Below, one piece after another: positions 1-64,000 of a DNA stretch of 64,000 nucleotides. The number at the start of each line of letters is the position of its first letter. The first letter of the stretch is position 1. Position numbers and translations under genes: made by a program. Source of the DNA: Peptacetobacter hiranonis (GTDB lineage Bacteria > Bacillota > Clostridia > Peptostreptococcales > Peptostreptococcaceae); contig NZ_CP036523.1 of NCBI RefSeq assembly GCF_008151785.1, positions 868,001-932,000 on the forward strand, in the 5' to 3' direction. A model generated the notes under the pieces. That model searched no databases, was not told the DNA's origin, and worked only from the letters and a program-made list of their open reading frames with translations.

Positions 1-1020
1 TTAACAGATAAAGAGATAATAGATAAGAAGGATGCTGAAATAGCATATCTTAAAGCAGAGCTAGAACTAGTAAAAAAGCTAGACTTCGAAGAAAGGCAGG
101 TGATGAATAATAAGCTACCTTCGGTGAAAATATTCAAATTAATTAATGATGTAATAAATAAATATTGTTTAAAAAAAATGATAAAACATCTATGTATTGT
201 TGCAGGAGTATCTAGATCTGGATTTTATAACTATTTAAAAAACAAGAATGTAATAAGCAAACAAGAAGAAAAGGATTTAGAAGCAAAAGAAATAATTCTT
301 AAAGCATATAAGTTCAGAGGATACAAAAAAGGTTCTCGTTCAATAAAAATGATTTTAAAAAGTAAATTTAATATAATATTTAACAGAAAAAAAATTCAAA
401 GAATAATGAAAAAATATGGAATTAAATGTCCTATTCGCGAGTCAAATCCAGCTAAACGTATGGGAAAAGCAAGAAAAGAACATCACACAGTTCCTAATAA
501 ATTGAATAGAGAATTTAAACAAGGTATACCAGGAAAAGTACTTTTAACTGATATTACGTATATGCCGTACGGCAATGGGAAAACAGCATATTTATCAACT
601 GTAAAAGATTCTTCTACGAATGAAATTTTATCGTATCATTTATCGAAGAATTTAAAAATGGATATTGTTATTTCAACTATTAACAATCTCATGTTATCAA
701 ATTCAGACAAATTACATAAAGATGCATTTATTCATTCTGATCAAGGAGTTCATTATACAAGTACTATTTTTCAGAACTTGTTAAAAAAATATAATTTAGG
801 TCAATCTATGTCTAGAAAAGGTAATTGTTGGGACAATGCTCCGCAGGAGTCATTCTTTGGTCATATGAAAGATGAAATAGATTATAAAAGTTGCAATACA
901 TTTGAAGAGTTAAAAAGTTTAATAGATGATTATATGGATTATTATAATAATGATCGTTGTCAGTGGAATTTAAAACAGCTGACTCCTATTCAATATAGAA
1001 GTCAGCTGCTTGCTGCTTAA
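1..1020 (+). CDS. IS3-family DDE transposase, N-terminus outside the window
   Basis: The reading frame is open from base 1 to the stop at 1018-1020 and corresponds to residues 102-440 of the complete transposase at 32832-34154. The visible part starts in the predicted coiled coil (TDKEIIDKKDAEIAYLKAEL). It then runs through the HTH_21-like region and the rve catalytic domain. The DDE triad is seen in LLTD, HSDQG and QESFFGH, with 35 residues between the second Asp and the Glu, as in IS3 transposases. An internal GTG at 100 could start a shorter product, but alignment to the full copy shows that the true protein continues upstream of the window. Probably functional if the missing part is intact. 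Confidence 0.92.
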   Translation, partial: LTDKEIIDKKDAEIAYLKAELELVKKLDFEERQVMNNKLPSVKIFKLINDVINKYCLKKMIKHLCIVAGVSRSGFYNYLKNKNVISKQEEKDLEAKEIILKAYKFRGYKKGSRSIKMILKSKFNIIFNRKKIQRIMKKYGIKCPIRESNPAKRMGKARKEHHTVPNKLNREFKQGIPGKVLLTDITYMPYGNGKTAYLSTVKDSSTNEILSYHLSKNLKMDIVISTINNLMLSNSDKLHKDAFIHSDQGVHYTSTIFQNLLKKYNLGQSMSRKGNCWDNAPQESFFGHMKDEIDYKSCNTFEELKSLIDDYMDYYNNDRCQWNLKQLTPIQYRSQLLAA

Positions 1021-1059
1021 GACTTTTTTATATATGTCCTTGACATAGGGACCATTTTA
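1..1059 (+). mobile_element. IS3-family (IS150-like) insertion sequence, 3' part, cut by window start
   Basis: The right end of an IS that is also present complete at 32793-34246 on the other strand. The sequence compared between the copies is the same, and the shared sequence stops at 1059 (…gggaccatttta), after which the two copies have different flanks. That fixes the element end. The terminal bases match the inverted repeat TAAAATGG(T/A)(C/A)CCTAT seen at both ends of the complete copy. The left end and target duplication lie outside the window. The element abuts the coding sequence of an M16 peptidase-like gene. Confidence 0.9.
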
Positions 1060-1061
1060 GA

Positions 1062-2294
1062 ATGGGGCTTACTCTTATAAAAACTGAAAAATTCAAATCA
1101 AATCTGATTAGCATAAATATACAGAGAATGTTAGATAAAAACGAGGCAGCAAAAAACTCACTATTACCTCAGGTTCTTGCGAGTGGATGCGAAAAATATC
1201 CTTCAATGAAGGAATTATCTGATAGACTTGACGACCTTTATGGTGCTGCTTTAGCTGCGGATACTTCAAAACGTGGAGAAAGACAGATAATATCTTTTAA
1301 AGTTTTAAATACTAATGACAAATATATAGATGAAAAAATATTTGGAGATATAATCGAGCTTTTAAACGATTTAATAACAAAACCTCTTGTAATAGACGGC
1401 GGATTTAAAAAAGAATACGTTGAAATAGAAAAAGAAAACCTAAAAAATAAGGTTTTATCTATTATAAATGATAAAAGATCTTATGCGCACAAGAGATGTA
1501 TAGAAATAATGTGTGAAGGAGAAAAATTTAGCATACCATCTGCTGGTACAATAGAGGAGATAGACGCTATAACTCCTGACTCTCTTTACGAACACTATAA
1601 AAAAATAATAAAAAATTCAAGAATAGATATAATAGTAGAAGGAGATTTTGATTGTGAAGAAATCGAAAATACTATAAAGAGCCATTTCTCAATAGAAAGA
1701 GGAGAAATACAGCATGTAGTTAGAGAAGAGTTTGCTAAAGAAGTAAAAGAAGTTAAAAAAGTAGACGAAGCTATGGACATAAAACAGGGTAAACTTGTTA
1801 TGGGATTTAGAGCAAATACAGACTACAAAGATGCTAAAAAATACTATGCTTTAGTTACTGGAGTTGGTGTTTTAGGTGGAGGACCTCACTCAAAACTATT
1901 CAACAATGTTAGAGAAAAAGAAAGTCTTTGCTACTACATATTCGCAAATGTAGATAAATACAAATCTATAATGATGATTTCTTCAGGTATAGAAGTACAG
2001 AACAGAGAAAAAACAGAAAGACTTATAATGGAAAATCTTGATGCTGTAAGAAATGGGGAAATAACAGAATTAGAGTTAGTTAATACTAAAAAATCTCTAA
2101 TAAACGGACTTAGATCTTCATGTGATGGACTAGGTGGAATGTCAGAATTCGTATTTTCACAGGAATTAGGACGGACAGATTACACAGTAGAAGAGATAAT
2201 AGATTATGTTGAAAATATAACTGTTGAAGATATAGTTGACGCTATGAAGGATATACAGGAAGATACAGTATACTTCCTTACAAATGAAAAATAA
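1062..2294 (+). CDS. ymfF: M16 family peptidase-like protein (YmfF type), 5'-truncated by the IS
   Basis: A 410-residue protein resembling the catalytically inactive partner of bacterial M16 peptidase pairs. It lacks the HxxEH zinc motif that its downstream neighbour has. The first residues, MGLTLIKTEKFKSNLISI, correspond to sequence that in homologues is preceded by roughly ten residues including an N-G turn, so the natural start appears to be lost. The IS ends at 1059 and the first in-frame ATG is at 1062, just outside it. A purine stretch AGGGA (1047-1051) inside the IS end lies 10 bases upstream and may act as a ribosome site. The stop overlaps the Shine-Dalgarno region of ymfH. Whether the shortened protein folds is unknown. 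The family call is by sequence pattern; the truncation is inference. Confidence 0.8.
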   Translation: MGLTLIKTEKFKSNLISINIQRMLDKNEAAKNSLLPQVLASGCEKYPSMKELSDRLDDLYGAALAADTSKRGERQIISFKVLNTNDKYIDEKIFGDIIELLNDLITKPLVIDGGFKKEYVEIEKENLKNKVLSIINDKRSYAHKRCIEIMCEGEKFSIPSAGTIEEIDAITPDSLYEHYKKIIKNSRIDIIVEGDFDCEEIENTIKSHFSIERGEIQHVVREEFAKEVKEVKKVDEAMDIKQGKLVMGFRANTDYKDAKKYYALVTGVGVLGGGPHSKLFNNVREKESLCYYIFANVDKYKSIMMISSGIEVQNREKTERLIMENLDAVRNGEITELELVNTKKSLINGLRSSCDGLGGMSEFVFSQELGRTDYTVEEIIDYVENITVEDIVDAMKDIQEDTVYFLTNEK

Positions 2295-2304
2295 GGAGGA
2301 TATT

Positions 2305-3606
2305 ATGGAAAAGATAGTAAACGATATAATAAAAGAAGAATTATACTTTGAAACATTAGAAAATGGATTAAGAGTTTATTTTATGCCTAAAAAAGGCTTT
2401 GTAAAGAAATACGCAATACTAGCAACTGACTTCGGCTCAAATGACTTAGAATTTGTTCCTAAGGGTGAGAGTGATAAAATTAGAGTCCACGAAGGTATAG
2501 CTCATTTCTTAGAGCATAAGATGTTTGAGCAGCCAGATGGGGGAAATGCTTTTGATTTATTCTCTAAATACGGAGCTAGTGCAAATGCATTTACAAACTT
2601 CAATATGACAGCGTATTTATTCTCAGCTACAGAAAACTTCAATGAGTGTTTAACACATTTAATCGACTATGTTCAGACACCATACTACACAGAAGAAAAT
2701 GTTGAGAAAGAAAAGGGAATAATTGCTCAGGAAATAAAAATGTACGACGATGACCCAAGCTGGCAGGTATATTTCAATGCATTAAAGGCAATGTATCAGA
2801 AACATAATGTTAGAATAGACATAGCTGGAGATGTTGATAGCATATACAAAATAACTCCAGATGAGCTTTATAAATGCTACAACACATTCTACAATCCATC
2901 AAATATGATACTATTTGTAATTGGGGATTTAGATGAAAATGAAGTTATGGATGTAATCAAAAAAGCAAACCACTCTGATATAGAAAAAATAGAAGGAAAA
3001 ATTCAGAGATTCCCAAATGAAGAGCCTAAAGAAATTGCTCAGAAGGAAATAGTTGAAAAATATCAGGTATCAATGCCTATGTTTAACATAGCGTACAAAG
3101 ACGAGGACGTTAATTTAAGAGGAAAAGAACTTCTTAAAAAGGAAGTAGTCAGCGATATTCTTTGCGATATGATATTTAAAACAGGTAGCGAATTAAATGA
3201 GGATATGTATATGAAGGGAATGGTAAACGATAGCTTCTACGGTGGATTCTATTCAGAAGTTGAGTATGCGTTTACATTGATTTCTGGTGAAGGAAAAGAT
3301 CCTCATAAGGTAAAAGATACTATAACTGAATATCTAGAAAGATATAAAAAAGAAGGACTTTCAAGAGTTGGATTTGAAAGAGCTAAGAAGAAAAAAATAG
3401 GAGAGTTCTTAAAATATATGGATTCTATGGAATTTATAGCTAACAACTTTATATCTTACGCATTTAAAGATGTAAATATATTAGACTACTTAGAAGTTTT
3501 AAAAGAAGTAGAATTTGAAGATGTTGAAAACAGACTAAGAACTCACTTCAAAGAAGAAAACTGTGTAATATCAATAATTGAGCCTTTAGAAACAGAAGAA
3601 AATTAA
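2305..3606 (+). CDS. ymfH: M16 family zinc peptidase (YmfH type)
   Basis: A 433-residue insulinase-type peptidase. The zinc site HFLEH is at residues 67-71, with a distal glutamate in IIAQEI near residue 143, as in the M16 family. It forms the usual two-gene unit with the inactive YmfF-like protein just upstream. I chose the ATG at 2305 because a strong AAGGAGG lies at 2293-2299. A start at 2284 would overlap ymfF and lie upstream of this ribosome site. The substrate is unknown; related proteins are thought to process peptides in the cytoplasm. No terminator separates it strongly from lgt, only a weak hairpin at 3608-3626. Confidence 0.9.
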   Translation: MEKIVNDIIKEELYFETLENGLRVYFMPKKGFVKKYAILATDFGSNDLEFVPKGESDKIRVHEGIAHFLEHKMFEQPDGGNAFDLFSKYGASANAFTNFNMTAYLFSATENFNECLTHLIDYVQTPYYTEENVEKEKGIIAQEIKMYDDDPSWQVYFNALKAMYQKHNVRIDIAGDVDSIYKITPDELYKCYNTFYNPSNMILFVIGDLDENEVMDVIKKANHSDIEKIEGKIQRFPNEEPKEIAQKEIVEKYQVSMPMFNIAYKDEDVNLRGKELLKKEVVSDILCDMIFKTGSELNEDMYMKGMVNDSFYGGFYSEVEYAFTLISGEGKDPHKVKDTITEYLERYKKEGLSRVGFERAKKKKIGEFLKYMDSMEFIANNFISYAFKDVNILDYLEVLKEVEFEDVENRLRTHFKEENCVISIIEPLETEEN

Positions 3607-3685
3607 TTGCTAAAAAAGAATTAGCATTAAATAAAAAATAAAATAAAATTTTAAAGAGAAAAAAAGAATTAAACAGGGGGAAAAT

Positions 3686-4429
3686 ATGGACAGAGTAGCA
3701 TTTACTATTTTTGGAATAGATGTGATGTGGTACGGGGTACTTATTGCAACTGGGATGCTTATAGGAATTGCATTAGCTATTAGAGAAGCTAAAAGAGTTG
3801 GAATATCTGAAGATGATGTTTTAAACATAGCAATTATAGCAATTCCAGTGGCGATAATATGTGCTAGATTGTACTATGTAATATTTAGTTGGGATTATTA
3901 TTCACAAAATCCAGGTGAGATTTTTAATATAAGAGGTGGAGGACTTGCAATCCATGGAGGTCTTATAGGAGGAATTCTTACAGGATTTATATATGCAAAG
4001 GTAAAGAAATTAGACTTCTTCAAAACAGCAGATGCAGTTATGGTTGGTATGCCACTTGCACAGGCTATAGGAAGATGGGGAAACTTTATAAATGGTGAAG
4101 CTCATGGAGGACCAACATCACTTCCTTGGGGAATTATGGTAGATGGAGTTAAAGTTCATCCAACATTTTTATATGAGTCAATTTGGGACTTTGGAATATT
4201 CCTATTCATAATGTTCTATATGAGAAAGAAAAAGACTTATGAAGGAGAAGTTATTGTTTCTTACATAACTTTATACTCAATAGGTAGATTTTTCATAGAA
4301 GGACTTAGAACAGATAGTTTAATGTTTGGGCCTATAAGAATGGCTCAGTTTGTAAGTTTAGTAGGTGTTGTAGGTGGTTTAATACTTCATTTCTACTTAA
4401 AAAATAGAGCTAAGAAAAAAGCAGCTTAA
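3686..4429 (+). CDS. lgt: prolipoprotein diacylglyceryl transferase
   Basis: A 247-residue multi-pass membrane enzyme that transfers diacylglycerol from phosphatidylglycerol to the lipobox cysteine of prolipoproteins. The Lgt signature is clear: AIHGG with His90, then GRWGNFINGEAHGGPT around residues 129-144, containing the essential Arg130 and the conserved Asn and Glu. About seven hydrophobic segments are visible, and the C-terminus is basic (KNRAKKKAA), as expected for a cytoplasmic tail. The start follows GGGGG with suitable spacing. Its position between ymfH and rsmH is not the usual dcw context and suggests local rearrangement, but the gene itself looks intact. Confidence 0.97.
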   Translation: MDRVAFTIFGIDVMWYGVLIATGMLIGIALAIREAKRVGISEDDVLNIAIIAIPVAIICARLYYVIFSWDYYSQNPGEIFNIRGGGLAIHGGLIGGILTGFIYAKVKKLDFFKTADAVMVGMPLAQAIGRWGNFINGEAHGGPTSLPWGIMVDGVKVHPTFLYESIWDFGIFLFIMFYMRKKKTYEGEVIVSYITLYSIGRFFIEGLRTDSLMFGPIRMAQFVSLVGVVGGLILHFYLKNRAKKKAA

Positions 4430-4488
4430 TCTGTAATTAGATAAGCCATAATATAGAAGAAAAATAATACAAAAAAAAGGAGAAAACA

Positions 4489-5424
4489 ATGGAATTTAAT
4501 CATGTATCGGTACTTCTTAATGAGTGCATAGATAATCTGAATATAAAGCCAGATGGTGTTTATGTCGATTGTACTATGGGTGGTGCTGGACATTCTAAAG
4601 AAATAGTCAAAAGACTTTCTAGTGATGGACTATTTATAGGATTTGACCAGGATAAAAATGCCATAGCAACTGCAAAAGAAAGATTAGCAGAATATAGCGA
4701 CAGAGTAAAATTTGTACACAGTAACTTTGAAAATATAAAAGAAGAGCTTGAAAAAATAGGTGTACACAAAATAGATGGTGTGCTTGCAGATTTAGGTGTT
4801 TCTTCTCATCAGTTAGATGAGGCAGATAGAGGATTCTCTTATATGCAAGATGCTCCACTTGATATGAGAATGGACGTTAGAAAAGATTTTTCTGCGTACA
4901 ATGTTGTAAATGAGTACACAGAAGAAGAATTAGCAAAGATAATAAAAGACTACGGTGAAGATAACTGGGCTAAAAGAATTGCTAAGTTTATCGTTGAAGG
5001 AAGAGCAGAAAAACCAATAGAAACTACTGGAGAGCTAGTAGATATAATCAAAAAAGCTATTCCTAAAAAGGCGAGAATAGATGGGCCACATCCAGCAAAG
5101 AGAACATTCCAGGCTATAAGAATAGAAGTAAACAACGAGCTTGGAGTAATAACAAAAATGATAGATGATGCTTGCTCAATAATGAATCCAGGCGGAAGAA
5201 TTTGTATAATAACATTCCACTCATTAGAGGATAGAATAGTTAAAAACGAATTTAAATATCTTTCATTAGATTGTGTTTGCCCACCAGAGATGCCTTTCTG
5301 CCAGTGCGATAAAGTTTCTGAGGTTAAAGTTATAACAAGAAAGCCTATCCTTCCAAGTGCAGAAGAGATAGAAATGAACCCAAGATCGAGAAGTGCTAAG
5401 CTTAGAGTTGCTGAAAAGAAGTAA
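4489..5424 (+). CDS. rsmH: 16S rRNA m4C1402 methyltransferase RsmH (MraW)
   Basis: A 311-residue SAM-dependent methyltransferase acting on C1402 of 16S rRNA, normally near the head of the dcw cluster. The SAM-binding motif MGGAGHS (residues 31-37) and GFDQD follow the N-terminal HVSVLL typical of RsmH. The C-terminal half carries [12 protein letters not shown] and [12 protein letters not shown], both family signatures, and a Cys cluster ([12 protein letters not shown]). AAGGAG precedes the ATG. In related clostridia the next genes are ftsL and a PBP (spoVD/ftsI). Here they are absent and murF follows after 242 bases. Confidence 0.97.
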
Positions 5425-5666
5425 TTTTTGTCAAAAGTATTAAATCAGATGTGAATATCATATGAATATGTAACAGTTTGATTACATCTGACTATAAATC
5501 ACTTCAAAAAAATTTGATTTTGGTATATAATTATAAATGCTAAAATTTATCGGGGCAATGTGTGGACATCTATACATTGCCTTTATTGATAGAAAAAATA
5601 TTAACTAGAGCATAAAATTTTTTTGCTCAAAACCGACTTGTTGTCGGAAGGTTAGGAGGAAGTAAA
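5425..5666 (+). promoter_or_regulatory. murF promoter and hairpin-rich leader
   Basis: A noncoding gap of 242 bases between rsmH and murF. An inverted repeat TCAGATGT/ACATCTGA closes the rsmH side. A likely sigma-A promoter follows: TTCAAA (5503-5508), 17 bases, TATAAT (5526-5531). Downstream are three hairpins. The first is GGCAATGT/ACATTGCC (5554-5581, followed by CTTTATT, terminator-like). The second is GAGCA/TGCTC around 5607-5629. The third is CCGAC/GTCGG (5632-5646), close to the murF ribosome site. The hairpins could attenuate murF. No known riboswitch is recognised. Confidence 0.5.
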
Positions 5667-7052
5667 ATGGAGAGGCTGACAGTAAAAGAGATTGTCGAAG
5701 CATCTAAAGGAAATTTAAAAAATGGGGAAGGCAGCGAATCTGTAAAAGCTATCGTAATAGACAGTAGACTTGCTAAGGAAGATACAGCATTTGTAGCTAT
5801 AGTCGGTGAAAACAACGACGCTCATAAATATATCGGTTCTGCTTATGACTTAGGATGCAGAGTATTTATTGTTAATAAAGGAAAAGATATCGATATAAAA
5901 TCAGATATGAATATAATAGAAGTCGATGATACTTCAAAAGCACTTGGAGATATCGGTCACTATTATAAAAAGAAATTTGATATACTGTTTATAGGAATAA
6001 CTGGTAGTGTTGGGAAAACGACTACTAGAGATATGGTGTATGCAGCACTTTCTTCAGAAAGAGCTACTTTAAAGAATGAAAAGAACTTCAACAACCATTT
6101 TGGAGTTCCACTAACATTATTCAATCTAGATAGTAGTTATGAATGTGCTGTTATAGAAATGGGTATGTCAGGATTTGGAGAAATCGAGTACCTTGCAAAT
6201 ATGGTAAATCCAAAGGTTGCAGTTATATCTAATATAGGACTTTCACATGTTGAAAACCTTGGATCTCAGGAAGGTATTTTCAAAGCTAAAATGGAAATAA
6301 CTACTGGATTTGTAAAAGGAAATACTCTTGTTGTAAATGGGGACGACAAATTCCTATCTACTTTAAGAGATGCGGAAAGAGATTACGACCTTATAACATT
6401 TGGATTTGAAAAAAATAATGATATATACTGTGTAGCCTATGATATGACAGAAGATAGCATAGAATTTGAATGTTCTGTTATGGGAAATATAGAAAAAATA
6501 TTTATACCAACTGTAGGAAAACACAATATCTACAATGCAATGGCTGCAATAGCTGTTGGTACAGTAGAAGGAATATCTATGGAAGGAATTAAAAGAGGTC
6601 TTTCTAATTTTGAAGCTACAGGAATGAGACAGGATATAAGAAAAATAGGTGAGTACACTGTTATAAATGATACTTACAATGCAAGTCCTGACTCAATGGA
6701 GGCATCTCTTAGCATACTTGGAAGATATGAGGGCAGAAGAATAGCAGTTCTTGGAGATATGCTTGAAATGGGAGATTTAGCTGAATTTGGACATAGAAGA
6801 GTAGGAAAAGCCTGTGTAGATAATTCAGACGTTATAATAACTGTTGGAGAAAGTGCGGTATTTATAAATAAAGAAGCAGAGGAAAATGGATTTGATGTGA
6901 AAAATTCATACCACTTCGATAATTTAGAAGATGCTAAAAAACTTTTAGGAGAAATAATGCAGAGTGGAGATACAATGCTATTTAAAGCTTCTAGAGGGAT
7001 GAAATTTGAAAAATTCGTTGAGTATGTAAAGGAAGTTTCTGAAATCAATTAA
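5667..7052 (+). CDS. murF: UDP-MurNAc-pentapeptide synthetase MurF
   Basis: A 461-residue cytoplasmic Mur ligase that adds D-Ala-D-Ala to UDP-MurNAc-tripeptide. The ATP-binding loop ITGSVGKTTT is near residues 111-120, and NEKNFNNHFGVPLTL is the MurF-type segment after it. The central-domain EMGMSGFGEI and the C-terminal NDTYNASPDSM are also MurF hallmarks. AGGAGG lies 9 bases before the ATG. It heads a cluster with mraY and murD, with short gaps. murE is missing from the cluster and must be elsewhere. Confidence 0.97.
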   Translation: MERLTVKEIVEASKGNLKNGEGSESVKAIVIDSRLAKEDTAFVAIVGENNDAHKYIGSAYDLGCRVFIVNKGKDIDIKSDMNIIEVDDTSKALGDIGHYYKKKFDILFIGITGSVGKTTTRDMVYAALSSERATLKNEKNFNNHFGVPLTLFNLDSSYECAVIEMGMSGFGEIEYLANMVNPKVAVISNIGLSHVENLGSQEGIFKAKMEITTGFVKGNTLVVNGDDKFLSTLRDAERDYDLITFGFEKNNDIYCVAYDMTEDSIEFECSVMGNIEKIFIPTVGKHNIYNAMAAIAVGTVEGISMEGIKRGLSNFEATGMRQDIRKIGEYTVINDTYNASPDSMEASLSILGRYEGRRIAVLGDMLEMGDLAEFGHRRVGKACVDNSDVIITVGESAVFINKEAEENGFDVKNSYHFDNLEDAKKLLGEIMQSGDTMLFKASRGMKFEKFVEYVKEVSEIN

Positions 7053-7143
7053 ACTAAAAGAAGACATTTTCTATTTACAAGAAAAAAAGAAGGTATATAA
7101 TAGATAAAGTAAGATTTAAGAAACAATAGGAGGAAATTTTAAT

Positions 7144-8106
7144 ATGGATATTAAAAATCTAACTATTACGATGCTTATGGCATTTATAATAGTTGTAATA
7201 ATTGGGCCAATATTTTTACCTATGCTTCATAGATTAAAATTTGGTCAGACAGTAAGGGACGACGGTCCTCAGACTCACCTTGCTAAAAACGGTACACCTA
7301 CAATGGGTGGAATTATGTTTATGATAGCAATAACAATAACAGTTCTATTTAGAGCTAAGTTAGACTCTGATATATTTGTAGGGCTTGTTTGTATGTTAGG
7401 GTTTGGATTAGTTGGGTTCCTTGATGACTTTATAATAATAAAGATGAGAAGATCACTAGGATTAAAACCATGGCAGAAGATAGCTATGCAGTTTGTTATA
7501 TCTGGATATGTAGCATTCTATCAGTATACATCTTCTCCAGCGGCATCAAAAATAATGATACCATTTACAGATAAATTCTTAGATTTAGGTATTTTATACG
7601 TTCCAATAATGATGTTCATAATAATAGGAACAGTTAATGCAGTAAACTTAACTGATGGTCTTGATGGACTAGCTTCAGGAATAACAGCAGTAGTGTCTAC
7701 TTTCTTCGTAGCATTTGCTTTATTTGTAGCTAAAGATGCAGGAGTTGCGACATTTGCTGCAGCTACAGTAGGTGGATGTATAGGATTCTTAGTATTTAAC
7801 GTAAATCCAGCTAAGGTATTTATGGGGGATACGGGTTCTATGGCATTAGGTGGAGCTGTTGTAGCATTTGCAGTTCTTACAAACTCAGTTCTTTTAATAC
7901 CTATAGTAGGAGGTATATACTTTGCTGAGGCACTATCAGTTATAATACAGGTTACATATTTCAAAAAGACTGGAAAAAGAATATTTAAAATGGCACCTCT
8001 TCACCACCACTTTGAACAGTGTGGATGGCCTGAAACAAAGGTTGTATTTATATTCTGGATAGTAGCAATTATACTTGCTTGGATAGGAGTAGTAGCAGGA
8101 TTCTAA
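7144..8106 (+). CDS. mraY: phospho-MurNAc-pentapeptide translocase MraY
   Basis: A 320-residue integral membrane enzyme that makes lipid I from UDP-MurNAc-pentapeptide and undecaprenyl phosphate. Family motifs are present in order: GPTMGG-like NGTPTMGG, the aspartate pair in FLDDFI, NLTDGLDGLA, and the cytoplasmic HHHFEQCGW loop near residue 290. About ten hydrophobic segments are visible. TAGGAGG precedes the ATG. The spacing to murD is 19 bases, so the two are likely cotranscribed and translationally linked. Confidence 0.97.
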   Translation: MDIKNLTITMLMAFIIVVIIGPIFLPMLHRLKFGQTVRDDGPQTHLAKNGTPTMGGIMFMIAITITVLFRAKLDSDIFVGLVCMLGFGLVGFLDDFIIIKMRRSLGLKPWQKIAMQFVISGYVAFYQYTSSPAASKIMIPFTDKFLDLGILYVPIMMFIIIGTVNAVNLTDGLDGLASGITAVVSTFFVAFALFVAKDAGVATFAAATVGGCIGFLVFNVNPAKVFMGDTGSMALGGAVVAFAVLTNSVLLIPIVGGIYFAEALSVIIQVTYFKKTGKRIFKMAPLHHHFEQCGWPETKVVFIFWIVAIILAWIGVVAGF

Positions 8107-8125
8107 AAATTTGGAGGAAGAAGAA

Positions 8126-9478
8126 ATGGAATTAAAAGGAAAAAAAGTTCTACTTGTCGGTCTTGCAAAGACAGGAATATCAACAATAAAATGTCTTGCA
8201 AAATACGGAGCAGACATAACAGTTAATGATATAAAGACAGAGGATCAGCTTGAAGAAATAATAGCAGAGATAAAAGATATCGACGGTATAAAATATATTT
8301 TAGGACATCATCCTGAAGATATAGCAGACATAGATATGGTTGTTGTTTCGCCGGGAGTTCCTTTAGACCTTCCATTTATCAAAAAAGTAATAGAAGAAAA
8401 TAAAGAATTAATAGGTGAGGTAGAATTAGCCTATGAATTAGCCAATAAACCATATTTTGTAGGAATAACTGGTACAAATGGTAAGACTACAACTACTAGC
8501 CTAACAGGAGAAATATTTGAAAAAGCAGGAAAAGAAACTTATGTTGTCGGAAATATAGGTAACCCTGTAATAGACGCTGTACAGGCTGCAAATGAAGGGG
8601 CTAGCTTTGTTACAGAGCTTAGTAGTTTCCAGCTTGAAAGTATAAAAGATTTTAAACCAAGTGTGAGTGCTGTTCTTAATATAACTGAAGACCACATGAA
8701 CAGACATCATACTATGGAAAATTATATAGATGCTAAAGCTAGAGTATTTATGAACCAGGATAAAAATGACTTCTGTGTTTTAAATTACGACGATGAATTA
8801 ACAAGAGCTTTAGCAGAAAAATGTAATGCAAATGTAGTATTTTTCTCTAGATTAGAAAAACTAGAAAAAGGTATCTACGTTGAAAATGGAGATATCATAA
8901 TAGATATAGATGAAAAAATTAATTTAATGAAGGTTTGCGAGCTTTCTTTACCAGGAGGACATAACCTTGAAAACTGTATGGCAGCAGCTGCAATGGCTTA
9001 TGTATCAGGAATAGATATAGAAGTTATAAGAGAAGTTTTAAAAACTTTCAAAGCTGTTGAGCACAGACTTGAATTTGTAAAAGAAGTAGAAGGAGTTAAA
9101 TATGTAAACGACTCTAAGGGAACAAACCCAGATTCTACAATAAAAGCAGTTCAGGCATATGAAAATCCAATAATACTTATAGCAGGTGGATACGATAAGG
9201 GAAGTACATACGATGAACTTCTTGAAATAGCAAAGAAAAATGTTAAAACATTAGTTTTACTTGGACAGACTGCAGATAAAATCGAGGAAGCAGCTAGAAG
9301 AATAGGATTTACAGATATACACAGAGTAGAGGATATGAAAGAAGCAGTTAAAACTTGCCACGATATAGCAAAAGAAGGAGATATAGTTTTACTTTCTCCA
9401 GCATGTGCTAGTTGGGGTATGTACAAAAACTTTGAAGTAAGAGGAAAAGATTTCAAAGATAATGTAAATAATTTATAA
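8126..9478 (+). CDS. murD: UDP-MurNAc-L-Ala:D-Glu ligase MurD
   Basis: A 450-residue cytoplasmic Mur ligase. The N-terminal VLLVGLAKTGIST Rossmann segment binds the UDP-substrate. The ATP loop ITGTNGKTTTTS is near residues 113-124, and VNDSKGTNPDST is the MurD C-terminal motif. I chose the ATG at 8126 because GGAGG at 8113-8117 has correct spacing. The frame is open from a TTG at 8111, but that start would overlap the ribosome site. A strong terminator follows at 9499-9538. The usual next gene (spoVE/ftsW flippase-like) is absent. Confidence 0.96.
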   Translation: MELKGKKVLLVGLAKTGISTIKCLAKYGADITVNDIKTEDQLEEIIAEIKDIDGIKYILGHHPEDIADIDMVVVSPGVPLDLPFIKKVIEENKELIGEVELAYELANKPYFVGITGTNGKTTTTSLTGEIFEKAGKETYVVGNIGNPVIDAVQAANEGASFVTELSSFQLESIKDFKPSVSAVLNITEDHMNRHHTMENYIDAKARVFMNQDKNDFCVLNYDDELTRALAEKCNANVVFFSRLEKLEKGIYVENGDIIIDIDEKINLMKVCELSLPGGHNLENCMAAAAMAYVSGIDIEVIREVLKTFKAVEHRLEFVKEVEGVKYVNDSKGTNPDSTIKAVQAYENPIILIAGGYDKGSTYDELLEIAKKNVKTLVLLGQTADKIEEAARRIGFTDIHRVEDMKEAVKTCHDIAKEGDIVLLSPACASWGMYKNFEVRGKDFKDNVNNL

Positions 9479-9498
9479 AATTTTAAAATTGATATAAA

Positions 9499-9538
9499 GG
9501 CTGTGCTGTAAAATTTTACTCGGCACAGCTATTTTTTT
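9499..9538 (+). terminator. Rho-independent terminator after murD
   Basis: Stem GGCTGTGC with GCACAGCT, a 16-base loop, then TATTTTTTT. It ends the murF-mraY-murD unit exactly where spoVE or ftsW is found in spore-forming relatives. Confidence 0.85.
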
Positions 9539-9632
9539 GCTTGAAATTAAGATAAATAATTAAAATTATAAAAAATGTAATATAAAATTTATAATAAAAG
9601 GAACTAATCTATTAAAGAGGAGTTCAAAAAAA

Positions 9633-9650
9633 TTGTCAATCTGATATAAT
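9633..9650 (+). promoter_or_regulatory. extended -10 promoter for murG
   Basis: TGATATAAT at 9642-9650 fits the TGnTATAAT extended -10 pattern. The -35 match (GTTCAA at 9622-9627) is weak, as is common with extended -10 promoters. Together with the preceding terminator it makes murG a separate transcription unit. Confidence 0.5.
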
Positions 9651-9716
9651 ATTATAAGTGGAATATGAATTAACCATTGCTGAGTTATATAAATTGAAAA
9701 AAATAGGAGACAAGAA

Positions 9717-10817
9717 ATGAGAGTAATATTATCAGGCGGAGGAACTGGAGGACATGTTTATCCAGCAATAGCCATAGCTAATGAAATAAAAAGTAATAAT
9801 CCAGATGCAGAGATTCTTTTCGTCGGAACACGGAGCGGAATAGAATCTGAGATAGTACCGAAGTATGGATATAGATTAGAAACGGTTACTGTTCAGGGAT
9901 TTAAGAGAAAAGTAGATTTAGAAAATGTAAAGAGAGTGTTTAAACTTATGAAAGGTCTTCATCAGACTAAGAAAATAGTTAAAACATTTAAACCAGATGT
10001 TGTAATTGGTACAGGTGGATATGTAAGTGGTCCTGTACTATTTAACGCGTCTATGAAAAAAATACCTTGTGTAGTTCACGAGCAGAATTCATTCCCAGGT
10101 GTTACAAATAAAATACTATCAAAAACAGTTACAAAGGTACTTACTAGTTTTGAGGATTCTCATGCAAGATTCCCAGAAGCTAGTCAGCACAAACTAAAAT
10201 TCGTTGGAAACCCAGTAAGACAGGAAATTTTAGATGCCGATAAAACTGAAGCCAGAAAAAAACTTGGAATAGACCCAGATAAAAAATTAGTACTATGCTA
10301 CGGTGGTAGTGGTGGATCTAGTACTATAAATAAAGCGATGAAAAAAGTTATAAAACATATGGTTAAAGAAGATGTTGCTTTTATATTTGCTACAGGTAAG
10401 AGATTCTATGATAGTTTTATGGAAGAAATAAAAGATATAAAATTAAATAAAGACCAGAGAGTAATGCCTTATTTAGAAGATATGGCAAATGGTCTAGCTG
10501 CAAGTGATATAGTTATAGGTAGTGCAGGTGCTATTTCTTTAGCTGAGATAACAGCTCTTGGAAAACCATCTATAATAATACCAAAAGCGTATACTGCAGA
10601 AAATCATCAGGAATACAATGCAAAAAGTATAGAAGCAAAAGGAGCAGGTATAGCTATATTAGAAAAAGAGCTTACTCCAGAAAGATTGGATAAAGCAGTG
10701 TTCAAAATGCTAGGAGATGAAGCACTATTATCAGATATGGCAGCTGCTAGTAAAAAGGCAGGTAAACCAGAAGCGATAAAATTAATTTATGACGAAATTG
10801 AGGAATTAGTTAAATAA
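9717..10817 (+). CDS. murG: lipid II synthase MurG (GlcNAc transferase)
   Basis: A 366-residue GT28 glycosyltransferase that adds GlcNAc to lipid I at the inner membrane face. The N-terminal glycine-rich loop GGGTGGHVYPA is at residues 7-17. The C-terminal donor-binding region contains GSAGAISLAEITALGKPSI and the NHQEYNA motif of MurG. AATAGGAG precedes the ATG. It is followed by a 270-base noncoding gap and then ftsZ; divIB (ftsQ) and ftsA, often in this position, are not present. Confidence 0.97.
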   Translation: MRVILSGGGTGGHVYPAIAIANEIKSNNPDAEILFVGTRSGIESEIVPKYGYRLETVTVQGFKRKVDLENVKRVFKLMKGLHQTKKIVKTFKPDVVIGTGGYVSGPVLFNASMKKIPCVVHEQNSFPGVTNKILSKTVTKVLTSFEDSHARFPEASQHKLKFVGNPVRQEILDADKTEARKKLGIDPDKKLVLCYGGSGGSSTINKAMKKVIKHMVKEDVAFIFATGKRFYDSFMEEIKDIKLNKDQRVMPYLEDMANGLAASDIVIGSAGAISLAEITALGKPSIIIPKAYTAENHQEYNAKSIEAKGAGIAILEKELTPERLDKAVFKMLGDEALLSDMAAASKKAGKPEAIKLIYDEIEELVK

Positions 10818-10910
10818 AATATAAAAAAATTGATTTTAAAATAACTGTAATATTAAATTAATGAGCTAAATGTTTATATTTATTAAAAATTTTGCATATT
10901 TATCCTTGAA

Positions 10911-10940
10911 TTGACAAAATTGACTTGCAATAAGTATATG
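10911..10940 (+). promoter_or_regulatory. putative ftsZ promoter
   Basis: TTGACA (10911-10916), 18 bases, TATATG (10935-10940). It lies 150 bases upstream of the ftsZ start in a gap with no gene (10818-11090). Other AT-rich -10-like strings exist nearby, so the assignment is tentative. Confidence 0.4.
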
Positions 10941-11090
10941 TTTAGAAGTAAAATGGTATTATAGCTATTAATGTAAATATAATGGAAATTTATAGTCATG
11001 CAGATTATAAGTATGATTTATGATGGATGAAAATTATATATAATAGATGATAAGATGTATTATATTGGAGATAAAGAAGGAGGAGAATTG

Positions 11091-12236
11091 ATGCTAGGCT
11101 TTGACGTAGAATTAGAAGAATGGGTCAAAATAAAGGTTGTCGGTGTCGGCGGCGGAGGAAGTAATGCCGTTGATGGAATGGTTGATGCCAAAATAAATGG
11201 GGTAGATTTTATTTCAGTTAATACAGACAAACAGGCTTTATGTAGATCAAAAGCTGAATACAAGGTTCAGATCGGTGAAAAATTAACTAAAGGACTTGGG
11301 GCAGGAGCTGATCCAGAAGTTGGAAGAAAAGCTGCTGAAGAAAGTAAAAACGAAATAATAAAATTATTAGAAGACTCAGAAATGGTATTCATAACAGCTG
11401 GAATGGGTGGAGGAACAGGAACAGGTGCTGCTCCAGTTATAGCTCAGTTAGCTAAAGAAATGGGAAAACTAACAGTTGGTGTAGTTACTAAACCATTTAC
11501 TTTTGAAGGTAGAAAAAGAATGAAACAGGCTGAAACTGGTATAGAAGAGTTAAAGAGCAAAGTCGATACTCTTATAACTATACCTAATGATAGATTACTT
11601 CAGGTTGTTCAGAAAAATACATCTATGCTTCAGGCATTCTCTATAGCAGATGATGTTTTAAGACAGGCTATACAGTCAGTATCAGAACTTATAAAAGTTC
11701 CTGGTATAATCAACTTAGACTTTGCCGATGTTAAGAGAATCATGGGAGACAAAGGTCTTGCTCATATCGGTATAGGTAGTGCTAAGGGTGATAATAAAGC
11801 TATAGAAGCTGTAAGACAGGCTATTGAATCTCCACTTCTTGAAACTTCAATAGTTGGAGCAAGAGGCGTTATACTTAACATATCTGGTGGATTAGACCTA
11901 AGCTTAGTTGAAATAAACGAAGCTTCAAATATAATCTACGAATCATGCCACGAAGATGTGGATTTAATCTTCGGTGCTAATGTTAAGGAAGAATTAGGTG
12001 ATGAAGTAACTGTAACAGTTATAGCTACTGGATTCGATCCTGATATGCAGAAAGTTGCTAAAGAAACTAGAAAAATAATAAAAGAAGAATTAAATAAAGA
12101 TGTGGCTACAGTTGAATCAACTACTGTAGAAGAAGAAGCTCCATCAATAACAAAAGTAGTTTCTGAACCACAGATAGATGTAGATGAAGACATGGAAATA
12201 CCTTCATTTATAAGAAATAGAAGAAAAAGAAAATAG
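11091..12236 (+). CDS. ftsZ: cell division GTPase FtsZ
   Basis: A 381-residue tubulin-like GTPase that forms the Z-ring. The GTP-binding signature [11 protein letters not shown] lies near residues 106-116. The N-terminal [15 protein letters not shown] and the synergy-loop region with [10 protein letters not shown] are typical. The extreme C-terminus [15 protein letters not shown] is the conserved tail that binds partners such as FtsA, SepF and ZapA-type proteins. I chose the ATG at 11091, preceded by AAGGAGGAG. The frame is open from 11055, but a start there has no ribosome site. With no ftsA nearby, the SepF encoded at 22344 is a likely membrane tether. Confidence 0.98.
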
Positions 12237-12248
12237 TTAGTATAGACG

Positions 12249-12280
12249 GGCTGACGCAATATTTTGCGTTAGCCTTTTTT
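12249..12280 (+). terminator. Rho-independent terminator after ftsZ
   Basis: Stem GGCTGACGCAA/TTGCGTTAGCC with one G-U pair, a 4-base loop and six T residues. Strong. Confidence 0.92.
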
Positions 12281-12300
12281 AGTGCTCGGGAATTAACTAT

Positions 12301-12341
12301 CTCCTCCTCTCCAGGCAGTCGAGCTGCATTGTCGAGTTCGT
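12301..12341 (+). repeat. palindromic element E1 (short core class)
   Basis: Contains CTCCTCTCCAGGC, a 4-bp hairpin GCAG/CTGC, then CATTGTCGAGTTCG. The same core, differing only in the hairpin bases and loop, is found in E4 at 29269-29376. The outer stem is much weaker here (about 5 bp, TATCT/AGATA), so this copy may be decayed. It faces E2, 100 bases away on the opposite strand. Confidence 0.75.
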
Positions 12342-12437
12342 AGATATATTGATATTTGATTGTAGATAAATATGGTTGCGAGTGCAACTAAAGAAAAAGA
12401 AAAAAATGGATTGCTCTTAGAGTTTGAAAAAGTATTA

Positions 12438-12567
12438 GAAAGTTCGAAAAAACAAATTATCAGTGACAATCTACAGGCGTTTCACAACTTTTAAATGTGT
12501 TACATAAAAGGGTGAAACGCCGAAGCCTGGAACGATAATTGTTTTTCGGACTTTCTTTTATTTTACA
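12438..12567 (-). repeat. palindromic element E2 (long core class), minus orientation
   Basis: The outer stem pairs 12438-12461 with 12534-12555 (GAAAGTTCG…/…CGGACTTTC, over 20 bp with a few mismatches), followed on the plus strand by CTTTTATTTT. The inner stem is GGCGTTTCAC (12476-12485) with GTGAAACGCC (12512-12521). Read on the minus strand the internal loop strands are TTCCAGGCTTC and TGTAGATTGTC, the family consensus. The apical loop (CTTTTATGTAACACATTTAAAAG on the minus strand is split here as CTTTTATGT, AACACAT, TTAAAAG) closely matches E8 and resembles E3. Confidence 0.85.
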
Positions 12568-12611
12568 AAGGTAAGGGCAACCCCCTTTTTTCTTTTCAAT
12601 TAGCAAAAGAG

Positions 12612-12639
12612 TTGACAAATGTTGAATTAGTGTTATGAT
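12612..12639 (+). promoter_or_regulatory. nrdR promoter
   Basis: TTGACA (12612-12617), 16 bases, TATGAT (12634-12639), 66 bases before the nrdR start. The rest of the 12568-12705 stretch holds only a weak GGG/CCC hairpin followed by T residues near 12572-12596. Confidence 0.65.
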
Positions 12640-12705
12640 AGTATAAACAATTATCTATTAATAAAAAATAATTAAGTTATAATTAAAAAATGGAGGAAGA
12701 GAGAT

Positions 12706-13164
12706 ATGCAGTGTCCATTTTGTGGTTTTAGAGAGTCAAAGGTTGTTGATTCTAGACATACAGATCCAAATACGATTAGAAGAAGAAGAGAATGTGAAGA
12801 GTGCAAGAAGAGATTTACTACTTATGAGAAGATAGAGACAACGCCTATAATGGTTATAAAGAAGGATGATGCTAGGGAAGTTTTTGATAGAGTAAAGGTT
12901 AAGCGTGGTATAATGAAGGCGTGTGAGAAGAGACCTGTTTCTGTTGAAGATATAGAGAAGATAGTGTCAAAGGTTGAGTATGAGATAAATAGAAAGTACA
13001 CAGGTGAAGTGGAGTCAAAGGTTATCGGTGAGATAGTGATGGATAGTTTAAAGGATTTAGATGAGGTTGCGTATATAAGATTTGCTTCAGTGTATAGACA
13101 GTTTAAGGATATAAATACATTTGTAAATGAGCTAAAAAATATTCTTACAGAAAAAGGAGAGTAA
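12706..13164 (+). CDS. nrdR: transcriptional repressor NrdR
   Basis: A 152-residue zinc-ribbon plus ATP-cone protein that represses ribonucleotide reductase genes in response to dATP/ATP. The zinc ribbon uses Cys3, Cys6, Cys30 and Cys33 (MQCPFCG…CEECKK), followed by RFTTYE. The ATP-cone begins around residue 49. The length is standard. In spore-forming relatives, spoIIGA, sigE and sigG lie between ftsZ and this gene; here only repeats E1 and E2 are found. It is 3 bases from pgeF, so the two are probably cotranscribed. Confidence 0.97.
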
Positions 13165-13167
13165 TTT

Positions 13168-13902
13168 ATGGAAAATTGCACAACTAATATGAAGGATTGC
13201 ATAACTAAAGAGATATCTTTTAAAGATGGTGGTTTTGCAAAGGTAGTTATAACTGAGAGAAAGTACAATGCTAAAAATCCTGAGGATATGCAGCTTGTTT
13301 TTGATGAGTATGGATTAAATTATGAAAATATGACAGATTGTAAGCAGATTCATTCTGATATTGTGAGAGTTATAAAAAAAGATGATATTGGTGCTACTGA
13401 GGAATCAGATGCAATGATAACAAATATTCCAGATGTTCCACTTATGATATATACTGCTGACTGTGTTCCTATTGTTTTAGTAGATACTAAAAGGAAAGTA
13501 ATAGCTGATATACATGCTGGTTGGAGAGGAACATATGCTGAGATAGTTGTTAAAACAATTAAATCTATGTTAAATAATTTTGGCTCAAATCCTGAGGATA
13601 TCGTCGCAATCATAGGTCCTGCAATAGGTCCATGCTGTTATGAGGTGTCAGAAGACCTAGTGGATAAATTTAACACAATCGTTACAAACAAAGACTTTAA
13701 ATTCTATATAATAAAAGAAGACAGATTTCATATAGATTTAACAAAAATTAATAGTTATTTACTTGAAAAATGCGGTGTTAATAAAGAAAATATACACAAT
13801 CTTAACATTTGCACATCTTGTCAGAATGATAAATTCTATTCATATAGAAAGGACAACAAGACTGATAAAAGAATAGGTACTATTGTTCAGATAAAATTAT
13901 AG
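13168..13902 (+). CDS. pgeF: laccase-domain purine nucleoside phosphorylase-like protein (YlmD/PgeF family)
   Basis: A 244-residue protein of the multicopper-polyphenol-oxidase-like family. Characterised members act on purine nucleosides or edit wall precursors, so the exact role here is open. Family motifs visible are CKQIHSD, DIHAGWRGT, GPAIGPCCYEV and CTSCQNDKFYSYRKD; the conserved His and Cys residues form the metal site. In many Firmicutes it is in the ylm cluster; here it is linked to nrdR instead, while yggS, sepF, ylmG, ylmH and divIVA are 8 kb away. Confidence 0.93.
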   Translation: MENCTTNMKDCITKEISFKDGGFAKVVITERKYNAKNPEDMQLVFDEYGLNYENMTDCKQIHSDIVRVIKKDDIGATEESDAMITNIPDVPLMIYTADCVPIVLVDTKRKVIADIHAGWRGTYAEIVVKTIKSMLNNFGSNPEDIVAIIGPAIGPCCYEVSEDLVDKFNTIVTNKDFKFYIIKEDRFHIDLTKINSYLLEKCGVNKENIHNLNICTSCQNDKFYSYRKDNKTDKRIGTIVQIKL

Positions 13903-13939
13903 TGAAGTAAACGGTTAGAGGATAGGAGAGGTGTTTGTA

Positions 13940-14629
13940 GTGAGTGAAAAAGTTTTGATAATAGATGATGAGATGCATATAGTTGAATTGCTTAGATTCA
14001 ACTTAGAAACATCTGGATACAAAACAATATATTCATATGATGGATTTGACGGATTTATAAAGGCAAAAGAGGAAAAACCAGATTTAATACTTTTAGATTG
14101 GATGCTGCCAAATATAAGTGGAATAGAAGTATTAAAGAAAATTAGACAGGATGCAGATTTAAAGAAAATTCCTGTTATAATGCTTACAGCAAAAAATATG
14201 GAAGATGATAAAGTGGAAGGGCTAGAAGTTGGTGCTGATGACTATATAACAAAACCATTTAGTATAAAAGAGCTTTTAGCGAGAATAACTTCTGTTATGA
14301 GAAGATATGGAATGAACACAGGTAAGGAAAGTGAAGAACTAACAGCAGGAAATTTAAAACTAAACCTTACAAAACATGAAGTTAAGATAAACGATAAAAA
14401 AGTAGATTTAACTTTAAAAGAATTTGAGCTTCTAAAGCTACTTCTTAAAAATAGAGGAAAGGTTCTTTCAAGAAACTTCCTATTAGATGAGATATGGGGA
14501 TACGAATACTACGGGGAAACTAGAACAGTAGACGTACATATAAGATATCTTAGAAAAAAATTAGAAGAAGCTGGAGCAGATGAAAAATATATCGAAACAA
14601 TAAGAGGTGTTGGATATAAAATAGACTAA
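13940..14629 (+). CDS. OmpR/PhoB-family response regulator (PhoP-like)
   Basis: A 229-residue two-component regulator. The receiver domain has the acidic pair DDE at residues 9-11, phospho-acceptor Asp53 (LLLDWMLP) and the KPF lysine. The C-terminal winged helix contains LTLKEFELLKLLLKNRGKVLSR and RTVDVHIRYLRKKLE. I chose the GTG at 13940, since AGGAGAGG (13924-13931) is 8 bases upstream; a GTG at 13931 would overlap it. The sensor kinase follows after 17 bases. PhoP (phosphate) is the closest type by pattern, but WalR-like roles cannot be excluded. Confidence 0.88.
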   Translation: MSEKVLIIDDEMHIVELLRFNLETSGYKTIYSYDGFDGFIKAKEEKPDLILLDWMLPNISGIEVLKKIRQDADLKKIPVIMLTAKNMEDDKVEGLEVGADDYITKPFSIKELLARITSVMRRYGMNTGKESEELTAGNLKLNLTKHEVKINDKKVDLTLKEFELLKLLLKNRGKVLSRNFLLDEIWGYEYYGETRTVDVHIRYLRKKLEEAGADEKYIETIRGVGYKID

Positions 14630-14646
14630 CTGGGAGGTGTATGTGG

Positions 14647-15924
14647 ATGGATACGATGAGCTTAGAAGTAATAATTACACTTATCTCTGTAGTAATAGCT
14701 ATAGTTTCAGCTAGATATGCAATTAATGTAAGAAAATATCTTAGAGAGATTATAGACGTTTCTAAGAGAGTAAGTAATAATGAGCACCATGCCAGAATGG
14801 ATTTAGGTGGTAACGGCGAACTAGGTGAGTTTGCTAAGAACTACAATGAGATGATAAAAAACTTGTACAATACATTTGATGAGTTGGAATATAAAAATTT
14901 ACAGCTGAGATCTATATTAAAAAGTATATCAAATGGTATACTTGCGATAGATATAGAGGGAAATATCCTTCTTATAAACGATGAAGCTAAAAAGATGATA
15001 AATTGCCCTAAAGAGGTAATGGTAGAGGGAAGAAATATATCATTTGCTATTAGAAATGAGTTAATTCTAAAGCAGATAATGATGTTTATGGGGTCAAAAG
15101 AAAATGAAAAAACAGTGATAAATCTTGATGATGGAAGATTTTTCAGAATAAAGCTAGACCCTGTATACCTTCAGAATAATAAAAGTATCGTAATAGGTTC
15201 AATAGTAAATATCGAGGATATATCAGAAAGAGTAAGAGCAGAAAATATGAGAAAAGACTTTGTGGCAAATGTAAGCCATGAGTTAAAAACTCCTCTTACA
15301 TCTATAAGTGGGTTTGCTGAAACACTTAAGTTAAATGAAAATATAGATAAGGAAACTAGAAACAGATTCTTAACTATAATCGATGGCGAGGCAAATAGAC
15401 TTAGAAGATTAATAGAAGATATACTTACTCTTTCATTTATAGAAAACGATAAAAAAGAAGAAAAAGAAGCTATAAACTTGTACTCTGTGTATAGAAGAGT
15501 AGAGGATATGCTTATGATATCTGCAAAAACTAAAAATATTGCATTAGCATGTGAAGCCGATGAGTCTATAAGTTTACAGGCGAATGCGGATTATGTTAAA
15601 CAGATAATATTGAATTTAGTAGACAATGCTATAAAATATACTCCAGAAAATGGAGCTGTTAATGTAAAAATATTTACAGAAAAAGAAAATGCAGTAATAA
15701 AAGTATCAGATACAGGTATGGGAATACCAAAAGAGGATCAATCAAGAATTTTTGAAAGATTCTACAGAGTAGATAAAGCTAGAAGTAGAGAAATAGGTGG
15801 TACAGGACTTGGACTTGCTATAACAAAGCATATAGTAATGAATCTTGGAGGAACTATTTCTGTTGAAAGTGAATTAGAAAAGGGAAGTACATTTACTGTA
15901 AAAATTCCTATTAAAAGAGATTAA
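14647..15924 (+). CDS. sensor histidine kinase (PhoR-like) with a single membrane segment
   Basis: A 425-residue partner of the preceding regulator. Domains in order: one hydrophobic segment (residues 8-28), a HAMP-like stretch to about 80, a PAS domain (85-195), HisKA with His211 (VSHELKTPL) and HATPase_c (NLVDNAIKYT, DTGMGIP, GGTGLGLAI). PhoR-type kinases usually have two membrane helices bounding an outer sensor domain. Here only one is seen, so sensing is probably through PAS or at the membrane. I chose the ATG at 14647, 9 bases after GGGAGG; the ATG at 14641 is too close to it. Confidence 0.9.
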   Translation: MDTMSLEVIITLISVVIAIVSARYAINVRKYLREIIDVSKRVSNNEHHARMDLGGNGELGEFAKNYNEMIKNLYNTFDELEYKNLQLRSILKSISNGILAIDIEGNILLINDEAKKMINCPKEVMVEGRNISFAIRNELILKQIMMFMGSKENEKTVINLDDGRFFRIKLDPVYLQNNKSIVIGSIVNIEDISERVRAENMRKDFVANVSHELKTPLTSISGFAETLKLNENIDKETRNRFLTIIDGEANRLRRLIEDILTLSFIENDKKEEKEAINLYSVYRRVEDMLMISAKTKNIALACEADESISLQANADYVKQIILNLVDNAIKYTPENGAVNVKIFTEKENAVIKVSDTGMGIPKEDQSRIFERFYRVDKARSREIGGTGLGLAITKHIVMNLGGTISVESELEKGSTFTVKIPIKRD

Positions 15925-15929
15925 TATCG

Positions 15930-15965
15930 ATGGGTTGTTGTATTATGCAGCAACCCATTTTTTTA
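15930..15965 (+). terminator. Rho-independent terminator after the two-component operon
   Basis: ATGGGTTGTTG pairs with CAGCAACCCAT across a 7-base loop, followed by eight T residues. Confidence 0.92.
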
Positions 15966-16016
15966 TATTTTTATCATTTGTTTATCATCAATGATTGGAA
16001 CAATTTAAGTAAAGAG

Positions 16017-16045
16017 TTGAATACTTTCTGTAAAAATGGTATCAT
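16017..16045 (+). promoter_or_regulatory. putative promoter of the DUF512 gene and der-plsY-gpsA unit
   Basis: TTGAAT (16017-16022), 17 bases, TATCAT (16040-16045), about 105 bases before the GTG start at 16151. Confidence 0.5.
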
Positions 16046-16150
16046 AAAATGATATGTGATAACTTTTTTTAAGAGCGTGATTAAATTTGATATTTTGTAA
16101 TGATAAATTGAGTTAGAGATATAATCAAGTTTAGGAAGGGGAATATCAAA

Positions 16151-17479
16151 GTGGAAGTTAATGTAAAAAATTCTAACAATATAATAAGTAGAATATATCC
16201 AGGAAGTATAGCGGAAGAGTTGGAGATAGAGGTTGGTGACCTTTTAATATCTGTAAATGGAGAAAAGGTTAAGGATATTATTCAGTACAGATTCTTAACT
16301 GATGACGAGTATATCGAGCTTGAAATACAGACAAAGAGCGGAGAAAGAGTGGTATACGAGATAGAGAAAGATTACGACGAAGAACTAGGATTAGAGTTTA
16401 CTAACCCTATTATAGATAAAGCAAAAAGCTGCAGAAATAAGTGTATGTTTTGCTTTATAGACCAGCTTCCAAAGGGAATGAGAGAGACTTTATACTTTAA
16501 AGACGACGATTCAAGACTATCATTCTTACAGGGAAACTTCGTAACTCTTACAAATATGAGCGAGCAGGATATAGAGGATATAATAAGATATAGAATTAGT
16601 CCGATAAATATATCTGTCCACACTACTAACCCAGAGTTAAGACAGAGAATGATTACAAATAGATTCGCTGGAAGATTATACAGCATAATGGAAAGACTAG
16701 CTGAGGCAGGAATAACTATGAACTGCCAGATAGTTTTATGCCCAGGCGTGAATGATGGAAAGGAATTAGAAAGAACTATAACTGATTTATCTAATCTTTA
16801 TCCAAATGTAAACAGTGTTGCAATAGTTCCAGTTGGGGTTACTAGATATAGAGATCATCTACCTCATCTTGAAATATTCAACGAAAAAACAGCTAATGAG
16901 GCACTTGATTTAGTTGAAGGACTTCAGGAAAAATGCTTAGAAAAATTTGGCTCAAGATTTGCATTTATGTCAGATGAGTTCTATATAATTGCAAAAAGAG
17001 AAATACCTGACTACGATTCTTATGAAGGATTCCTTCAGTTTGAAGATGGTGTAGGTATGATAAGAAAGCTAGGAACAGAGATAGTAAATTATCTTGATGA
17101 GCTTCCAGATGATTACGATGTAAGAGAAAAAACTGTTTCAATAGCTACAGGTAAGTCTGCGTACGAGTTTATAAACAGTATGGCAGAACTTATTATGAAA
17201 AAATTCCCTCAGGTTAAGATAAATGTGTATAGAATAGTGAATGAATTCTGGGGTGAAACAATCACAGTTTCAGGGCTTATAACAGCTCAGGATATTATTA
17301 AACAGACAGAGGGTAAAGAAAGAGGAGAAACTCTTTATATAACAAGAAGTATGTTAAAAGCTGATGAGCTTATATTCTTAGATGATGTAACGCTTGAGCA
17401 GCTTGAAGAAATTTTAGGTAATGAAGTCGTTCCTTGTGAAAATGAAGGACATGATTTCGTGGATAAGATACTTAAATAA
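16151..17479 (+). CDS. PDZ/DUF512 radical-SAM-like protein
   Basis: A 442-residue protein of the conserved DUF512 family often found next to der in clostridia. An N-terminal PDZ-like segment (SRIYPGSIAEELEIEVGD, residues 13-30) is followed by Cys94, Cys98 and Cys101 in CRNKCMFC, which is the radical-SAM CxxxCxxC pattern. The DUF512 region occupies the C-terminal part (SYEGFLQFEDGVGMIRK onward). The biochemical role is not established. The start is GTG after GGAAGGGG. It precedes der by 37 bases and is probably cotranscribed with it. Confidence 0.9.
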   Translation: MEVNVKNSNNIISRIYPGSIAEELEIEVGDLLISVNGEKVKDIIQYRFLTDDEYIELEIQTKSGERVVYEIEKDYDEELGLEFTNPIIDKAKSCRNKCMFCFIDQLPKGMRETLYFKDDDSRLSFLQGNFVTLTNMSEQDIEDIIRYRISPINISVHTTNPELRQRMITNRFAGRLYSIMERLAEAGITMNCQIVLCPGVNDGKELERTITDLSNLYPNVNSVAIVPVGVTRYRDHLPHLEIFNEKTANEALDLVEGLQEKCLEKFGSRFAFMSDEFYIIAKREIPDYDSYEGFLQFEDGVGMIRKLGTEIVNYLDELPDDYDVREKTVSIATGKSAYEFINSMAELIMKKFPQVKINVYRIVNEFWGETITVSGLITAQDIIKQTEGKERGETLYITRSMLKADELIFLDDVTLEQLEEILGNEVVPCENEGHDFVDKILK

Positions 17480-17516
17480 CTGATATAAATTAAAAAATGA
17501 AAGGAAGGTTGATAAA

Positions 17517-18842
17517 ATGTCAGATATGAATAGACCGATTGTAGCCGTAGTTGGTAGACCTAACGTCGGAAAATCTACAATATTTAACAAATTTGCAGGA
17601 AGAAGGATATCGATAGTTGAAGATACTCCAGGAGTAACAAGAGATAGAATATTTACAGAGGTTGAGTGGTTAAATAAATACTTCACTCTAATAGATACAG
17701 GTGGGATCGAGCCAAAGAGCGACGATATAATCGTATCTCAGATGAGAAATCAGGCTATGCTTGCTATGGACATGGCTCACGTTATACTAATGGTTGTCGA
17801 TGGAAAACAGGGTATAACTGCAGCAGATAGAGAAATAGCTGAAACTCTTAGAAGAACAAATAAACCAGTAATATTAGTTGTAAATAAAATAGATAGTATG
17901 AGTCAGTATGATAATGTATATGATTTCTATGAATTAGGTCTTGGTGAGCCGTTTGCAATATCTGGGGCAAACAGTATGGGACTTGGGGATTTATTAGATG
18001 AAATAGTTGCTAATTTCCCAGAAGGACTTAATACAGAAATAGACGAAGATACTATAAAAGTTGCTATAACTGGTAAACCAAATGCAGGTAAGAGTTCTAT
18101 ACTTAACAACATATTAGGTGAGGACAGAGTTATAGTAAGTCCAATAGCAGGTACTACAAGAGATGCTGTCGATACATATTTCGAAAAAAATGGACAGAAC
18201 TATCTTCTTATAGATACAGCAGGGCTTAGAAGAAAAAGTAAAGTATACGAAAGTGTTGAAAAATACAGTGTTATAAGAGCTATGAGTGCTGTTGATAGAG
18301 CAGATGTTGTTCTTATAGTAATAGACGCTCAGGAAGGTGTTACAGAACAGGATACTAAGGTTGCTGGTATAGCACATGATGAAGGTAAAGCTTGTATATT
18401 TGTAATAAATAAATGGGACTTAATAGAAAAAGACAATAAAACAGTTAAAAAATATACTGATGAAATAAGAACTAAATTCCCATTCATGGCTTATGCTCCT
18501 ATACTATTTGTATCAGCTCTTACAAATAAGAGAATGAATAAAATACTTGAAACAGTTGATTTTGTAGCATCAGAACATGCTAAGAGAATATCTACTTCTG
18601 CTTTAAATGAGGTAATAGGTGAAGCAGTTATGTTAAATCAGCCACCATCAGATAAAGGTAGAAGATTAAAGATATACTATGGAGCGCAGACAGATGTTAA
18701 ACCTCCTAAGATAACTCTATTTATAAATGATAAAGAGCTTACTCACTTCTCTTATCAGAGATATCTTGAAAATAGAATAAGAGAAAACTTTGGATTTGAA
18801 GGAACTTCAATAAGATTTGAATATAGACAGAAAAAGAGATAA
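17517..18842 (+). CDS. der: ribosome biogenesis GTPase Der (EngA)
   Basis: A 441-residue protein with two tandem GTPase domains and a C-terminal KH-like domain, needed for 50S subunit assembly. G domain 1 has GRPNVGKST (near residue 12), DTGG and NKID. G domain 2 has GKPNAGKSS (near 187), DTAGLRRK and NKWD. The C-terminal KIYYGAQTDVKPPKITLFIN is typical of Der. AAGGAAGG precedes the ATG. It is followed by plsY and gpsA, a common clostridial order. Confidence 0.98.
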   Translation: MSDMNRPIVAVVGRPNVGKSTIFNKFAGRRISIVEDTPGVTRDRIFTEVEWLNKYFTLIDTGGIEPKSDDIIVSQMRNQAMLAMDMAHVILMVVDGKQGITAADREIAETLRRTNKPVILVVNKIDSMSQYDNVYDFYELGLGEPFAISGANSMGLGDLLDEIVANFPEGLNTEIDEDTIKVAITGKPNAGKSSILNNILGEDRVIVSPIAGTTRDAVDTYFEKNGQNYLLIDTAGLRRKSKVYESVEKYSVIRAMSAVDRADVVLIVIDAQEGVTEQDTKVAGIAHDEGKACIFVINKWDLIEKDNKTVKKYTDEIRTKFPFMAYAPILFVSALTNKRMNKILETVDFVASEHAKRISTSALNEVIGEAVMLNQPPSDKGRRLKIYYGAQTDVKPPKITLFINDKELTHFSYQRYLENRIRENFGFEGTSIRFEYRQKKR

Positions 18843-18865
18843 TTAAAAGGGGGTAATTATAGAGA

Positions 18866-19474
18866 ATGTTAGGTTATATTTTAGTTGCCATAGTGGCATA
18901 TTTATTAGGAAATATATCGACATCTTATATAATAGCCAAAAGAATAGCTGGTATCGATATAAGAACACAGGGTTCTGGAAATGCAGGATCTACAAATGTG
19001 TTAAGAACTCTAGGGAAAAAAGCAGGGTTATTTACATTTTTAGGGGATGTACTAAAAGGTGCTCTTGCTGTTTTAGTAGCTTGTATAGTATCTAAATTTA
19101 TGCCGATAGATACATTAACTGCAAAATATGTTGCAGTACTAGGTGTTGTAGCAGGACACAACTGGCCAGTATTTTTAGGGTTCAGAGGTGGAAAAGGTGT
19201 TGCAACATCACTTGGAGCAATGCTTGCAGTGCATCCAGTAGCAGCACTTACTTGTTTTGCAGTATTTGGTGTAGTTGTATTATTTACAAAATATGTATCT
19301 TTAGGATCAGTAATAGGTATAGCTAGTTCTCCATTTATTGTTTATTTAATGGGCAAAAAAGAGGCTGTTCCTGTTACTATATTCTTAGCATTATCGGTAA
19401 TATATACACATAGAGAAAATTTAAAAAGAGTATTTAATGGAACAGAAAGAAAAATTGGAGAGAAGAAAAATTAA
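18866..19474 (+). CDS. plsY: acyl-phosphate:glycerol-3-phosphate acyltransferase PlsY
   Basis: A 202-residue membrane enzyme that starts phospholipid synthesis by acylating glycerol-3-phosphate. Family motifs seen are GSGNAGSTNVLRTLG (residues 37-51), GHNWPVFLGFRGGKGVATSLG (split: GHNWPVF, then FRGGKGVATS) and a late loop with YTHRENLKRV. Five or so hydrophobic segments. GGGGG lies 13 bases before the ATG, a little far, with GAG nearer. It sits directly before gpsA, which makes its substrate. Confidence 0.96.
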   Translation: MLGYILVAIVAYLLGNISTSYIIAKRIAGIDIRTQGSGNAGSTNVLRTLGKKAGLFTFLGDVLKGALAVLVACIVSKFMPIDTLTAKYVAVLGVVAGHNWPVFLGFRGGKGVATSLGAMLAVHPVAALTCFAVFGVVVLFTKYVSLGSVIGIASSPFIVYLMGKKEAVPVTIFLALSVIYTHRENLKRVFNGTERKIGEKKN

Positions 19475-19494
19475 TCGTCTTCAGGAGGGATATT

Positions 19495-20502
19495 ATGAAA
19501 AAGGTATGCGTATTAGGAACAGGTAGCTGGGGAACAGCTTTAGCACTAAGCCTAGCGAAGAATAATTTCGACGTACTTATGTGGTCTAGAAGAGAAGAAC
19601 GGGCCGAAAGTATAAATAAAAATAGAGAAAATACGGAATATCTACCAGGAGCAGTATTTCCTGATAATTTAAACGTTACTTCAGATTTAGATGAAGCTGT
19701 AAAAGATAGTAAGATAGTTGTTATAGCAGTTCCATCTCAGGCTGTTAGAGGAATGTGTGCTAAATTAAAAGGAAAATTAACACCAGATCAGATTATTGTA
19801 AATGTTGCAAAAGGTCTTGAAAAGGGAACTGGAAAAAGACTTTCTGAAGTTTGTGCAGAGGAACTTCCTGAATCTAAGTATGTTATGTTATCTGGGCCAT
19901 CACATGCAGAGGAGGTTGCAAAAGACCTACCTACTACAATAGTGGTTTCATCAGAAAATATTGAATATGCACAGATAGTACAGGATGCTTTTATGTCACC
20001 AGCACTTAGAGTTTATACAAACTCAGACCTTATAGGTGTTGAGTTAGGTGGTGCTTTAAAGAATATCATAGCGTTTGGAGCAGGTATATGCGACGGTCTA
20101 GGATATGGAGATAATACTAAGGCAGCACTTATGACTAGAGGTATAACAGAGATAAGTAGACTTGGTGTTGCTATGGGTGCAAAGGCGATTACTTTTACTG
20201 GACTTTCTGGTATAGGAGACTTAATCGTTACTTGTACAAGTATGCACAGTAGAAATAGAAGAGCAGGTATACTTATAGGAGAAGGATATTCTGTTGAGGA
20301 AACTCTTGAAAAAGTTAAAATGGTTGTTGAAGGGATTACAGCGACTGAGGTTGCACATGATGTAGCTGAAAAATTAAATATAGATATGCCTATAACGAAT
20401 GCTATCTACGCAGTTGTTCACGATGGACTTGAACCTTATGAAGGAATAAAAGGACTAATGACTAGAAACAAAAAGAACGAAGTAGAACATATAGGGCTAT
20501 AA
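19495..20502 (+). CDS. gpsA: NAD(P)-dependent glycerol-3-phosphate dehydrogenase GpsA
   Basis: A 335-residue cytoplasmic enzyme reducing dihydroxyacetone phosphate to sn-glycerol-3-phosphate. The N-terminal Rossmann motif VLGTGSWGTALA is at residues 5-16. LSGPSHAEEVA and LGGALKNIIAFGAGICDGLGYG (split: GGALKNIIAFG, then DGLGYGDNTKAA) carry the catalytic lysine region. AGGAGGG precedes the ATG. No ordinary terminator follows; the palindromic element E3 begins three bases after the stop and probably serves as one. Confidence 0.98.
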   Translation: MKKVCVLGTGSWGTALALSLAKNNFDVLMWSRREERAESINKNRENTEYLPGAVFPDNLNVTSDLDEAVKDSKIVVIAVPSQAVRGMCAKLKGKLTPDQIIVNVAKGLEKGTGKRLSEVCAEELPESKYVMLSGPSHAEEVAKDLPTTIVVSSENIEYAQIVQDAFMSPALRVYTNSDLIGVELGGALKNIIAFGAGICDGLGYGDNTKAALMTRGITEISRLGVAMGAKAITFTGLSGIGDLIVTCTSMHSRNRRAGILIGEGYSVEETLEKVKMVVEGITATEVAHDVAEKLNIDMPITNAIYAVVHDGLEPYEGIKGLMTRNKKNEVEHIGL

Positions 20503-20504
20503 GA

Positions 20505-20625
20505 AATAAAGAGGGTATATCCAAATTACTCCAGGCTTCAGTGGCACGCACGTTTATGTAACACATTTAAATGTTGCGTGCCACTTGCAGATTGTCGTGT
20601 ATTTGGATATACCCTCTTTTATTTT
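20505..20625 (+). repeat. palindromic element E3 (long core class), likely gpsA terminator
   Basis: The outer stem pairs 20505-20527 with 20601-20623 (GAGGGTATATCCAAAT with ATTTGGATATACCCTC, plus flanking A/T pairs) and runs into TTTTATTTT. The internal loop is CTCCAGGCTTCA on one side and TGCAGATTGTCGTG on the other. The inner stem is GTGGCACGC (20541-20549) with GCGTGCCAC (20576-20584), and the apical loop contains GTTTATGTAACACATTTAAA. This is the only structure at the end of gpsA that could stop transcription. Confidence 0.88.
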
Positions 20626-20762
20626 AGCCGGAAATAAAACGAATAGAGATTTATCTGGCTTCGAACTTTGCTTTTTCAAGCGAAGTTTTCAAAATGTTGC
20701 GAAGTTCTGCTTATTATCAGTGTAAATCAATCAAATTTTTAAGTATTAATGTGGTACAAATA

Positions 20763-20969
20763 CTAAAAATAAAATAGTTCCTCGAATTTTTTATCAAGTG
20801 CTATACATAAAATAAGTGCAAGTTTAGCGGTAGGATTGAATTGACCTGTTTCAATTGAACTGATTGTATTCCTAGATACACCAACCATTTCTGCTAAAGC
20901 TGCTTGTGACAGTTTTTTTTCCGCTCTTGCTTGTTTTAAATTATTTTTTAATATTAATTCATCTTTCAT
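20763..20969 (-). CDS. small XRE-family DNA-binding regulator
   Basis: A 68-residue protein that is almost entirely a helix-turn-helix domain: LKQARAEKKLSQAALAEMVG then VSRNTISSIETGQFNPTAKL. This is the compact Cro/XRE type (YozG-like) usually paired with a small membrane protein. It is the second gene of a two-gene minus-strand operon, 19 bases after the membrane protein. Glutamine is encoded by CAA here, unlike most core genes in the window, hinting at acquisition. It likely regulates the promoter at 21351-21379. Confidence 0.9.
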   Translation of the reverse strand: MKDELILKNNLKQARAEKKLSQAALAEMVGVSRNTISSIETGQFNPTAKLALILCIALDKKFEELFYF

Positions 20970-20988
20970 AAAAATTACCTTTCAATAA

Positions 20989-21309
20989 TTAGACAAATAT
21001 TTTTGTAAGATATGAAATGAATAATAATACAGCTACAAATCCCCAACATATTCCACAAAATAATGTGAATTTGTCCTTTTGACGTATCCATCTATACATA
21101 TATTGACCGCATAGAATTGAACAAAATACGGAATATACATCTTGATATGGTTGATTAGAGTATATGTTTATAATCATTAGAACAACACACATAATTAAAC
21201 CTACTGTCATTCCAATATTGCTACTTTTTTGGTAAATATCCATTTCCATTTCATCCATTTGATTAGGCTTTCTGTTTTGTGCTTTTTTTAAAATTTCTTC
21301 TTTATTCAT
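20989..21309 (-). CDS. small three-helix membrane protein (DUF6442-like)
   Basis: A 106-residue protein with a charged N-terminus (MNKEEILKKAQNRKPNQMDE) and three hydrophobic segments near residues 30-45, 54-72 and 82-103. Such proteins commonly precede a small XRE regulator in Firmicutes; the function is unknown. I chose the ATG at 21309, which has AGAGAGGG upstream; a longer frame from 21333 lacks a ribosome site. Family name by resemblance only. Confidence 0.75.
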   Translation of the reverse strand: MNKEEILKKAQNRKPNQMDEMEMDIYQKSSNIGMTVGLIMCVVLMIINIYSNQPYQDVYSVFCSILCGQYMYRWIRQKDKFTLFCGICWGFVAVLLFISYLTKIFV

Positions 21310-21330
21310 AAAAATGCCCTCTCTTTCTGA

Positions 21331-21382
21331 CAAGTTTTATTGACAATTTTAATATAGCATAGCCAAGTTTTATTGTCAATTG
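21331..21382 (-). promoter_or_regulatory. promoter with direct-repeat operators for the XRE operon
   Basis: On the minus strand a near-ideal promoter is seen: TTGACA (21379-21374), 17 bases, TATATT (21356-21351). On the plus strand CAAGTTTTATTGACAATT (21331-21348) and CAAGTTTTATTGTCAATT (21365-21382) are direct repeats differing at one base, 34 bases apart. One covers the -35 box and the other lies just downstream of the -10 box. This suggests autoregulation by the XRE protein. Confidence 0.75.
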
Positions 21383-21617
21383 TTTTATATATTTTACTTG
21401 AGGAAGAGACAGCATACATATACTGTAAGATAATTTTATTGAATTATTTTTCAAGTTTATTTTTTCTTCTTTTTATTTTCCCTTTTTATAAGTAGTTAAA
21501 TTTGGTATAATATAATATGGTATATAATATTGAAATTTTAAGCTGATAGTGTCAGTTGATTTTAAGATATGATATAGATCATATATTTTTAAATATTAAA
21601 AATAGGCGGTGATTTAT
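21383..21617 (+). other. AT-rich gap with likely yggS promoter
   Basis: No gene. TATAATATAATATGG near 21508-21522 offers candidate -10 boxes for the rightward yggS unit, with no convincing -35. Nothing else recognised. Confidence 0.35.
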
Positions 21618-22319
21618 ATGGAAAATATTAGAGAAAATATTGAAAGTATAAGAAAGAGAATAGCAGATGTAGCTAAGAGAGCTGGCAGAGATGCCGATGA
21701 TATAAAGCTTATTGCAGTTACTAAGACTGTTGATGTTGATAAGGTTGAGGAAGCTATAGCAGCAGATGCTTTAGATGCTGGAGAGAATAAGCCTCAGGAA
21801 TTAGCGAGAAAGTATGAGGTTTTAGGAGATAAGATTAGATGGCATCAAATAGGATCATTACAGACAAATAAAGTTAAATATATAATAGACAAGGTTTGTA
21901 TGATACATTCTTTAGATAGAGAAGGACTTGCCGAGGAGATAGACAAGAGAGCTAATAAAATAGGTAGGGTGATTGATTGTCTTGTTCAGGTAAATATCTC
22001 TGGAGAAGAGAGTAAACATGGTATGTCAAGAGAAGAAGTAGAGCCATTTGTTAGACTTGTTGCAGAAAAATATCCTAATATAAAGATTAAAGGTCTTATG
22101 ACAATGGCGCCATTTGACGCTGAGAGAGATGAGATAAGAAAAGTATTCAGAGATCTTAAAGAGCTTTCTGATGAAATAAATAATATGAATATAGGAAATG
22201 TTGAGATGAATGAGCTTTCTATGGGTATGACAAATGATTTTGAAATAGCTGTAGAAGAGGGAGCTACAATGGTTAGAGTCGGAACTGCTATATTCGGAAA
22301 AAGAAATTACAACAAATAA
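21618..22319 (+). CDS. yggS: PLP-binding homeostasis protein (YggS/YlmE family)
   Basis: A 233-residue alanine-racemase-fold protein that holds pyridoxal phosphate and buffers its supply; no enzyme activity is established. IKLIAVTKTVDVDKVEEA contains the PLP lysine (VTKT). GENKPQELARKYE, WHQIGSLQTNK and ELSMGMTNDFEIAV are family signatures. I chose the ATG at 21618, with AGGCGGTGA upstream. It heads the conserved yggS-sepF-ylmG-ylmH-divIVA division cluster; gene spacing is tight throughout. Confidence 0.96.
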   Translation: MENIRENIESIRKRIADVAKRAGRDADDIKLIAVTKTVDVDKVEEAIAADALDAGENKPQELARKYEVLGDKIRWHQIGSLQTNKVKYIIDKVCMIHSLDREGLAEEIDKRANKIGRVIDCLVQVNISGEESKHGMSREEVEPFVRLVAEKYPNIKIKGLMTMAPFDAERDEIRKVFRDLKELSDEINNMNIGNVEMNELSMGMTNDFEIAVEEGATMVRVGTAIFGKRNYNK

Positions 22320-22343
22320 CAAAGTAAATTGGAGGACAGTAAC

Positions 22344-22820
22344 ATGGCAAAAATAATCGATAAAATGAAGAATATATTCAGTGATGATGACGATTTAGAT
22401 TACGATGAATATGAAGGTGACGAATACGAAGATGATGATGTAGAGGAAGAAGAGGAAGTTGAAGAAACAGAAGATTACAATGCTCTACCATCTAATCCTA
22501 AAATAGGAAAAGTAATCGACTATCCAGCAGGAGGACATATGAAAGTTGTTATATATGCTCCTAAAATATACGATGAAGCAACTCAGATAGCAGATGCTTT
22601 AAAACAGAGAAAAACAGTAGTTGTAAACCTAGATGGGGTATCATCTCCACAGGTTAAAAAATCTATATTCGACTTTTTAAATGGTGCGGTTTATGTATTA
22701 GATGGAGATATTCAGAAAGTTGCTGGATCAATATTCATACTAGCTCCAAATAACGTTGATATAGATGCAAGTGTGAAAAAAGAACTAGAAAGTAGAGCTC
22801 TTTTCCCTTGGCAGAAATAA
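22344..22820 (+). CDS. sepF: cell division protein SepF
   Basis: A 158-residue protein that binds FtsZ and the membrane. The N-terminus MAKIIDKMKNIF is an amphipathic helix, followed by a very acidic linker (about residues 13-50, mostly Asp and Glu). The globular C-terminal domain contains VVIYAPKIYDEATQIADALK and a VVNLDGV strand, as in SepF. The ATG at 22344 follows GGAGG; a TTG at 22329 overlaps that site. SepF is likely important here because no ftsA gene is seen near ftsZ. Confidence 0.95.
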   Translation: MAKIIDKMKNIFSDDDDLDYDEYEGDEYEDDDVEEEEEVEETEDYNALPSNPKIGKVIDYPAGGHMKVVIYAPKIYDEATQIADALKQRKTVVVNLDGVSSPQVKKSIFDFLNGAVYVLDGDIQKVAGSIFILAPNNVDIDASVKKELESRALFPWQK

Positions 22821-22836
22821 TAACAAAATAATATAG

Positions 22837-23103
22837 ATGAAAGTGGGAATGCTGATGCATACATTAAGGATAGCTATAGCCTATCTTCTTGATATAATTT
22901 CATGGGTAATAGTAGTTAAAAGCTTATTTACATGGGTACCATCTCTTATGGAAACTAAATTATATCAGATAATGGACGATATAACAGAGCCAATAGAAGG
23001 CCCTATAAGAAGAATACTTTACAAAAATTATTCTGGACCAGTAGATTTTTCGCCTGTTATAGCGATAATAATACTGATATTTTTGAAAGGACTAGTTCTG
23101 TAA
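22837..23103 (+). CDS. ylmG: YggT family membrane protein (YlmG)
   Basis: An 88-residue protein with two hydrophobic segments: residues 7-28 (LRIAIAYLLDIISWVIVVKS) and 70-88. Between them lies MDDITEPIEGPIRRIL, matching the P-[IL]-x-P-x-R-x pattern of YggT/YlmG. The role is in division-site or envelope organisation but poorly defined. In-frame ATGs at 22837, 22849 and 22855 are possible starts; none has a strong ribosome site. Two bases separate it from ylmH. Confidence 0.88.
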   Translation: MKVGMLMHTLRIAIAYLLDIISWVIVVKSLFTWVPSLMETKLYQIMDDITEPIEGPIRRILYKNYSGPVDFSPVIAIIILIFLKGLVL

Positions 23104-23104
23104 G

Positions 23105-23890
23105 ATGGATAAAATAAGACTTACTAACCACATAAAAGATATAGAATTAAAGAACAAGATATTCAAATTGATAGATAAGGCTAATACCTGTCTAAAGAAT
23201 TATGAAGCAAAGAGTACCGAGTTTATGAATCCGTTTGAGGTAAAGAATGCTATGGATATAATAAATTCGGAGTCTGATTTGAAGTATCACTCTGATGGAG
23301 GTTACGAAGGAGCTGAGAGAAGTGTGTTATCTATATACCCATTTTATATGGAGTATGAGGATATTGAGCAGCCTATAAAATTCATACAGATTGATGGAAA
23401 TTTCAAATTCAGAAGTGTATCTCATAAAGATTATCTAGGTTCTCTTTTAGGGCTTGGAATAAAGAGAGAAAAGATAGGCGATATATTAATTCACGAAGAT
23501 TTTTGTCAGGTAATAGTAAGTAGCGATATATGTGATTATATTGTGATGAACCTTACAAAAGTTGCTACAAATTCTGTAAAAGTAAAGGAAATAAATCGAG
23601 AAGAATTAAAGACTTCAGAAAAGAAATACAAAGATATCTCGTTTACAGTATCTTCAGATAGACTAGATTGTGTAATAAGTGGAATATACAATATTTCTAG
23701 ACAGGAAAGTCTAAAGTACATAAATGCAGAGAGAGTTCATTTGAATTATGAAAAGATAACATCTGCATCTAAGACGGTATCTTCAGGGGATCTTATTTCA
23801 GTAAGAGGCAAAGGTAGATCTGAAGTTGTTGAAATAGGTGGGGAAACCAGAAAAGGAAGAACTAGAGTAAAAGCTAGAATAATATTATAG
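23105..23890 (+). CDS. ylmH: S4-domain RNA-binding protein YlmH
   Basis: A 261-residue protein with a C-terminal S4 domain (RLDCVISGIYNISRQESLKY to SGDLISVRGKGR, about residues 185-240). The N-terminal region contains the GSLLGLGIKREKIGDIL segment characteristic of YlmH. In Bacillus the protein binds stalled 50S subunits in ribosome quality control, which fits the presence of rqcH at 35532-37301 in this window. It is cotranscribed with ylmG and divIVA. Confidence 0.94.
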   Translation: MDKIRLTNHIKDIELKNKIFKLIDKANTCLKNYEAKSTEFMNPFEVKNAMDIINSESDLKYHSDGGYEGAERSVLSIYPFYMEYEDIEQPIKFIQIDGNFKFRSVSHKDYLGSLLGLGIKREKIGDILIHEDFCQVIVSSDICDYIVMNLTKVATNSVKVKEINREELKTSEKKYKDISFTVSSDRLDCVISGIYNISRQESLKYINAERVHLNYEKITSASKTVSSGDLISVRGKGRSEVVEIGGETRKGRTRVKARIIL

Positions 23891-23904
23891 TTGAGGAGAA
23901 GATA

Positions 23905-24519
23905 ATGATAACACCACAGGAGATAGAAGAAAAAGTTTTTAAAAAATCTATGAGAGGATTTAACTGTGAAGAAGTTGATGAGTTTTTAGATGATTTAAGA
24001 GTAGATTATGAAAATCTTATAAGAGAAAATGAGTCTCTTAAAGAAAGAGTTAGAATGTATAGTGAGCAGTTAAATAAATACACAAATATAGAGGATACTT
24101 TAAAAGAAACTCTTATAACAGCACAGACAGCTGCAGAGGACACTACTTCTGCTGCAAATAAAAAGGCTAGAATAATAGTAGAAGAAGCTGAATTTATGGG
24201 AAAACAGAAAATAGATGAGGCTACAAGTAGAGTTATCGAAATAAGAAAAGAATACGATAATCTTACTGCTGAATTTAAAATGTTCAAAAATAAATTCAAA
24301 TCACTTTTAGAAAGCGAAATAAAAAATATAGACGAAATATGCTCTAATATAGATACTGGTCTTGCTAGTCAGTATGAATGGAGAACTGCTATGAGTGGAT
24401 ACGATGACGATAGATACGATATCGAGGATACTTTTGGTGCAACTGGAGCAATGGATGACGAAGAAGAGTATCATTCTGATGAGGAAAGAACTTCTCCAGA
24501 AGACATATTTAATCTATAA
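23905..24519 (+). CDS. divIVA: cell-pole/septum protein DivIVA
   Basis: A 204-residue coiled-coil protein. The N-terminal membrane-binding domain MITPQEIEEKVFKKSMRGFN and EEVDEFLDDL are DivIVA hallmarks, including the conserved Phe and Arg. A long coiled coil runs from about residue 30 to 145. The acidic C-terminal tail (DDEEEYHSDEERTSP) is variable in the family. TTGAGGAGA precedes the ATG. It ends the ylm unit; ileS follows after a T-box leader. Confidence 0.95.
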   Translation: MITPQEIEEKVFKKSMRGFNCEEVDEFLDDLRVDYENLIRENESLKERVRMYSEQLNKYTNIEDTLKETLITAQTAAEDTTSAANKKARIIVEEAEFMGKQKIDEATSRVIEIRKEYDNLTAEFKMFKNKFKSLLESEIKNIDEICSNIDTGLASQYEWRTAMSGYDDDRYDIEDTFGATGAMDDEEEYHSDEERTSPEDIFNL

Positions 24520-24588
24520 TAAAATATTATAAATAATGTTGAATTTAGAGATAATATAGAATTATCTGAAAAAATTAAAAAATAACTA

Positions 24589-24615
24589 TTGACTAAAATT
24601 AGTTTTTGGTATAAA
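24589..24615 (+). promoter_or_regulatory. promoter of the ileS T-box leader
   Basis: TTGACT (24589-24594) and an extended -10 TGGTATAAA (ending 24615). The spacing is 15 bases, short for a standard promoter, but the TGn extension supports the -10 assignment. Confidence 0.5.
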
Positions 24616-24639
24616 CTTTCAAAGTATAGAAAACAAAAT

Positions 24640-24916
24640 CTTTAAAGGCTATGATGAAGACAGTAGATTCAGGATTTTATTTTTACAGAGAACTGGGTTA
24701 GCTGAGAACCAGCAAAATATACTGAATTGAATATCACTTCGGAGCTGAAGGCTGAAAGATTTATCCTATTTGGATTTATCAAATAAGTTATTCCGGTAAT
24801 GTGCCGTTATACAGTAGAGTGTCGTATAGATAAATTTAAAAAAATATCTATGCGGAATTAGGGTGGTAACGCGAGCAACTCGTCCCTTTGTGTATGCAAA
24901 GGCGACGAGTTTTTTT
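24640..24916 (+). promoter_or_regulatory. isoleucine T-box riboswitch
   Basis: A tRNA-sensing leader upstream of ileS. The stem I base with GATGAAGACAGTAG is near 24652-24665. The specifier loop contains ATC (24733-24735), an isoleucine codon, in AATATCACTT. The T-box AGGGTGGTAACGCG is at 24860-24873. The terminator AACTCGTC…GACGAGTT with an extended inner stem (CTTTG/CAAAG) and T-run ends at 24916. Uncharged tRNA-Ile is expected to pair with the T-box and allow read-through into ileS. Confidence 0.96.
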
Positions 24917-24997
24917 ATTTGAAAAAATTATTTTGGAAAACTTGAGCAATTAAAGATAAAAGATAAAGGAATAATAAAAAGAAAGGGTGAATGAATA

Positions 24998-27900
24998 ATG
25001 GCGAACTTTAAACCATTAGTAGACACTTCTGTAAAAGACGCAGAAGCAAAAGTATTTGATTACTGGCAGGACATCGATATACTAGAAAGAACTTTAGAAA
25101 AAGGTCAGAACGATCCAAGTTTCGTATTCTTTGAAGGACCTCCAACAGCAAACGGAAATCCTGGTATACACCACGTTGTTGCCAGAACATTAAAAGACTG
25201 GGTATGTAGATATAAAACAATGTCTGGATACCAAGTAAAAAGAAAAGCTGGTTGGGATACTCATGGTCTTCCAGTAGAAATACAGGTAGAAAAAGAATTA
25301 GGATTATCAGATAAACAGGCTATAGAAGATTACGGTATAGCAGAATTCTGTGATAAATGTAGAGATTCAGTATTCTCTTTTGAAAAACAGTGGAGAAATA
25401 TGACTGAAAGAATGGCTTATGAAGTTGACCTTGATAACCCATACATAACATTAGACAACAACTACATAGAATCTGTTTGGTGGATATTAAATAAATTCAA
25501 CAAAGAAGGATATATGTATGAAGGACATAAAATACTTCCTTACTGCCCAAGATGTGGAACTGGTCTTGCATCACACGAAGTTGCACAGGGATACAAAGAA
25601 GTAAAAACTAACACATTAGTAGCTAAATTCAAAAAATCTGGAACTGAAAATGAATACTTCTTAGCATGGACAACTACTCCATGGACATTACCATCAAACG
25701 TATCATTAACAGTAAACCCAGAAGTTACTTATGTAAAAGTTAAACCAGCTGATGTAGATGAATTCTACTACTTAGCTGAACCATTACTAGAAAAAGTAAT
25801 GAAAGATAGAGAATACGAAGTTGTTGAAAAAATGACTGGTAAAGACTTAGAATATGTTGAATACGAACAGTTATTAGACTTCGTAAAACCAGATAAAAAA
25901 GCATTCTTCATAACTTGCGCTGATTACGTAACTACTGAAGATGGTACAGGTATAGTACATACTGCTCCAGCATTTGGGGAAGACGACTACAACTGTGGTA
26001 AAAAATACGGCTTACCAGTACTTCAGCCAGTTGATGAAAGAGGAGAATTTACTGCAACTCCATGGAAAGGTAAATTCGTAATGGAAGAAGGACTAGATGT
26101 TGAAATAATAAAATATCTAGCTAAAGAAAATAAATTATTCAGCAAAGAAAAAGTTGCTCACAACTATCCTCACTGCTGGAGATGTCAGACTCCACTTGTT
26201 TACTACGCTAAACCAAGTTGGTATATAGAAATGACTAAATTAAAAGACCAGTTAATAGCTAATAACAACACTGTAAACTGGTATCCAGAATTCGTTGGTC
26301 AGGGAAGATTTGGTAACTGGCTAGAAGAATTAAAAGATTGGGCAATATCAAGAAGTAGATATTGGGGAACTCCTCTTCCAATGTGGAGATGTGAATGTGG
26401 AAATACAGAATCTGTAGGATCAAGACAGGAATTAGCTGATATGGCTGTTGAAGAAGTAGATCCAGCAACTGTAGAACTACACAGACCATACGTTGATGAA
26501 ATACATCTAAAATGTCCAAAATGTGGTAAACCAATGACTAGAGTAAAAGACGTTATAGACTGTTGGTTCGACTCAGGATCAATGCCATTTGCTCAGCATC
26601 ACTACCCATTTGAAAATAAAGAAAACTTTGATCAGTTATTCCCAGCAGATTACATCTGTGAAGGTATAGACCAGACAAGAGGATGGTTCTACTCATTATT
26701 AGCGATATCAACATTTGTAATGGGTAAAGCACCATACAAAAATGTATTAGTTAATGACCTTGTACTAGACAAAGACGGTAAGAAAATGTCTAAATCAAGA
26801 GGAAACACTGTTAACCCATTTGAATTATTCGATAAATACGGAGCCGATGCTTTAAGATGGTACTTATTATACGTATCTCCACCATGGACTCCAATAAGAT
26901 TCGACGAAGAAGGATTAAAAGAAGTTCAGTCTAAATTCGTTGGAACAATGAAGAACGTATACAACTTCTTCACTCTATACGCTAACACTGACAATATAAA
27001 TCCTGGTGATTTCTTCGTTGAATACAAAGATAGATCAGAATTAGATAGATGGATACTTTCTAAGTTCAACAACTTAAAAGCTGAAATAGAAGAAAACCTA
27101 GAAATATTCGAAGTTAACAAAACTATAAGAAGAATACAGGAATTCATAAATGACGATTTATCTAACTGGTATATAAGAAGATCTAGAAGAAGATTCTGGG
27201 AACCAGAATTAACTGAAGATAAAAAAGCAGTTTACAACACTACTTATGAATTATTAACTGAATTATGTAGAGTTGTAGCTCCATTTGCTCCTTACTTATC
27301 AGAAGAAATGTACAGAAACTTAACTGGAGAAGAATCAGTTCATCTAGCTTCTTATCCAAGATGCAACAAAGAGCTTCTTGATGAAAAACTAGAAGAAAAA
27401 ATGGACTTAGTTAAAAACTTAGTTACTCTAGGAAGAGCTTCAAGAGAAAACGCTAGAATAAAAGTTCGTCAGCCATTAAAAGAAGTATTAATAGATGGAA
27501 AATACGAATCTGTTATAGCTGACTTAGTTGACATAATAAAAGAAGAATTAAACGTTAAAGAAGTTGTATTCGTTAAAGATTTAAGTGAATACATGAACTA
27601 CAGCTTAAAACCTAACTTCAGAGAAGTTGGTTCAGTATTAGGTAAAAAAGTAAATACATTTGGTAAAGCTTTAGCAGCATTAGATGCTCACGATACTGTA
27701 ACTAAACTTGAAAACGGTGAAAAAGTAGTAGTTAATCTTGATGGAGAAGACTTCGAATTCGGTAAAGATTATGTTCTTGTAAATATATCTGCTAAAGAAG
27801 GATTCAACGTATCTATGCAGAACAACGTATTCGTTCTTCTTGACACAGAATTAAACGAAGAACTAGTAAACGAAGGATTCGCAAGAGAATTCATATCTAA

Positions 27901-28117
27901 AGTACAGCAGTTAAGAAAGGCTGCAAACTTTGAAGTGCTAGATAACATAGTAATAGACTACTGCTCAGATGATGAAGTAGCTAAAGCAGTTGCTGAATTT
28001 GAAGATTACATCAAATCAGAAACTCTAGCTCTTGAATTAAACAGAGTAGAAGATGCTAGCTTAGAACAGCACAACTTAAACGACCATATGACAGGAATAA
28101 AAGTAACTAGAAAATAA
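24998..28117 (+). CDS. ileS: isoleucyl-tRNA synthetase, type 2-like
   Basis: A 1039-residue class I synthetase. The HIGH-equivalent NPGIHH is at residues 54-59 and KMSKS at 596-600. Zinc-binding pairs are CPRCG (near 186) and CPKCG (near 507). The segment RTLKDWVCRYKTMSGYQVKR with GWDTHGLPVEIQVE, and the length above 1000, match the eukaryote-like type 2 IleS rather than the roughly 920-residue type 1. Members of that class are often naturally insensitive to mupirocin; for this protein that is inference. Start after AAAGGGTG. Codon use is highly biased, as expected of a well-expressed gene. Confidence 0.97.
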   Translation: MANFKPLVDTSVKDAEAKVFDYWQDIDILERTLEKGQNDPSFVFFEGPPTANGNPGIHHVVARTLKDWVCRYKTMSGYQVKRKAGWDTHGLPVEIQVEKELGLSDKQAIEDYGIAEFCDKCRDSVFSFEKQWRNMTERMAYEVDLDNPYITLDNNYIESVWWILNKFNKEGYMYEGHKILPYCPRCGTGLASHEVAQGYKEVKTNTLVAKFKKSGTENEYFLAWTTTPWTLPSNVSLTVNPEVTYVKVKPADVDEFYYLAEPLLEKVMKDREYEVVEKMTGKDLEYVEYEQLLDFVKPDKKAFFITCADYVTTEDGTGIVHTAPAFGEDDYNCGKKYGLPVLQPVDERGEFTATPWKGKFVMEEGLDVEIIKYLAKENKLFSKEKVAHNYPHCWRCQTPLVYYAKPSWYIEMTKLKDQLIANNNTVNWYPEFVGQGRFGNWLEELKDWAISRSRYWGTPLPMWRCECGNTESVGSRQELADMAVEEVDPATVELHRPYVDEIHLKCPKCGKPMTRVKDVIDCWFDSGSMPFAQHHYPFENKENFDQLFPADYICEGIDQTRGWFYSLLAISTFVMGKAPYKNVLVNDLVLDKDGKKMSKSRGNTVNPFELFDKYGADALRWYLLYVSPPWTPIRFDEEGLKEVQSKFVGTMKNVYNFFTLYANTDNINPGDFFVEYKDRSELDRWILSKFNNLKAEIEENLEIFEVNKTIRRIQEFINDDLSNWYIRRSRRRFWEPELTEDKKAVYNTTYELLTELCRVVAPFAPYLSEEMYRNLTGEESVHLASYPRCNKELLDEKLEEKMDLVKNLVTLGRASRENARIKVRQPLKEVLIDGKYESVIADLVDIIKEELNVKEVVFVKDLSEYMNYSLKPNFREVGSVLGKKVNTFGKALAALDAHDTVTKLENGEKVVVNLDGEDFEFGKDYVLVNISAKEGFNVSMQNNVFVLLDTELNEELVNEGFAREFISKVQQLRKAANFEVLDNIVIDYCSDDEVAKAVAEFEDYIKSETLALELNRVEDASLEQHNLNDHMTGIKVTRK

Positions 28118-28208
28118 TTTCTAATATGTTATTAAAAGTTTAGGTTAGATGTCATAGGGACTAGAAATTTAATAAAAAATATAATATAATGATAATGTTA
28201 TATCAATT

Positions 28209-28243
28209 AAAAGAAGTGTTTCGGATTCCGGAGCACTTCTTTA
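28209..28243 (+). terminator. terminator after ileS
   Basis: AAAGAAGTG pairs with CACTTCTTT, with inner CGGA/TCCG pairs. The T-tract is short, so efficiency is uncertain. Confidence 0.7.
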
Positions 28244-28320
28244 ATGCGCAAAAATAGTGTTTAGAAAGAAAAGATTTTAAAATCAAAGTAAAAAGGGAGA
28301 ATTTTAATAGGAGGTTTTAT

Positions 28321-29256
28321 ATGGGTGATAGAAAAAAAGGGATCACATTGGTTCTAATTGCCACAACATTCTGGGGAATGATGGGTATAAATAGTAGAAC
28401 ATTGTCATTAGCTGGTCTTTCTGCTATGGATATAGCATTTATTAGATGCTCTATTGCAGGGGTATTATTTACAATTTATATGTTAATTAGAAAGCCAGAG
28501 GAATTAAAACAGAAATTATCGGGAATACTTGTAGGTTGTTTGTATGGAGTAGTTTGCTTTGTATTAGGATTTATGACTTACAACGTATCTGTTGAAAGAG
28601 TGCCGATATCAGTGGCTACAGTGCTTATGTTTACAAATCCAATATGGGTGTCTATATTTGGAGCGGTTGTATTTAAGGACAAGATGACTAAGAAAAAAGT
28701 ATTAGTTATATGTATGTGTATAGTTGGATGTATTTGCATATCAGATGTAATGTCTACTGGTGGGGCAAATCTTGATGTTATAGGTATAGCTGCAGGTCTT
28801 ATAAACGGAATGACTTTTGCTATGCAGATAATAATACCAAGATTCTTTGAAGGAAAATACTCAAAAGATGCGATACTAGTGTACGGATTCATATCAAGTA
28901 CTGTTGTACTATCATTCTTTACAGATTTCTCAAATATAGCAGCTGCTGTAACAGGGCCAAACTCAATGGTTGTAATAGCTAATATGCTTGCTATATCAGT
29001 ACTTTCAACATTCATAGCTAGTACATTCTATGTTAAGTCAACAGAATACATAGAAACTCAGGTTACAAGTATATTAGTATCACTTGAACCGATACTTGGA
29101 AGCATATTTGCATTCTTCATATTTGGAGAAACAATGTCTCAAACTCAGCTACTTGGTGCAGCCATAGTAATACTTGCTGCATGCATACTAGAAACAGACT
29201 TATCAAAAATAACAGAAAAAATAATGCTACCTTTCTCAAGCAAACAAATAAAATAA
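28321..29256 (+). CDS. DMT-superfamily (EamA) transporter
   Basis: A 311-residue inner-membrane protein with about ten hydrophobic helices arranged as two EamA repeats. The first repeat starts at GITLVLIATTFWGMMGIN and the second around residue 153. ILVSLEPILGSIFAFFIFGE near residue 255 is the typical end of the second repeat. Substrate unknown; relatives export amino acids or metabolites. TAGGAGG precedes the ATG. It is convergent with the TetR gene, with element E4 filling the space between. Confidence 0.9.
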   Translation: MGDRKKGITLVLIATTFWGMMGINSRTLSLAGLSAMDIAFIRCSIAGVLFTIYMLIRKPEELKQKLSGILVGCLYGVVCFVLGFMTYNVSVERVPISVATVLMFTNPIWVSIFGAVVFKDKMTKKKVLVICMCIVGCICISDVMSTGGANLDVIGIAAGLINGMTFAMQIIIPRFFEGKYSKDAILVYGFISSTVVLSFFTDFSNIAAAVTGPNSMVVIANMLAISVLSTFIASTFYVKSTEYIETQVTSILVSLEPILGSIFAFFIFGETMSQTQLLGAAIVILAACILETDLSKITEKIMLPFSSKQIK

Positions 29257-29268
29257 AAATTTATATGT

Positions 29269-29376
29269 TAATAACTCTCGGAGATTGAAGTCATAGACAA
29301 ACTCCTCTCCAGGCAATCAAGTTGCATTGTCGAGTTCGTTTTGTCTATACACTTCAATCTACCAAGTTAGTTATTA
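29269..29376 (+). repeat. palindromic element E4 (short core class)
   Basis: Outer arms 29282-29301 (AGATTGAAGTCATAGACAAA) and 29340-29360 (TTTGTCTATACACTTCAATCT), extended by AATAACT/AGTTATT. The core is CTCCTCTCCAGGC, a small GCAA/TTGC hairpin, then CATTGTCGAGTTCG. Positions 29256-29312 match the minus strand of E6 (43323-43267) with 4 mismatches in 57, and 29338-29377 match it (43199-43160) with 4 in 40. It lies between two convergent genes. Confidence 0.88.
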
Positions 29377-29389
29377 TTTCTATGAATTT

Positions 29390-29950
29390 TTATTTCCAGA
29401 TAGATACTAGGCACTCAGATATGTCACCAAATGGTATTGGTTCAGCTTTCAAGATACTCTGCATTACAAGTCCATCTACTATTGAAATAAGCAAGAATGA
29501 GATTGCATCTGCCTTATCTTTAAACTCATCAGAAAGATTTTCTACAAGTGAATCCTTTAGAGCAAGTCTCCATTCTCTGTATTTTTCCTTGAATTGATTT
29601 CTAAGAGCTTCATTTTCAGTTATTGCTTCACATATCAAATACATGTGTATTCTTCCTGTTGAAGAAATAGTAGAGATATTATCTAAAAGTATTTTTACTA
29701 GATCTAAATCGTCTATTCCCTGAATATTTCTTACGCACATTAGAACAGCTTCATTTATGATATTCAAATGTACATCGGCTATTTCAGCTATAATATCGTC
29801 TTTTGACGCATAATAGTAATAAAGAGTACCTTTACTTATATTTGCGTGACGAGCGATATCAGCAAGACTTGTATTTTTAACACCTTGCTTTGTAATAAGC
29901 TTAATAGCAGCATCTATAATTAGTTGTTTTGTATTGTTTACTGACTTCAT
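29390..29950 (-). CDS. TetR/AcrR-family transcriptional repressor
   Basis: A 186-residue regulator. The N-terminal HTH is clear: LIDAAIKLITKQGVKNTSLADIA then RHANISKGTLYYYYASKDDI. The C-terminal half is a variable ligand domain. It is divergent from the degV-like gene at 30239, and palindromic sites containing GACCGG and CGACCG lie before that gene, so it probably represses it. The ligand is unknown; a fatty acid or acyl-CoA would fit if the neighbour binds fatty acids. A ribosome site AAAGGTG precedes the ATG. Confidence 0.93.
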   Translation of the reverse strand: MKSVNNTKQLIIDAAIKLITKQGVKNTSLADIARHANISKGTLYYYYASKDDIIAEIADVHLNIINEAVLMCVRNIQGIDDLDLVKILLDNISTISSTGRIHMYLICEAITENEALRNQFKEKYREWRLALKDSLVENLSDEFKDKADAISFLLISIVDGLVMQSILKAEPIPFGDISECLVSIWK

Positions 29951-30118
29951 CTTAACACCTTTCTTTAACTGTTATAAAAATATTATAATCTTATATAATA
30001 ATACTGTCAAACTTGGAGAAGAATTATAGAGATATAAATATTATAAAAAGAATAATAAACAACAAAAAACAAAGCACAAAAAGTACAAGTTGTAACAATA
30101 AACTATTATAAACTAATA

Positions 30119-30147
30119 TTGACACCTAGTACTAAAAAATATATAAT
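30119..30147 (+). promoter_or_regulatory. sigma-A promoter of the degV-like gene
   Basis: TTGACA (30119-30124), exactly 17 bases, TATAAT (30142-30147): a consensus promoter. The remaining sequence from 29951 to 30118 is AT-rich and presumably carries the TetR gene's own promoter. Confidence 0.85.
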
Positions 30148-30165
30148 AATATAAGAATGAAAATT

Positions 30166-30207
30166 CGACCGAGCGACCGATAAAATTTTATAGACCGGTC
30201 GACCGAC
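30166..30207 (+). promoter_or_regulatory. likely TetR operator, tandem GACCGnnCGACCGA
   Basis: Two GC-rich half-similar sites in an otherwise AT-rich leader: GACCGAGCGACCGA (30168-30181) and GACCGGTCGACCGA (30193-30206), separated by TAAAATTTTATA, itself a palindrome. They lie about 20-60 bases downstream of the -10 box, so bound repressor would block elongation or initiation. GC content stands out sharply from surroundings. Confidence 0.8.
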
Positions 30208-30238
30208 AAAAATGTTTAGAGGATTTGGAGAGGGAAAA

Positions 30239-31105
30239 ATGAGTAAAGTTAGAATAGTTACAGATAGAGCATCTGATTTACCAGATAATATAGCAGCAAA
30301 ATACGGAATAGAAATAGCAGAAATGGACGTTGCATTTGGCGATGACGTATATTATGGTGGAAAAGGAATTACTATAGAAGATTTTTATGCAAGAATGAAA
30401 AAGGAAAAAGAGCTTCCAAAAACATCTTGTCCATCACCGGATAAATTTTTAGAAATATACAAGAAGGATGACAGTGATGTATTAGTTCTTACATTAACAT
30501 CAAAACTTTCCGCTACATACAACTGTGCGGTGCTTGCAAATGATATGTACAACGAAGAAGAGCATACAAATAGAGTAAAAATAATAGATACAATGAGTGG
30601 ATCTATAGGGCAGGGGATACTTGCTGTATATGCGGCTCAGTTAGCAGAAATGGGTAAAAATATAGAAGAAATAGCTGAAGAAGTGGAAAAACTTATAGAC
30701 AATACTAAATTTATAGGTGTACTTCAGACATTAGAAAATGCAATAAAAGGTGGAAGAATAAGCAGATTAGCTGGAAGTATAATAAACACATTTAACTTTA
30801 AAGCACTTGTACAAATAGATGATGGTCTAGTAAAACCATTTGACAAGGCTAGAGGTGAAAATGGAAGTATGAAAAAATTAGTTGATTTATTCTTAGAAGG
30901 TGCTTCAGATACTGAAAACAAAACATTATTTATAGGTCATTCTAATTGTTTAGCAAAGGCTGAAAAAGTTAGAGATATGATATTAGAAAGAAAGAGTTAT
31001 AAAGAAGTTGTATTCTGTGGAATAGGTACAGTTATGGGTACATATACTTCTGACGGATGTGTGTTATTAAATGCAATAGAGCTTCCAGAAATGATAAATG
31101 CATAA
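30239..31105 (+). CDS. DegV family fatty-acid-binding protein (FakB-like)
   Basis: A 288-residue protein of the DegV family, whose characterised members (FakB) present fatty acids to the kinase FakA. Motifs visible: VTDRASDLP (residues 6-14), KTSCPSPDKF, LTLTSKLSATYNCA and GRISRLAGSI. The ATG at 30239 has GGAGAGGG upstream; the frame open from 30212 lacks one. It is probably under control of the divergent TetR through the operator at 30166-30207. No fakA is seen nearby, so the assignment as FakB is by family only. Confidence 0.9.
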   Translation: MSKVRIVTDRASDLPDNIAAKYGIEIAEMDVAFGDDVYYGGKGITIEDFYARMKKEKELPKTSCPSPDKFLEIYKKDDSDVLVLTLTSKLSATYNCAVLANDMYNEEEHTNRVKIIDTMSGSIGQGILAVYAAQLAEMGKNIEEIAEEVEKLIDNTKFIGVLQTLENAIKGGRISRLAGSIINTFNFKALVQIDDGLVKPFDKARGENGSMKKLVDLFLEGASDTENKTLFIGHSNCLAKAEKVRDMILERKSYKEVVFCGIGTVMGTYTSDGCVLLNAIELPEMINA

Positions 31106-31202
31106 AAGATATTAAATAAATGTTAAATTTATTTTTACAATATTGAATAAAAAAATAAGTTATAATATAATATTCATCAACAATATTTTGTGAGGTGAAA
31201 TT

Positions 31203-31331
31203 ATGGATAACGGAGATAGTGATGAGGAGAATAGGTCTATAAATTTATCTAAGCATAAATATATAGACCTTATTTATTTTTCTATAATTGCTTTAAAAAT
31301 CAGAAAAAAATTAATCAAACTCGTATGTTAA
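31203..31331 (+). CDS. possible 42-residue ORF over a terminator-like hairpin
   Basis: ATG at 31203 with GAGGTGAAATT upstream begins MDNGDSDEENRSINLSK and ends LIKLVC at a TAA. Inside it lies the stem AATAGGTCTATA/TATAGACCTTATT (about 31230-31272) followed by a T-rich stretch. Possibilities: a leader peptide with an attenuator for the CorC-like gene downstream, a decayed gene, or chance. The rest of the gap 31106-31408 is AT-rich; TATAATATAATATTC near 31158 could be a -10. Confidence 0.3.
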   Translation: MDNGDSDEENRSINLSKHKYIDLIYFSIIALKIRKKLIKLVC

Positions 31332-31408
31332 GTATAAGTTTTTATTTAGAAATAAAGAATAAAAAATATAAAATTAAAAACAATATTTAATGACGAGGAG
31401 ATTATAAA

Positions 31409-32749
31409 ATGTATAAACAAATAATATTTCAGATAGTTTTAATAATGATAAACGCCTTCTTTGCAATGACAGAGGTTGCATTGATATCTACAAATAAAAT
31501 TAAATTAAAGAAAATGGCTGATGAAGGGGACAATATTGCCAAGAAATTGGTTGATATATCAGAGGATCCATCAGAATTTTTATCTACAATACAGATAGGT
31601 ATAACATTTGCAAACTTTATAGCAAGTGCATTTGCTGCGGATGGACTTTCTGGTTATTTAGCGGATTTTATATATAATACTCTAAATATAAGAGTGTTAT
31701 CTTATGAAATGATGAGTACAGCATCATTGATTTTAATAACGATAATATTATCGTACTTTACACTTGTTTTAGGTGAACTTGTTCCAAAAAGAATAGCTAT
31801 GCAGAAACCTATGGAAGTGGCGAGATTTGCCTGTATACCAGTATCTGTAATTTCTACAGTTGTAAAACCTGCTGTAAAATTCCTATCATTATCTACTAAT
31901 ATAGTACTAAAAGTATTAAGAATAGATACAAATGAAGAAGAGGATTCTATTACAGAAGAAGAAATAAGAATGATGCTTGAAATAGGGAACACAGGCGGTA
32001 CAATAAATTCAGATGAAAAAGAGTGGATAGACAATGTATTTGATTTCTCTGATTCTAGTGTAAGAGAGATAATGACTCATAAATCAGAAGTAGTAGGTAT
32101 TTACACAGATGATAGTTTGATGGAAATCGAAGAAAAAATCCACGAAACAGGTTATTCTAGATATCCTGTCTATGGAGAAAATGACAATGATATAAAAGGG
32201 ATACTATATGCTAAAGACTTCTTTGCAGAAGTTTATAATTGTTTTGCAAAGGAAGATGATGATTTAGGAGTTGTTGTAAATAAAAATGAATTAAATATAA
32301 TGGATAATCTAAGAAAACCGTACTTCATACCAGATAGTATGAGTTCATTGTTGCTATTTAAGAATATGCAGAAAAATAATACGCATATAGCCATAGTTAT
32401 AAATGAATATGGTGAAAACATAGGTCTGATAACAATGGAGGACTTACTTGAAGAGATAGTCGGGAATATATATGACGAGTACGATGAATGTGATGACGGA
32501 GATGTGAAAATTTCTGAGACTACTTGGAAAATAAAGGGAAGTACTAGTTTAGATGATTTATCAGATAAGTTTGATATAGATTTTCCAGATGATTTAGATT
32601 ACGATACAATTTCAGGATTGATTTTAGCAAAGATACAAAGAATACCTAATGACGGAGAGAAATTTGAAATAGAGGCATTTGGTATGAAAATCAAAGTTGA
32701 AAAAGTAGAAGCTAGAAAAATTGAAGAAGTGATAATAACAATAGTATAG
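31409..32749 (+). CDS. CorC/HlyC-family membrane protein (CNNM transporter-like)
   Basis: A 446-residue protein. Domains in order: DUF21/CNNM membrane domain (about residues 1-190, four hydrophobic segments, GELVPKRIAMQKP), a CBS pair (about 210-340, IMTHKSEVVGI and FIPDSMSSLLLFKNMQ) and a C-terminal CorC_HlyC domain (about 360-446). Related proteins extrude or regulate divalent cations such as magnesium; older names call them hemolysins without proof. AGGAG precedes the ATG. Its terminator has been split by the IS at 32793. Confidence 0.92.
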   Translation: MYKQIIFQIVLIMINAFFAMTEVALISTNKIKLKKMADEGDNIAKKLVDISEDPSEFLSTIQIGITFANFIASAFAADGLSGYLADFIYNTLNIRVLSYEMMSTASLILITIILSYFTLVLGELVPKRIAMQKPMEVARFACIPVSVISTVVKPAVKFLSLSTNIVLKVLRIDTNEEEDSITEEEIRMMLEIGNTGGTINSDEKEWIDNVFDFSDSSVREIMTHKSEVVGIYTDDSLMEIEEKIHETGYSRYPVYGENDNDIKGILYAKDFFAEVYNCFAKEDDDLGVVVNKNELNIMDNLRKPYFIPDSMSSLLLFKNMQKNNTHIAIVINEYGENIGLITMEDLLEEIVGNIYDEYDECDDGDVKISETTWKIKGSTSLDDLSDKFDIDFPDDLDYDTISGLILAKIQRIPNDGEKFEIEAFGMKIKVEKVEARKIEEVIITIV

Positions 32750-32774
32750 CTTTGATAAAATAAATAAGATAATA

Positions 32775-32792
32775 AAAAAGGTTGTTGCAATT
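32775..32792 (+). terminator. left half of a Rho-independent terminator split by the IS
   Basis: AAAAAGGTTGTTGCA here and TGCAACAACCTTTTT at 34250-34264 are perfect complements. Deleting the IS and one ATT copy restores a 15-bp stem with the loop ATT. The IS inserted exactly in that loop, separating the arms by about 1.45 kb. Confidence 0.88.
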
Positions 32793-34246
32793 TAAAATGG
32801 TCCCTATGTCAAGGACATATATAAAAAAGTCTTAAGCAGCAAGCAGCTGACTTCTATATTGAATAGGAGTCAGCTGTTTTAAATTCCACTGACAACGATC
32901 ATTATTATAATAATCCATATAATCATCTATTAAACTTTTTAACTCTTCAAATGTATTGCAACTTTTATAATCTATTTCATCTTTCATATGACCAAAGAAT
33001 GACTCCTGCGGAGCATTGTCCCAACAATTACCTTTTCTAGACATAGATTGACCTAAATTATATTTTTTTAACAAGTTCTGAAAAATAGTACTTGTATAAT
33101 GAACTCCTTGATCAGAATGAATAAATGCATCTTTATGTAATTTGTCTGAATTTGATAACATGAGATTGTTAATAGTTGAAATAACAATATCCATTTTTAA
33201 ATTCTTCGATAAATGATACGATAAAATTTCATTCGTAGAAGAATCTTTTACAGTTGATAAATATGCTGTTTTCCCATTGCCGTACGGCATATACGTAATA
33301 TCAGTTAAAAGTACTTTTCCTGGTATACCTTGTTTAAATTCTCTATTCAATTTATTAGGAACTGTGTGATGTTCTTTTCTTGCTTTTCCCATACGTTTAG
33401 CTGGATTTGACTCGCGAATAGGACATTTAATTCCATATTTTTTCATTATTCTTTGAATTTTTTTTCTGTTAAATATTATATTAAATTTACTTTTTAAAAT
33501 CATTTTTATTGAACGAGAACCTTTTTTGTATCCTCTGAACTTATATGCTTTAAGAATTATTTCTTTTGCTTCTAAATCCTTTTCTTCTTGTTTGCTTATT
33601 ACATTCTTGTTTTTTAAATAGTTATAAAATCCAGATCTAGATACTCCTGCAACAATACATAGATGTTTTATCATTTTTTTTAAACAATATTTATTTATTA
33701 CATCATTAATTAATTTGAATATTTTCACCGAAGGTAGCTTATTATTCATCACCTGCCTTTCTTCGAAGTCTAGCTTTTTTACTAGTTCTAGCTCTGCTTT
33801 AAGATATGCTATTTCAGCATCCTTCTTATCTATTATCTCTTTATCTGTTAATTTTCTTTTTCTTGGTCTTCCAGAATTATTAACTCTAGAATCATCTAGT
33901 CCCAAAATACCATTTTCTTTATATGACTTTCTCCATCGCTCGCTAGCGCATTTAATACGTTTTGCACCTATGATGTTAGTGTCAAAACCTGCTTCTTTAA
34001 ATATCTGTGTTGGATTTTTTCCCTTATTGTATTCTGTTATGAAATGTATTTTAAATTCATTTGTATATGTTATTGATTTACAGCTTACATTCTTTACAAA
34101 TGGATTTTTTGATAGCTCTAATGTTTCTTCTTTACTAAATTGTTTTTTACTCATAAATTACTCACCTCTATATTAAAATTATACAAAAAAAGAACCTATA
34201 GATGAAACACCTTTTTACAAGTGTCCATTCTATAGGTTCCATTTTA
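32793..34246 (-). mobile_element. complete IS3-family (IS150-like) insertion sequence, 1454 bp
   Basis: The ends are imperfect inverted repeats (TAAAATGGTCCCTATG at 32793 and TAAAATGGAACCTATA read inward from 34246). A 3-bp target duplication ATT flanks it (32790-32792 and 34247-34249), the size usual for IS3. It is in opposite orientation to the copy at 1-1059. Ends were defined by comparison of the two copies and by the terminator arms on either side. Confidence 0.95.
32832..34154 (-). CDS. IS3-family transposase, single 440-residue ORF
   Basis: An N-terminal helix-turn-helix region (about residues 30-90, NPTQIFKEAGFDTN) is followed by a coiled coil (105-135) and an HTH_21-like segment. 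The rve domain has Asp285, Asp348 and Glu384. In most IS3 members two ORFs are joined by -1 frameshifting. Here both parts are in one continuous frame, so no frameshift is needed. GAGGTGAG precedes the ATG. It looks intact and the residues compared with copy 1 are the same, implying recent activity. Confidence 0.96.
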   Translation of the reverse strand: MSKKQFSKEETLELSKNPFVKNVSCKSITYTNEFKIHFITEYNKGKNPTQIFKEAGFDTNIIGAKRIKCASERWRKSYKENGILGLDDSRVNNSGRPRKRKLTDKEIIDKKDAEIAYLKAELELVKKLDFEERQVMNNKLPSVKIFKLINDVINKYCLKKMIKHLCIVAGVSRSGFYNYLKNKNVISKQEEKDLEAKEIILKAYKFRGYKKGSRSIKMILKSKFNIIFNRKKIQRIMKKYGIKCPIRESNPAKRMGKARKEHHTVPNKLNREFKQGIPGKVLLTDITYMPYGNGKTAYLSTVKDSSTNEILSYHLSKNLKMDIVISTINNLMLSNSDKLHKDAFIHSDQGVHYTSTIFQNLLKKYNLGQSMSRKGNCWDNAPQESFFGHMKDEIDYKSCNTFEELKSLIDDYMDYYNNDRCQWNLKQLTPIQYRSQLLAA

Positions 34247-34334
34247 ATTTGCAACAACCTTTTTATGTATTAAATTGTAATAAAATTTTTGTTTAAGTTA
34301 TTCCGTAAGGCTAGTATTAGTCTACTATAACTAA

Positions 34335-35414
34335 TTAGTTTCCAACAACAACTAATTCTTTGTTGTATTTGTTTAAGTTTTCGTAACCGTCTTCAGTTAC
34401 TAATATAAGGTCTTCTATTCTAACTCCGAATTCTCCTGGTAGATATATACCTGGTTCTACTGAGAATATCATACCTGGTTTTAATTCTTCAGTGTTTACA
34501 GAAGAAACGTCTCCCATATCGTGGCATTCTAGACCTATAGAATGTCCAGTTCTGTGAGTGAAGTATTCTCCGTAACCTTTTTCAGTTATGTAGTCTCTTG
34601 CAGCAGCGTCTACATCACAGAATCTAACACCTGGTTTAACTATGCTTATTGCTCTCTTATTAGCTTCAAGAACTATATCGAATATTTCTTTTCCTTTTTC
34701 AGGAACTGATTTATAGAATACTGTTCTTGTCATATCTGAGCAGTAGTGGTCTTTAACACAACCAAGGTCAAGTATTATAGCGTCTCCTTCTTTAACGTAT
34801 CTGTCTCCTGGTTCACCGTGTGGGTTAGCACCATTAGCAGCGAATCCTATTATTGGATCGAATGATAATCCATCAGCTCCAAGATCTTCATATATTCCTT
34901 TAAGAACTGTAACTAACTGTTTTTCAGTTAAATCACCTTTAACTTCTTTCTGAAGTCTTTCAACAGCTGCATCATTTATAGCTGAAGCTTTTCTCATTAA
35001 TTCTTTTTCTTCTTCGTCTTTGCACATTCTTAATCTGTCTATTATGTAAGAACCGTTAACGAATTTGCTTCCAGCTCCGTGTTCCATTAATCCTAATAAG
35101 AATCTTGCTGGCCAGTTTTTGTCTATACCCATAACAGCGTTGTGGTCAACTCTGTCAGCAACAACTTTTACAGAATCGTCAGTATCTTTGAAGATAACTT
35201 TTTCAACTCCTAGGTCTTCTTCTATTGGGAATAATTCATTTACGAATAATTTGTGGTTACCATCTACATTTAGGTAAAGAGCGAATAATCTTTCTCCTGT
35301 GTGTAACATTAATCCTGTTAAGTAGAATATTGAGTAAGGATCACTTACTATCATCTGCTGTATTCCGTCTTTTTTCATCTGTTCTAAAACGGCATTTAAT
35401 CTCTGAGTTTTCAT
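34335..35414 (-). CDS. M24 family Xaa-Pro peptidase
   Basis: A 359-residue cytoplasmic metallopeptidase with a creatinase-like N-domain (about 1-125) and a pita-bread catalytic domain. Metal ligands are visible: Asp in ILDLG and CSDMTRT, His in HRTGHSIGL, Glu in VEPGIY and RIED. It is of the aminopeptidase P/prolidase type; the exact specificity (PepP or PepQ) cannot be told from sequence reading. AGGAGG precedes the ATG on the minus strand. High CAG use suggests a well-expressed native gene. Confidence 0.93.
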   Translation of the reverse strand: MKTQRLNAVLEQMKKDGIQQMIVSDPYSIFYLTGLMLHTGERLFALYLNVDGNHKLFVNELFPIEEDLGVEKVIFKDTDDSVKVVADRVDHNAVMGIDKNWPARFLLGLMEHGAGSKFVNGSYIIDRLRMCKDEEEKELMRKASAINDAAVERLQKEVKGDLTEKQLVTVLKGIYEDLGADGLSFDPIIGFAANGANPHGEPGDRYVKEGDAIILDLGCVKDHYCSDMTRTVFYKSVPEKGKEIFDIVLEANKRAISIVKPGVRFCDVDAAARDYITEKGYGEYFTHRTGHSIGLECHDMGDVSSVNTEELKPGMIFSVEPGIYLPGEFGVRIEDLILVTEDGYENLNKYNKELVVVGN

Positions 35415-35531
35415 TGCAAAACTACCTCCTGGCTATTTATAAAATTTTATTACCATCTTTAATTTTAGCACAATAATAAAAAAAGTGAATAGATTTTGAC
35501 AAAAAAATATTAATAAAATGAAAAAGTTTTT

Positions 35532-37301
35532 TTATTTTATTTTTAGCTGTGCAACGATTTCTTCAGTAGGTGTAACGTATGCTGTATTATTAGTTTCGTA
35601 TATAACCATACCTGGTTTTGCACCGCTTGGCTTTTTAACATTTTTTCTCTTAGTATAATCTACTGGCACCTTTGCTGACATTCTAGCTTTACTGTAATAA
35701 GCAGCTAAAACAGCAGCTTCAAATAATGTCTGATCAGAAGGCTCATGTCCTGCACATTTAACAATAACGTGAGAACCTGGAATATCCTTAGTATGCATCC
35801 AAACATCGTCATTATCAGCAAGTCTTAGAGTAAGGTAGTCATTCTGTCTATTATTTTTACCGACTAAAATCTGATATCCTTCAGATGATTTAAACTCCAT
35901 TGGAGCAGTAGAAGGCTGTATCTCTTTTTTACCGATTTTTTTCTGAGATTTTACATATCCTGTTTTAACAAGTTCTTCTCTTATATCTTTAAGTTCTTTA
36001 AGATTTTCGCAGTTTTCTATGCCAAGTATAGTATTTTCAAGGTATTCAATCTCTTCTTTAGTCATAGCCATCTGGTTTGTTATTTCTATCTTTGCGTTTT
36101 TGAGTTTATTGTATTTTTTAAAGTACTTCTGAGCATTTTCAGAAGGAGTTAAATTCTTTTTAAGTGCTATTGTAACAGTCTTATAATCTGGATCATAGAA
36201 GTTCTGAACATCTACACTTTCCATACCTTTTTCAATCATATATATATAAGATGTAATAAGCTCACCCTTAATTTTAAAAATCTCAGCGTTTTCAGACTCT
36301 TCAAGTTCTTTTTCAAGTTTTTCTAGCTTGTGAATAAGTCTTTCAAGTTTTATAGAGATGTTTTTCTTCATGACAGAAGCTCTCTGATTTATTCTATCCT
36401 TGATATCCTTAGTTTTGTAGTAATCTTCTATTGCAGATGAGATACTTTCCTTGTGAATTGTAGTAAATTCGTGGTACATATCCATATTAATACATCCAAA
36501 ATCTACTATTTTATCAATTTTCTCGTTAAGAATAATACAAGGAGAATAATTTTTTCCTATTATATCCTTGAATAAATTTTCAAATGAGTTAAATAGATTT
36601 TTTAAATCTGTATCTGAAAGTGAAGAAGTAGGTTCACTTTTTTCAACTCCAGCTCTAAAGCATATTTCTCTAGCTATTGAAGGACTTATTCCTAAAAATT
36701 CTGAGTAAATTGATTTGAAGCAAGGGCCTTCAAAAGATTTAATTCTACTAGAAAAATCAGCAAGAGAAATACTATCAAGCGGATTTAATTTGTCCTGAGC
36801 TGGTGGAAGATTGTAATCCTGACCTGGAAGAATCTGTCTAACTCTACTCACACTCACAGGAATTCTCTTAGCTGCATCTACTATCCTATTTTCATTTCTC
36901 TGAACAAGAATAATATTACTATGTCTACCCATTATCTCAACGTAGATATCTTTAATAGTCTTTTCCTTTAACTCATCAAAAGACTCTACGCTTATCTTTA
37001 AAATTCTCTCAAATCCAACCTGTTCAATATTTGTAATAACACCGCCCTGAACATACTTTCTAAGAAGCATACAGAAAACAGGTGCTTTCTTTGGATTGTT
37101 CTTCTTATAATCCTCAGCTAAATAAACTCTTGGATTTGATGCACTTGCACTAAGCACAAGTCTGTAGTTTACTTTATTGTTTCTTATCTGAAGAAGGATC
37201 TCATCTTCTTCTGGTTGATATATTTTATCGATTTTTGCTCCATTAAGCAGAGAATTTAACTCATCTGCAATTGAATGGATAACTAATCCGTCTAATGCCA
37301 T
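35532..37301 (-). CDS. rqcH: ribosome quality control factor RqcH (NFACT/FbpA family)
   Basis: A 589-residue protein homologous to Rqc2; in bacteria it adds C-terminal alanine tails to stalled nascent chains on 50S subunits. The NFACT-N domain begins MALDGLVIHSIADEL. A coiled coil lies around residues 290-430. The NFACT-R domain near the C-terminus has DVWMHTKDIPGSHVIVK and KKPSGAKPGMVIY. I chose the ATG at 37301, with AGGAG upstream. Earlier names call the family fibronectin-binding. YlmH, a partner in the same process, is encoded at 23105. Confidence 0.94.
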   Translation of the reverse strand: MALDGLVIHSIADELNSLLNGAKIDKIYQPEEDEILLQIRNNKVNYRLVLSASASNPRVYLAEDYKKNNPKKAPVFCMLLRKYVQGGVITNIEQVGFERILKISVESFDELKEKTIKDIYVEIMGRHSNIILVQRNENRIVDAAKRIPVSVSRVRQILPGQDYNLPPAQDKLNPLDSISLADFSSRIKSFEGPCFKSIYSEFLGISPSIAREICFRAGVEKSEPTSSLSDTDLKNLFNSFENLFKDIIGKNYSPCIILNEKIDKIVDFGCINMDMYHEFTTIHKESISSAIEDYYKTKDIKDRINQRASVMKKNISIKLERLIHKLEKLEKELEESENAEIFKIKGELITSYIYMIEKGMESVDVQNFYDPDYKTVTIALKKNLTPSENAQKYFKKYNKLKNAKIEITNQMAMTKEEIEYLENTILGIENCENLKELKDIREELVKTGYVKSQKKIGKKEIQPSTAPMEFKSSEGYQILVGKNNRQNDYLTLRLADNDDVWMHTKDIPGSHVIVKCAGHEPSDQTLFEAAVLAAYYSKARMSAKVPVDYTKRKNVKKPSGAKPGMVIYETNNTAYVTPTEEIVAQLKIK

Positions 37302-37459
37302 AATTATTTCTCCTCTCAAAAATGTCTATCATTTAATTATATCATATATATCTTTTGTTTAATCTAATCAGTTTTAAAGTTTTGAAACAATGAAAAAATA
37401 AATATATGATATAATCTAAAGTATAATAATGTTTTGAAATAAAAATGTGAGGAAAAGTT

Positions 37460-38197
37460 ATGGAAAAATATTGTATAGCTATTTGTGAGGACGAAAAAAA
37501 AGAAAGAATTCAGCTAAAAGAAAATCTGAAAAGAATTTTAGCTGAGGATATGAAAAATAAAATTGAAGTAGAGAATATAATTATTGAAGAATTTGAGTCT
37601 GCTGAAGAACTATTAAAATCTGATCTATCCCAAATAGATATTTTTCTAATGGATATTATGATGGGCGAGATGAACGGAATGGATGCAGCTAAAAAGATAA
37701 GGGAGATGAATATAGATTCTGAGATAATATTTATTACAGGAAATATAGAATTTGTAAGGGATGGATACAAAGTAAATGCGTACAGATATCTTCTGAAACC
37801 AGTAGAAATTGAAGAGTTGAGAGAGAGTATAATCAGTTGTTTTGCTGAACTTGGAAAGAAAAAAGGAAAATTTATCGTGCTTAGCAGAAAAGGTGAGATG
37901 GAAAAATTAAAAATAGACGATATAGATTATATCGAGGTTATTAAAAGAAGTATTATCGTGCATAAAAACGGAGAAGAGGTTGAATATACAGGTACTAGTA
38001 TTGAAAAATTAGAGGAAAAGCTGGAAGATTTTAAGTTCTTTAGATGTCATAAGAGCTATCTTGTAAATCTAGACAAAGTGGATTTGGTAAAGACTGGTGA
38101 AGTAGTGGTAAATGGAAAAAGTGTTCCAGTTAGTAAGTATAGAGCAAAGGATTTAAAAAGAGAATTTACAGCTATTTTGGGTGATATGATATGCTAA
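37460..38197 (+). CDS. LytTR response regulator (AgrA-like)
   Basis: A 245-residue regulator. The receiver has Asp10-Glu-like acidic residues (CEDEKKE) and phospho-acceptor Asp65 (FLMDIMMGEMNGM). The C-terminal LytTR DNA-binding domain contains IEVIKRSIIVHKNG and FFRCHKSYLVNLDKV. GAGGAAAAG precedes the ATG. It overlaps the kinase gene by 7 bases. Together they resemble Agr-type peptide-sensing systems. Confidence 0.92.
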   Translation: MEKYCIAICEDEKKERIQLKENLKRILAEDMKNKIEVENIIIEEFESAEELLKSDLSQIDIFLMDIMMGEMNGMDAAKKIREMNIDSEIIFITGNIEFVRDGYKVNAYRYLLKPVEIEELRESIISCFAELGKKKGKFIVLSRKGEMEKLKIDDIDYIEVIKRSIIVHKNGEEVEYTGTSIEKLEEKLEDFKFFRCHKSYLVNLDKVDLVKTGEVVVNGKSVPVSKYRAKDLKREFTAILGDMIC

Positions 38198-39522
38198 GTT
38201 TGAATGTGATAGTTGAATTTTTTACAAAGGTAATGTTTACTGCAGTTAATATAATTTGCTTTTTGTATATAGAATATAAAATTGAAAAACCTGTAATAGA
38301 TAAAAGAGCTTTATTAATCAATAGTATAAACCTTGTATTATTAACATTAATTGTATGTGGTATAGAATTGGTTTTAGAAAGTACAATACCATTTTTGACA
38401 TTGATTTTTGCATGTGTGTATTTGAAAAAATGCTATAAAATGAAAGTGTCTAAATCTATTTTAAATATAGTGGTATACAATGCATTTTCTCTTGGGATGA
38501 TGTCTATTGTGGTAAGTATAATATTTCCATTAATAGGACGAAATGTACAGTTATTAAATAGCGACATATACAACTTACAAATACAAATGATGTCGGCTTC
38601 AATGATAATATTTGTCGCATCTATGTTCAAATTTAAAGACTTAAAAGAATTTGAATTAAATATTAGTGAATATATAATTGCAGCATCTCCTATGATAATA
38701 AATCTAATAAATATAATGTTTGTATTTATAATATTTGCTCAAAATAAAATGTTGGATCACAAGAAATTTGTATTATTCTTTGTGATATATATGTTGATGA
38801 CAGTAGCAAATATATTTTTGATAAATGTAATCACAAACATGATTGTTAAAAACAGCAAATTGAAATATGAAGGATTGATTGTCGAGGAAAAAATAGACTC
38901 TCGGTACAAATACTACAACACTCTTAAAGAAAATCAAGAAAAGGTCAGAAAACTATCACACGATATAAACAATCATATAATGTGTATGGAGAGTATGGAC
39001 GGCGATGAAAGAGAGAAATACAAGAAAAAAATATACGAAGAACTAGATTACAACAGAAATAGAATAAATTCTGGAAGTATGATTTTGGATATAATCCTAT
39101 CTGAAAAATACAAAGAATGTAAAAAATATGGAATAAACTTTAAATACGATATAGAATTTAATGTTCTAAAAGATATGGAATCTGTAGATATTTGCTCTAT
39201 TTTTTCAAATATATTGGACAATGCAGTTGAAGCTTGTCAAAAGGTAGAACCTGGAAATAGATTCATAACGATAAAAGGAAAGATTGCCAAGAACTATTTT
39301 GTGATAAAGGCGGAAAATAGCAAAGTTGGAGAGATTAAAAAGGATGAAAAAGGCAATCTTGAAACAAGTAAAGAGGACAAAACTAGACATGGACTTGGAA
39401 CTAAGATAGTTGAGGAATCTGTTGAAAAGTATGGTGGTAATATTGAATACTACGATGAAGAAGATAGGTTTAGAGTGGTGATTTTGATTCCAATAGAGAA
39501 ATTTGTCCAGTTGGAACATTAA
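38191..39522 (+). CDS. HPK10-type sensor histidine kinase (AgrC-like)
   Basis: A 443-residue kinase with six or so hydrophobic segments in the first 215 residues, as in peptide-sensing AgrC proteins. The phospho-acceptor is His257 in RKLSHDINNHI. The ATPase part has the N-box SNILDNAVEAC and the G-box HGLGTKIVEESV. No agrB or agrD is seen within the window, so the signal is unknown. Glutamine codons are mainly CAA, unlike core neighbours. It starts inside the regulator gene (7-base overlap). Confidence 0.9.
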   Translation: MLSLNVIVEFFTKVMFTAVNIICFLYIEYKIEKPVIDKRALLINSINLVLLTLIVCGIELVLESTIPFLTLIFACVYLKKCYKMKVSKSILNIVVYNAFSLGMMSIVVSIIFPLIGRNVQLLNSDIYNLQIQMMSASMIIFVASMFKFKDLKEFELNISEYIIAASPMIINLINIMFVFIIFAQNKMLDHKKFVLFFVIYMLMTVANIFLINVITNMIVKNSKLKYEGLIVEEKIDSRYKYYNTLKENQEKVRKLSHDINNHIMCMESMDGDEREKYKKKIYEELDYNRNRINSGSMILDIILSEKYKECKKYGINFKYDIEFNVLKDMESVDICSIFSNILDNAVEACQKVEPGNRFITIKGKIAKNYFVIKAENSKVGEIKKDEKGNLETSKEDKTRHGLGTKIVEESVEKYGGNIEYYDEEDRFRVVILIPIEKFVQLEH

Positions 39523-39570
39523 AACGCCCAGTTGGAGCAAAGTGATTGAAAATTGAATAAATAAATGATA

Positions 39571-39617
39571 AAAAGAGAGTAAGAAGAGATAAAAAAATCA
39601 AATCTTACTCTCTTTTA
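39571..39617 (+). terminator. terminator of the Agr-like operon
   Basis: AAAAGAGAGTAAGA pairs perfectly with TCTTACTCTCTTTT around an 18-base loop. It lies 18 bases before the next ATG, so it may also affect that gene. Confidence 0.85.
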
Positions 39618-39634
39618 AGATTGGGGTGAATATC

Positions 39635-40267
39635 ATGACAAAACCAGATAAAGAATTAAAATCAGCTTTAGAATTATTGGCAGGGGTAGTATTAATTATT
39701 ATTCAGACATTTATCAATACAAAATTCATGCCACAGCTTATGAATTTTATAATACTAAGTATCTTAACTACAATCCTATTGGTGTATTTAAACAAAGAAG
39801 GATATGCCAACATAAAAGATCTATTCAAATGGGAGAACTTAAAATACGTCTTACTAATCTACATATTATCAAAAGCAGCAGCTTATGCAGTTAATGGAAT
39901 GGTTGAAATAATGGGAATAACTCCTATAGCAGAAGATTATTTCTTAGAAAACCAATTAAGAACACTAACAGGTGTAAAATTAGGACTAGCGTTATTTGAT
40001 ATATGTTTCATAATACCAATCATAGTAAACTTTGTATTTAGACATGTAGCACTAAAAAACATTGGTAACATGAAAAAATCAGCTATCCCAATAACAGCAG
40101 TAGTAATAGTACTACTTAATGGAATAAGTGGAATACCAGAAATGCTAATAATATTTGCAATAAACATAATTCCATTAATAGTATACTACAAAACAGAACG
40201 AATAGACATCTGTATAGCAGCTACCATGCTAAACAACATAGTAGCAAGCATATTAATATTAAGCTAA
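39635..40267 (+). CDS. multi-pass membrane protein, CPBP/CAAX-protease-like without catalytic glutamates
   Basis: A 210-residue protein with about seven hydrophobic segments. The arrangement (VNFVFRHVALKNIG near residue 140, C-terminal AATMLNNIVASILIL) resembles the CPBP family, but the EExxxR catalytic motif is not present: VNFVFR stands where EELLFR is usual. So it is probably not an active protease, and the family call is tentative. I chose the ATG at 39635 after GGGGTGA. It follows the AgrC-like kinase; CPBP proteins are often linked to peptide systems, but no link is shown. Confidence 0.55.
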   Translation: MTKPDKELKSALELLAGVVLIIIQTFINTKFMPQLMNFIILSILTTILLVYLNKEGYANIKDLFKWENLKYVLLIYILSKAAAYAVNGMVEIMGITPIAEDYFLENQLRTLTGVKLGLALFDICFIIPIIVNFVFRHVALKNIGNMKKSAIPITAVVIVLLNGISGIPEMLIIFAINIIPLIVYYKTERIDICIAATMLNNIVASILILS

Positions 40268-40340
40268 AATATGAAAAAATTGGTAACTACTAAACTAATT
40301 ACCTCTCACATACAAATCTTAAATTAGTTTAGAATGTATA

Positions 40341-40377
40341 AAAGATAAGTCGCTCTTTACGAGTGGCTTATCTTTTT
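40341..40377 (+). terminator. terminator after the CPBP-like gene
   Basis: AAAGATAAGTCGCTC with GAGTGGCTTATCTTT, loop TTTAC, followed by T residues. Two G-U pairs. Confidence 0.88.
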
Positions 40378-40383
40378 ACTAAC

Positions 40384-40506
40384 AAGCAAGGGATAAAAAT
40401 AAATTTTAGAGATGTCATCACTTTTGTGTCTAAAAAGAAAACTTCTTAAAACATAAAAACTTACGCAAAATGTGATGCCTCTAAAAATTATTTCTATCCC
40501 TTGCTT
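40384..40506. repeat. long imperfect palindrome between convergent genes
   Basis: AAGCAAGGGATA (40384-40395) pairs with TATCCCTTGCTT (40495-40506). Inner arms AAATTTTAGAG…CATCAC and GTGATG…CTCTAAAA continue the stem, with an internal loop and an apical AAGAA/TTCTT hairpin. The plan resembles E1-E8, but the CTCCAGGC and ATTGTCG strands are absent, so I treat it as a separate element. It sits between two terminators. Confidence 0.7.
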
Positions 40507-40517
40507 TTCCCATAAAA

Positions 40518-40547
40518 AAAGATGTCACTCAAAAGAGCGACATCTTT
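40518..40547 (-). terminator. terminator of the SDR gene
   Basis: On the minus strand AAAGATGTCGCTC pairs with GAGTGACATCTTT and is followed by a T-run (40512-40520 region). Confidence 0.85.
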
Positions 40548-40561
40548 GATATTCTAATTAA

Positions 40562-41362
40562 TTAAGGTCTTAATCCCATTCCACCTTCAAGAGTTATTGT
40601 TTCACCACTCATGTATTTGAAGTCTGGAGAAGCTAACTGTACACATACACGTCCGATTTCTTTTTCAGCATCTCCGTAGTGTCCAGCAGGTGGCATCTTA
40701 ACATTTTCTTTAAATGCTTCTGGATAAGCTTTTTCAAAGTTTTCAAGCTGTGCAGTCCAAGCAAGTGGGCAGATTATATTTACATTTATTCCAAACTGAC
40801 CCCATTCTGTTGCTGCAACTCTAGTTAATCCACGAACACCTTCTTTAGCAGCTGCATAAGCACACTGTCCATAGTTTCCGAATAAACCAGCTCCAGATGC
40901 GAAGTTTATTACACTTCCTTTAGTTTCTTTTAAATATGGTAAACAAGCCTGCATATAATAGAATGTTGCATATAATCCTGAATATATTGCAAGGTCAAAC
41001 TGTTCAGTTGTATGATCTTCTAAAGTAACGCCTGAAGCAGAAGCCTGAGCATTATTTACAAGTACATCTATTCTACCAAAAGTATCTATTGTCTGTTTTA
41101 TAACTTCATCAACAACAGCTTTATTATCTCCACCAGCGCTTACATCAGCTCTAACTGGTAGTACTTTTACTCCATATAATCTCTCTATTTCTTCTTTAGC
41201 ATCTTCTAATTTTTTAACGTTACGTCCTGTTATTACTATATTTGCTCCTTCTTTAGCAAATGCTGTAACTATTCCATATCCTATAGATCCACATCTTCCA
41301 TCGCTTAATACAGATCTACCTCCACCAGTAACGATTACTGTTTTTCCATTTAAAAATCCCAT
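40562..41362 (-). CDS. short-chain dehydrogenase/reductase
   Basis: A 266-residue classical SDR. The cofactor site reads VIVTGGGRSV with an insertion before SIGYGIVTAFAKEG; the catalytic Tyr and Lys are in YAAAKEG (near residue 168), and NNAQ replaces the usual NNAG. Substrate unknown. ATG preceded by AAGGGGAA. High CAG and strong codon bias suggest appreciable expression. It is divergent from threonine aldolase across a 376-base AT-rich gap. Confidence 0.88.
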   Translation of the reverse strand: MGFLNGKTVIVTGGGRSVLSDGRCGSIGYGIVTAFAKEGANIVITGRNVKKLEDAKEEIERLYGVKVLPVRADVSAGGDNKAVVDEVIKQTIDTFGRIDVLVNNAQASASGVTLEDHTTEQFDLAIYSGLYATFYYMQACLPYLKETKGSVINFASGAGLFGNYGQCAYAAAKEGVRGLTRVAATEWGQFGINVNIICPLAWTAQLENFEKAYPEAFKENVKMPPAGHYGDAEKEIGRVCVQLASPDFKYMSGETITLEGGMGLRP

Positions 41363-41738
41363 AATAGTGTTCCCCTTTCACATAAACTATAAAAAAAGTT
41401 TTAACCTATATATAAAATAATTTTTTTATATTATGGCTTTATAATACAATCTTTTTCTTAAAAGTTCAATAGTTTTTTGAAAAGTATTAAAATTCACAAT
41501 ATTATAAATAAACTATAACAAAATAGTATAAATCTAAAAAATTTCATAGGAAAAAATTTAGAAAATAATATTGTATAAGAATGTATTACAGTATTTTTTA
41601 TGATAGATATATACCCAATAAAATAAAAAGTATCACATAATATTAAAATTTATTTTTAAAATATTAAGATATGTGAAAAATCATTATATTTTGATATAAT
41701 TAAATTGTAAAAAATTAACTATTGAAAGGACTGAGGAT
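41363..41738. other. AT-rich divergent promoter region
   Basis: No gene seen in 376 bases. An extended -10, TGATATAAT (41692-41700), lies 39 bases before the threonine aldolase start, with no good -35. The SDR promoter must be on the other strand, but several AT-rich candidates make it impossible to choose. No structured element is recognised. Confidence 0.45.
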
Positions 41739-42770
41739 ATGAGATTTATCGATTTAAGAAGTGATACAGTTACAATGCCTACAGATAAAATGAGAAAAGC
41801 TATGGCAGAAGCAGAAGTTGGTGATTCTATATACAGAGATGACCCCACTTTAAATGAATTAGAAAAAAGAGCTGCTGAAAAAGTTGGAAAAGAAGCTGCT
41901 ATATTTGTTCCAAGTGGAACATTTGGAAACCAGCTTTGTTTATTCACTCATTGCACAAGAGGGCAGGAAATAATAATAGGTAGAGATTATCATATAGTTG
42001 TGCATGAAGTTGGAGCACCTGCAGTTATCGCTGGTGTTCAGTTAAGAACTTTAGACACAGGAATAAAAGGTGAATTAGATCCTAAAGAAGTAGAAAAAGC
42101 AATAAGAAGAGATGATATACACGAGCCATCAACTGGACTTATATGCGTTGAAAATGCTTGCTTAGGTGGAACAGTAGTAAGTGTTGAAAATTTAAGAGCT
42201 ATAAAAGATGTAGCAGAAAAACACAACTTACCAGTTCATTTAGATGGAGCGAGAATCTTCAATGCAGCAGAAGCGCTAGGTGTAGATGTAAAAGAAATAA
42301 CTGCTTGTTGTGACTCAGTTATGTTCTGTCTATCAAAAGGTCTTGGAGCACCAGTTGGATCAATAGTAGCAGGAAGTAAAGAATTTATCGAAAAAGCTAG
42401 AAGAAAACAGAAACTAATGGGTGGTGGAATGCGTCAGGTTGGAATACTTGCAGCAGCAGGACTTATAGCTATCGACGAAATGACTCAGAGATTAGATGAA
42501 GACCACAGAAACAGCCACTATTTAGCAGATGAGTTAGACAAAATAGATGGAATATCAGTAAATAAAAATACTAATGATATAAGTATGGTGTATTTCACAA
42601 TGGGTGAAGATGTTATACCAGAAAAAGAATTCGTTCAGAAAATGTACGATAGAGGAATAAAAATAAGTGGAATGGAAAACGGAGAATACAGATTCGTAAC
42701 TCATGTGAATGTGAGTAGAGAAGATGTAGATACTGTTATAAATACAGTTAAAGAATTAATTTCTAAATAA
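41739..42770 (+). CDS. ltaE: low-specificity L-threonine aldolase
   Basis: A 343-residue PLP enzyme that splits threonine to glycine and acetaldehyde. The N-terminus MRFIDLRSDTVTMPTDKM is the family signature, HLDGAR (168-172) contacts PLP and Lys200 in CLSKGLGAPVGS forms the Schiff base. GAAAGGACTGAGG precedes the ATG. It forms a single-gene unit bounded by the terminator at 42784 and gives glycine and acetaldehyde in fermenting anaerobes. Confidence 0.96.
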   Translation: MRFIDLRSDTVTMPTDKMRKAMAEAEVGDSIYRDDPTLNELEKRAAEKVGKEAAIFVPSGTFGNQLCLFTHCTRGQEIIIGRDYHIVVHEVGAPAVIAGVQLRTLDTGIKGELDPKEVEKAIRRDDIHEPSTGLICVENACLGGTVVSVENLRAIKDVAEKHNLPVHLDGARIFNAAEALGVDVKEITACCDSVMFCLSKGLGAPVGSIVAGSKEFIEKARRKQKLMGGGMRQVGILAAAGLIAIDEMTQRLDEDHRNSHYLADELDKIDGISVNKNTNDISMVYFTMGEDVIPEKEFVQKMYDRGIKISGMENGEYRFVTHVNVSREDVDTVINTVKELISK

Positions 42771-42783
42771 TATATTCAAGATC

Positions 42784-42817
42784 GGGCTACTACAATTATT
42801 TTGTGGTAGCCCTTTTT
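42784..42817 (+). terminator. terminator after ltaE
   Basis: GGGCTACTACAA with TTGTGGTAGCCC, loop TTATT, then TTTTT. Twelve base pairs including one G-U. Confidence 0.93.
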
Positions 42818-42899
42818 AGATTAATCTATTATAAAATTACTAACTGGATAAGAATGGGGAAAACAAAATTTACCGAATATCTATTTTAAGAGCAGCAAA

Positions 42900-43009
42900 G
42901 AGTATATAGACAAAATCTTCTCCAGGCTTCGACGTGTGTGTGAGTAATATACTTTGTTGTATTTAAAATGCACGTCTACAGATTGTCGAGTGATTTTGTC
43001 TATATACTC
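42900..43009 (+). repeat. palindromic element E5 (long core class)
   Basis: Perfect 18-bp outer stem: GAGTATATAGACAAAATC (42900-42917) with GATTTTGTCTATATACTC (42992-43009). The internal loop strands are TTCTCCAGGCTTC and TACAGATTGTCGAG. The inner stem is GACGTG (42931-42936) with CACGTC (42971-42976). Weaker inverted similarity continues outside (TTATAAA…TTACTA / TAGTAAATTTATAA). It faces E6, 150 bases away. Confidence 0.88.
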
Positions 43010-43034
43010 ATATGCTGTAGCTTATAAATAGCTT

Positions 43035-43365
43035 TGTAAAGTTTTGATTTAATCATCCTTTAGCAAGCTAGTAAATTTATAACATATTAAAACAAAAAGA
43101 CTTGTTGAAAATATTACATCGGTTATCCTCAGGTTCTGCTCAAATCGAATTTTATAGGGATAATATCTAACTTAGTGGATTGAAGTGCATAGACAAAACT
43201 CTCTCGATAATCTGGAGACGTGAGGTTGATTTACAATAAAACAATTTGCTTATACACACGTCGAAGCTGGAGAGGAGTTTGTCTATGACTTCAATCCCTG
43301 AGAGATATTAACGTATAAATTTTGATTTATCAACCCTTTATAAGTCAGTAAATTCATAGTAGATT
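43035..43365 (+). repeat. diverged direct repeat following E5 and E6
   Basis: The sequence after E5 (43035-43086, TTTTGATTTAATCATCC then AGTAAATTTATAA) is similar to that after E6 (43316-43365, TTTTGATTTATCAACC then AGTAAATTCATAG). The likeness continues weakly into the following AAAAAGAGACTTATTG-like stretch. So E5 and E6 may each be part of a larger duplicated unit. Confidence 0.55.
43161..43310 (-). repeat. palindromic element E6 (long core class), minus orientation
   Basis: Inner part of the outer stem: 43177-43199 with 43277-43297 (GGATTGAAGT…ATAGACAAA / TTTGTCTATGACTTCAATCC), extended by TAATATC/GATATTA. On the minus strand the core reads CTCTCCAGCTTCGACGTG…CACGTCTCCAGATTATCGAG, a variant of the consensus (GC for GGC, TTATCG for TTGTCG). 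The arms closely match E4 although E4 has a short core. Confidence 0.85.
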
Positions 43366-43373
43366 ATAATTAA

Positions 43374-43416
43374 AAAGAGACTTATTGCAAAATAATTGCT
43401 AAAAGTCTCTTTTTTT
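43374..43416 (+). terminator. terminator-like hairpin upstream of dapF
   Basis: AAAAGAGACTT with AAGTCTCTTTTTTT, interrupted by an inner TGCAA/TTGCT-like pairing. It ends the repeat region before the dapF promoter. Confidence 0.7.
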
Positions 43417-43834
43417 ATATTCTAAAATTAATTTTTAATCTGTACTTATAACAGTATTTACTGAAAAAATTTATTTATAAATTAATAATTAACTGTATTT
43501 ACGACAGTATCTAATATCAATAAGTAAGAGAAAAATTAATGTTATGTATTTCTAAGAGTTGAAAGAGTTTGGAAAAAGGAATGAAATATAATTAATTATA
43601 TTTATTAAAAAAATAATAGAATTAATCATTTTTAAAATAAAAGTTTAACGTCAATGTAAATAATAATTTGGAAACAATGAAATTTTAGTGTATAATTATA
43701 TAGTTAAGGAAGACTATTTGAAACACACATACGGAACTTTCAAGTGTCAATGAAAACTACCACTTAAGTTTGAACAGAATTTTATCATTCTCAAAAGTAG
43801 GTAGTAAAAATACTTTAATAAGGAGTGTAAAAAT
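43417..43834 (+). promoter_or_regulatory. dapF promoter and 130-base leader
   Basis: 418 bases without a gene. TTGGAA (43668-43673), 17 bases, TATAAT (43691-43696) form a good promoter. The transcript would carry a leader of about 130 bases, containing a possible ACTACC/GGTAGT pairing (near 43758-43803). I do not recognise a lysine riboswitch or other known class in it. The stretch 43417-43660 is plain AT-rich DNA. Confidence 0.6.
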
Positions 43835-44668
43835 ATGAAATTCTGGAAACTGCATGGTATAGGAAATGATTTTATAGCTATAGACGGAAGAAATGACGGA
43901 AAAAGCCCTTCTGAATATTCTTCGTTAGCATTACAGGTATGTAACAGAAGAATGTCTGTTGGAGCAGATGGACTTTTAGTTGTAAAAAATTCAAATGTAG
44001 CAGATATAGAAATGGTTTATTACAATTCCGATGGTTCAAGGGCTGCTATGTGTGGAAATGGACTTAGATGTTTTTGCAGATTTGTCTATGATAACCATAT
44101 AGTCAACGAAAGAGAATTTGATGTTGATACGTTAGCAGGTATAAAACATGTAACAGTAAATACATCAGATTTAGGAGATGTAATAAATATAAAGGTAGAC
44201 ATGGGAGAAGGTTCATTTAAAACTAGTGACATTCCTATGGCTACAGATAAAGAAAAATTCATCGAGGAAAAAGTACATATATTAGATAGAGATTTTACAA
44301 TGACATCTATGCTTATGGGCGTACCACATACTATAGTATTTGTAGATGAATTTGATTTAGAAATGATAGAAAAATACGGACCAGCTATTGAAAATTGCGA
44401 TTTATTCCCTGAAAAGACAAATGTAAACTTTGTAAAGGTGAGAGACAAGTACAATATAAATGTTTACACTTGGGAAAGAGGATGTGGATATACATTAGGC
44501 TGTGGAACAGGAATGACTGCAGCTGCAGTAGTCTGCAATTATCTTGAAAAAACAGAAAAGAGCATGAATGTTACATCAAAAGGTGGAACAGTTAAAATTG
44601 ATATAGGTGATAAAGTATTTATGACAGGACCAGCTGTTAAAATATGTGAAGGATATCTGGAGGTTTAG
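43835..44668 (+). CDS. dapF: diaminopimelate epimerase
   Basis: A 277-residue cytoplasmic enzyme interconverting LL- and meso-diaminopimelate for lysine and peptidoglycan. Both catalytic cysteines are present: Cys73 in MCGNGLRC and Cys223 in GCGTGMTAAA. The N-terminal KLHGIGNDFI is typical. AAGGAG precedes the ATG. It begins a long run of housekeeping genes; yicC follows after four bases. Confidence 0.97.
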   Translation: MKFWKLHGIGNDFIAIDGRNDGKSPSEYSSLALQVCNRRMSVGADGLLVVKNSNVADIEMVYYNSDGSRAAMCGNGLRCFCRFVYDNHIVNEREFDVDTLAGIKHVTVNTSDLGDVINIKVDMGEGSFKTSDIPMATDKEKFIEEKVHILDRDFTMTSMLMGVPHTIVFVDEFDLEMIEKYGPAIENCDLFPEKTNVNFVKVRDKYNINVYTWERGCGYTLGCGTGMTAAAVVCNYLEKTEKSMNVTSKGGTVKIDIGDKVFMTGPAVKICEGYLEV

Positions 44669-44672
44669 AAAG

Positions 44673-45554
44673 ATGGCAATAAGTATGACAGGCTTCGGAA
44701 GAGGCGAATATAAGGATGACAATTATTATTTTTTAGTAGAATGTAGAACAATAAACCATAAATATTCTGATATAAATATAAGACTTCCTAGAAAAATAGC
44801 TTTTTTAGAGGATAAAGTTAGAAATTTAGTAAAAGACTATGTTAAAAGAGGTAGAGCTGACGTATTTATAAAATTAGAACTTACTGGTAGTGAAGATGTA
44901 AGTTTAAAATTTGATGAACAGTTAGCAGATCAGTACTACAATATACTAACTCAGATAAAAGAAAGATACTCTATGGATGACGATATATCTATAATGAATA
45001 TTGCAAAATTCCCAGACGTTGTTAGAACAGAAGAAAAAGAAGATGATGAAGACCTTCTTTGGAATATGTTAGAACAGGCAGTTAAGGCTTCTATGGAAAA
45101 ACTTACTGAAATGAGAACTATAGAAGGTAAGAAACTTGCAGAAGACATTAAGATGAGATGCGGATTACTTAGAGAATACATAGATAGAATAGAAGAATAC
45201 TCTGAAACAGTAGTGGTTGAGTATAAAGAAAAATTAACTTCAAGAATAAAAGAATTCTTAGATAACCCTGAGATAATAGACGAAAACAGAATAGCTATGG
45301 AAGTTGCTATATATGCTGATAAGAGCAATATAACAGAAGAAATAGTTAGATTTAAAAGCCATATAGCTCAGTTAAAAACAACAATAGAAAGAAATGATTC
45401 TATAGGTAGAAAAATAGACTTCTTAATTCAGGAAATGAACAGAGAAACTAATACTATCGGTTCAAAATCATCAGATTTAGAAATAACAAACACAGTTGTT
45501 GAAATCAAGAGCGAATTAGAAAAAATAAGAGAACAGATTCAGAATATAGAATAA
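44673..45554 (+). CDS. yicC: YicC family endoribonuclease-like protein
   Basis: A 293-residue protein. The start MAISMTGFGRGEY and the C-terminus with GRKIDFLIQEMNRETNTIGSK are family hallmarks; acidic residues there are proposed to act in RNA cleavage. I chose the ATG at 44673 after GGAGG (44659-44663); the frame from 44646 lacks a ribosome site. In most Firmicutes, remA (DUF370) follows between yicC and gmk. Here gmk comes after only 51 bases, so remA is missing from this site. Confidence 0.93.
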   Translation: MAISMTGFGRGEYKDDNYYFLVECRTINHKYSDINIRLPRKIAFLEDKVRNLVKDYVKRGRADVFIKLELTGSEDVSLKFDEQLADQYYNILTQIKERYSMDDDISIMNIAKFPDVVRTEEKEDDEDLLWNMLEQAVKASMEKLTEMRTIEGKKLAEDIKMRCGLLREYIDRIEEYSETVVVEYKEKLTSRIKEFLDNPEIIDENRIAMEVAIYADKSNITEEIVRFKSHIAQLKTTIERNDSIGRKIDFLIQEMNRETNTIGSKSSDLEITNTVVEIKSELEKIREQIQNIE

Positions 45555-45605
45555 TTTGGTAAGATTTATTCTATATGAAAATAAATTTAACGGAGGATTT
45601 TGAAA

Positions 45606-46229
45606 ATGAATAGAAAAGGGATTCTAACTGTTGTTTCAGGACCTTCAGGTGCAGGAAAAGGTACTATATGTAAGGAGTTATTAAAAAATAACGAAAACAT
45701 AAAATTATCAGTATCTGCAACAACTAGAGCTCCTAGAGAAGGGGAAAAAGAAGGCGTAAATTACTACTATAAAACACATGAAGAATTTAAAAAAATGATA
45801 GAAGAAGGAGATCTTTTTGAATATGCTGAGAGATACGGCAATTTCTACGGAACTCCAAAAGCAGCTATAATGGAAAATCTTGAAAAAGGTCAGGATGTCC
45901 TTCTTGAAATAGAAATGATAGGTGCTTTAAATGTTAAAAAAATGTGCCCAGATTCAGTGCTAATATTCGTATTACCACCATCTTTAGAAGAGTTAAAGAG
46001 AAGATTAGTGGGAAGAGGAACTGAAACTGAAGAACAGATTGAAAAAAGATTCAGCATGGCGTATGAAGAGATACAGACTCTTAAAGAATACGACTATTTC
46101 ATAATAAATGAAGATGTTGAAACTGCAGCTAAAGATATAGAATCTATAATAGCAGCGGAAAAAAACAAAACAGAAAGATACAAAGAAGCAATACTTAAAG
46201 AATTTGAGGAGGAATATAAAAAATGTTAA
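45606..46229 (+). CDS. gmk: guanylate kinase
   Basis: A 207-residue enzyme phosphorylating GMP to GDP. The P-loop SGPSGAGKGT is near residues 9-18, followed by STTRAPREGE-like ATTRAPREGEKEGVNYYY, the GMP-binding segment. I chose the ATG at 45606, 9 bases after GGAGG; a TTG at 45600 is less likely. Its last codons overlap rpoZ by 7 bases and contain that gene's ribosome site. Confidence 0.97.
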   Translation: MNRKGILTVVSGPSGAGKGTICKELLKNNENIKLSVSATTRAPREGEKEGVNYYYKTHEEFKKMIEEGDLFEYAERYGNFYGTPKAAIMENLEKGQDVLLEIEMIGALNVKKMCPDSVLIFVLPPSLEELKRRLVGRGTETEEQIEKRFSMAYEEIQTLKEYDYFIINEDVETAAKDIESIIAAEKNKTERYKEAILKEFEEEYKKC

Positions 46230-46492
46230 AACCATCAATAAACGACGTATTAGAAAAAATAGACAACAGATACTACTTAGCTTGGACAGTAGCAAAAAGA
46301 GCTAGAGAATTAGTTGACGGAGCTGAACCTTATGTAGAAACAGCTAAAAAAGAAAAACCAGTTATAACTGCTACTAAAGAAGTTGCAGAAGGAAAAATAA
46401 CTTACAGATTATTAACAGAAGAAGAAATAGCATTAAAAGAAAAATTACATCAGGAAGAACAGAATAGACAGATAGCTGAACAGCAGGAGTAA
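46223..46492 (+). CDS. rpoZ: RNA polymerase omega subunit
   Basis: An 89-residue subunit that helps fold the beta-prime subunit. SINDVLEKIDNRYYLAWTVAKRARELVDG carries the family pattern (split here: NRYYLAWTVAKRAREL). GAGGAGG within gmk precedes the ATG. The order gmk-rpoZ-coaBC is highly conserved in Firmicutes. Confidence 0.96.
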   Translation: MLKPSINDVLEKIDNRYYLAWTVAKRARELVDGAEPYVETAKKEKPVITATKEVAEGKITYRLLTEEEIALKEKLHQEEQNRQIAEQQE

Positions 46493-46496
46493 TATT

Positions 46497-47696
46497 ATGG
46501 AAAAGAAAACAGTAGTAATCGGAGTTTGTGGCGGAATTGCTGCATATAAAGCTTGTGATATTGTTAGTAAATTAAAAAAATTAGATTTAAATGTTCATGT
46601 AATAATGACTAAATCTGCTTGTGAGTTTGTAGCTCCGATGACTTTCCAGACATTAAGCCAGAATTTTGCTATAACAGATATGTTTGAAGAACCAAAGACT
46701 TGGGATGTGGAACATATATCTCTTGCAAAAAAAGCGGATACTTTTTTAATAGTACCTGCAACTGCTAATGTGATAGGGAAGATAGCTGGAGGTATAGCAG
46801 ATGATATGCTTACTACTACAGTTATGGCTACAAAAGCACCAGTTATAATAGCACCTGCTATGAATACAAATATGTACGAAAATCCTATAGTTCAGGATAA
46901 TATCGAAAAACTAAAAGGATATGGATACAAGTTTGTAGAGCCAGCTTCTGGTAGACTTGCTTGTGGGGATTTAGGTAGAGGAAAATTAGCAGATGTGGAC
47001 GATATAGTTCATGAAGTTTATGTTTCTCTATTTGGAAGCGATGATTTAAAAGGTATGAAAATAACTGTTACAGCAGGACCTACAGTTGAAGATATAGACC
47101 CAGTAAGATATATAACTAATAGATCTTCAGGTAAGATGGGTTATTCAATAGCTAAAAGAGCAATTATGAGAGGTGCTGAAGTAACTCTTATATCAGGGCC
47201 AACTAGTTTAGATAGACCTAGAGGAGTGCACAAATTTGTACAGACTTCATCTGCAGAAAGTCTTTACAATGCTGTAAATGATAATTTTGAAGATTGTGAT
47301 GCACTTATTCAGAGTGCTGCAGTTGCGGATTATAAACCTAAGAATTATTCAAAGAAAAAGGTTAAAAAGAAAGATGGAGATCTTTCAATAGAATTAGCTA
47401 GAACTAAGGACGTTGCCAAAGAAATGGGTAAAATAAAAGCGGACAAAGTTTTAGTTGGATTTGCAGCTGAAACAAATGACTTACTTCAGAATGCTCAGAG
47501 AAAAATAGAATCTAAAAACTTAGATTTTATTGTTGCAAACGACTTAACTAAAGAAGGTGCTGGATTTAATACAGATACTAATATAGTTAAGATAATAGAT
47601 GCTGACGGAAATATGGAAGATTATCCAAAGATGAGCAAAGAAGATGTTGCAGATATAATACTTGATAAGGTAAAGGCAATAATAGAAAATCAGTAA
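46497..47696 (+). CDS. coaBC: bifunctional phosphopantothenoylcysteine decarboxylase/synthase
   Basis: A 399-residue enzyme of coenzyme A synthesis. The N-terminal flavoprotein (CoaC) half begins VVIGVCGGIAAYKA and contains APAMNTNMYENP. The C-terminal (CoaB) half starts near residue 185 with KITVTAGPTVEDIDPVRYI and has FAAET. It is followed by a terminator at 47706, so priA is in a separate unit. Length is standard. Confidence 0.97.
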   Translation: MEKKTVVIGVCGGIAAYKACDIVSKLKKLDLNVHVIMTKSACEFVAPMTFQTLSQNFAITDMFEEPKTWDVEHISLAKKADTFLIVPATANVIGKIAGGIADDMLTTTVMATKAPVIIAPAMNTNMYENPIVQDNIEKLKGYGYKFVEPASGRLACGDLGRGKLADVDDIVHEVYVSLFGSDDLKGMKITVTAGPTVEDIDPVRYITNRSSGKMGYSIAKRAIMRGAEVTLISGPTSLDRPRGVHKFVQTSSAESLYNAVNDNFEDCDALIQSAAVADYKPKNYSKKKVKKKDGDLSIELARTKDVAKEMGKIKADKVLVGFAAETNDLLQNAQRKIESKNLDFIVANDLTKEGAGFNTDTNIVKIIDADGNMEDYPKMSKEDVADIILDKVKAIIENQ

Positions 47697-47705
47697 TAAT
47701 TAGAA

Positions 47706-47733
47706 AATAGAGGAGGTAACTCCTCTATTTTTT
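47706..47733 (+). terminator. terminator after coaBC
   Basis: AATAGAGGAG with CTCCTCTATT, a GTAA tetraloop, then T residues. It lies 36 bases before the priA start. Confidence 0.9.
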
Positions 47734-47768
47734 CACATAATATTTTAGAAAAAGGAGGGATTGAGTAA

Positions 47769-50261
47769 ATGTATGCAGAGGTTATAGTCAGGAGTAATAC
47801 GGTTTACACAGATAATCTCTTCACTTATAAAATCCCAGAATTTCTAGAGGATATTGTTAGAATAGGACATAGAGTTTTAGTTCCTTTTGGAAAGGGTAAT
47901 AAACCTATAGAGGCATTTGTCTTTAAGATTAAGAATAATTTTGGAGATGAAAAAGGTTTAGAGGAAGAGAATTCAGACAAAAAATTTAAGATAAAAGAGA
48001 TTGAAGATATTTTAGATGAGGAGCCTTTATTTTTACCTGAGCAGCTAGAGTTAGTTCATTGGATGAAGAATAGATATATTTGCACATATATGGAATGTAT
48101 AAATATGATTTATCCAAAGGGACTTAAATTAAAAAATTATAAAGTTGCAGTTCTAAAAAATGATTATTTAGAAAAGCTAGATTCTCTATCTGATGATGAG
48201 AAAAAAGTTGCAGTAAAAATTTCGGAAAATAAAGGAAAAATTAAGGTAGAAAAGTTAAAATACTTGGAAAATATTAATAATATACTACACCGAATGAAGA
48301 ATAAAGGTGTTGTAGATATAAAATGGGAATATACTAACACAAAAAATGAAAAAAATATGTGCTTTGTAAGTCTGAGATATGACGAGGATGATACAGAGGA
48401 GTATATTTCTGAGAATAAGATAAGAATTGGAAATAAGCAGCGAGAGATTATAGAGTTCTTAAAATTAAATGAGGAAGCTGAGATAAATGATATTGTTGAG
48501 ATTTTAAAGGTTTCTAAGCAGAGTATAAATTCATTGAAAGATAGAGGTTTAGTTGATTTTACAATGAAGGCGTATTATAGAAAGCCTGAATCCAGATATG
48601 GTGCTGAATCAAAGAAAATAGAGCTAAATGAGCAACAGAAAGAGGTTGCTGATATTATAAAAAATGAGATGTTTGAAGAGGACAAAAAGCCGTACATACT
48701 TCATGGTGTAACTGGAAGTGGTAAGACAGAGGTATATATGGATATAGTAGAATACGCATTATCTCAAGGATTGGATAGTATAATACTAGTCCCAGAGATT
48801 TCTCTTACACCTCAGACCGTTGCTAGAATAAAGAATAGATTTGGCGATATAGTAGGAGTTTTCCACAGTCAGCTATCTGAAGGAGAAAAACACGATGTTT
48901 TTAGAGCTGTTAAAAAAGGCGAGATAAGAATACTTATTGGAGCAAGATCAGCACTGTTTGCACCATTTAGAAGCTTGGGAGTTGTAATAATCGACGAATT
49001 CCACGAGGCTTCGTATAAATCAGAAATGAATCCAAAGTTTAGTGCACTTGAGGTTGCGAGATATATGTCTTTTAAGAATAATGTAACTTTGGTGATGGGT
49101 TCGGCGACACCTTCAGTAGAGGAATACTATAAAGCGAAAAATGGAGAATATAAACTATTAAAGATAGATAAAAGAGCAAATTCTAAACCGCTGCCTAAAA
49201 TAGAGGTTGTGGATATGAAAGAAGAGCTGGGTATGGGAAATAAGAGTATATTCAGTTCTGTTTTGATAGATAAGATAAAGAAAAATACTGCAGAAAAAAA
49301 TCAGACGATTTTATTCTTAAATAGAAGAGGATATGCAAACTTTGTATCTTGTAGAAGTTGTGGTTATGTTATGAAATGTGAAAACTGCGATATTTCTCTT
49401 ACATATCATAAAAGAAGCAATTCTGCTAGATGCCACTACTGTGGATACGAAAAACAAGTTCCACAGGAGTGCCCAGAATGTGGTAGTAATTATTTAAGAC
49501 CATTTGGAACTGGAACTCAGAGAATTGAGGAAGAACTAAAGCACTTAATTCCTGGTATTAGAGTGCTAAGAATGGACAAGGATACCACGGCTAGAAAGGG
49601 AGCTACTGAAGAAATTCTAGAGAAATTTAGAAATAAAGAGGCCGATGTTTTAATAGGAACTCAGATGATTTCTAAAGGACTAGATTTTTCTGATGTTACA
49701 CTTGTAGGAATAATTTCGGCGGATATGATGTTAAACTTCCCTGATTTTAAAAGCTTTGAAACAACATTCCAGTTGATTACACAGGTTGCGGGAAGAGCAG
49801 GAAGAGCTGATAAAGAAGGCGAAGTTATACTCCAGACTTATAACACAGATCATTATGCGATAAGATGTGCGATGGAGTACGATTTTGAAAAGTTTTACGA
49901 AAATGAAATTAAAATCAGAGAAACTTTTGAATACCCACCATTTAATAATATGATAAGTGTTGTTATAAGTGGAGAGAATGAAAAATTAGTAGAAAAAAAC
50001 GCATACTCAATGTACAACTCTTTAAGATATTTATTTAAAGGAAGAGGAATTGAGGATTTGAGTTTTATACTAGGGCCGAATCCTTGTGCTATTTCTAGGA
50101 TAAATAAAAACTATAGATGGCAGATATTATTTAAGGATGATGGTGTTGAAATTAATCTTTTAAAGGGTATAATTAAATATGTATGCATAACAAAACGAGA
50201 TGTTGTATTTGACAAGGGAATAAATATTTCTATCTCGGTTAATCCAAACAGCGTACTTTAA
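47769..50261 (+). CDS. priA: primosomal helicase PriA
   Basis: An 830-residue 3'-5' helicase that restarts stalled replication forks. The N-terminal DNA-binding region begins YAEVIVRSNTVYTDNLFTYK. Walker A is GVTGSGKTE (near residue 313). The Walker B region reads DEFHEASYKS, with Phe in the usual DEEH. Zinc pairs are CRSCGYVMKCENC and CHYCG…CPECG (about 537-578). The protein is longer than most (around 730-800) owing to the region between residues 120 and 280. AAAGGAGGG precedes the ATG. Confidence 0.95.
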   Translation: MYAEVIVRSNTVYTDNLFTYKIPEFLEDIVRIGHRVLVPFGKGNKPIEAFVFKIKNNFGDEKGLEEENSDKKFKIKEIEDILDEEPLFLPEQLELVHWMKNRYICTYMECINMIYPKGLKLKNYKVAVLKNDYLEKLDSLSDDEKKVAVKISENKGKIKVEKLKYLENINNILHRMKNKGVVDIKWEYTNTKNEKNMCFVSLRYDEDDTEEYISENKIRIGNKQREIIEFLKLNEEAEINDIVEILKVSKQSINSLKDRGLVDFTMKAYYRKPESRYGAESKKIELNEQQKEVADIIKNEMFEEDKKPYILHGVTGSGKTEVYMDIVEYALSQGLDSIILVPEISLTPQTVARIKNRFGDIVGVFHSQLSEGEKHDVFRAVKKGEIRILIGARSALFAPFRSLGVVIIDEFHEASYKSEMNPKFSALEVARYMSFKNNVTLVMGSATPSVEEYYKAKNGEYKLLKIDKRANSKPLPKIEVVDMKEELGMGNKSIFSSVLIDKIKKNTAEKNQTILFLNRRGYANFVSCRSCGYVMKCENCDISLTYHKRSNSARCHYCGYEKQVPQECPECGSNYLRPFGTGTQRIEEELKHLIPGIRVLRMDKDTTARKGATEEILEKFRNKEADVLIGTQMISKGLDFSDVTLVGIISADMMLNFPDFKSFETTFQLITQVAGRAGRADKEGEVILQTYNTDHYAIRCAMEYDFEKFYENEIKIRETFEYPPFNNMISVVISGENEKLVEKNAYSMYNSLRYLFKGRGIEDLSFILGPNPCAISRINKNYRWQILFKDDGVEINLLKGIIKYVCITKRDVVFDKGINISISVNPNSVL

Positions 50262-50331
50262 AATAAAAAATTAAAATCATTAAAATTTATAAAATAACGG
50301 CAGTAAAAGACTGCTATTAGGAGGAAGAAAA

Positions 50332-50772
50332 ATGGCTTTAAGAAGAGTTACAAAAATGGGTGAACCAGTATTAAGAAAAAAATGTAAACCGGTTACAAAA
50401 TTCGATGAAAAATTAGGACAGTTATTAGATGATATGGCTGATACTATGTACGAAGCAGATGGTGTAGGTCTTGCAGCACCTCAGGTTGGTATGTTAAAAA
50501 GAGCGGTTGTTATAGATATCGGTGAAGGGCTTATAGAATTAATAAATCCAGAAATAATAGAAACTGCTGGAGAACAGACAGATATAGAAGGATGTTTAAG
50601 TGTAGATAATATAAATGAACCTGTTACTAGACCATACTTTGTAAAAGTAAAAGCTCAGGATAGACATGGTAAAGAATTTGAATTAGCAGGTGAAGAATTA
50701 CTTGCTAGAGCTTTCTGCCACGAGTTAGACCATTTAGACGGAATATTATTCGTTGATAGAATAGAAAAATAA
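50332..50772 (+). CDS. def: peptide deformylase
   Basis: A 146-residue metalloenzyme removing the N-terminal formyl group of new proteins. All three motifs are present: GVGLAAPQ (44-51), EGCLS with metal ligand Cys88, and HELDH with His130 and His134. The length is that of the short type 1 enzymes. AGGAGG precedes the ATG. fmt, which acts on the same formyl group, follows after 45 bases. Confidence 0.97.
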
Positions 50773-50817
50773 TTAATAGATTAGAAAACAGTAAACGAGA
50801 AAGTAGGATGAATGTAG

Positions 50818-51747
50818 ATGAAAGTTGTATTTATGGGGACTCCAGATATAGCTGTTCCATGCTTACAGAAATTAATAGATGAAAAGCATGATATACTAGC
50901 TGTAGTTACTCAGCCTGATAAACCAAAGGGCAGAGGTAAAAAACTGGCAATGCCACCAGTAAAAGAATTAGCTGTTGAGCACGATATACCAGTGTATCAG
51001 CCAGTTAGAGCAAGAGATGAAGAGTTTGTTCAGACTATAAAAGAAATAAATCCAGATTTAATAGTAGTTGTAGCATTTGGACAGATACTTCCAAAAGAAA
51101 TACTAGAAGTACCAAAATTTGGATGTGTAAACGTACATGTTTCATTACTTCCAAAATACAGAGGAGCAGCGCCAATAAACTGGGTAATAATAAACGGTGA
51201 AGAAAAAACTGGTGTTACTACAATGTATATGGATGAAGGACTAGATACAGGAGATATGATACTAACAAGAGAATTTAAGTTAGATGATCAGATAACTGCC
51301 GGTGAACTTCACGACATAATGATGGTTGAAGGAGCAGAAGTGTTAAAAGAAACTGTTGATTTAATAGCAGAAGGAAAAGCTCCAAGAATTCAGCAGAATC
51401 ATGCAGAATTTACTTATGCACCTACAATGGATAAAGAATTAGGTCATGTAGATTTTAGCAAGACTTCAAGAGAAATACACAATCTAGTTAGAGGAGTTAA
51501 TCCTTGGCCAAGTGCTTATGCTATATACAATGAAGGAAAGATGAAAATCTGGAAAACAGAAGTATTAAACGAAACTAGCAATAAAGAGCCTGGTACTATA
51601 CTAGGTACAGATAAAATGGGGATAAAAGTAAGTACAGGAGATGGCGTAATTTTAATAAAAGAAATGCAGATGCCAAATAAAAAGAGAATGCCTGTATCAG
51701 AATATATAAAAGGTAACAGTGTAGAAACTGGAGCCGTTCTTTCATAG
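50818..51747 (+). CDS. fmt: methionyl-tRNA formyltransferase
   Basis: A 309-residue enzyme that formylates initiator Met-tRNA using 10-formyl-THF. VFMGTPDIAVPCL starts the N-terminal domain; VNVHVSLLPKYRGAAPINW contains the catalytic His and the folate loop. The C-terminal domain (about 205-309) includes LVRGVNPWPSAYA. AAAGTAGGATG is a modest ribosome site. Eight bases separate it from the DUF116 gene. Confidence 0.97.
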   Translation: MKVVFMGTPDIAVPCLQKLIDEKHDILAVVTQPDKPKGRGKKLAMPPVKELAVEHDIPVYQPVRARDEEFVQTIKEINPDLIVVVAFGQILPKEILEVPKFGCVNVHVSLLPKYRGAAPINWVIINGEEKTGVTTMYMDEGLDTGDMILTREFKLDDQITAGELHDIMMVEGAEVLKETVDLIAEGKAPRIQQNHAEFTYAPTMDKELGHVDFSKTSREIHNLVRGVNPWPSAYAIYNEGKMKIWKTEVLNETSNKEPGTILGTDKMGIKVSTGDGVILIKEMQMPNKKRMPVSEYIKGNSVETGAVLS

Positions 51748-51755
51748 GTGATATC

Positions 51756-52490
51756 ATGTCAGATATGAAGAAATATTCAATAAGTATAGCTATTTTATTT
51801 TCTGTGCTACTTGCAATAACTTTGATAGGTGATTTTTTAGTAGCTGGAACACCAACTTTAATAATATATATAAGTATAATTTTAATTTCGATAATTGCAG
51901 CAATATTATTATTCTCTGCAATTATAACTAAAAAAGTTTTAGACGATAAAAAAGTTAGTCCAAGCTTAATGAAAATCAATTATAGAATTGTAAAATTATT
52001 ATATCCTATAATTGTAGTTATTTCAGAATTAGCGGGGATGTCTAAGAGTGGGATTAGAAGAGTTTTTATTAAATTAAATAATAGCTATGTTAGAACTGGA
52101 AAATATTCTTTTAAGGGTAAGGATATACTAGTATTATTACCTCATTGTCTACAGCAGCATACATGTAAATTTAGAGTTACATCTACAATAGAAAATTGTG
52201 CGAGATGTGGACTTTGTAATATAGCAGATCTTGCAAAATTGGGAGATGATGAAGATGTGCATGTATTTATAGCAACAGGTGGAACTTTGGCTAGAAAGGT
52301 TATAATAGAAAATAGACCAAAAGCTGTAATTGCAGTTGCTTGCGAGAGAGATTTAACTGAGGGGATAATAGATGTCAAGGGAATTCCAGTACTTGGTGTA
52401 TATAATGAAAGGCCTAATGGACCTTGTTTTGACACTAGGGTAAATATGGAAATGGTAAGAGAAGCTGTATCGTTTTTTAAAGGAAAATAG
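51756..52490 (+). CDS. DUF116 membrane-anchored protein
   Basis: A 244-residue protein with two N-terminal hydrophobic segments (residues 9-26 and 31-55). The cytoplasmic part contains LPHCLQQHTCKFR, NCARCGLCNIADL and AVACERDLTEGI, the conserved cysteines of DUF116, possibly binding metal or an iron-sulfur centre. The family lies between fmt and a metallopeptidase in many clostridia. Biochemical role unknown. Confidence 0.9.
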   Translation: MSDMKKYSISIAILFSVLLAITLIGDFLVAGTPTLIIYISIILISIIAAILLFSAIITKKVLDDKKVSPSLMKINYRIVKLLYPIIVVISELAGMSKSGIRRVFIKLNNSYVRTGKYSFKGKDILVLLPHCLQQHTCKFRVTSTIENCARCGLCNIADLAKLGDDEDVHVFIATGGTLARKVIIENRPKAVIAVACERDLTEGIIDVKGIPVLGVYNERPNGPCFDTRVNMEMVREAVSFFKGK

Positions 52491-52505
52491 GACGGTGATT
52501 TTAAA

Positions 52506-53213
52506 ATGATGCCATATTATGGAATGGGTATGTTTTATGACCCAACAATGATGATTTTAATACCTGCGATACTATTTACAATGTACGCACAGTTTAAAGT
52601 ATCATCAACTACAAATAGATTTTTTAGAATAAAATCTCGTAGCGGATATAATGGACAGCAGACTGCGGAGAGAATTTTAGCAGCTAACGGAATAAGAGAT
52701 GTTAGAATAGTTCCGATAAGAGGGACTTTAACTGACCATTACGATCCAAGAAGAAAAGTACTTAGATTATCAGAAGAAGTGTACTATGGTACATCTATAA
52801 CTTCTGTTGCTGTTGCGGCACATGAATGTGGTCATGCACTACAGCATGCTTATGGATATAAGCCTCTAGAAATAAGAGGGGCAATAGTTCCGGTTGTAAA
52901 CTTTGCTTCTAGTTTATCTTGGATACTTATATTTGTAGGTTTATTCTTCTCTGGAAATAATACTATGCTACAGATTGGGATATTAATGTTCTCTGCAACA
53001 GTAATTTTCCAGTTAATAACTCTTCCGGTAGAGTTTAATGCTTCTAGTAGAGCATTAGTTCAGTTACAGGATTTAGGTATTGTGGATAGTGGAGAAGCAA
53101 GAGATAGTAGAAAAGTATTATCTGCAGCTGCTATGACTTATGTTGCTGCGGCATTAACTGCAATACTACAACTTGCAAGACTATTACTAATAGCAAACAA
53201 TAGAGATGACTAA
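52506..53213 (+). CDS. membrane zinc metallopeptidase (Zn_peptidase_2 family)
   Basis: A 235-residue protein. The zinc motif HECGH is at residues 106-110, preceded by SITSVAVAA. Hydrophobic segments lie near residues 10-28, 127-148, 150-172 and 210-228. The substrate is unknown. AGGACGGTGA precedes the ATG. A terminator follows at 53221, marking the end of the dapF-side block before the HUH gene insertion. Confidence 0.92.
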   Translation: MMPYYGMGMFYDPTMMILIPAILFTMYAQFKVSSTTNRFFRIKSRSGYNGQQTAERILAANGIRDVRIVPIRGTLTDHYDPRRKVLRLSEEVYYGTSITSVAVAAHECGHALQHAYGYKPLEIRGAIVPVVNFASSLSWILIFVGLFFSGNNTMLQIGILMFSATVIFQLITLPVEFNASSRALVQLQDLGIVDSGEARDSRKVLSAAAMTYVAAALTAILQLARLLLIANNRDD

Positions 53214-53220
53214 ATAGACT

Positions 53221-53253
53221 GGCTGTCACAATATTTTGTGGCAGTCTTTTTTT
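53221..53253 (+). terminator. terminator after the metallopeptidase gene
   Basis: GGCTGTCACAA with TTGTGGCAGTC (one mismatch and a G-U), loop TATT, then seven T residues. Confidence 0.88.
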
Positions 53254-53295
53254 ATTCCTAAGGAAATTATAATAATTTAAAACTGTGGAAAACTT

Positions 53296-54570
53296 ATGTA
53301 CAATAGTAATATGAATGTATTGAAAAAACAAAAAGATGAAAAAATCATTAAGAAAATATTAAAAAATCACTTTGAAGAATTCAAACTAAAATATTGGAAT
53401 AAAGTTAGAAGAGAAATGAGGGATCAGATAGAAAATACTGTAATAAAGGCTTTAAATTGTGGAAATATAGAAAAAGGATATATAAAACATAAATGTATAG
53501 ACTGTGGAGAGGAGTATATTCAAGGGTTCACTTGTAAAAGTAAGTTTTGCACAAAGTGTGGAAGAAAATATTCTATGGAATGGGCAGAAAAACAGGTAGA
53601 AAATATTCTTGATGTTTCTCATAGACATGCAGTTTTCACAATTCCAGAGGAGTTAAGAGTCTATTTCTACAGAAAGCGAGAGCTTTTAAAAGATTTACAA
53701 GATGCTACATATAAGGTATTAGATAGTTTTCATAAAAAGAAAACAAATGGAGATTATGAATTAGGGGTAATTGCTGTAGTACACACTTTTGGTGGAGATT
53801 TAAAATGGAATCCTCACATACATGCCTTATACACCGAAGGTGGAATAGATAGAAATAATAAGTGGTTTAAAAAATTAGATTTCATACCGTATACATATAT
53901 GAAAAAAGTATGGCGAAAGTTGGTACTAGATATAATAAAAAACAACTTTAGAGATAGAAAAACTAGAAATTTGATAAATAAGTTATATAAGAAAGAATTC
54001 TATGTAAATGCAGAAAGACGTTTAACTAATATAAAACAGGCAACTCAATATATAGGTAGATATTTGGCTAGACCAGCTATCGCTGAGTATAGAATAATTA
54101 ATTACGATGGGAAAAATGTAACTTACTGGTATGAAAACAAAAAACCTAAGGGAAAAAGAGAAATAACTGTAAATGTATTAGAATTTATAGGTAAAATAAC
54201 CCAACATATTCACCCGAAGGGTTTTAGAGTTGCAAGAAGATACGGTCTATATTCAAGAGTAAAAAATAAATTAAGCATAGAAATATTGAAATTATATAAT
54301 TTTATGAGACACAGAAATATATCTAAGCTGATAAAAAAGAAGAATACAGTAAAGAAAAATTTTAAAGATAGATTGATAGAATCATTTGGAGTAAATCCTT
54401 ATATTTGTAAAAAGTGTGGAAAAGACATGATTCTATGGGAAATATGGCATTATAAATATGGATTAATATATAATGTACTAGATAAATCAAATTATAAAAG
54501 AATAATCTACGAAGAAATTATAGAAAAAGAAATTTCTTTGAATACAACAACACAAAAAGAATTATTTTAA
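53296..54570 (+). CDS. IS91-family HUH (Y2) transposase
   Basis: A 424-residue single-strand transposase. An N-terminal zinc-binding region (Cys67, Cys70, Cys80, Cys85, Cys88) is followed by the HUH motif WNPHIHALY (His174 and His176). The double tyrosine YIGRY (Tyr252 and Tyr256) has the YxxxY spacing of IS91/ISCR enzymes. A CxxC near residue 404 follows. Such enzymes move by rolling-circle replication of one strand. I could not define element ends. Codon use is AT-rich, with many CAA glutamines. It splits the conserved metallopeptidase-rsmB junction. An alternative ATG is at 53311. Confidence 0.9.
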   Translation: MYNSNMNVLKKQKDEKIIKKILKNHFEEFKLKYWNKVRREMRDQIENTVIKALNCGNIEKGYIKHKCIDCGEEYIQGFTCKSKFCTKCGRKYSMEWAEKQVENILDVSHRHAVFTIPEELRVYFYRKRELLKDLQDATYKVLDSFHKKKTNGDYELGVIAVVHTFGGDLKWNPHIHALYTEGGIDRNNKWFKKLDFIPYTYMKKVWRKLVLDIIKNNFRDRKTRNLINKLYKKEFYVNAERRLTNIKQATQYIGRYLARPAIAEYRIINYDGKNVTYWYENKKPKGKREITVNVLEFIGKITQHIHPKGFRVARRYGLYSRVKNKLSIEILKLYNFMRHRNISKLIKKKNTVKKNFKDRLIESFGVNPYICKKCGKDMILWEIWHYKYGLIYNVLDKSNYKRIIYEEIIEKEISLNTTTQKELF

Positions 54571-54657
54571 AAGTCTATTAAATAGGCTAGCTTTGCTATA
54601 CTCAAATATAAATAATAGTGTATAATTAGTGTAATTAAAATTATTAGGAGAAATAGT

Positions 54658-54885
54658 ATGCTAAAAGAATTAGAAGAAATGAGTAAAGGACAAAAGTTAT
54701 ACAATTATGAATGTAAGTCTTGTGGATTTGAAAAAGGAGTACCAGAATTTATATTAGAAGAACTAAGACAAGATGCATTCTTTTCATTGGGAGCGATAGC
54801 TTCGCTAAATGAAAAAAATATGCCAGAATTAATTTGTCCTAATTGTGGAGCTAAATTTGAATACAAAAAAACTGACGACCGTTAG
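54658..54885 (+). CDS. small zinc-ribbon protein
   Basis: A 75-residue ORF with two Cys pairs, CKSC (residues 19-22) and CPNC (near 60-63), as in FmdB-like or transposon-linked zinc ribbons. AGGAG precedes the ATG, and TATAAT at 54621-54626 may be its -10 box. It follows the HUH transposase by 87 bases and could be an accessory or unrelated cargo. A strong terminator follows. Function unknown. Confidence 0.7.
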   Translation: MLKELEEMSKGQKLYNYECKSCGFEKGVPEFILEELRQDAFFSLGAIASLNEKNMPELICPNCGAKFEYKKTDDR

Positions 54886-54898
54886 GTGTCAGTTAAAG

Positions 54899-54947
54899 GT
54901 ACTGTCACAAGAACACCTTTTAAAGGTGTTCTGTGGCAGTATTTTTT
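54899..54947 (+). terminator. strong terminator after the zinc-ribbon gene
   Basis: TACTGTCAC and AGAACACCTT pair with AAGGTGTTCT and GTGGCAGTA in one nearly continuous stem of about 20 bp, followed by TTTTTT. Confidence 0.93.
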
Positions 54948-54951
54948 ATGC

Positions 54952-55069
54952 CTTGAATAATTATTTGAATTCCTCTCCAGGCTTCAATGCCCCGCAAAAT
55001 TATATAAAACCTTAAATCTGTTGCGGGGCATTTCCAGATTGTCGAGTTCATTTCAAATAATTATTCAAG
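54952..55069 (+). repeat. palindromic element E7 (long core class)
   Basis: Perfect 18-bp outer stem: CTTGAATAATTATTTGAA (54952-54969) with its complement at 55052-55069. Internal loop strands CCTCTCCAGGCTTC and TTCCAGATTGTCGAGTTC. The inner stem ATGCCCCGCAA (54987-54997) pairs with TTGCGGGGCAT (55021-55031); its GC-richness stands out. It begins five bases after a strong terminator T-run, so here it is not needed for termination. Confidence 0.9.
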
Positions 55070-55280
55070 ACAAAAAGAACTGCTAACAAAATATAAGTGC
55101 CAGCCGAGCCTAAAGATAAAAAGATAGAAATAGGTGTGGGGAGCTTGAGATTATGATTAGTATAGTAAAAATAGAAATATTAGACGAAAAATAATGAAAA
55201 AATAAAAGTTTAGGAAATTAGCAATCTAATAAATATTGCTTTTTTGTATGGAAATCAGTTTGAGTTGATAAAATTAATTT
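55070..55280 (+). other. spacer between E7 and E8
   Basis: No convincing gene. A 13-residue ORF (MISIVKIEILDEK at 55154) has a GGGGAG-like site but is too short to call. A weak hairpin AGCAAT/ATTGCT followed by TTTTT (55220-55245) is present. Confidence 0.3.
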
Positions 55281-55463
55281 ATACACCAAATGGTGGAAAT
55301 TTTTATCTCATAAAGAAGATGTATATAGCCAAAAGCTACGACAATCTACAGACGACACGCAACTTTTAAATGTGTTATATAAAAGGGTGTGTCGTCGAAG
55401 CCTGGAGTGCGTTGGCTATATCATCTTCTTTTTTGAGTGACAGAATTCTATCATTTGGTGTAT
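55281..55463 (-). repeat. palindromic element E8 (long core class), minus orientation, upstream of rsmB
   Basis: Middle arms AAAGAAGATGTATATAGCC (55312-55330) and GGCTATATCATCTTCTTT (55414-55431); outermost arms ATACACCAAATG (55281-55292) and CATTTGGTGTAT (55452-55463). The inner stem is GACGACAC (55351-55358) with GTGTCGTC (55389-55396). On the minus strand the loop strands read CTCCAGGCTTC and TGTAGATTGTCG. The outer right arm runs into TGTATAATT, a possible rsmB -10 box. Confidence 0.87.
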
Positions 55464-55519
55464 AATTAATATTAGATTACTATGCAAGTTTGTTGCATAA
55501 AGATAGAGAGGTTAATAAT

Positions 55520-56845
55520 ATGAACGCAAGAGAGGCGGCATTTAAGATTCTTTGCGATATTGAGATAGAGAAAAATTACTCTAATATGGCAATTAATAAA
55601 ATTTTTAAGAATGAAAAGATAAGTGATAAAGATAAAGGGCTTGCGACAGAGCTTGTTTATGGAGTTATAGAAAATAGAAAATACTTAGATTTTATAATAA
55701 ATAAATTATCAAAGATAAAAGTTAAGAAGATGTCTAGTTTTGTTAAGATAATTCTTAGAATGGGTACATATCAGATTTTATTTTTAGACAAGATTGAAGA
55801 CCATGCAGCTGTTAATGAGACAGTTAAGCTGGCTAGTAAATACGATGGAAAGTCTAAGGGATTTGTAAATGCTATTTTAAGAAATGAGATAAGACAGAAG
55901 AGAACTATAAAATACATAGATATAGAGGATCCAATCAGAAGATTAGCTGTTAAGTATTCATATCAGCAGTGGATAGTAGAAGATTGGGTTAAAAACTTTG
56001 GTATAGAGTTTGCAGAGGAGCTTCTTGAGGCTTTAAACGAAAGACCAGATTTATATGTTAGAACAAATACTTTAAAGATAGATAGAAATTCTCTTTTAAA
56101 AGAATTTGAAAAAGAGGGAATTAAGGCAAGTAAGGCTATGTTACCAGAAGAGGCTATAATGGTTGAGAACTTTAAAGGAATAGAAAGCTCTAGATTATAT
56201 AAAGAGGGACTATTTACTGTTCAGGATATAAGTTCTATGCTTGTGGCTAAGGTCGTAGCTCCTAAGGAAGGCGATATGGTATTAGATATGTGCAGTGCAC
56301 CAGGTGGAAAGAGTACTCACATGGCTGAGCTTATGAAAAACACAGGAAAGATAGTATCAAGAGATGTTTTTGAGCACAAGATTAAAGTAATAAAGGCAGC
56401 TGCGAAAAGACTAGGTATAACAAATATAGAAGCTGAAGAATTTGATGCAGCTAATTTAGATGAAAATAGTATAGAAAAATTTGATTGTGTATTAACAGAT
56501 GTGCCTTGTTCTGGACTTGGAATAATAAGAAGAAAACCAGAAATAAAATATAAAGCTAAAGAAGAATTGGTAGATTTACCGAAAATTCAAAGTAAAATAC
56601 TTGAAAATGCATCTAAATATGTTAAAATAAATGGAACTTTAGTATATTCAACTTGTACAGTTCAGGACTGTGAAAATATAGAAGTTGTTGAGAAGTTCTT
56701 AAAAGAAAATCCAAACTACGAATTAGTTCCAATAGAAGGAATAAATGTAGATCCAGAGGAGCAGGAAAAAGGTTATATAAAAATATATCCAAATGTTCAT
56801 GGAATGGATGGATTCTTTATAGCAAAAATGAAAAGAGTTAAATAA
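55520..56845 (+). CDS. rsmB: 16S rRNA m5C967 methyltransferase RsmB
   Basis: A 441-residue SAM-dependent methyltransferase. The N-terminal NusB-like domain (residues 1-140) contains VYGVIENRKYLDFI and AAVNETVKLA. The catalytic domain has DMCSAPGGKSTHMAEL, TDVPCSGLG with one conserved Cys and YSTCTV with the catalytic Cys. I chose the ATG at 55520 after AGAGAGG; an upstream TTG at 55490 is less likely. It resumes the conserved order interrupted by the HUH gene. Confidence 0.95.
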   Translation: MNAREAAFKILCDIEIEKNYSNMAINKIFKNEKISDKDKGLATELVYGVIENRKYLDFIINKLSKIKVKKMSSFVKIILRMGTYQILFLDKIEDHAAVNETVKLASKYDGKSKGFVNAILRNEIRQKRTIKYIDIEDPIRRLAVKYSYQQWIVEDWVKNFGIEFAEELLEALNERPDLYVRTNTLKIDRNSLLKEFEKEGIKASKAMLPEEAIMVENFKGIESSRLYKEGLFTVQDISSMLVAKVVAPKEGDMVLDMCSAPGGKSTHMAELMKNTGKIVSRDVFEHKIKVIKAAAKRLGITNIEAEEFDAANLDENSIEKFDCVLTDVPCSGLGIIRRKPEIKYKAKEELVDLPKIQSKILENASKYVKINGTLVYSTCTVQDCENIEVVEKFLKENPNYELVPIEGINVDPEEQEKGYIKIYPNVHGMDGFFIAKMKRVK

Positions 56846-56861
56846 TAAATGAGGTAATATT

Positions 56862-57890
56862 ATGGAAAATAAAAAGGCTTTGAAAAATTTTACAGAAGCT
56901 GAGATGAAAGAATTTATGAAAGAAATCGGAGAAAAGGCATTTAGAGGAACTCAGGTTTATTCTTGGATTTACAAAGGTGCTAAAACTTTCGATGATATGA
57001 AAAATATTCCAAAATCTCTTAGAGAAAAGCTTGAAGAGGTTTCATATATAGGTAATATAGATATTGAGTTAAAACTTGAATCAAAAGATGGGAAAACTAA
57101 AAAATATCTATTTTTACTAAATGATGGAAATATAATAGAAACAGTTATGATGGACTACGATAGCAGAGTTACTGTTTGTGTTTCTAACCAGGTAGGTTGT
57201 AGAATGGGATGTAGATTCTGTGCATCTACTATGGATGGGTTGGTGAGAAACCTTGAGCCATGGGAAATACTAGACCAGATAATGAAGATTCAGGAAGATA
57301 CTGGAAAGAGAGTATCTAATCTGGTTCTTATGGGAAGTGGTGAGCCACTAGACAACTACGATAATACAAAACAGTTCTTAAAAATCGTAAATGATGAAAA
57401 TGGATTAAATATAGGGTATAGACATATAACGTTATCTACATGTGGTATAGTTCCTAAGATTTACGAGCTAGCAGATTTAGAAATTCCTATAAACCTTGCA
57501 ATTTCTCTTCATTCTCCTTATGATGAGAAGAGAAAAGAAATAATGCCTGTAGCTAATAAATACAGTATCAAGGAAATTTTAGATGCTTGTAGATACTATA
57601 TTAAAAAGACTAATAGAAGGGTTACATTTGAATATTCTTTAATAAAGGGTGTAAATGATGGTAAGAAAGAAGCAGAAGCTTTAGCATCTCTATTAAAAGG
57701 AATGCTTTGCCATGTAAATTTAATACCTATAAATGAAGTTGATGAGAGGGATTTCAAAAAACCGGATAAGGCATTTATATATAAATTCAGAGATTATCTT
57801 GAAGAAAGAAATATTCCAGCGACTGTCAGAATTTCTATGGGTTCTGATATAAGTGGAGCTTGTGGACAGTTAAGAAGAAAACACAAGTAA
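56862..57890 (+). CDS. rlmN: 23S rRNA/tRNA m2A methyltransferase RlmN
   Basis: A 342-residue radical-SAM enzyme methylating A2503 of 23S rRNA and A37 of some tRNAs. The iron-sulfur cysteines are Cys113, Cys117 and Cys120 (GCRMGCRFCAST). MGSGEPLDNYDN and LAISLHSPYDEKR are family motifs, and the catalytic Cys is in SGACGQLR near the C-terminus. It sits 16 bases after rsmB. Confidence 0.97.
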   Translation: MENKKALKNFTEAEMKEFMKEIGEKAFRGTQVYSWIYKGAKTFDDMKNIPKSLREKLEEVSYIGNIDIELKLESKDGKTKKYLFLLNDGNIIETVMMDYDSRVTVCVSNQVGCRMGCRFCASTMDGLVRNLEPWEILDQIMKIQEDTGKRVSNLVLMGSGEPLDNYDNTKQFLKIVNDENGLNIGYRHITLSTCGIVPKIYELADLEIPINLAISLHSPYDEKRKEIMPVANKYSIKEILDACRYYIKKTNRRVTFEYSLIKGVNDGKKEAEALASLLKGMLCHVNLIPINEVDERDFKKPDKAFIYKFRDYLEERNIPATVRISMGSDISGACGQLRRKHK

Positions 57891-57909
57891 TCTGAAAAGG
57901 AGGGATTTT

Positions 57910-58656
57910 ATGGAATTTTATTTTGCCTCTGATGTGGGATTGGTTAGAAAAAATAATGAGGATTATTGTAAGTGTGAGATTGTTGAAGTAGAAAATGAGG
58001 AAATTGGCTTGTTTGCTATAGCTGACGGTATGGGAGGCTATAAAAAAGGAGAGGTAGCCAGCAAGATGGCAGCCGAAAATATTATCCTTTTTCTAAAAGA
58101 AAACTTACTTCAAACTAGCAAAATTAAGATAGAATATATAGACGATATACTAAAACAAGCGTATAATAATGTGAATAGCCTAATTTTTGAAAAAGCTTCA
58201 GAAGATGAAAGTTTTTCAGGAATGGGAACAACATTGACAACTGCTATATTATACAAAAATTATTTGTATATAGCTAATGTCGGCGATAGTAGAGGATATG
58301 TCTACAATGAAGAAAATGGTTTAAGAAGAATAACAAGAGATCATTCTTATGTTGAGGAATTAGTTGAAAGCAATGAGATTACAGAAGAAGAAGCTTTAAC
58401 TCATCCAAATAGAAGTATTATAACTAGAGCAATAGGTCCAGATCCTTTTGTCATAGTTGATATATTTAAACAAAATATCGAAAAAAGTGATATAATACTT
58501 TTAGCAACAGATGGTCTTACAGGTTGCATTATCGATTCAAAAATAGAAGAGATAATTAAAGAAAATGATGAATTTGAAGATATTAGCGATGAATTAATTG
58601 ATACAGCCAATAATGCTGGAAACGACAATGTTTCCGTAATACTAGTTAGAGTTTAG
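57910..58656 (+). CDS. prpC: PP2C-type Ser/Thr phosphatase (Stp/PrpC)
   Basis: A 248-residue metal-dependent phosphatase that reverses PrkC phosphorylation. Metal-binding motifs are DVGLVRKNNED, ADGMGGY, NVGDSRGY, ATDGLTG and GNDNVSV. Glutamine is coded by CAA here, unlike nearby core genes. AGGAGGG precedes the ATG. It is 18 bases from prkC and the two form a conserved switch acting on wall synthesis, division and translation factors. Confidence 0.95.
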   Translation: MEFYFASDVGLVRKNNEDYCKCEIVEVENEEIGLFAIADGMGGYKKGEVASKMAAENIILFLKENLLQTSKIKIEYIDDILKQAYNNVNSLIFEKASEDESFSGMGTTLTTAILYKNYLYIANVGDSRGYVYNEENGLRRITRDHSYVEELVESNEITEEEALTHPNRSIITRAIGPDPFVIVDIFKQNIEKSDIILLATDGLTGCIIDSKIEEIIKENDEFEDISDELIDTANNAGNDNVSVILVRV

Positions 58657-58674
58657 TTGGGACGGTGATATAAC

Positions 58675-60585
58675 GTGGGAGATACAATTTTAGGAAATAG
58701 ATATAAGATAGAAAAGAAAATTGGCGAAGGTGGAATGGCCTATGTTTATGAAGCAAAGGATAAATTGCTTAATAGAGTAGTTGCTGTTAAAGTTTTAAGA
58801 CCTGAGTTTGTTGATGATCAGGAATTCTTAAAGAAATTTAAAAGAGAGGCTGAAGCGGTTGCAAGTCTTTCGCATCCAAATATAGTTAATGTTTACGACG
58901 TTGGAGAAGACGGTAAAGTTCATTACATAGTAATGGAATATGTAAACGGTAAAAACTTAAAAGAAATAATACAGGAAGAGGGTACTCTTGATGAGTATAC
59001 AGCATTAGACATAACTAAACAGATAGCTATGGCTCTTGGTTGTGCTCACAAAAGGGGAATAATACATAGAGATATAAAACCTCACAACATACTTATATCA
59101 AATGAAGGTAGAAGTATAGCTAAGGTTGCAGATTTTGGTATAGCTAAAGCTGTTTCTAACTCTACTATGACTAATATAGGTGGTGTTATAGGTTCTGTAC
59201 ATTACTTCTCTCCAGAACAAGCAAAAGGTAAATTTGTTACTAATAATGCCGATTTATATTCATTAGGTATAGTGCTTTATGAAATGCTTACTGGTAAACT
59301 ACCTTTCAGAGGAGATACTCCGGTATCTATAGCTCTTCAGCACATAAATGATGATATAGAATTTACAGAAGAAGAAAAGATAAGAATACCTCAGAGTGTA
59401 AGAACTATAATCAAAAAGCTTACTGAAAAAAATAGCGCTGATAGATATCAGACTGCTGAGGAACTTATAGAAGATATAGAATACATAGAAAAAAATATAG
59501 ATTTAGATTTCATAAAAGAATATGATGATTTTGCAACAAGACATATAGACGAAAGAAATCTAAATACAGTTGGAAAACCTAGAATAGCTCCAGCAGCTAT
59601 AGCAGATATAGATGGTGATGATGCTGGTTATTACGACGATGATGACGAGTACGATGACGATTTATATGATGAAGAGGAAGAAGAAGATTACGTTCCAAAG
59701 AGAAAAAGAAAGAAAAAGAAAAAAGTAATAAAAGAAGAAACTCCTAAGACTAAGAAGAGATTAAAAATAGCTGCAGTTATACTATCTCTAATACTTTTAG
59801 CTCAGGTAGGTCTATTCTTTAAACTATTTGGTTCAAGTTTATTTGGTGGCGGAAAAGATGAATTAATGGCTCCTAATGTAGAAGGTATGCAGGTAACACA
59901 GGCAGAAGCTACACTTGAAGAAATGGGATTAAAATTAGAAATAGCTGGATATGAATATAGTTATTCGGCAGCTGAAAATGAAATAATTTCTCAGGATCCA
60001 GATGCTGGTACTGAATTAAAAGAAGGCGATACAGTTACAGTTGTAGTAAGTAAAGGTAATAACAATAAAGAAGAACCTAATGTAATTGGTATGACTTTAA
60101 GTCAGGCTCAGGGTATGATTCAGGCAAAAGGATTTGCAGTTGGTAATATAACTTATGAATTTAGTTCTGCTTATAAAGAAGGAACTGTTTTAGGACAGAG
60201 TACTTCAAATGGTAAGATATCACTTGTAGTAAGTAAGGGTGAAGATACAGCAAATAAACCAACAGTTCCAACTCCAGAAGATCCAAATGCTAATAATAAT
60301 GCTGGAACAAATAACAACAGTGGTTCAAGTAATAACGGTGGTTCAAGCAACAATGGTGGCTCATCAAGTGGTGGAGACCATAACAGCGGTGGTTCATCAG
60401 GTGGAGGAGACTCTAGTGGTGGTTCATCAGGCGGAGGAGACTCTAGTGGTGGTTCATCAGGCGGAGGAGACTCTAGTGGTGGCTCATCAGGTGGAGGAGA
60501 ATCTGGTGGCGGTTCATCAGGTGGAGGAGAATCTGGTGGTGGCTCATCAGATGGAGAATCTAGCGGTGGAGAAACTGCAGAATAA
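58675..60585 (+). CDS. prkC: PASTA-domain Ser/Thr kinase (PrkC/Stk1) with Gly-Ser repeat tail
   Basis: A 636-residue membrane kinase. The kinase domain (about 8-270) has GEGGMAYVYEA, VAVKVLRPE, HRDIKPHN, VADFGIAKA and SPEQAKG. An acidic then basic linker follows (about 315-360), with a membrane helix at 363-386. Only two PASTA domains are seen (about 396-461 and 466-523), while three or four are common. The end (from about 540) is Asn/Gly/Ser-rich, with five 10-residue repeats of GGSSGGGDSS or GGSSGGGESG type. The start is GTG after GGGACGGTGA. PASTA domains sense muropeptides or lipid II. Confidence 0.95.
   Translation: MGDTILGNRYKIEKKIGEGGMAYVYEAKDKLLNRVVAVKVLRPEFVDDQEFLKKFKREAEAVASLSHPNIVNVYDVGEDGKVHYIVMEYVNGKNLKEIIQEEGTLDEYTALDITKQIAMALGCAHKRGIIHRDIKPHNILISNEGRSIAKVADFGIAKAVSNSTMTNIGGVIGSVHYFSPEQAKGKFVTNNADLYSLGIVLYEMLTGKLPFRGDTPVSIALQHINDDIEFTEEEKIRIPQSVRTIIKKLTEKNSADRYQTAEELIEDIEYIEKNIDLDFIKEYDDFATRHIDERNLNTVGKPRIAPAAIADIDGDDAGYYDDDDEYDDDLYDEEEEEDYVPKRKRKKKKKVIKEETPKTKKRLKIAAVILSLILLAQVGLFFKLFGSSLFGGGKDELMAPNVEGMQVTQAEATLEEMGLKLEIAGYEYSYSAAENEIISQDPDAGTELKEGDTVTVVVSKGNNNKEEPNVIGMTLSQAQGMIQAKGFAVGNITYEFSSAYKEGTVLGQSTSNGKISLVVSKGEDTANKPTVPTPEDPNANNNAGTNNNSGSSNNGGSSNNGGSSSGGDHNSGGSSGGGDSSGGSSGGGDSSGGSSGGGDSSGGSSGGGESGGGSSGGGESGGGSSDGESSGGETAE
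60388..60564 (+). repeat. 30-bp tandem repeat encoding the PrkC Gly-Ser tail
   Basis: Five 30-bp units (60388-60537) and a degenerate sixth, beginning GGTGGTTCATCAGG; the second and third are identical. In-frame multiples of three mean that copy number changes would lengthen or shorten the extracellular tail without breaking the gene. Confidence 0.92.
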
Positions 60586-60610
60586 GAAAATAATAATTTA
60601 AAATAAATAA

Positions 60611-60643
60611 AAAAGTATCCTTTCAATCGGGGATACTTTTTTT
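60611..60643 (+). terminator. terminator after prkC
   Basis: AAAAGTATCC with GGATACTTTT, a 10-base loop and a further T-run. In other Firmicutes rsgA and rpe follow prkC; here the operon ends. Confidence 0.9.
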
Positions 60644-60666
60644 ATGATAATTTGGAGGAAAATGAA

Positions 60667-61398
60667 ATGAATAAAACAGTAGTAGTGACAGGTGCTTCAA
60701 GAGGAATTGGAAGAGCAATAGCTATAGAATTTGCAAGAAATGGATATAATGTATTAGCAAATTACAATAGCTCTGAAGTAGAGGCAAAAGAGCTAGAAAA
60801 AATGTTAATTGAAGATGGATGCAATGTAAGGATTTTTAAAGCAGATGTGTCTAAAAGTGCTGAAGCAGATGCTATGATAGATTATTGTTTAAAAGAGTTT
60901 GGAAGATTAGATGTACTTGTAAATAATGCAGGTATAAGCCAGGATAAGTTATTTACAGATATAACTGATGAAGAATGGGAAAAAATGATGTCTGTAAATG
61001 TGACAAGTGTGTTTAATTGCTCAAGAAAGGCACTTCAGCATATGATATGGGAAAAAAGTGGAAGCATAATAAATATAACATCTATGTGGGGAGAAACTGG
61101 AGGATCTTGTGAAGTACACTATTCAGCATCAAAAGCTGCGATAATAGGTATGACAAAAGCTTTAGCTAAGGAAGTAGGACCTTCTAACATAAGAGTTAAT
61201 GCTGTATCTCCAGGAGTGATAATGACTGATATGTGCTCTTATTATGGAGAGGAAGCTTTAAATGATTTAAAAGAGGAAACGCCTCTAATGAGATTAGGAA
61301 AAGTAGAAGATGTTGCAGAAACTGTATATTATTTAGCAGACAAAGCGTCATTTATAACAGGTCAGGTTGTAGGAGTTAATGGAGGAATGGTTATATAA
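60667..61398 (+). CDS. FabG-like short-chain dehydrogenase/reductase
   Basis: A 243-residue classical SDR. VVVTGASRGIGRAIA is the cofactor motif, NNAG (near 84-87), catalytic Ser in ITSMWGETG and the YSASKAA motif with Tyr and Lys follow. It resembles 3-oxoacyl-ACP reductase, but isolated from fatty-acid genes its substrate is unsure. I chose the ATG at 60667, 9 bases after GGAGG; the TTG at 60652 overlaps it. Confidence 0.88.
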   Translation: MNKTVVVTGASRGIGRAIAIEFARNGYNVLANYNSSEVEAKELEKMLIEDGCNVRIFKADVSKSAEADAMIDYCLKEFGRLDVLVNNAGISQDKLFTDITDEEWEKMMSVNVTSVFNCSRKALQHMIWEKSGSIINITSMWGETGGSCEVHYSASKAAIIGMTKALAKEVGPSNIRVNAVSPGVIMTDMCSYYGEEALNDLKEETPLMRLGKVEDVAETVYYLADKASFITGQVVGVNGGMVI

Positions 61399-61485
61399 AT
61401 TTGTAAAATATTACAATTAATTATAAAAAACGTTTTCTTATTTAAAAAAATATGTTCATATTGGAAAATACTATTATAAAATTAC

Positions 61486-61514
61486 TTGTAAAACTAGTAT
61501 ACTATTGTTATAAT
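61486..61514 (+). promoter_or_regulatory. promoter of the iminopeptidase gene
   Basis: TTGTAA (61486-61491), 17 bases, TATAAT (61509-61514), 71 bases before the start at 61586. Confidence 0.7.
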
Positions 61515-61585
61515 ATAGTCAAATGGCAAAAATTTGATGGCTATTTAATGAAATTATAAATATCACAAGTGAGGAGTGAATTTAA

Positions 61586-62470
61586 ATGAAAATAGTAGAA
61601 GGTTACATGCCTTTCAAAGAGTACAAAACATATTATCGTATAGTAGGGGAACCAAATCCAGAAAAAGCTCCTATAATATTACTTCATGGTGGACCAGGAT
61701 CTACACACAACTATTTTGAAGTGTTAGATAAAATGGCAGAAATGGATAATAGACAGATAATAATGTACGACCAGATAGGTTGTGGGGAATCATACGTAGA
61801 TAATAGACCTGACTTATGGACAAAAGAAGTTTGGATAGAAGAATTAATGGCTTTAAGAAAACACTTAGGACTTGATGAAGTACATATACTTGGACAGTCT
61901 TGGGGTGGAATGCAGCTTCTTGAATACATCTGTAACTACAAACCAGAAGGTGTTAAGAGTATAATACTTTCAAGTACATTACCAGCATCTTGGATGTGGG
62001 GACAGGAACGGCATAGAATGATAAAATTCCTTCCAGAAGAAATGCAGAAAGCAATAGACTATGCAACTACAAATAACGATTATTCTTCTCCAGAATATCA
62101 GGCAGCTGAAGCTGAATATATGAGACGTCACGCTGCAGGTTCTTATGGTGAAGGAGATCCAGAATGCTTAACTAGACCAGTTAAAAAAGGTGCAGAAGCA
62201 TATGTAGTTGGTTGGGGACCAAATGAATTTACTCCTCTTGGAACATTAAAAACTTACGATGTTACAGAACAGTTAAAAGATATAAAAGAACCAGCATTAG
62301 TTATATCAGGAGGAAACGACTTATGTACTCCATATATAGCTAAATATATGTACGACAGAATACCTAATTCAAAATGGGAATTATTCAGAGATTGTCGTCA
62401 TATGTGCTTCGTTGAAGACAATGAAAAATACATAAACCTATTAATAGATTGGTTAAATGCTAACGATTAA
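61586..62470 (+). CDS. pip: proline iminopeptidase-family alpha/beta hydrolase
   Basis: A 294-residue hydrolase of the S33 type. The oxyanion motif LLHGGPGSTHNY (near 32-43) and the nucleophile GQSWGG with Ser near residue 111 are typical of proline iminopeptidase; acid and His are probably in ISGGNDLC and DCRHMCF. It removes N-terminal proline from peptides, useful in an amino-acid fermenter. GAGGAGTGA precedes the ATG. Related hydrolases with other substrates share the same motifs. Confidence 0.88.
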   Translation: MKIVEGYMPFKEYKTYYRIVGEPNPEKAPIILLHGGPGSTHNYFEVLDKMAEMDNRQIIMYDQIGCGESYVDNRPDLWTKEVWIEELMALRKHLGLDEVHILGQSWGGMQLLEYICNYKPEGVKSIILSSTLPASWMWGQERHRMIKFLPEEMQKAIDYATTNNDYSSPEYQAAEAEYMRRHAAGSYGEGDPECLTRPVKKGAEAYVVGWGPNEFTPLGTLKTYDVTEQLKDIKEPALVISGGNDLCTPYIAKYMYDRIPNSKWELFRDCRHMCFVEDNEKYINLLIDWLNAND

Positions 62471-62492
62471 TATATAAAGTTACTTAGAAAAG

Positions 62493-62537
62493 AAAAAATT
62501 GGCTACTTACAAAATTCTTGTGAGTAGCCAATTTTTT
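62493..62537. terminator. bidirectional terminator between pip and the acyltransferase gene
   Basis: AAAAAATTGGCTACTTAC with GTGAGTAGCCAATTTTTT, 18 bp with one G-U pair, T-rich on both strands. Confidence 0.93.
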
Positions 62538-62607
62538 ATTTTTAGTAAGTTATATGTTAATCGTCTGTGAGGAGGAAGGGTGTAAAAAGCTCTGGAGCAA
62601 AGAGTGG

Positions 62608-63711
62608 TTATGCTATTGTTCTTTTTTCATTTATTTTATTGCATATATATACGAATACAAGTGGCAGTACTAGGCATAGTACAGGAGAGATGAAGTAGTC
62701 AAATAGTTCTCTTGAGTTTCCTAGTATTCCTGTGTCTGCAAATTGTGTTAGGAGCCATTTTATTAGTAGGTGGTGTATCATTATACTCCAAGTGTTGTTT
62801 CCTATAAAGTTGATTAGTTCTGGTAATTTTCTTTTAAATCTTAGTGCAAGTCTGCACAAGAATTCTGATAGATACAGAACATATAGTATTCCCAGTATAG
62901 AAGTGAATAAGCTTATAAATGTGTGTCCGTTGAAGCTTACAGTTCTAAGTGAGAATGTGCAGTATCCAAATATCCGGTAAAATACAGCTTTTGTAGCAAC
63001 TATAGCAGTAAATCCTTTGAATGTGTATTTTATATGTTCCTCAATAAATTCTTTAAAGAAAAGTCCTATCTGCATGTATTGAAGCCCCCACGCAGTTCTT
63101 AGTATTGCGTGGAATAGTGTTACATCCTGATTTTTTACTGGATATGTATTTGCTAGATGTGCTGCAAATAATCCTACTACGCAAAGGAATATTGTAAATA
63201 TACTTTCATCAAGTAACTTCTTTTCTTCTCCAGATTTGAATGATTTTACAAATAAAGAGAAGAATCTTCTTGTAAGTGGAAAGACAATCCGCACAGTGAA
63301 TAAGAATGGAACAAACCATCCAGGGCCATTAAAATAGAACTGAAATCCTCCTAAAAATGGCTCGATAAAAATGCTGTGTAGATTAAAATGTATTTCTCTT
63401 TCTAAAAGTCCAAGACCAACTAAAACTAGAGTAAGGAAAAAGTAGAATAAATTTGCCTTGTAGTATTTAGTTATATTTTTAAATCTCTTTTTAACCAATG
63501 TTAGATAATTGCTCTCATATATTCTTTTGTAAAAATATCCAGACGCAAAAATGAACAATGGTATATGGTACGAGTATTCTGGGAAAAGTTCCCTACTCGA
63601 AGTTATCGGTATTCCTATTAAATTAAATAAATTTTCATCTAAATGGCAGCTTACAACGACAATTATGCCGAGAGCTTTAAAAGCCGTCATCCTCAAATTT
63701 TTTTCTTTCAT
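62608..63711 (-). CDS. acyltransferase-3 family membrane protein
   Basis: A 366-residue multi-pass protein with about ten hydrophobic segments. The N-terminal LRMTAFKALGIIVVVSCH with the catalytic-type His, a later GPGWFVPFLF and FIGNNTWSIMIHHLLIK match the acyltransferase-3 (OafB/OatA) family, which O-acylate surface glycans. No SGNH extracellular domain is attached. Whether the target is peptidoglycan or a polymer is unknown. The ATG at 63711 lies 10 bases after GGGTG on the minus strand. Confidence 0.85.
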   Translation of the reverse strand: MKEKNLRMTAFKALGIIVVVSCHLDENLFNLIGIPITSSRELFPEYSYHIPLFIFASGYFYKRIYESNYLTLVKKRFKNITKYYKANLFYFFLTLVLVGLGLLEREIHFNLHSIFIEPFLGGFQFYFNGPGWFVPFLFTVRIVFPLTRRFFSLFVKSFKSGEEKKLLDESIFTIFLCVVGLFAAHLANTYPVKNQDVTLFHAILRTAWGLQYMQIGLFFKEFIEEHIKYTFKGFTAIVATKAVFYRIFGYCTFSLRTVSFNGHTFISLFTSILGILYVLYLSEFLCRLALRFKRKLPELINFIGNNTWSIMIHHLLIKWLLTQFADTGILGNSRELFDYFISPVLCLVLPLVFVYICNKINEKRTIA

Positions 63712-63762
63712 ATTAAACAATCACCCTTTTTCGTATTAAATAATTACCCTTTTCATATTAAT
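63712..63762 (-). repeat. tandem duplication of the acyltransferase ribosome-site region
   Basis: On the minus strand, TTAATATGAAAAGGGTAATTA then TTTAATACGAAAAAGGGTGA (units of about 23 bases) precede TTTAATATG, the gene start. The upstream copy includes an ATG that would give the hexapeptide MKRVII. The rest (63763-64000) is AT-rich and noncoding; the last bases, AAAAGGAGCGATT, look like the ribosome site of a rightward gene beyond the window. Confidence 0.5.
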
Positions 63763-64000
63763 AATGATTCTTTCTATCTTAAATAATCTTTCTTTTCAAA
63801 AATCTTAAATTCGAACAATTCTTATTATATCATATTCTAAAAATATTATAATATCCAAACCTTTGATAAAGCTTAAATGCAATTAGATTTTTTACGAGAT
63901 AAATTTGAAATACTTTGATTAAGTATATAAAAATTAAAGAATAAAAATTAGAATTATGATAAAATAGAAAGAGTAAGAACTTATATAAAAAGGAGCGATT

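Follow-up and report, generated by a model that had tools for sequence, protein, structure and literature searches.

Probable loss of a sporulation module from the dcw cluster of Peptacetobacter hiranonis

The dcw cluster of Peptacetobacter hiranonis has very probably lost a sporulation module, rather than its vegetative division machinery, after the lineage ceased to form spores. The cluster lies in a window of 64,000 nucleotides, the whole stretch of DNA that was analysed, in a genome (G000) of 2.52 Mb. The division system of the related Clostridioides difficile, as described in PMC10693644, provides the context for this loss. SpoVD and SpoVE are reported there to be sporulation-specific, the organism is described as lacking FtsA, mutants deleted for ftsL, ftsQ or ftsB show normal vegetative growth, and septation is driven by PBP1 (PMC10693644). 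Given that in C. difficile the module serves only sporulation, its loss from a lineage that no longer sporulates is explained.

The account starts from absences (at the cut-offs applied), retained genes, synteny and an ancestral murF promoter, all of which are established. In C. difficile, SpoVD and SpoVE act with FtsL, FtsQ (DivIB) and FtsB (DivIC) to build the polar spore septum, and SpoVD-SpoVE also serve the cortex; PBP1, a class A enzyme, builds the vegetative septa, and RodA-PBP2 the side wall. Once sporulation ceased, the module would have been useless and would have been deleted, with its neighbours left intact. Two DUF881 genes, sbp and spoIIGA-sigE-sigG would have been lost along with it from the cluster, and divIC, spoIVA, spoIVB, most of spo0A and probably pbp3 from elsewhere in the genome. 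The promoter and hairpin of murF would have stayed in place, probably along with the promoter of ftsZ, and would still drive the remaining genes. The name spoIVB rests on position or inspection.

An earlier note on this DNA gave the rsmH-murF, murD-murG and murG-ftsZ gaps as 242, 238 and 273 bases, and remeasurement in the window returned the same lengths (Table 1). No relics of excised genes were found in the three gaps: the stop-to-stop frames inside them are short, none resembles a missing gene, and tblastn at E 1e-4 is blank. Synteny was compared by tblastn with 24 query proteins (ftsA was not among them) at E 1e-4 across 42 loci, namely the window and L010-L050, of which 33 are unstripped and 9 stripped. 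No match at this threshold to ftsL, spoVD, spoVE, divIB, the two DUF881 genes, sbp, spoIIGA, sigE or sigG was found in the first 20 kb of the window or in L010 and L011, the two other Peptacetobacter loci. All 33 unstripped loci have spoVE between murD and murG; divIB is found in 32 of them, and spoVD in 29, the remaining four ending at contig ends. The spoIIGA-sigE-sigG genes are downstream of ftsZ in 29 of the 33; two of the exceptions are cut loci, and two are Peptoclostridium loci without the trio. The proposal that ftsL/spoVD, spoVE and divIB are gone at the gaps is thus borne out, as is the precision of the loss, which spared the neighbouring genes and the murF promoter. An intact murE (G000:837989-839374) lies about 29 kb upstream of the window; in the 12 spore-former loci compared, the gap that separates spoVD from murF measures 148-291 bases and does not contain this gene.

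Table 1. Features of the dcw region and sepF, in coordinates of the window
Feature	Position	Strand	Evidence
rsmH (mraW), bordering excision 1 on the left	4489..5424	+	ORF; tblastn synteny
gap 1, ftsL-spoVD site in sporulating relatives	5425..5666	+	synteny; no gene-like frame
ancestral murF promoter, TTCAAA-17-TATAAT	5503..5531	+	scan; comparison across loci
conserved murF leader hairpin, GGCAATGT..ACATTGCC	5554..5581	+	comparison across loci; fold z -5.5
murF	5667..7052	+	TIGR01143, 390.5 bits (cut-off 288.6)
mraY	7144..8106	+	ORF; syntenic in relatives
murD	8111..9478	+	ORF; syntenic in relatives
gap 2, spoVE site in sporulating relatives	9479..9716	+	synteny; no gene-like frame
terminator-like hairpin followed by T run, gap 2	9499..9530	+	comparison; L010 and L011 do not share it
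promoter-like site with extended -10, upstream of murG	9623..9650	+	not conserved in L010 or L011
murG	9717..10817	+	ORF; 88% identical to Peptacetobacter sp. L010
gap 3, divIB-DUF881-DUF881-sbp site in C. difficile-type relatives	10818..11090	+	synteny; no gene-like frame
probable ancestral ftsZ promoter, -10 region TGGTATTAT	10950..10965	+	aligns with AAATGATATAAT block
ftsZ, start ATG at 11091	11091..12236	+	ORF; GGAGGAG ribosome-binding site near 11080; syntenic
ftsZ-nrdR interval, spoIIGA-sigE-sigG site in sporulating relatives	12237..12705	+	synteny
sepF, possible FtsZ membrane tether	22329..22820	+	PF04472, 85.5 bits (cut-off 27)

The earlier note also counted ftsA among the lost genes, but this part does not hold. 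The FtsA cut-off (PF02491) is reached in none of the 71 family genomes, spore formers included, with two weak sub-threshold matches, neither in G000; therefore ftsA was probably never in this cluster to strip. Given that the spore formers of the family likewise lack FtsA, a role for SepF as the FtsZ tether, which the note had also raised, would not result from this loss. A PADLOC scan of two window proteins, called transposase-like by position or inspection, returned nothing.

The losses at the locus are matched across whole genomes. A single SEDS protein is present in exactly 12 of the 71 family genomes (three Peptacetobacter and nine of one genus, probably Peptostreptococcus), and at least two in the other 59. 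Peptostreptococcus are cocci. DivIB/POTRA is missing in the same 12 genomes only, and DivIC was found above the cut-off in none of five stripped genomes vs all three unstripped genomes tested. Searches for DivIC at E up to 1 gave many weak matches in long proteins, which were taken as coiled-coil noise. The SEDS proteins of G000 and G039 are over the RodA cut-off and below those for FtsW and SpoVE. Only two PF00905 transpeptidases are encoded in G000, PBP2 and the class A PBP1. Searched genome-wide, it has no FtsW or FtsI orthologue of a canonical FtsQLBWI divisome and no spoVD, such that its sole SEDS is RodA and its sole bPBP is PBP2. The ftsL gene is missing from the cluster by locus-level tblastn; FtsL has no Pfam match even in C. 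difficile, so a diverged copy may persist elsewhere in G000. The PBP2 gene clusters with minC, minD and rodA, and mreB adjoins; mreC and mreD in this cluster are named by position, and minE by position or inspection. MreB is found in 71 of 71 family genomes. The PBP1 of G000 has 908 amino acids with PF00912 and PF00905, and aligns with C. difficile PBP1 through the catalytic parts and the segment linking them, in a comparison that included no insertion-free PBP1; it may share the GTase-associated insertion of the C. difficile type.

This inventory resembles the non-canonical divisome described for C. difficile (PMC10693644, PMC12539705) in that there is no canonical FtsW/FtsI and no FtsA, RodA-PBP2 is encoded in the mre cluster, and an orthologue of PBP1 is retained. 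It differs in that proteins which C. difficile restricts to sporulation are missing here: SpoVD, SpoVE, DivIB, FtsL from the cluster, DivIC at the cut-off applied, and any protein of PBP3 size. The Peptacetobacter case is a natural deletion of the module that apparently includes PBP3. It is also like that of the non-sporulating Firmicutes in PMC10693644, which reports that dcw SEDS genes, with the SpoVD-type bPBP, are lost together with sporulation and that some Clostridia show a mixed pattern of this loss. In Bacilli, however, a second FtsW, usually encoded beside pycA, and FtsI remain (PMC10693644), whereas here there is no second SEDS. Neither 'Peptostreptococc' nor 'hiranonis' occurs in the main text of PMC10693644.

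A single ancestral loss common to Peptacetobacter and Peptostreptococcus, rather than two independent losses, falls somewhat short of an even chance. By synteny the same gene set was lost in both genera, and on a tree of 30 rows with 8 of the 9 stripped loci, grouping all stripped loci in a single clade survives the AU test (p 0.372, lnL difference 6.4) and the fork that would separate the two genera is drawn open. Parsimony, however, gives two changes, and a quick tree of 62 rows joins Peptacetobacter to spore formers with an SH-aLRT of 89. The scars differ as well: the murF promoter and hairpin patterns are found in 3 of 3 Peptacetobacter loci but 0 of 6 probable Peptostreptococcus loci, a Spo0A remnant is kept in two of the three Peptacetobacter, and recN and a steA-like gene (named by position or inspection) adjoin in the three g13 genomes examined. 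The differing scars could instead reflect later erosion.

The note placed promoters or terminators in each gap, and took them as signs that transcription had been rewired. A consensus scan gave 49 promoters, compared with 40.4 +/- 7.0 in shuffles, and 7 terminators, compared with 3.1 +/- 1.7. The promoter scan was dropped as evidence, given that its count is not clearly above that of the shuffles. Comparison across loci does uphold the promoter in gap 1. Its pattern precedes murF in 26 of 36 loci (those of 3 Peptacetobacter and 23 others), and in spore formers the promoter sits between spoVD and murF; judged by this comparison, both the promoter and the hairpin of gap 1 are ancestral. The hairpin belongs to no Rfam family, with one microRNA match far below the gathering score (E 0.38). 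In gap 3, the TGGTATTAT region aligns with the AAATGATATAAT block found before ftsZ in spore formers, in an AT-rich match weaker than that of gap 1, and this ftsZ promoter is probably ancestral. General rewiring of the cluster after the deletions, through newly arisen promoters and terminators, is therefore unlikely, although two elements of the murD-murG gap, the extended -10 promoter and the hairpin with its T run, are not shared with L010 and L011 and do look new, alone among the gap elements.

Under the proposed loss of a sporulation module, we infer the order of the loss events, and PBP1 would be the septal synthase in Peptacetobacter. RodA-PBP2 could instead have been recruited to septation, such that one pair serves elongation and division with PBP1 as an auxiliary. 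It is the sole SEDS-bPBP pair left in the genome, and the probable Peptostreptococcus also keeps RodA and a PBP2-size protein. Such recruitment is nonetheless quite improbable, given that the pair lies in an mre-min cluster, that MreB is kept, and that knock-down of rodA or pbp2 in C. difficile is reported to result in bulging, not filaments (PMC10693644).

The inference that the lineage is asporogenous is supported by the rest of the genome. SpoIVA was not found in a genome-wide search of G000, and is missing in the 12 stripped genomes and five others of the 71. Four of these five (G020, G034, G035 and G036) keep at least two SEDS proteins and DivIB, suggesting that spore loss does not always bring stripping or that SpoIVA is a poor marker there; the fifth, G031, is 75% complete. 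None of the eight sigma-70-type proteins found in G000 is SigE, SigG or SigK; the genome keeps sigH and a diverged SigF-like gene (214 bits vs a SigF cut-off of 321). The sigH gene is not sporulation-specific. Spo0A is reduced to a Spo0A_C protein of 158 amino acids, with the DNA-binding domain only and the receiver gone. In short, a search for intact sporulation genes elsewhere in the genome, covering spo0A, spoIVA, sigma factors, SpoVD-type bPBP, SEDS, divIB and divIC, found none but sigH. P. hiranonis has been called spore-forming (PMC11747423), and no genomic test of its sporulation was found in the available parts of the literature. That description, and the presence of SigH and the SigF-like factor, would suit a sporulator with diverged machinery, or genes missing by assembly error, but either is highly improbable for a genome of one contig, 99.87% complete, without SigE, SigG, SigK, a SpoVD-type protein or a Spo0A receiver, and which shares its single SEDS and its lack of DivIB and SpoIVA with two other Peptacetobacter genomes.

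A lineage that has lost the module and kept FtsZ, SepF, MinCD, RodA-PBP2 and PBP1 is a natural deletion test of the claim, made for C. difficile, that the septum is the work of a class A PBP while the textbook division synthases are confined to sporulation. It also offers a simpler organism for studying how an aPBP is guided when FtsQLB is missing, and what part, if any, PBP3 plays. The results suggest that P. hiranonis, a gut bacterium that converts bile acids, cannot make spores. Veterinary papers describe the species as spore-forming, and an inability to make spores, if true, would matter for its storage in transplant preparations.

More tentatively, and with less than an even chance, Peptacetobacter may be an FtsZ-dividing, walled lineage without the FtsQLB-FtsWI core and FtsA, with a PBP/SEDS set of only RodA-PBP2 and PBP1, in which a receiver-less Spo0A, no longer open to phosphorylation at that domain, and an orphan SigF-like factor are kept by selection as vegetative regulators. 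Some sporulation regulators likewise outlast spore loss in the asporogenous clostridia described in PMC3533761; unlike in those, Spo0A here is a DNA-binding domain only. Purifying selection acts on the receiver-less remnant in the two Peptacetobacter genomes that keep it. The orphan SigF-like gene adjoins a competence/type IV pilus-like operon, called comG-like by position or inspection.

The dcw locus of the window (G000:C1:868001-932000, from the single 2,521,899 b contig of a genome that is 99.87% complete) is stripped of ftsL-spoVD, spoVE and divIB. The gap sizes claimed in the earlier note, 242 b for rsmH-murF, 238 b for murD-murG and 273 b for murG-ftsZ, proved exact on re-measurement, and no frame resembling a missing gene was found in any of the three. 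Synteny was compared by tblastn using 24 query proteins, drawn from the window and C. difficile CD160 and given Pfam or NCBIfam names, against 81 loci, of which 48 were tabulated; the counts cover 42 loci, namely the window and L010-L050. Nine are stripped: the window, those of a Peptacetobacter sp. MAG (L010) and P. hominis (L011), with MurG 88% and 81% identical to that of the window, and six from Peptostreptococcus (L042-L046 and L048). Among the 33 unstripped loci, spoVE lies between murD and murG in all 33, divIB 3' of murG in 32, and spoIIGA-sigE-sigG 3' of ftsZ in 29, while in 29 spoVD either follows rsmH or precedes murF/mraY; counts below 33 reflect loci cut by contig ends, except for two Peptoclostridium loci without nearby sigma genes. 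Two DUF881 genes and sbp, which C. difficile carries along with several other relatives and which the earlier note's list does not include, are also lost from the stripped loci. The spoVD-murF gap of Peptostreptococcaceae (148-291 b in 12 loci) is too short for murE; an extra Mur-ligase match by tblastn at this position in more distant Peptoclostridium and Alkaliphilus-type loci is probably murE.

The SEDS family (PF01098) has exactly one member in 12 of 71 family genomes, and at least two in the other 59. The 12 comprise the entire Peptacetobacter sample (G000, P. hominis G032 and Peptacetobacter sp. G033) and nine genomes of a genus coded g13, inferred from its pattern to be Peptostreptococcus. 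The POTRA_1 domain of DivIB/FtsQ is missing from the same 12 and found in the other 59. SpoIVA is missing from these 12 and from G020, G031 (75% complete), G034, G035 and G036; G020, G034, G035 and G036 nevertheless retain Spo0A, at least two SEDS proteins and DivIB, and are possibly intermediate or atypical sporulators. DivIC, tested in eight genomes, exceeded the cut-off in G047, G075 (Asaccharospora) and G076 (C. difficile CD160), and in none of G000, G032, G033, G039 and G042. MreB is present in all 71. The earlier note had counted ftsA among the genes lost from the cluster, but FtsA (SHS2_FTSA) is above cut-off in 0/71 family genomes, with two weak sub-threshold matches, both in other genera. 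The evidence for this absence comes from the genome-wide search, because the tblastn set included no ftsA query; a stretch of about 1.6 kb, unlabelled by that set, separates murG from divIB in many relatives.

The eight PF04542 proteins of G000 were classed as RpoD and SigH (above cut-off), a SigI-like factor, three ECF types, a member of the SigB/F/G subfamily and a SigF-like factor, with no SigE, SigG or SigK among them. The asporogenous lineage without sigE and sigG proposed in the earlier note is supported. Of the genes that the note named for a genome-wide search, spo0A, sigE, sigG, spoVD, ftsW and ftsA are not intact in G000, and murE is intact away from the cluster. The lack of SpoIVA, SigE/G/K, SpoVD/E and an intact Spo0A contrasts with a passage of PMC11747423 that calls P. 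hiranonis, by elimination the probable species of G000, spore-forming.

Two relic regulators remain. The diverged SigF-like gene is found in all three Peptacetobacter genomes, scoring 214 bits in G000 and 238 bits in G032 against a TIGR02885 cut-off of 321, with 63% identity between the G033 and G000 copies. In G000 and G033 the gene is oriented divergently to an operon that on inspection resembles comG/type IV pilus genes, and in G032 it adjoins pbp1. The second is a remnant of Spo0A. Spo0A_C matches occur in 59 of the 71 genomes, those of G000 and G033 being a short diverged form only; there is no match in G032, the nine g13 genomes, G026 or G031. The order in a spore former (G060, L138) is recN-spoIVB-spo0A-steA-like, with recN, spoIVB and steA-like named by inspection, and the spo0A-steA end matches in C. 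difficile (L173). In G000 and G033, spoIVB is missing from this locus and spo0A is reduced to a receiver-less frame of 158 and 155 aa, which scores 63.0 and 65.8 bits against a Spo0A_C cut-off of 25; this remnant survives in two of the three Peptacetobacter. G032 has about 240 b between recN and the steA-like gene, with no frame as long as 60 aa; the two genes adjoin in three g13 genomes. The remnants are 57% identical between G000 and G033, versus 92% for the neighbouring steA-like protein. Since their dN/dS is 0.34 (bootstrap 0.20-0.57) and both frames stayed open in 0/2000 simple neutral simulations of substitutions alone, run at the same divergence, the remnant appears to be under selection, weaker than that on its neighbours. 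It retains the ER-x-IR-x-AI motif of full-length Spo0A, which we take to be the DNA-recognition helix.

Only two PF00905 proteins remain in G000, PBP2 (1005 aa) and PBP1 (908 aa). There are likewise two in G033, G039 and Peptostreptococcus G073 and G074; G032 adds a short third (277 aa frame), four occur in Asaccharospora, including SpoVD-size (663 aa) and PBP3-size (562 aa) frames, and C. difficile CD160 has eight matches. The single SEDS proteins of G000 and G039 pass the RodA cut-off of 336.7 (345.8 and 341.5 bits) and reach neither the FtsW nor the SpoVE cut-off. In G000, RodA is clustered with PBP2, minC, minD and two genes assigned to mreC and mreD by position; mreB adjoins, and between minD and rodA a frame lacking annotation is minE-like by inspection. 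The alignment of PBP1 from G000 with its C. difficile and Peptostreptococcus counterparts extends through the region linking the two catalytic domains, the place of the published GI insertion.

The observed cluster loss is real, and published biology largely accounts for it. PMC10693644 describes C. difficile as lacking FtsA and as using SpoVD-SpoVE for sporulation, RodA-PBP2 for elongation and PBP1 for the vegetative septum; mutants deleted for ftsL, ftsQ or ftsB grow normally as vegetative cells and are impaired in asymmetric division. It also reports dcw SEDS genes to be missing in Firmicutes with predicted sporulation loss, some Clostridia, Tissierellia and Erysipelotrichia being mixed. 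PMC12539705 likewise treats the C. difficile divisome. The SpoVD/SpoVE/FtsL/FtsQ/FtsB module would have been lost in this lineage because it became dispensable once sporulation was gone. By analogy, PBP1 may be the septal synthase in Peptacetobacter, and the stripped cluster would serve as a naturally occurring deletion that tests the PBP1 divisome; the relic regulators are part of the value of the finding. The main text of PMC10693644 contains neither "Peptostreptococc" nor "hiranonis". No title or abstract opening among the matches listed for dcw loss and Peptostreptococcus concerns this loss, and a prior mention is possible.

Whether the module was lost once or twice was addressed with trees. 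A quick tree built from the sequences of six dcw proteins at 62 loci groups Peptacetobacter with spore formers (SH-aLRT 89), with Peptostreptococcus outside. A careful tree under a mixture model (30 loci, eight of the nine stripped) recovers each of the two genera as a 100/100 clade, and the fork among Peptacetobacter, Peptostreptococcus and spore formers is drawn open. Two state changes are counted on it, and a single stripped clade is not rejected by the AU test (p-AU 0.372). The differing scars favour separate losses in the two genera, although later erosion could also yield them.

The gaps had been read as containing new promoters and terminators, which appears to hold for the murD-murG gap only. 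This gap is unconserved among the three Peptacetobacter, and its terminator-like hairpin (-16.3 kcal/mol, z -3.4, equalled by 1/200 shuffles) and extended -10 promoter differ from the sister loci L010 and L011. The rsmH-murF gap, in contrast, carries signals common to sporulating loci: in all 12 compared, the spoVD-murF gap contains TTCAAA-17-TATAAT and, after it, either the hairpin GGCAATGTATA..TATACATTGCC or one very like it (L023 and L025 have GAGC..GCTC). Of 36 loci, 26 match the promoter pattern upstream of murF, all three Peptacetobacter among them; those without a match are all six Peptostreptococcus, two Peptoclostridium, L039, where only the hairpin is present, and L026, whose locus is cut. 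The hairpin pattern was likewise matched in 26 of 36, in this case with L039 and without L025. Therefore, the excision at this gap spared the murF promoter. General rewiring of transcription and loss of ftsA are the two claims of the earlier note that required correction, its gaps and the other gene losses being real. Alignment of 18 of these loci gave 37 invariant columns and a 14-pair hairpin, in which three pairs show two-sided changes, five never vary and the others vary on one side or are broken in some rows. Sequence conservation is therefore strong, with modest support from covariation. The window copy folds at -22.4 kcal/mol (z -5.5); nowhere else does the window match the palindrome pattern, and Rfam has no family for this hairpin; it is a candidate attenuator or operator of murF-mraY-murD. 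A weaker case can be made for the murG-ftsZ gap, where an AT-rich block that aligns with the region of the ftsZ promoter in spore formers suggests that this region too was retained.

Coordinates of the features discussed, by locus or in the window
Feature	Location	Remark
SigF-like sigma factor	L181 4657-5412	G000
SigF-like sigma factor	L182 4223-4972	G033
SigF-like sigma factor	L183 2783-3598	G032
Receiver-less Spo0A	L001 1381-1857 (G000:C1 about 981289-981765)	Spo0A_C only
Receiver-less Spo0A	L135 3262-3729 (G033)	Spo0A_C only
murF promoter and nearly invariant leader hairpin ending in T-rich stretch	window 5503-5581	26/36 loci
murD-murG gap	window 9479-9716	
Transposase-like gene, shorter frame	window 100-1020 (+)	
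Transposase-like gene	window 32832-34154 (-)	
T-box leader	window 24642-24890	RF00230, 123.5 bits

The window also carries a T-box leader 5' of an ileS-like gene. A transposase-like gene is present in two copies, alike by eye over their shared part, which bracket a 32 kb block containing the dcw cluster.
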